Positions 1 to 13,607 of a DNA stretch of 13,607 nt are shown here, one piece after another. A program made the translations under genes and the position numbers. This DNA comes from Ferruginibacter sp. (GTDB lineage: Bacteria; Bacteroidota; Bacteroidia; Chitinophagales; Chitinophagaceae). Position 1 is the first letter of the stretch. Every line of letters begins with the position of its first letter. The stretch covers positions 1 through 13,607 of the forward strand of contig JANXOQ010000392.1 of the NCBI GenBank assembly GCA_025357775.1, in the 5' to 3' direction. The notes beneath the pieces were generated by a model. The model did no database searches and had not been told where the DNA came from. It worked only from the letters and a program-made list of their open reading frames with translations.

Positions 1-2641
1 GCAATATTCCATTGCGTAGCCAAGTGTAGTTATTAATGGTAGAACCATTTACAGTTGCATTTGCAGTAAGTGTAAAATTGGTAGTGTCGCAAGCATTATT
101 ATTGTAGGTAATGCTAAGCGTCGGTTTATCTTTTACTACTACATTAAAAAATGCAGTATCATTTGCACAACCCACACTACTTTTTGCTACATATTTTAAA
201 GTATAGCTACCATAATTGGCATAAGTATAATTGGTATTATTTGGGTTTGTGGTAGCAGTAATTCCATCGCCGTAGGCAATATAATAACTAGTAATATTAT
301 CGTTTATAACACTTGCAGATGCTGTGATAGCAATGCTTTTACTACCACAATTGTTTATTGCACTTAGGGTTGCCGAAGGTTTGCTTACTACAGTTATTGT
401 TTTATTTACAGTATCGCTTTTGCAGGTATTGCTTGCGGTGGCTATTACTTTGTAAATGTAAGTTCCTGTGGGTTGGTTGTCTGTAAGTTGGTTAATGGTT
501 ATTGGTTGATTAGTTCCATTGCGAAGCCAAGTGTAATTTGTAATAGTGCTTGCAGCAACGGAACTTGTAGCCGTAATAATATAACTACTGCCCAAGCACA
601 CACTATCCTTATTACTATTAACGGATAACGATACCACAGGTTTATCTTTAATTAAAATAGGTACAAAAGCAGTATCGCTTATACAACCAAAATGACTTTT
701 GGTTACATGCTTTATAGTATAGCTACCAAAGGCAAGTGCGTTATATGCAAAACCTGCACCTGTGCCTACAAGTGTATTGCCCACATAATACTCTTGCACC
801 GCTATGCTACCTGCGGCTATGTTTGCAGTGCTTGTAATATTTGCTAGCAGGCTACCGCAACTATTAATATAGCTAAACCCTGCTGTGGGCTTGGCTTTTA
901 GCACTACTCTTTTTACAATAGTATCTTTTGCTACGCATGCAAGTGGGCTGCTTACTACAAGCCGTACATCAAAACTATCGTAACTAGCAAAGGTAAAACT
1001 TGGGCTTGCCGAAGTGCTAAAATTAGTATACGCCGTAGCTGCTGCAAGGGCAGGTTTGTAAGCATATTGGTAACTAATACTTGGATTGGTATTGAGCAAA
1101 CTAGCATCGGTAAAAGCTACAGTAAGGTTGCTACAGGTGGAGGAAAAAGTGAAGTTGGCGGTGGGCTTGGGTGGCTTTACAATTACTTTTATACCTGCCC
1201 TGCCTGTGCCACATACGGTATCGCTAGTTACATTTAGGTTTACAAAAAAAGTATCTTGCCCAAGTGGATATACATGTGTAATAGTAGTGTAAGTAGTATC
1301 GCCATTGCAAAGTGGGCCAAGGGTACAACCTGCACCGCTTGGCACTACTTGTGTAGCACTATCGGCTATGGTACCACCAATAGGCGGCGGCTCACCCCAC
1401 TTCCATTTAAAAGTAAGGTTGTTACCCTTTATATAGGTTTTAGCATTAAAAGTTACGGTACGGCAATCTGCAGCTACAGTGTAGTTTATTTGTACATTTT
1501 GCCCTGTAATGAGGTTGGCGTAGGAGTAAGGAAAGCGGCGTAGGGCATCATTTGGTAAAACTATAATACTATCTTGAAAATTACAGCCTGCTCCTAAATT
1601 ATTGGGGGCATTGATTATACCTATTGATTTATCACCTGTACTTTGGTAAATTTTATTATCTGGACCAAGTTGTAAACCAGCGATTCCATTAATGTTTTTT
1701 ACTTTATACAAACTGTTATTAATAGACGTAAAATCATAATTGGATAAGTCATATTGGGTTAGATTTACGGTAAATACATTGCTTGTATCAAAAATTTGAG
1801 TTATATACAATTCTTTGCTATTTGAGCTAAACTCTAATCCGTAACATTCTATAGTAGGAATTTTTATAGCATTATTTAAAATACCTGTTGCGTTATTAAA
1901 TTGGTATAGTTCGAAATAATCTCTATAACAAGCTGCAATTAATTTGCCATTAGGACTTGCTTTAATATCGCCACCATTTAAAAGTGCTATATCATTGTCA
2001 ATATTGTAACCAACGGTGCTGATAACAGGATTATTATTTTGAAAAGCTTGACAGGTAATTTTATAACTGTAAAAATGATTAGTCCAATCTCTGCATATCC
2101 ACCAAATATCATTTCCATCAGCATTTGGTATTGCTACCATTTTTTCATTAGCAAAAAATTTAATAAACGTATTTTTATTTATTACATCACCTAAGCTTCC
2201 ATTTAAACTCATATCAATTATTGAATAATAATATTTACAGGTGTCAGGTATACTAGGTGAAAGTGCTAAACCTTTTGAAGTAAATAAATAATATTTACTA
2301 GAGTCATTGATAAACGGAATTATCAAAGCGGTGTTTATACCAGCCTCTCCTCCTTGTAATCCAAAACCGTTAGGCATTAACTGGTTATTTTTATTCCATA
2401 CTCTTTCGCCATCACTATAAAAAAGTAAGTTGCCATTTCTATCGCTTATCGAAGCAGTGCAGTAAGAACTACCAAATGGAGCTCCATTAGATATTTGCCC
2501 ACCTGCTAAAAAAGATGGTGGAACAGAATTAAAAGTCAGTCCATTGAAATTATGAAATGTCCAGTTATTAAACTGCTGTGCAGTGCAAAATTTGCAGCTT
2601 AAAAAAATGAATAAAATAATATGTAAAATACGTTTTAACAA
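1..2641 (-). CDS. Large secreted PKD/Ig-like repeat protein, N-terminal ~880 residues (C-terminus beyond window)
   Basis: Translating the minus strand gives one uninterrupted frame from 2641 to the left edge. No ATG lies in frame before the signal peptide, so I take TTG at 2641; it is preceded by A-rich sequence as usual in Bacteroidota. The product begins LLKRILHIILFIFLSC and has a likely signal peptide cleaved near TA/Q (residue ~21). Residues ~24-375 match the Bacteroidota propeller-like module recognisable by NNWTFHNFNGLTF, then ISDRNGNLLFYSDG, VWNKNNQLMPNG and later SPNGKLIAA. From ~380 on it is a chain of PKD/Ig-like domains, each containing cysteines, D-T-A/V strands and a TWLRNG or YGSYT motif. 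Proteins of this build usually end in a gliding-motility (T9SS type B) sorting domain, which would lie outside the window. Role inferred: cell-surface or secreted adhesin-like protein. Family confidence is good; function is unknown. Confidence 0.85.
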   Translation of the reverse strand, partial: MLKRILHIILFIFLSCKFCTAQQFNNWTFHNFNGLTFNSVPPSFLAGGQISNGAPFGSSYCTASISDRNGNLLFYSDGERVWNKNNQLMPNGFGLQGGEAGINTALIIPFINDSSKYYLFTSKGLALSPSIPDTCKYYYSIIDMSLNGSLGDVINKNTFIKFFANEKMVAIPNADGNDIWWICRDWTNHFYSYKITCQAFQNNNPVISTVGYNIDNDIALLNGGDIKASPNGKLIAACYRDYFELYQFNNATGILNNAIKIPTIECYGLEFSSNSKELYITQIFDTSNVFTVNLTQYDLSNYDFTSINNSLYKVKNINGIAGLQLGPDNKIYQSTGDKSIGIINAPNNLGAGCNFQDSIIVLPNDALRRFPYSYANLITGQNVQINYTVAADCRTVTFNAKTYIKGNNLTFKWKWGEPPPIGGTIADSATQVVPSGAGCTLGPLCNGDTTYTTITHVYPLGQDTFFVNLNVTSDTVCGTGRAGIKVIVKPPKPTANFTFSSTCSNLTVAFTDASLLNTNPSISYQYAYKPALAAATAYTNFSTSASPSFTFASYDSFDVRLVVSSPLACVAKDTIVKRVVLKAKPTAGFSYINSCGSLLANITSTANIAAGSIAVQEYYVGNTLVGTGAGFAYNALAFGSYTIKHVTKSHFGCISDTAFVPILIKDKPVVSLSVNSNKDSVCLGSSYIITATSSVAASTITNYTWLRNGTNQPITINQLTDNQPTGTYIYKVIATASNTCKSDTVNKTITVVSKPSATLSAINNCGSKSIAITASASVINDNITSYYIAYGDGITATTNPNNTNYTYANYGSYTLKYVAKSSVGCANDTAFFNVVVKDKPTLSITYNNNACDTTNFTLTANATVNGSTINNYTWLRNGIL
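7..535 (-). repeat. Internal ~169-residue repeat period in the PKD protein
   Basis: The 22-bp stretch at 7-28 recurs at 514-535 with one mismatch. Both encode the NYTWLRNG motif, and their spacing is 507 bp (169 codons). Between them lies a second domain type ending in NYTYANYGSYTLKYVAKS, which itself resembles the NALAFGSYTIKHVTKS segment encoded near 700-770. The protein therefore alternates two domain types, indicating growth by duplication of a two-domain unit. Confidence 0.7.
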
Positions 2642-2748
2642 TTTATTTTCAATTTGTGGATAAATATATTTGGAATGTATTGTAAATATACAAAAAAAAA
2701 AAAAACTACCTTTTGTAAAATTTATTAACAACTTTAAAACAAACCAAA
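2642..2748. promoter_or_regulatory. Divergent promoter region between the two secreted-protein genes
   Basis: This 107-bp gap must hold promoters for both genes. On the plus strand TATATTTG at 2665-2672 matches the Bacteroidota -7 consensus TAnnTTTG exactly, but no TTG sits 19-20 bp upstream. A second plus candidate is TACCTTTT at 2707-2714 with TTG at 2680-2682, a spacer of 24 bp. On the minus strand TAGTTTTT (complement of 2701-2708) lies 20 bp downstream of a TTG. A perfect DnaA-box 9-mer (TGTGGATAA) occurs at 2655-2663. All assignments are by motif only. Confidence 0.4.
2692..2705. repeat. A14 homopolymer in the divergent promoter region
   Basis: Fourteen consecutive adenines lie between the two divergent start codons, inside the spacer of one plausible plus-strand promoter (TTG 2680-2682, TACCTTTT 2707-2714) and beside a minus-strand -7 candidate. 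Runs of this length slip readily during replication. Confidence 0.9.
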
Positions 2749-4617
2749 ATGAAAAGATTATCACTCACTGTTTATGCAACAGTATTTTTAGGCTGCTTTT
2801 TGGGAAAAGCACAAGCTACATTAACAGCAACAACTATTGGACCTGGTGCTACTATTACTACTGTTCCTATTGCAAATTTGTCCCAGTTTGAAATAAGGAA
2901 TAAATTACTAACGCAAAACTTTTTCTCTGGTGCTGGTGTGCCACCAGCAGGACAGGAAACTGGTAATTTTGGTGCAAATGCAAAATGGAATAGTATGGGT
3001 AGTTTAAATGCAGGTACTCAATTACTAAATGGTTTTAGAAGCCAAACAAATGGTAGGGGTTTAACAATGGGTTTTAGTGTGCCTACAGGTGGGAGTGTTA
3101 GAAACCCTTTTATTCAATGGATTGGAAATGGAGCAGGTGTAAATGCAGGCAGTTTAGAATTTAGGTATGCACAAAACCCATCTGCACCAAATGGCGATAC
3201 AGCTATTTTTGTAATGGCACCAACTTCAACTATTAGTACATTCCCTTTTAAAATACCATCTTTTAACTACGCAGATAGTAATGCCTTCATAGGGCAAAAA
3301 CAAAGTGGTATATTTGGTAGCTTCGGTGTTGGAGATACTTGGAGTGCTACGGGGCAACTTAAAGTACTTAGCCCTGTAAACCTAACTAGTTATGGTGCAA
3401 GGCAGCAGTTTGCTGGTTACACTATAAATACTGCCTTGTTAAAGGATAGCACCACCAATATTACTAGTGGGGTATTAGATTATGGTGTAAATACAGGGGC
3501 TGGTGCAGGTAATGCACTTAATCAAAATTCTTTTAAGTTTAGAGTATTTACAGACCCAGCTGGTGCGGCAGTAAATCCTGTTACATTTCCCACAAACCTA
3601 AGTAAGCCGAGAAATGTATGGCAAAGCAGTGTGGCAGATGGAAATGTAATGCTAGGCAGACAAGATATTTTTTCTGTGGATGCAAGACCTTTTTATTTAA
3701 GTGTGTTTGATGGCTCACCAATAACACTCACACTTGATCAATTGCCAGTAAATAGAGCTGCTATTTATGCAACATCAAATACTGTAGATGAATTTGGAGT
3801 ACAAGCTGGTAGATATGCGGCAGTATTTGGCGATTTAAGGTTTGCAACTCCCAATATATCGTTTACCAAATATGCAATACTAGGCATTGCAGAGTTAACC
3901 ACAGTAAGAAATAACTGGGCTGGTTATTTCGTAGGTAATGTTGGATATACTGGAACACTTTCCCAAATAAGTGATAAAAAATTTAAAACTAAAATAACTG
4001 ATGAAAGTAAGATATTGGAGAAATTAATGTTTTTGCAGCCAAAAAACTATTATTTTGATAGAGAAAAATACAAGGGCATGGCTTTTGGAGAAAAATTACA
4101 ACATGGCTTAATTAGCCAAGAAGTAGAAAAAGTATTTCCAGAATTAATCGAAGAGGCAGAAGCTCCAGTAGCTGATAAAGTTGCCAAAACAGCTTCTACA
4201 TCTTATAAAAGTATAAATTACAACGCATTTATACCAATGCTAATAAAAGGCTTACAGGAGCAACAAGCCCAAATACAAGATTTAAAAAATCAAATTGCTG
4301 TTAATAATACTTTGGTGCTTAGCAATAAAACTGCATTGCCAACTGAAATAGAAAATGTTGCATACAGCCTTAGCCAAAATGTACCAAATCCTTTTAGCGA
4401 AAAAACAACTATAAGTTACACAATACCTGCTGGCGTAAACAAAGCGGTACTTGCCATTTTTGACCTTACTGGCAAAATGATACAACAATACAACCTGCTA
4501 CAAGGCAAAAACCAACTTACCATAAATGCTGGTACTCTACAAGCTGGTATGTACTTATACAGCATCATAGCCGAAGGGCAAGAGGTGGTAAGTAAGCGTA
4601 TGGTACTAACGAAGTAA
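2749..4617 (+). CDS. Secreted tail-fiber/S74-type chaperone domain protein with T9SS type A sorting domain
   Basis: 622 residues. The start MKRLSLTVYATVFLGCFLGKAQA is a Sec signal peptide. Residues ~25-400 are Gly/Asn/Thr/Ala-rich, probably beta-structured, and not recognised by me. From residue 408 there is a peptidase S74 (endosialidase intramolecular chaperone) domain: SDKKFKTKI, LEKLMFLQPKNYYFD, HGLISQEVEKVFPEL (H~452), YKSINYNAFIPMLIKGLQEQ, followed by a short coiled coil (~500-515). The domain normally trimerises and can cut itself at the Ser of the SD motif. Residues ~540-622 are a T9SS type A C-terminal domain: LSQNVPNPFSEKTTISY, IFDLTGKMI, LQAGMYLYSI, ending in KRMVLTK. The protein should cross the outer membrane by T9SS and be secreted or surface-anchored. 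A perfect terminator follows the gene. Confidence 0.9.
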   Translation: MKRLSLTVYATVFLGCFLGKAQATLTATTIGPGATITTVPIANLSQFEIRNKLLTQNFFSGAGVPPAGQETGNFGANAKWNSMGSLNAGTQLLNGFRSQTNGRGLTMGFSVPTGGSVRNPFIQWIGNGAGVNAGSLEFRYAQNPSAPNGDTAIFVMAPTSTISTFPFKIPSFNYADSNAFIGQKQSGIFGSFGVGDTWSATGQLKVLSPVNLTSYGARQQFAGYTINTALLKDSTTNITSGVLDYGVNTGAGAGNALNQNSFKFRVFTDPAGAAVNPVTFPTNLSKPRNVWQSSVADGNVMLGRQDIFSVDARPFYLSVFDGSPITLTLDQLPVNRAAIYATSNTVDEFGVQAGRYAAVFGDLRFATPNISFTKYAILGIAELTTVRNNWAGYFVGNVGYTGTLSQISDKKFKTKITDESKILEKLMFLQPKNYYFDREKYKGMAFGEKLQHGLISQEVEKVFPELIEEAEAPVADKVAKTASTSYKSINYNAFIPMLIKGLQEQQAQIQDLKNQIAVNNTLVLSNKTALPTEIENVAYSLSQNVPNPFSEKTTISYTIPAGVNKAVLAIFDLTGKMIQQYNLLQGKNQLTINAGTLQAGMYLYSIIAEGQEVVSKRMVLTK

Positions 4618-4637
4618 AATAGCATAGGGGATATAGA

Positions 4638-4684
4638 ATGAAAATATGATTGTACTCATTAGCATAATCATATTTTCATATTTT
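4638..4684 (+). terminator. Rho-independent terminator of the S74/T9SS gene
   Basis: A perfect 14-bp inverted repeat (4638-4651 with 4666-4679) encloses a 14-nt loop and is followed by ATTTT on the plus strand. It begins 20 bp after the stop codon at 4617 and separates this gene from the convergent helicase gene. The minus-strand side lacks a T tract, so it mainly serves the plus strand. Confidence 0.75.
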
Positions 4685-4745
4685 AAAAATTAGTAACTGC
4701 TACTATAATATTCTTCAATAAAAAAATTAAAGACCACTAGAAAAT

Positions 4746-6575
4746 CTACATTTCAAAATCCCACACAGATTTATATAATCCATGATCTTCTACATATACT
4801 AAAAACGCATCATAAAATTTATCTGCCGCTATGGTAGCACTATCGCCTATTACAAATAGTTTTTCTTTAGCCCTTGTAATAGCCACATTCATTCTTCTAT
4901 AATCTTTCAAAAATCCTATATCCCCATCATCATTACTGCGTACAAGCGATAAAATAATTATTTCTTTTTCTTGCCCCTGAAAACTATCAATGGTGCTTAT
5001 ACGCAAGTTTACAGGAAGTAATTCTTTAGCAGCAGATACTTGGCCTGCGTATGGAGAAATAAAAGCACTAAGTGACGAATCAATTTTTTCTGTCTCCAAT
5101 AACTTTAAAACAACTTGCAATTCTCCCTCGTTTTGTAAACTATTACCATCTTTTCCTCTTTCTTCGTTATAGCCAGAGCCTGCTGTATCTATAAAATAAA
5201 TATGTTTGCCATTATTGCTTAGGTGGGTTGCAGTTTGCAAAAGTCCTTCATAAAAATAATTACTACTAAACCCTGCAATTGCAGCTCTCATTCTGTATTG
5301 TGTATTCAACAAAAAAACATTGCAAATCTTCTCAATACAAATTTCTAAAATAGATTTATTAAACCCAAGTTGCATGGCTTCATTGCTTAAAACTGTAGGG
5401 GGCAATTGTAAATGATCACCGGCCAATACAATCTTATCAGCCAAAGGAAAAATGCACCAAGCCAAAGGCTCTATACATTGCCCAGCCTCATCTATTACCA
5501 AGCTTTGAAAACCAATGTTTTTTATTTTAGCATCACAAAGTGCTATTGGTGTGCCCAATATTACATCTGCCTCCGCAAATAATTTTTCTTCATTGTACTG
5601 CTGTAGTTTTTTTATTTCTATTCTAATATTTTTTACTTCGCTAAATAATAAATTTCGCTGTTCTCTTTCTGCTTTGCCAAAATTTCGCTTGTATTTAAGC
5701 GCCATTTTTCTAAATTCCTCAGCTCTTATTTTTAAAACTTTTATTTCTTTTTGCTCACTACTATTCGCCATCCTACCTTCAGGAGTATGTGCAAAAATTT
5801 GTTCATCTACCTTACTCATATTTCCTACACGCAATACTTTAACTCCTCGCAGTATTAAACCTTTTGCAATATTATCTATAGCAGTATTACTTGGTGCAGC
5901 CACTAATACTTTTTCATCATTTTTTATAAGTTGAATGATGGCTTCAATAAGTGTGGTTGTTTTTCCTGTACCTGGGGGCCCATGCACAATTACAATATCC
6001 GTATTTTGTACTATTGCTTTTACTGCTTGTTGTTGGCTTTCATTTAAAAATTTATTTTTAAATGAAAGTATTATTTCGTCTTGTTCAATTTTACTTTGTG
6101 CTTTTTTCTCTGTTGCATGCAATTTCTCAAACAACGAAAACATTTCTTTTTTGTGTTGCAAATTTTGCACTGCAGTTTTCATAAGCAAAGTTGTACGCTG
6201 GTCTGGTGCTAATTTTATGCCTACGCCATTCTCTTCTATCCAATCAGGAAAATCAGGTGCAAATAATCTAAACGCACCCGCTTTCCCATCTTGATTAATA
6301 AGCACGCCTTTTATAGGGGCTTCTCCAGTAATAAAACATTCTATTGCGGCACCATCTTTAAATTGATTATGTTCTACAGCAAAGTTTAACCTAAAACTTA
6401 TTTCAGGATAATCTGCATAGCCAAAACTTTTTTTGGTAACAGTAATAGGATGTAATGCAAGCCCCTCGGCTTTCAACGATTTTAAACTATGTTGTTCATC
6501 TAGCTGATACCTTTTTATTTGTTCTTTTTCTTCTAAGTTTATACAACTTATAAGTGTAGATATATGTGGGTGCAT
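4746..6575 (-). CDS. Superfamily 1 (Upf1/IGHMBP2-like) DNA/RNA helicase
   Basis: About 609 residues from ATG at 6575. The helicase motifs run in order: Walker A GPPGTGKTT (~199-206), motif Ia APSNTAIDN (~227-235), a charged helical insert (~270-330) like the 1B stalk, Walker B with VIDEAGQ (~362-366), motif III GDHLQLPPT (~386), motif IV QYRM (~426-429), motif V STIDSFQGQEKE (~527) and motif VI RRMNVAITRAK (~560-570). DEAGQ plus QYRM places it in the Upf1-like SF1B group, ATP-dependent 5'-3' helicases; the bacterial members have no settled role. The frame extends upstream to GTG at 6620, but that lies inside the terminator of the previous gene, so ATG 6575 (MHPHISTLISCINLEE) is preferred. It follows the small secreted protein on the same strand, so transcription may depend on read-through. 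Confidence 0.92.
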   Translation of the reverse strand: MHPHISTLISCINLEEKEQIKRYQLDEQHSLKSLKAEGLALHPITVTKKSFGYADYPEISFRLNFAVEHNQFKDGAAIECFITGEAPIKGVLINQDGKAGAFRLFAPDFPDWIEENGVGIKLAPDQRTTLLMKTAVQNLQHKKEMFSLFEKLHATEKKAQSKIEQDEIILSFKNKFLNESQQQAVKAIVQNTDIVIVHGPPGTGKTTTLIEAIIQLIKNDEKVLVAAPSNTAIDNIAKGLILRGVKVLRVGNMSKVDEQIFAHTPEGRMANSSEQKEIKVLKIRAEEFRKMALKYKRNFGKAEREQRNLLFSEVKNIRIEIKKLQQYNEEKLFAEADVILGTPIALCDAKIKNIGFQSLVIDEAGQCIEPLAWCIFPLADKIVLAGDHLQLPPTVLSNEAMQLGFNKSILEICIEKICNVFLLNTQYRMRAAIAGFSSNYFYEGLLQTATHLSNNGKHIYFIDTAGSGYNEERGKDGNSLQNEGELQVVLKLLETEKIDSSLSAFISPYAGQVSAAKELLPVNLRISTIDSFQGQEKEIIILSLVRSNDDGDIGFLKDYRRMNVAITRAKEKLFVIGDSATIAADKFYDAFLVYVEDHGLYKSVWDFEM

Positions 6576-6582
6576 GTATACA

Positions 6583-6625
6583 TAAATAAAAAAGTGTGAA
6601 AAGAATAAATTTCCCCTCACACTTT
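6583..6625 (-). terminator. Rho-independent terminator after the small secreted protein gene
   Basis: A perfect 9-bp stem (AAAGTGTGA at 6591-6599, TCACACTTT at 6617-6625) with a 17-nt loop is followed, reading the minus strand, by six T residues. It starts 20 bp after the stop of the 6645-7010 gene and ends 8 bp before the helicase ATG at 6575. Confidence 0.75.
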
Positions 6626-6644
6626 ATAAATAATTTAATCTCAT

Positions 6645-7010
6645 TTATTTTGTTATCACTTCTAGTTGGGAAGTGTTATAAATAACAATTTGCGGTTTCT
6701 CTTTGTGTAAAACAACTTTACCACTTACACAAATGTTTTTATCTTTCAATTCTATCTCAGGCAAATAGCCCATTTTTATTCTTACATCGTTGTATAAAAC
6801 AATGGTTATTGGACTAGCGGGGTAAGCAGCACCCATATTTAAAAGAGTAGGTGCCCCATTAGATGTTTCAAAAAAATGACCACCAAATATTTTACCACAA
6901 ATCTTTATACTATCGCCTATATGTTTGGCTGCATCTTCTGGTGTAAGTACCTGTGCATAATTGTTTTTAACAAAAAGTAAAACAAATGCTAATAGTAATA
7001 TTTTTTTCAT
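6645..7010 (-). CDS. Small secreted OB-fold-like protein
   Basis: 121 residues with a clear signal peptide, MKKILLLAFVLLFVKNNYA, cut before Q20, giving a mature protein of ~100 residues. The mature part reads as a five-stranded barrel: SIKICGKIFGGHFFET, APTLLNMGAAYPASPITIVLYN, NICVSGKVVLHKEKPQIVIYN. The 'I-V-GKV....KPQIVI....L' ending is typical of OB-fold domains such as those in secreted nucleic-acid-binding proteins of Bacteroidota. There are two cysteines and no visible catalytic motif. It is transcribed toward the helicase and away from nrdB. Substrate unknown; the fold assignment is inference from pattern. Confidence 0.75.
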   Translation of the reverse strand: MKKILLLAFVLLFVKNNYAQVLTPEDAAKHIGDSIKICGKIFGGHFFETSNGAPTLLNMGAAYPASPITIVLYNDVRIKMGYLPEIELKDKNICVSGKVVLHKEKPQIVIYNTSQLEVITK

Positions 7011-7102
7011 AATAATGTTTTAGTAAAAATAAACATATTGGCTAAATATTCATAAAAATTTTTCCATAAAAATAGACAAAATTAACAGGTTGCTTTTTTT
7101 GC

Positions 7103-7127
7103 ATAAATCAATACCCTATTGATTTAT
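7103..7127. repeat. Perfect 11-bp inverted repeat with 3-nt loop
   Basis: ATAAATCAATA, CCC, TATTGATTTAT form a perfect palindrome 310 bp upstream of nrdB and about 20 bp upstream of the minus-strand -7 candidate for the small secreted gene. No T tract follows on either strand, which argues against a terminator and for an operator or other protein-binding site. A second GGGTATT at 7171-7177 could pair with the same AATACCC. Confidence 0.6.
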
Positions 7128-7195
7128 AACAAATAATATTTTTTAAATACAATAGTAATAAATTGTCAAAGGGTATTTGTTCATAAAATACAAAA

Positions 7196-7235
7196 AAGTT
7201 ATCCATATTATGTGCATTATGTACGTGGAAAACTT
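7196..7235. promoter_or_regulatory. Imperfect palindrome with DnaA-box-like arms upstream of nrdB
   Basis: AAGTTATCCA (7196-7205) and TGGAAAACTT (7226-7235) are inverted with one mismatch. The left arm contains TTATCCATA (one mismatch from the DnaA box TTATCCACA) and the right arm contains the complement of TTTTCCACG (two mismatches). Between them ATTATGT is directly repeated with a 9-bp period (7207-7213, 7216-7222). The site lies ~200 bp upstream of nrdB. Binding by DnaA is inference. Confidence 0.35.
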
Positions 7236-7436
7236 ATTAAAATGCTACATGCTTTGCTCCCATTGCATTCAGCTTGTTTGTAAACATGCTGTGAAAAACT
7301 AATGTATTTTTTTATATAAAATGATTAGTAATATTGTTATCAAATAGTACAAAAACCATTTTTTGAGGATGTGAGATAATCGAGGCGAAACCCACAAGTA
7401 CTTTTTGCAAACATAACATTTCTTAAAATTATATAC

Positions 7437-8405
7437 ATGAATATCGAACCGCTTTTGGCTGATAACAGCGACCGCTTTGTACTTTTCCCAATAAAGCACC
7501 AAGATATTTGGCAGATGTACAAACAAGCGGAAGCAAGTTTTTGGACAGCCGAAGAATTAGACCTTACTACCGATGTGCAAGATTGGGCCAATAAGCTAAA
7601 TGACGATGAACGTTATTTTATAAAACATGTGTTAGCATTTTTTGCGGCAAGCGATGGAATCGTAAATGAAAACCTTGCAGTAAACTTTTTAAAAGAAGTA
7701 CAATACCCAGAGGCCCGTTGTATGTATGGCTTTCAGGTAATGATTGAAAATATACACAGTGAAGCATATTCACTGTTGATAGATACATATATAAAAGATG
7801 TAGTAGAAAAAGATAGATTATTAAGAGCAATTGATACCATTGAATGTGTACAGAAAAAAGCAGAGTGGGCGCTTCGTTGGATAGATAAGGGTTCTTTTGC
7901 TGAAAGATTAATTGCATTTGCTGCTGTGGAAGGAATATTTTTCTCTGGTTCTTTCTGCTCCATTTTTTGGTTGAAAAAAAGAGGCTTAATGCCAGGGCTT
8001 GCTTTTGCAAATGAATTGATAAGTAGAGATGAAGGATTACATTGCGATTTTGCATGTATGCTTTACACACAACACCTAGAAAACCCATTACCAAAAGAAA
8101 CAGTTACACAAATTATAAGAGACGCCGTAGAAATAGAAAAAGAATTTGTAACAAGTGCATTGCCTGTTGGCTTGATAGGTATGAACTCAAAATTGATGTG
8201 CGATTATATAGAGTTTGTAGCAGATCGTTTATTGGTTGCATTAGGTTGTAGCAAAATATATAATGCCATTAATCCATTCGATTTTATGGAATTAATTTCA
8301 TTGCAAGGCAAAACAAATTTCTTTGAAAAGCGTGTAGGAGAATATCAAAAGAGTGGTGTGAAAGAAAATGCAAGTAAGGCGTTTAGTATGGATGAGGATT
8401 TTTAG
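7437..8405 (+). CDS. nrdB: Class Ia ribonucleoside-diphosphate reductase, beta (R2) subunit
   Basis: 322 residues, the usual length for a compact R2. It carries the di-iron centre and tyrosyl radical that start reduction of ribonucleoside diphosphates by the NrdA partner. Visible ligands: D42 (WTAEELD), E104 and H107 (ENIHSEAY), E165 ([10 protein letters not shown]), E199 and H202 (RDEGLHCDF); the radical tyrosine is Y111. The C-terminal tail FSMDEDF fits the R1-binding tail. The sequence is strikingly like the eukaryotic R2 type ([27 protein letters not shown]), which is common in Bacteroidota. No NrdI-like partner or altered ligand is seen. The gene precedes nrdA on the same strand but is separated from it by 632 bp holding a four-helix-bundle gene. 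Confidence 0.97.
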
Positions 8406-8410
8406 GGAAG

Positions 8411-8446
8411 TATTGAGATGTTAGTATTGAGTATTGAGATAACTAA
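8411..8446 (+). repeat. Left copy of TATTGAG-rich repeat (inverted relative to the right copies)
   Basis: Starts 6 bp after the nrdB stop. The heptamer TATTGAG occurs three times (8411-8417, 8425-8431, 8432-8438), with ATGTTAG between the first two, and the block ends AGATAACTAA (8437-8446). Its reverse complement aligns with the repeat at 8991-9030 over about 30 bases: TTAGTTATCT is identical, then a 7-nt unit is added, then AATACTAACATCTCAATACT is identical. Confidence 0.8.
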
Positions 8447-8492
8447 GTTCAATGGTTTATAACATAATCAATTTTTTAAATACTCAAAGATT

Positions 8493-8849
8493 ATGCATAA
8501 ATACAAAGATTTAAAAGTTTGGCAGAAAGCTGTTCAACTAACAAAATTGATTTATGAGCTAACAAGTGTTTTCCCTACAGAAGAAAAATTTGGATTGACA
8601 AATCAAATAAGAAGAGCAAGTGTTTCTATTCCCTCAAACATTGCAGAAGGAGCAGGCAGAAATAGCGATAAAGAATTTGTTCAATTTATTGCAATAGCAA
8701 CAGGCTCTTGTTACGAAGTAGAGACTCAATTAATAATTGCAATAGAATTAAAATATTTAGAAAGTGCCGATAATGTTTTTAAGCTGATTGAAGAAATTCA
8801 AAAAATGCTTTTTACATTCTCAAATAAATTAAAAACAAATATTAAATAA
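8493..8849 (+). CDS. Four-helix-bundle protein of the 23S rRNA intervening-sequence (S23/IVP) family
   Basis: 118 residues covering the whole family. Recognisable features in order: KDLKVWQKAVQLTKLIYEL (helix 1), FPTEEKFGLTNQIRRASVSI (turn and start of helix 2), PSNIAEGAGRNSDKEFVQFI (the family signature), then CYEVETQLIIAIELKYL and a final helix rich in Lys and Phe. The family was first found inside 23S rRNA intervening sequences, forms pentamers, and shares its fold with Avd of diversity-generating retroelements; its biochemical job is unsettled. No reverse transcriptase or template/variable repeat is present here. AATACTCAAA (8479-8488) just before the start recurs just before the nrdA start (9019-9028). 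It is bracketed by inverted repeats, suggesting it entered the nrd locus as a unit. Confidence 0.9.
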   Translation: MHKYKDLKVWQKAVQLTKLIYELTSVFPTEEKFGLTNQIRRASVSIPSNIAEGAGRNSDKEFVQFIAIATGSCYEVETQLIIAIELKYLESADNVFKLIEEIQKMLFTFSNKLKTNIK

Positions 8850-8894
8850 TAAAAACAACAATAATAAAACATCAAACATTGAAATAAAGTGGCG

Positions 8895-8956
8895 GTTTTA
8901 GTTATCTAAATACCAACATCTAAATACTAACATCTCAATATTCAAATCTCAATTAA
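8895..8956 (+). repeat. Right copy A of the repeat
   Basis: Begins TTTTAGTTATCT (8897-8908), continues with two related 14-nt units (AAATACCAACATCT, AAATACTAACATCT) and then CAATATTCAAATCT. It matches copy B except for one extra 14-nt unit. Sequence just upstream (AAATAAAGTGGCGG versus AAATAGAGTTTCGA) is also alike, so the duplicated block is longer than the core. Confidence 0.8.
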
Positions 8957-8990
8957 TAATAGAACATTAAATTAAAAAAATAGAGTTTCG

Positions 8991-9030
8991 ATTTTAGTTA
9001 TCTTAATACTAACATCTCAATACTCAAATC
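8991..9030 (+). repeat. Right copy B of the repeat, abutting the nrdA start
   Basis: ATTTTAGTTATCT is followed by TAATACTAACATCT, CAATACT and CAAATC. It ends only 7 bp before the nrdA ATG at 9038, so it forms the immediate leader of nrdA. It is a direct repeat of copy A (about 96 bp apart) and the complement of the left copy at 8411-8446. Confidence 0.8.
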
Positions 9031-9037
9031 TTACAAT

Positions 9038-11392
9038 ATGCAAGTTATAAAGCGCAATGGCAAAAAAGAATCAGTACATTTTGATAAAGTAACATCAAGG
9101 GTTACAAGATTAAGTTATGGATTACAATTAAAATCGGAAGATATTATTGAAATATCTAAAAAAGTTATTTCAGGTATTTTTAACAATGTAACCACTACAG
9201 AGTTAGATAACCTAGCTGCAGAAACCGCTGCATCGTTTACTACAAAGCATCCTGATTTTGCAGTATTGGCTGCAAGAATAGCGGTGAGCAATTTGCATAA
9301 AAACACTAAAAAATTGTTTAGTGAAACAGCAGAAATAATGTATCACTACATTGACCCTAAAACAAATTCAGCTGCACCATTATTAGCAGATGATATTTAT
9401 GAACTAATAAAAGATAATGCAGACGTATTGGATGCGGCTATAATTTATGAGAGAGATTATCATTTTGATTTTTTTGGTTTTAAAACATTGGAAAAATCTT
9501 ACTTGCTAAAAGTAAATGGAAATATAGTAGAGCGGCCACAACACATGTTTATGCGTGTAGCACTAGGTATACACAAAACAGATGTAGATGCTGCTATTGA
9601 AACCTATAATTTAATGAGCGAAAAATGGTTCATTCATGCTACACCAACATTGTTTAATGCAGGTACACCAAAGCCACAAATGAGTAGTTGCTTTTTATTA
9701 AGCATGAAAGATGATAGCATAAATGGTATATACGATACATTAAAAGATTGTGCATTAATTTCTCAAAGTGCTGGTGGCATAGGGTTAAACATTCATAACG
9801 TTCGCAGTACGGGTAGTTATATAAAAGGTACCAATGGCACTAGCAATGGTATTGTACCAATGCTTAGAGTATTTAATGATACCGCTCGTTATGTAGACCA
9901 AGGTGGTGGAAAAAGAAAAGGAGCATTTTCTGTATATTTAGAGCCATGGCATGCAGATGTATTTGAGTTTTTAGAATTAAGAAAAAACCATGGCAAAGAA
10001 GAAATGCGTGCTAGAGATTTATTTTTAGCATTGTGGATTCCAGATTTATTTATGAAACGTGTAGAAGCTGATGCGGAGTGGAGTTTATTTTGCCCTAACG
10101 AAGCAAAAAACCTACACACTACACATGGTGCGGAGTTTGAAGCATTGTACACACAATATGAGCTAGAAGGAAAAGCTAAGAAAACAATACAAGCAAGAGA
10201 TTTGTGGAATGCGGTATTAGAATCGCAAATAGAAACTGGTACACCTTATGTATTGTATAAAGATGCAGCTAATACAAAGAGTAACCAACAAAACCTTGGT
10301 ACTATTCGTTGTAGCAATTTGTGTACAGAAATTATAGAATACAGCGATGAAAACGAAACAGCTGTTTGTAATTTGGCTTCGCTTTCTTTACCAAGGTTTG
10401 TAGAAGGCAAGAAATTTAATTTTGAAAAATTAATAGAAGTTACAAAAATTGTAACCCGTAATTTGAATAAAGTTATTGATGGTAATTACTACCCAATACC
10501 TGAAACAGAGCGTAGCAATACACGCCACCGACCTGTAGGGATAGGTGTACAAGGCTTGGCTGATGTATTTATGATGATGGGCTTGCCTTTTGAAAGTGAA
10601 ATGGCTAAGCTATTAAATGTAAATATTTTTGAAACCATCTATTTTGCAGCTATGACAGCAAGTTGTGAATTGGCTAAAAAAGATGGCGCTTACCAAACAT
10701 TTAAAGGCTCTCCATTAAGCCAAGGCAAGTTTCAGTTTGATTTGTGGAATGTAGCACCAACTGGTCGCTACGACTGGGCTGCACTAAGAGCAGACGTAAT
10801 GGAGCATGGTGTAAGAAATTCTTTATTGCTTGCGCCAATGCCTACCGCTTCTACTTCACAAATATTGGGCAACAACGAATGTTTTGAACCATATACATCT
10901 AATATTTACAACCGTAGAGTATTAAGTGGAGAGTTTGCAGTAGTAAACAAGCATTTATTAAAAGACCTTGGTGCTCTAAACTTGTGGAACGATAATATGA
11001 AACAACGCATTATTGCTGCCAATGGTTCTGTGCAAAATATAGAAGAGATACCTGCTGATTTAAAAGAGATTTACAAAACAGTATGGGAGATAAAACAAAA
11101 AACGGTGATTGATATGAGTGCCGATAGAGGCGCATACATTTGTCAATCTCAATCATTAAACTTATTTGTAGAGCAGCCAAACTTTGGTAAGCTTTCATCT
11201 ATGCATTTTTATACTTGGAAAAAAGGATTAAAAACCGGCATGTATTACTTGCGTACAAAAGCTGCAGCAGACGCTATTAAATTTACTGTAGATGCAGATG
11301 TATTAAATAAAACAAAAGATGATGCAGATGCGCTAGCACAAATTACTTGCTCATTAGATAATCCTGAAGGATGTGAAGCTTGTGGTTCATAA
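9038..11392 (+). CDS. nrdA: Class Ia ribonucleoside-diphosphate reductase, alpha (R1) subunit
   Basis: 784 residues. The N-terminal ~90 residues are an ATP-cone ([20 protein letters not shown]), so allosteric control by ATP/dATP is expected. The redox pair is C218 (PQMSSCFL) and C444 (AVCNLASL); the thiyl radical residue is C429 within NLCTEI (N427, C429, E431). The radical-transfer tyrosines are Y736-Y737 (KTGMYYLRT), and the shuttle pair is C779/C782 in the tail CEACGS. Residue numbers coincide with those of mammalian R1 for C218, C429 and C444, consistent with the eukaryote-like branch common in Bacteroidota. Partner NrdB lies upstream on the same strand. The leader consists of repeat copy B, so whether nrdA shares the nrdB transcript is uncertain. 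No terminator is visible after the stop; a cassette-like element begins 9 bp further on. Confidence 0.97.
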
Positions 11393-11466
11393 AAATTGAT
11401 GTTAGGCACAATGCAACGACGAAACTTCAAAATCGAACATTTAGACAAATAGACCAAAAATATTTG

Positions 11467-11474
11467 TAATTTTG
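11467..11474 (+). promoter_or_regulatory. -7 element for the nuclease gene
   Basis: TAATTTTG matches the Bacteroidota TAnnTTTG consensus exactly, 16 nt before the ATG at 11491. The -33 TTG is missing at the standard spacing. The distance to the ATG is nearly the same as for the antitoxin promoter downstream. Confidence 0.5.
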
Positions 11475-11490
11475 CCTTTTTGAAAATTAT

Positions 11491-12342
11491 ATGGCAAACG
11501 ACAGAATGAAAGCAAAATATCTAAACCCATTTACAGACTTCGGATTTAAGAAAATCTTTGGAGAAGAAGCAAGTAAGCCTTTGCTTATTGACTTCTTGAA
11601 TGCTTTATTGCCTCAAACTGACAAAATTGTTGAGTTAACATTTAAAAACAACGAACAACTTGGACAAACCGACCTCGATAGAAAAGCTATTTATGACATT
11701 TATTGTGAAAACGAAAAGGGTGAAAAATTTATAGTAGAATTACAGAAAGCAAAACAAAACTATTTCAAAGAAAGGACTATTTACTACTCAACGTTTCCAA
11801 TTAGTGAACAAGCCGAAAAAGGAGAATGGAATTACAATTTAAAAGCAGTTTATTGTATTGGAATATTAGATTTTACTTTTGACGACTACGAAACAGAACC
11901 TGAAAAAAGCGAAGTTGTTCACACAATAAAACTTAAAAACCAAAACGGAAAAACGTTTTACGACAAACTGACTTTCATCTACCTTGAAATGCCCAATTTC
12001 AAACAGATAGAAAATAAACTTGAAACAAGGTTAGATAAATGGTTGTATTTCATAAAACATTTGGAAGACTTTCAAACAATTCCATCTATATTTTCAGACG
12101 AAGTTTTTAGTCAAGCTTTTGAGAAAGCAGAACTTGCAAAATTTGGACAAACCGAATTAGCAAATTATGAAAACAGTTTGAAAATTTACAGGGACTTGAA
12201 AGGTGTAATTGATACAGCTTTTGACGAAGGTAAACTTGAAAGAAGTATTGAAATGGCTAAGTTTATGAAGTTAGAAAACGAACCTATTGAAAAAATTAGT
12301 AAATATACAGGCTTGACCAAAGAAGAAATCGAAAAACTCTAA
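11491..12342 (+). CDS. Rpn/PDDEXK-family recombination-promoting nuclease or putative transposase
   Basis: 283 residues, the usual length. The start MANDRMKAKYLNPFTDFGFK has the family's 'P-TD-GFKK-FG' opening. The nuclease core is YDIYCENEKGEKFIVELQ, with likely catalytic D69, E83 and Q85 (E-x-Q in place of E-x-K, as is common in this family). The later YLEMPNF and LDKWLYFIKHLEDF segments and the C-terminal DEGKLERSIEMAKFMK...ISKYTGLTKEEIEKL are also family hallmarks. Rpn proteins are DNA nucleases linked to RecA-independent recombination and, in some cases, phage defence; which applies here is unknown. The gene is alone in the candidate cassette, is followed 12 bp later by an attC-like site, and lies on the same strand as nrdA. 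Confidence 0.85.
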   Translation: MANDRMKAKYLNPFTDFGFKKIFGEEASKPLLIDFLNALLPQTDKIVELTFKNNEQLGQTDLDRKAIYDIYCENEKGEKFIVELQKAKQNYFKERTIYYSTFPISEQAEKGEWNYNLKAVYCIGILDFTFDDYETEPEKSEVVHTIKLKNQNGKTFYDKLTFIYLEMPNFKQIENKLETRLDKWLYFIKHLEDFQTIPSIFSDEVFSQAFEKAELAKFGQTELANYENSLKIYRDLKGVIDTAFDEGKLERSIEMAKFMKLENEPIEKISKYTGLTKEEIEKL

Positions 12343-12354
12343 ACTCAACTACAC

Positions 12355-12551
12355 TGTGCCTAACATTGGGTTTGGCGTTATTGGGGCTTGACGTTGTTAA
12401 CTTCGGCTGTAGTTCAATATCAGCTTCAGTTCCAGCTTGACGTTTTTCAATTTAGCTTTTAGTTGTTATCTTCAACTTTAGTTTTTCAATTAGGCTTTAG
12501 TTCTGGGCGGACGTTATTCAAATCCCCCAACAACGCCAAGCCCTATCCGTT
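12355..12551 (+). other. attC-like recombination site (large imperfect palindrome)
   Basis: In order: TGTGCCTAAC (12355-12364, containing an R''-type GCCTAAC = RYYYAAC), spacer ATT, a 19-bp left stem (12368-12386), a ~138-nt centre, the right stem (12525-12543), spacer TATCC, and G/TT at 12549-12551. The 19-bp stem has 17 Watson-Crick pairs, one G-T and one A-C mismatch. Unequal, non-pairing spacers between R and L boxes are typical of attC. In the circular form R'' would pair perfectly over 10 bp with the cassette's own GTTAGGCACA. The total length is longer than most described attC sites. Confidence 0.5.
12442..12502 (+). repeat. Direct repeat in the loop of the attC-like site
   Basis: GTTTTTCAATTTAGCTTTTAGTT (12442-12464) recurs as a 22-nt version at 12481-12502 with one base lost and one or two changes, period 39 bp. 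The whole loop is made of similar AGCTT/AGTT/TTCAA phrases, suggesting growth by slippage. Confidence 0.6.
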
Positions 12552-12643
12552 GTATGCCATACGTTTGCAAAATTTCGAAAGAAAAAAATAGCAGTATTTA
12601 AGCATTTATGTTTTGTGTAATGCGACCGCAACTCATAAAAAAC

Positions 12644-12673
12644 TTGAACTTTTAAACATTTTTTGTAAATTTG
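12644..12673 (+). promoter_or_regulatory. Bacteroidota-type promoter of the toxin-antitoxin operon
   Basis: TTG (12644-12646), a 19-bp spacer, then TAAATTTG (12666-12673): an exact fit to TTG-N19-TAnnTTTG. The transcript should start near 12680, giving a leader of only about ten bases. This rules out the in-frame TTG at 12671 as translation start and supports ATG 12689. Confidence 0.7.
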
Positions 12674-12688
12674 ATCAAGCACCAAAAT

Positions 12689-12919
12689 ATGCGGACATTA
12701 AATGTATCTATATCAGATATTGAGTATAACAAGTTCGGTTTGAAAGAGGAAAAATTGACTTTTACAGATTTTATTGACCTAGTTAGTAAAGAATTGACAC
12801 GTCAAAATCTTAGCAGGTGTTTAGAACTTGCAGACAAATACAGCATTTCCAAAATGACAATAGATGAAATTACGAACGAAGTAAAAGCGGTAAGAAGAAA
12901 TGCAAAAAATCGTAATTGA
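12689..12919 (+). CDS. Antitoxin of a VapBC-like (PIN) toxin-antitoxin pair
   Basis: 76 residues from ATG 12689 (MRTLNVSISDIEYNKFGLKE); the frame could extend to TTG 12671, but that base is within the promoter. The N-terminal half has a beta strand followed by helices, and the C-terminal half (LELADKYSISKMTIDEITNEVKAV) ends in a basic tail, a pattern common to small antitoxins paired with PIN_3 toxins in Bacteroidota. Its last 20 bp overlap the toxin start at 12900, the usual translational coupling. It should bind the toxin and repress the operon. Identification rests mainly on size, order and overlap. Confidence 0.7.
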   Translation: MRTLNVSISDIEYNKFGLKEEKLTFTDFIDLVSKELTRQNLSRCLELADKYSISKMTIDEITNEVKAVRRNAKNRN

Positions 12920-13318
12920 TACCAATGTAATTGTTTCCTCTCTTATTCAACGAGGTTATCCAAATCAAATTATTAAAGACCTTTTTATTGAACAAAAATT
13001 TCAACTTTGTGTTTCAGACGAATTATTGGCTGAATACTATGAAGTTTTAGCAAGACCTAAATTTTATAAATTCCAAGATTTTTTTTTCGAGCCGAAGCTT
13101 TACTTGTTGAGATAGAAGCTAAATCGAAAAAGTATTATCTGACCATAACGCTTGACCTTATTTCAGATGACGATGATAATATGATTTTGGAACTTGCAGA
13201 CGAATGTTTGGCGGACTTTGTTATTACAGGTAACACAACAGACTTTATTTTCACAACCTACAAGTAGACTAAAATCGTAACACCTAAAGAATATTGGGAT
13301 AATTACCAACCAGACTAA
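12900..13318 (+). pseudogene. PIN-domain (VapC-like) toxin, frameshifted at a T9 run and with an internal TAG
   Basis: The first frame (12900-13115) encodes MQKIVIDTNVIVSSLIQRGY with the PIN Asp of IDTN, then LLAEYYEVLARPKF, and runs into VRSR-like nonsense after T9 at 13079-13087. The -1 frame downstream continues the family exactly: RAEALLVEIEAKSKKYYLT, LISDDDDNMILELADE, FVITGNTTDF. It meets TAG at 13265 and then goes on TKIVTPKEYWDNYQ to TAA at 13316. Intact members (~135-140 residues) have these parts in one frame. Either the gene is dead by two lesions, or -1 slippage on T-TTT-TTT yields a ~121-residue protein still holding all acidic residues. PIN toxins are Mg-dependent RNases. An intact antitoxin with a broken toxin is a common decay state. 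A sequencing error in the T9 run is possible. Confidence 0.8.
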
Positions 13319-13578
13319 AACGCTTCCTGTTTTGTGCAATGCCAAAAAAGTTTATATTTTGTTCTTAATACCTATAAAAACCCACTTCATTTAGCTTAGT
13401 TGTCTCCTCATCGAAATTAATGGATATGTATATTTATTAGCTGTTTGTGCGTCAAAACCAAAAAAAGTGGAGTCTTCTGTATCCAAATTTTAGGAAAATC
13501 ATGGAGTAAGTATAAAGTTTACACTGTAAGTGTACTATTTTCTTTGCAAATGTTATTTTAGTCTTTAGATTAAGTATA
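13319..13578. other. 260-bp intergenic stretch without a recognised gene
   Basis: No open frame longer than ~35 codons with family character is seen on either strand. The stretch holds the second copy of the 14-bp repeat (13329-13342), a palindrome TACACT-GTA-AGTGTA (13520-13534), and a weak promoter-like pair TTG 13544-13546 / TAGATTAA 13566-13573 (19-bp spacer) just before the next start codon. Confidence 0.5.
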
Positions 13579-13607
13579 ATGAAAAATTTTTGCCTAATAA
13601 TTTTACC
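13579..13607 (+). CDS. Start of a probable secreted or membrane protein (partial, cut by window end)
   Basis: ATG at 13579 opens MKNFCLIIL, the Lys-then-hydrophobic beginning of a signal peptide, and the frame is open to the window edge. It is preceded by a 260-bp non-coding stretch with a possible operator palindrome and a weak TTG-N19-TAnn promoter. Only nine codons are visible, so identity cannot be given. Confidence 0.45.

What the first reader, a model, noticed from the sequence alone, without database searches (positions are those of the whole stretch)
11399..12551. Integrase-less integron-like cassette with a nuclease gene, parked behind nrdA
ATGTTAGGCACA (11399-11410) and TGTGCCTAACAT (12355-12366) are exact inverted repeats around a single gene. 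GTTAGGC fits GTTRRRY and GCCTAAC fits RYYYAAC, the two conserved simple sites of integron attC recombination. Between GCCTAAC and G/TT lies a 19-bp stem with non-pairing spacers on each side, as in folded attC. A cassette-encoded end that complements its own R'' is hard to explain otherwise. Integrons in Bacteroidota are little described, and a lone cassette next to a core gene without an attI suggests insertion at a secondary site.
Basis: partly seen in the sequence, partly recalled or inferred. Interest (0 to 1): 0.82.

Follow-up and report, generated by a model that had tools for sequence, protein, structure and literature searches.

The report
Integron-like gene cassette behind nrdA
The nuclease gene behind nrdA sits in what looks like a movable gene cassette of an integron-like gene-capture system, whose likely recombinase lacks the part thought essential in integrons.

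Summary
The window carries a 1,148-bp cassette: G|TTAGGCACA (11401), an Rpn-type nuclease gene, and a 190-nt attC-like site ending at GTT (12549-12551). I collected 63 distinct such sites in the genome and its genus. Their 19-bp stems covary, and two positions are fixed and not Watson-Crick. In arrays each cassette's first bases complement its own last site (5.9 of 7 on average, 3.6 when shuffled). Beside a site in the window's own genome, and just upstream of a long array in a relative, lies a tyrosine recombinase followed by an attI-like GTT; several assemblies break there. That recombinase lacks the IntI insertion (I2/patch III); none of 59 genus genomes has an over-threshold IntI, and the core is GTTRNNNG, not GTTRRRY. 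Recombinase-attI-cassette chains were also found in 5 of 13 other Bacteroidota loci tested. A diverged second copy of the window cassette is homologous only between the predicted crossover points. Mobility and single-strand recombination are inferred, not shown. New variant of integron; eight literature searches found no description.

The parts
9038..11392 (+). nrdA (ribonucleotide reductase large chain), the gene behind which the cassette lies
   Evidence: Pfam PF02867, PF00317, PF03477
11401..11410 (+). cassette start, core G|TTAGGCACA (crossover between 11401 and 11402, inferred)
   Evidence: exact reverse complement of 12355-12364; same GTTAGGCACAATGC starts the second copy on C91
11491..12342 (+). 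cassette gene: Rpn family / PDDEXK_2 nuclease, 283 aa
   Evidence: PF12784 247.7 bits (cut-off 27.4), TIGR01784 104.8 bits (cut-off 52.1)
12355..12364 (+). R''-like box TGTGCCTAAC of the attC-like site
   Evidence: complements the cassette's own start
12368..12386 (+). L''-like stem arm, 19 nt
   Evidence: pairs with 12525-12543; covariation in 63 sites
12387..12524 (+). 138-nt loop (variable terminal structure)
12525..12543 (+). L'-like stem arm, 19 nt
12549..12558 (+). R'-like core G|TTGTATGCC: end of this cassette, probably start of a second one
   Evidence: GTTGTATGCC is also the core at the end of an element of the G016 array
12671..13318 (+). probable second cassette cargo: small ORF (antitoxin-like by position) and a PIN-domain toxin whose frame is broken near 13080
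   Evidence: PF13470, TIGR00305 on 12900-13115; no closing site found before the contig end

Best explanation
A single gene cassette (11402-12549) of an integron-like capture system of Bacteroidota. Its attC-like site (12355-12558) folds from single-stranded DNA into a 19-bp hairpin; a tyrosine recombinase encoded elsewhere in the genome (contig C265) cuts at G|TT. The cassette circularises, bringing its first bases against its own R'' box, and inserts at the attI-like site beside the recombinase gene or, as here behind nrdA, at a secondary GTT site. Shown by sequence: boundaries, stem covariation, per-cassette core complementarity, arrays, recombinase plus attI-like site at array starts, a diverged second copy with the same boundaries. 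Inferred: that this recombinase acts on these sites, that the substrate is the folded single strand, and that this cassette moved that way. The recombinase lacks the IntI-specific insertion, so the system works like an integron but does not meet the IntI definition.
For: Cassette start/end cores match 5.875 of 7 over 32 adjacent pairs, shuffled 3.62, sd 0.21, maximum 4.53 of 20,000. Stem: 85.6% Watson-Crick at nine variable positions in 51 distinct arm pairs, shuffled 43.3%, maximum 55.3%; 10.08 of 12 without right-arm preselection, shuffled 7.69. Pattern: 87 matches (my count) in 24 of 59 genomes, 10 for the reversed control. Recombinase and site on one contig in G000, G003, G008, G016, G018, G031. 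attI-like motif after the stop in 9 of 25 matches by eye, contig end within 700 nt of the 3' end in 10 of 25 against 1 of 25 at the 5' end. C91 copy: homology from GTTAGGCACAATGC to CGTT, flanks unrelated. 27 of 28 cassette ORFs on one strand. Foldseek top hit is integron integrase 2a3v, E 6.5e-16. Catalytic-looking R, H, R, H, Y invariant in 13 proteins.
Against: No recombination was observed. Five of the 32 adjacent pairs match at only 2-4 of 7. Recombinase and sites do not co-occur cleanly: sites without a detected recombinase in G010, G013, G029, G035, recombinase without the pattern in G004, G009, G017, G028, G030, G032, G033. 8 of 13 other loci gave no chain, among them complete genomes, and the stringent test on 80 loci separated little from controls: 7 downstream, 4 on its reverse strand, 2 and 1 upstream. 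The IntI insertion, held essential for cassette recombination (PMC8138268, PMC7790495, passages), is missing. The site before the window cassette does not resemble attI (rank 35 of 496). Two Rpn homologues in G030 show no such site in the 330 nt printed after them.
Confidence: 0.82

Rival explanations
1. A classical integron cassette (lone attC, CALIN type) moved in trans by a canonical IntI that is present in other cells or was missed in the assembly.
For: The window's own cores GTTAGGC and GCCTAAC fit the classical consensus; the genome is 93% complete in 525 contigs; CALINs are common in draft genomes (PMC9024848, passages).
Against: 0 of 59 genus genomes have a TIGR02249 match over the cut-off; family cores fit GTTRRRY in 9 of 63 and RYYYAAC in 5 of 63; arrays start next to the insertion-less recombinase.
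Confidence: 0.1
2. The recombinase is a Xer-like enzyme acting on double-stranded sites (as with dif-like modules); the hairpin is incidental.
For: The recombinase has Xer-like length and no IntI insertion; XerA is its best sequence match and a top structural match.
Against: The stem is under selection for pairing; the site is a long hairpin with single crossover-like GTT ends; the genus recombinases lie apart from chromosomal XerC/D in the tree.
Confidence: 0.12
3. A nuclease-driven transposable element or MITE: the inverted repeats are transposon ends moved by the Rpn 'transposase'.
For: PF12784 is named a transposase family; several Rpn genes lie in this genome.
Against: The repeat differs from cassette to cassette but matches within each; other cassettes carry unrelated genes; one end holds a 190-nt hairpin, the other only the core.
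Confidence: 0.03

Closest known systems
Integrons (IntI, attI, attC; sedentary chromosomal integrons, CALINs)
   Same: One-gene cassettes in one orientation, hairpin site behind each gene, G|TT core, cassette start complementary to its own R'', attI-like site next to a tyrosine recombinase gene, large arrays, lone cassettes.
   Different: Recombinase lacks the IntI insertion and scores under the IntI cut-off; core GTTRNNNG; no bulged base in the 19-bp stem but two fixed non-Watson-Crick positions; recombinase mostly points towards the array (G018 is the exception seen); extra N-terminal domain.
XerC/XerD and archaeal XerA recombinases
   Same: Similar core length and fold.
   Different: N-terminal domain, placement beside cassette arrays and attI-like sites, separate place in the tree.
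Rpn / PDDEXK_2 (PF12784) nucleases
   Same: The cassette gene is a clear member.
   Different: Here it looks like passive cargo; other cassettes carry unrelated genes.
CTX-phage-type Xer-exploiting elements (from PMC4792948 and PMC7790495 passages)
   Same: A hairpin single-stranded substrate used by a recombinase without I2.
   Different: No own recombinase and no cassette arrays there; here a dedicated recombinase, attI-like site and arrays.

Membership tests
Integron (IntI type) | Integrase with the additional domain around patch III (I2) | tested here: not met
   2a3v residues 203-247 face 4 residues of the query; K box to H.LRH 64-67 aa in 22 of 25 genus proteins (3 not measurable) against 106 in four IntI-type loci
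Integron (IntI type) | Integrase over the TIGR02249 cut-off (265 bits) | tested here: not met
   170.8 and 161.5 bits for the G000 and G016 proteins; 0 of 59 genus genomes
Integron (IntI type) | Cores RYYYAAC / GTTRRRY | tested here: not met
   5 and 9 of 63 sites; the window's own R'' and cassette start do fit
Integron (IntI type) | Hairpin site: R'', spacer, L'', loop, L', spacer, R' | tested here: met
Integron (IntI type) | Extrahelical bases on the folded strand | tested here: inconclusive
   no bulge in the ungapped 19-bp stem; two fixed non-Watson-Crick positions instead; the loop was not examined
Integron (IntI type) | Cassette start complements the cassette's own R'' | tested here: met
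   10 of 10 in the window
Integron (IntI type) | Tandem cassettes in one orientation | tested here: met
   C66 and G016:C13; ORFs 27 of 28 on one strand
Integron (IntI type) | attI next to the integrase gene, first cassette joined to it | tested here: met
   motif in 9 of 25 matches by eye; first-cassette core matches in G000 (7 of 7), G016 and G018 (6 of 7); not clear in the rest
Integron (IntI type) | Recombination of attI x attC through the folded bottom strand | not testable with these tools
   needs a bench assay
Rpn / PDDEXK_2 nuclease (cassette gene) | Score over the Pfam and NCBIfam cut-offs | tested here: met

The most novel reading that the evidence does not exclude
A second kind of integron, spread across Bacteroidota, that captures folded single-stranded gene cassettes without the I2 domain: two fixed mismatch positions of the stem set strand polarity and the recombinase's N-terminal domain does the job of I2. 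It would be an independent origin, or a surviving pre-I2 form, of the integron.
Probability: 0.4. Interest if true: 0.93.

Novelty: new variant of a known kind. Interest (0 to 1): 0.86.

Why it matters
Work on integron evolution holds that gaining the I2 helix let a Xer-like enzyme use single-stranded hairpins, that I2 is known from no other protein, and that intermediates are lacking (PMC4792948 and PMC7790495, passages seen). Here arrays with attI-like sites go with enzymes that lack I2, so the need for I2 becomes directly testable in cultured bacteria. If confirmed, integron-type gene capture would be much commoner in Bacteroidota than reported: reviews list the phylum among those with integrons (PMC8618304, passage), but IntegronFinder 2 names one complete integron there, in Salinibacter ruber (PMC9024848, passages). 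Searches that require the IntI insertion or the classical core would miss it.

Tried and rejected
Rfam at gathering thresholds: no match in the window. Plasmid collection with the element: no match. Idea that lone cassettes enter attI-like sequences: the window site ranks 35 of 496 GTTs (7%); of five lone sites only the G014 one scored high (0.2%); rejected for the window. G031's downstream flank has only a 65% match in G000 on C87, so the ancestral junction stays unknown. The closing site of the second cassette was not found. N-terminal domain: no Pfam match; the VIA-align rows cover mainly residues 106-387, so its fold is untested. A first claim that G008's first site pairs with its attI was dropped: one search shows a better partner downstream. 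The Salegentibacter array (L243) lies beside a recombinase on another branch and is not counted. The 80-locus chain test separated little from its controls (7 against 4, 2 and 1 loci); the attI-anchored test used 13 loci that I picked from the 93 matching genomes. The 63 sites were preselected by arm motifs and a stem score (2 of 67 regex pairs lost to the stem filter); the right-arm-free test used 60 of 65 left-arm hits (5 lacked sequence). Literature: the listings show no description of such a system; no preprints and few subscription papers are held, and the search was swamped by general Bacteroidota papers.

Full report
OBSERVATION. The gene is an Rpn-type PD-(D/E)XK nuclease. The geometry is that of an integron cassette: G|TTAGGCACA (11401), gene, TGTGCCTAAC (12355-12364), 3-nt spacer, 19-nt arm (12368-12386), 138-nt loop, 19-nt arm (12525-12543), 5-nt spacer, G|TT (12549-12551). 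Both strands fold better than shuffles (z -2.36 and -2.85).

RELATED SITES. Blastn of the element against the own genome gave 14 places at E<=1, the query included. Contig C66, read in full, is an array. The pattern AACANNGGGTTTN11GGC occurs in 24 of 59 relatives: 87 matches by my count, 17 in G000 and 21 in G016, against 10 for the same pattern read backwards (at most 2 in a genome), so some genomes with a single match may be chance. A scanner found 51 elements in fetched loci, 49 after two duplicate loci were removed; all but two of the 49 are 184-192 nt from AAC to GTT. In G016, contig C13 holds 25 of them, all on the minus strand, over about 56 kb, with a stretch of about 28 kb inside that has few detected sites.

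CASSETTE LOGIC. In an integron the first bases of a cassette match its own last site, while cores may differ between cassettes. This holds: over 32 adjacent pairs (36 found; 4 with gaps of 2,600 nt or more dropped) the seven bases after GTT match at 5.875 of 7 on average, against 3.62 (sd 0.21, maximum 4.53) in 20,000 shuffles. Five of the 32 match at only 2-4 of 7 and may mark missed sites or fused cassettes. Of cassettes with a core match of 5 or more and a length limit, 29 were bounded on both sides; the median from GTT to GTT is 899 bp (667-2,444), and 27 of 28 longest ORFs lie on the cassette strand. Of 28 cargo proteins few have a Pfam match, each family in one protein: several DUFs, Rpn, an IS110 transposase, DUF3368, TPR.

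STEM. In 63 sites of the genus, preselected by arm motifs and a stem score, the 19-bp stem is kept while its sequence changes. At nine variable positions 85.6% of cells in 51 distinct arm pairs are Watson-Crick, against 43.3% (sd 3.0, maximum 55.3) in 5,000 shuffles. Without right-arm preselection the best complement scores 10.08 of 12 in 60 sites (65 found, 5 without enough sequence) against 7.69 (maximum 8.13 in 200 shuffles); 40 of 60 reach 10 or more, against at most 14 when shuffled. Two positions are fixed and not Watson-Crick: T-G at pair 4 (56 of 63) and A/C at pair 13 (54 of 63). On the other strand these read A/C and T-G. They may set strand polarity, as extrahelical bases do in attC (inference). 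The core is GTTRNNNG: fourth base R in 63 of 63, eighth base G in 60 of 63. GTTRRRY fits 9 and RYYYAAC 5 of 63.

RECOMBINASE AND ATTI. The best TIGR02249 hit in G000 is a 507-aa open frame on C265, about 0.9 kb upstream of a half site at the contig end. Its homologue in G016 (C13:63115-64356, minus) lies just upstream of the first array element. At E<=1e-40 homologues occur in 22 of 38 genomes searched, all in the window's genus; only two of the 38 were from outside it. Recombinase and site share a contig in G000, G003, G008, G016, G018 and G031; G031's match has two stops inside. Sites without a detected recombinase (G010, G013, G029, G035) and recombinases without the pattern (G004, G009, G017, G028, G030, G032, G033) also occur. 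About 130-320 nt after the stop codon, 9 of the 25 matches show by eye a motif CGTATA..TT before a GTT; a matrix of 11 sites, two of them not behind a recombinase stop, has the consensus TTTCGTATATTTATGA|GTT. The rest differ, lack it, or the contig ends first. The core at this GTT matches the R'' of the next site in G000 (7 of 7), G016 and G018 (6 of 7); in G018 the recombinase points away from the array. The contig ends within 700 nt of the recombinase's 3' end in 10 of 25 matches, against 1 of 25 at the 5' end; G022's 471-kb contig ends at the attI GTT itself, and in another genome of the phylum G236:C170 ends one base after such a GTT. This fits a population with different first cassettes (inference).

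WIDER DISTRIBUTION. The genome-contig scan kept the best 80 of 585 loci, many from Bacteroidota. Sites of 121-125 nt lie on the same loci in Flavobacterium enshiense, Flavobacterium sp. BFFFF1, F. odoriferum, Chitinophaga, Cyclobacterium, Pontibacter and Bacteroidetes B1. Rufibacter has seven sites of 58-61 nt, and attI-like GTTs follow the recombinase stop in several loci, by eye. A stringent chain test on the 80 loci was weak: 7 downstream, 4 on its reverse strand, 2 and 1 upstream. With profile A1 at E<=1e-60, 93 of 296 genomes across the phylum have a match; not all need be array-linked. Of 13 loci I picked from these, 5 showed a chain from an attI-like GTT (lengths 4, 3, 2, 1, 1) and 8 none; 1 of 130 shuffled runs gave a chain of 1.

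THE WINDOW CASSETTE. A second copy in the same genome (C91, protein 85% identical) aligns with it from GTTAGGCACAATGC to the closing CGTT; the flanks do not align, and the hairpin part is diverged. G031, whose nrdA protein is 91% identical, shows no cassette behind nrdA, nor do seven further relatives (by eye). Among 59 relatives only 4, the own genome included, have an Rpn homologue of this protein at E<=0.001; the two close ones in G030 show no such site in the 330 nt printed behind them, so the gene also lives outside cassettes. The flank before the window cassette does not resemble attI beyond chance, so a secondary GTT site is likely. GTTGTATGCC at 12549 also closes an element of the G016 array, so the PIN toxin pair downstream is probably a second cassette whose closing site lies beyond the contig end.

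KNOWN OR NEW. IntegronFinder 2 names one complete integron in Bacteroidetes, in Salinibacter ruber (PMC9024848, passages); a review lists Bacteroidota among phyla with integrons (PMC8618304, passage). The archaeal integron paper treats the additional domain as a defining trait of IntI (PMC9668308, passages). A survey of tyrosine recombinases says that the insertion is not fully conserved in its integron-like subgroup but essential for integron function (PMC8138268, passages). Work on IntI evolution sees the gain of I2 as the key step and notes missing intermediates (PMC4792948, PMC7790495, passages). No paper in the listings describes an I2-less integron-like system. I file this as a new variant: by anatomy it works like an integron, but its recombinase fails the defining test.

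Noticed in passing
window 12900-13318: The PIN-domain toxin frame ends early at 13115 and seems to go on in another frame after a run of T near 13080: a frameshift or an assembly error.
   Followed up: no
window 8493-8849: A 23S rRNA-intervening-sequence protein gene (PF05635) lies between nrdB and nrdA.
   Followed up: no
L043 (G000:C66), read as reverse complement, 1-330: A run of about 23-nt units like ACGGCTTAGACTTTATCGAAACG lies at the end of the array contig (by eye).
   Followed up: no
L050 (G000:C91) 5152-7896: Two more Rpn-like genes lie on the other strand around the second cassette copy.
   Followed up: partly
L044 (G000:C265) 981-2504: The 507-aa recombinase frame seems to hold the N-terminal tryptophan-containing motif twice, where most relatives have it once (by eye).
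   Followed up: no
L255 (candidate division KSB1): A related recombinase, an attI-like GTT and a 130-nt site with a fully matching core lie outside Bacteroidota.
   Followed up: partly
L243 (Salegentibacter flavus): An array of about 122-nt sites with matching cores lies near a tyrosine recombinase of another branch of the tree.
   Followed up: no
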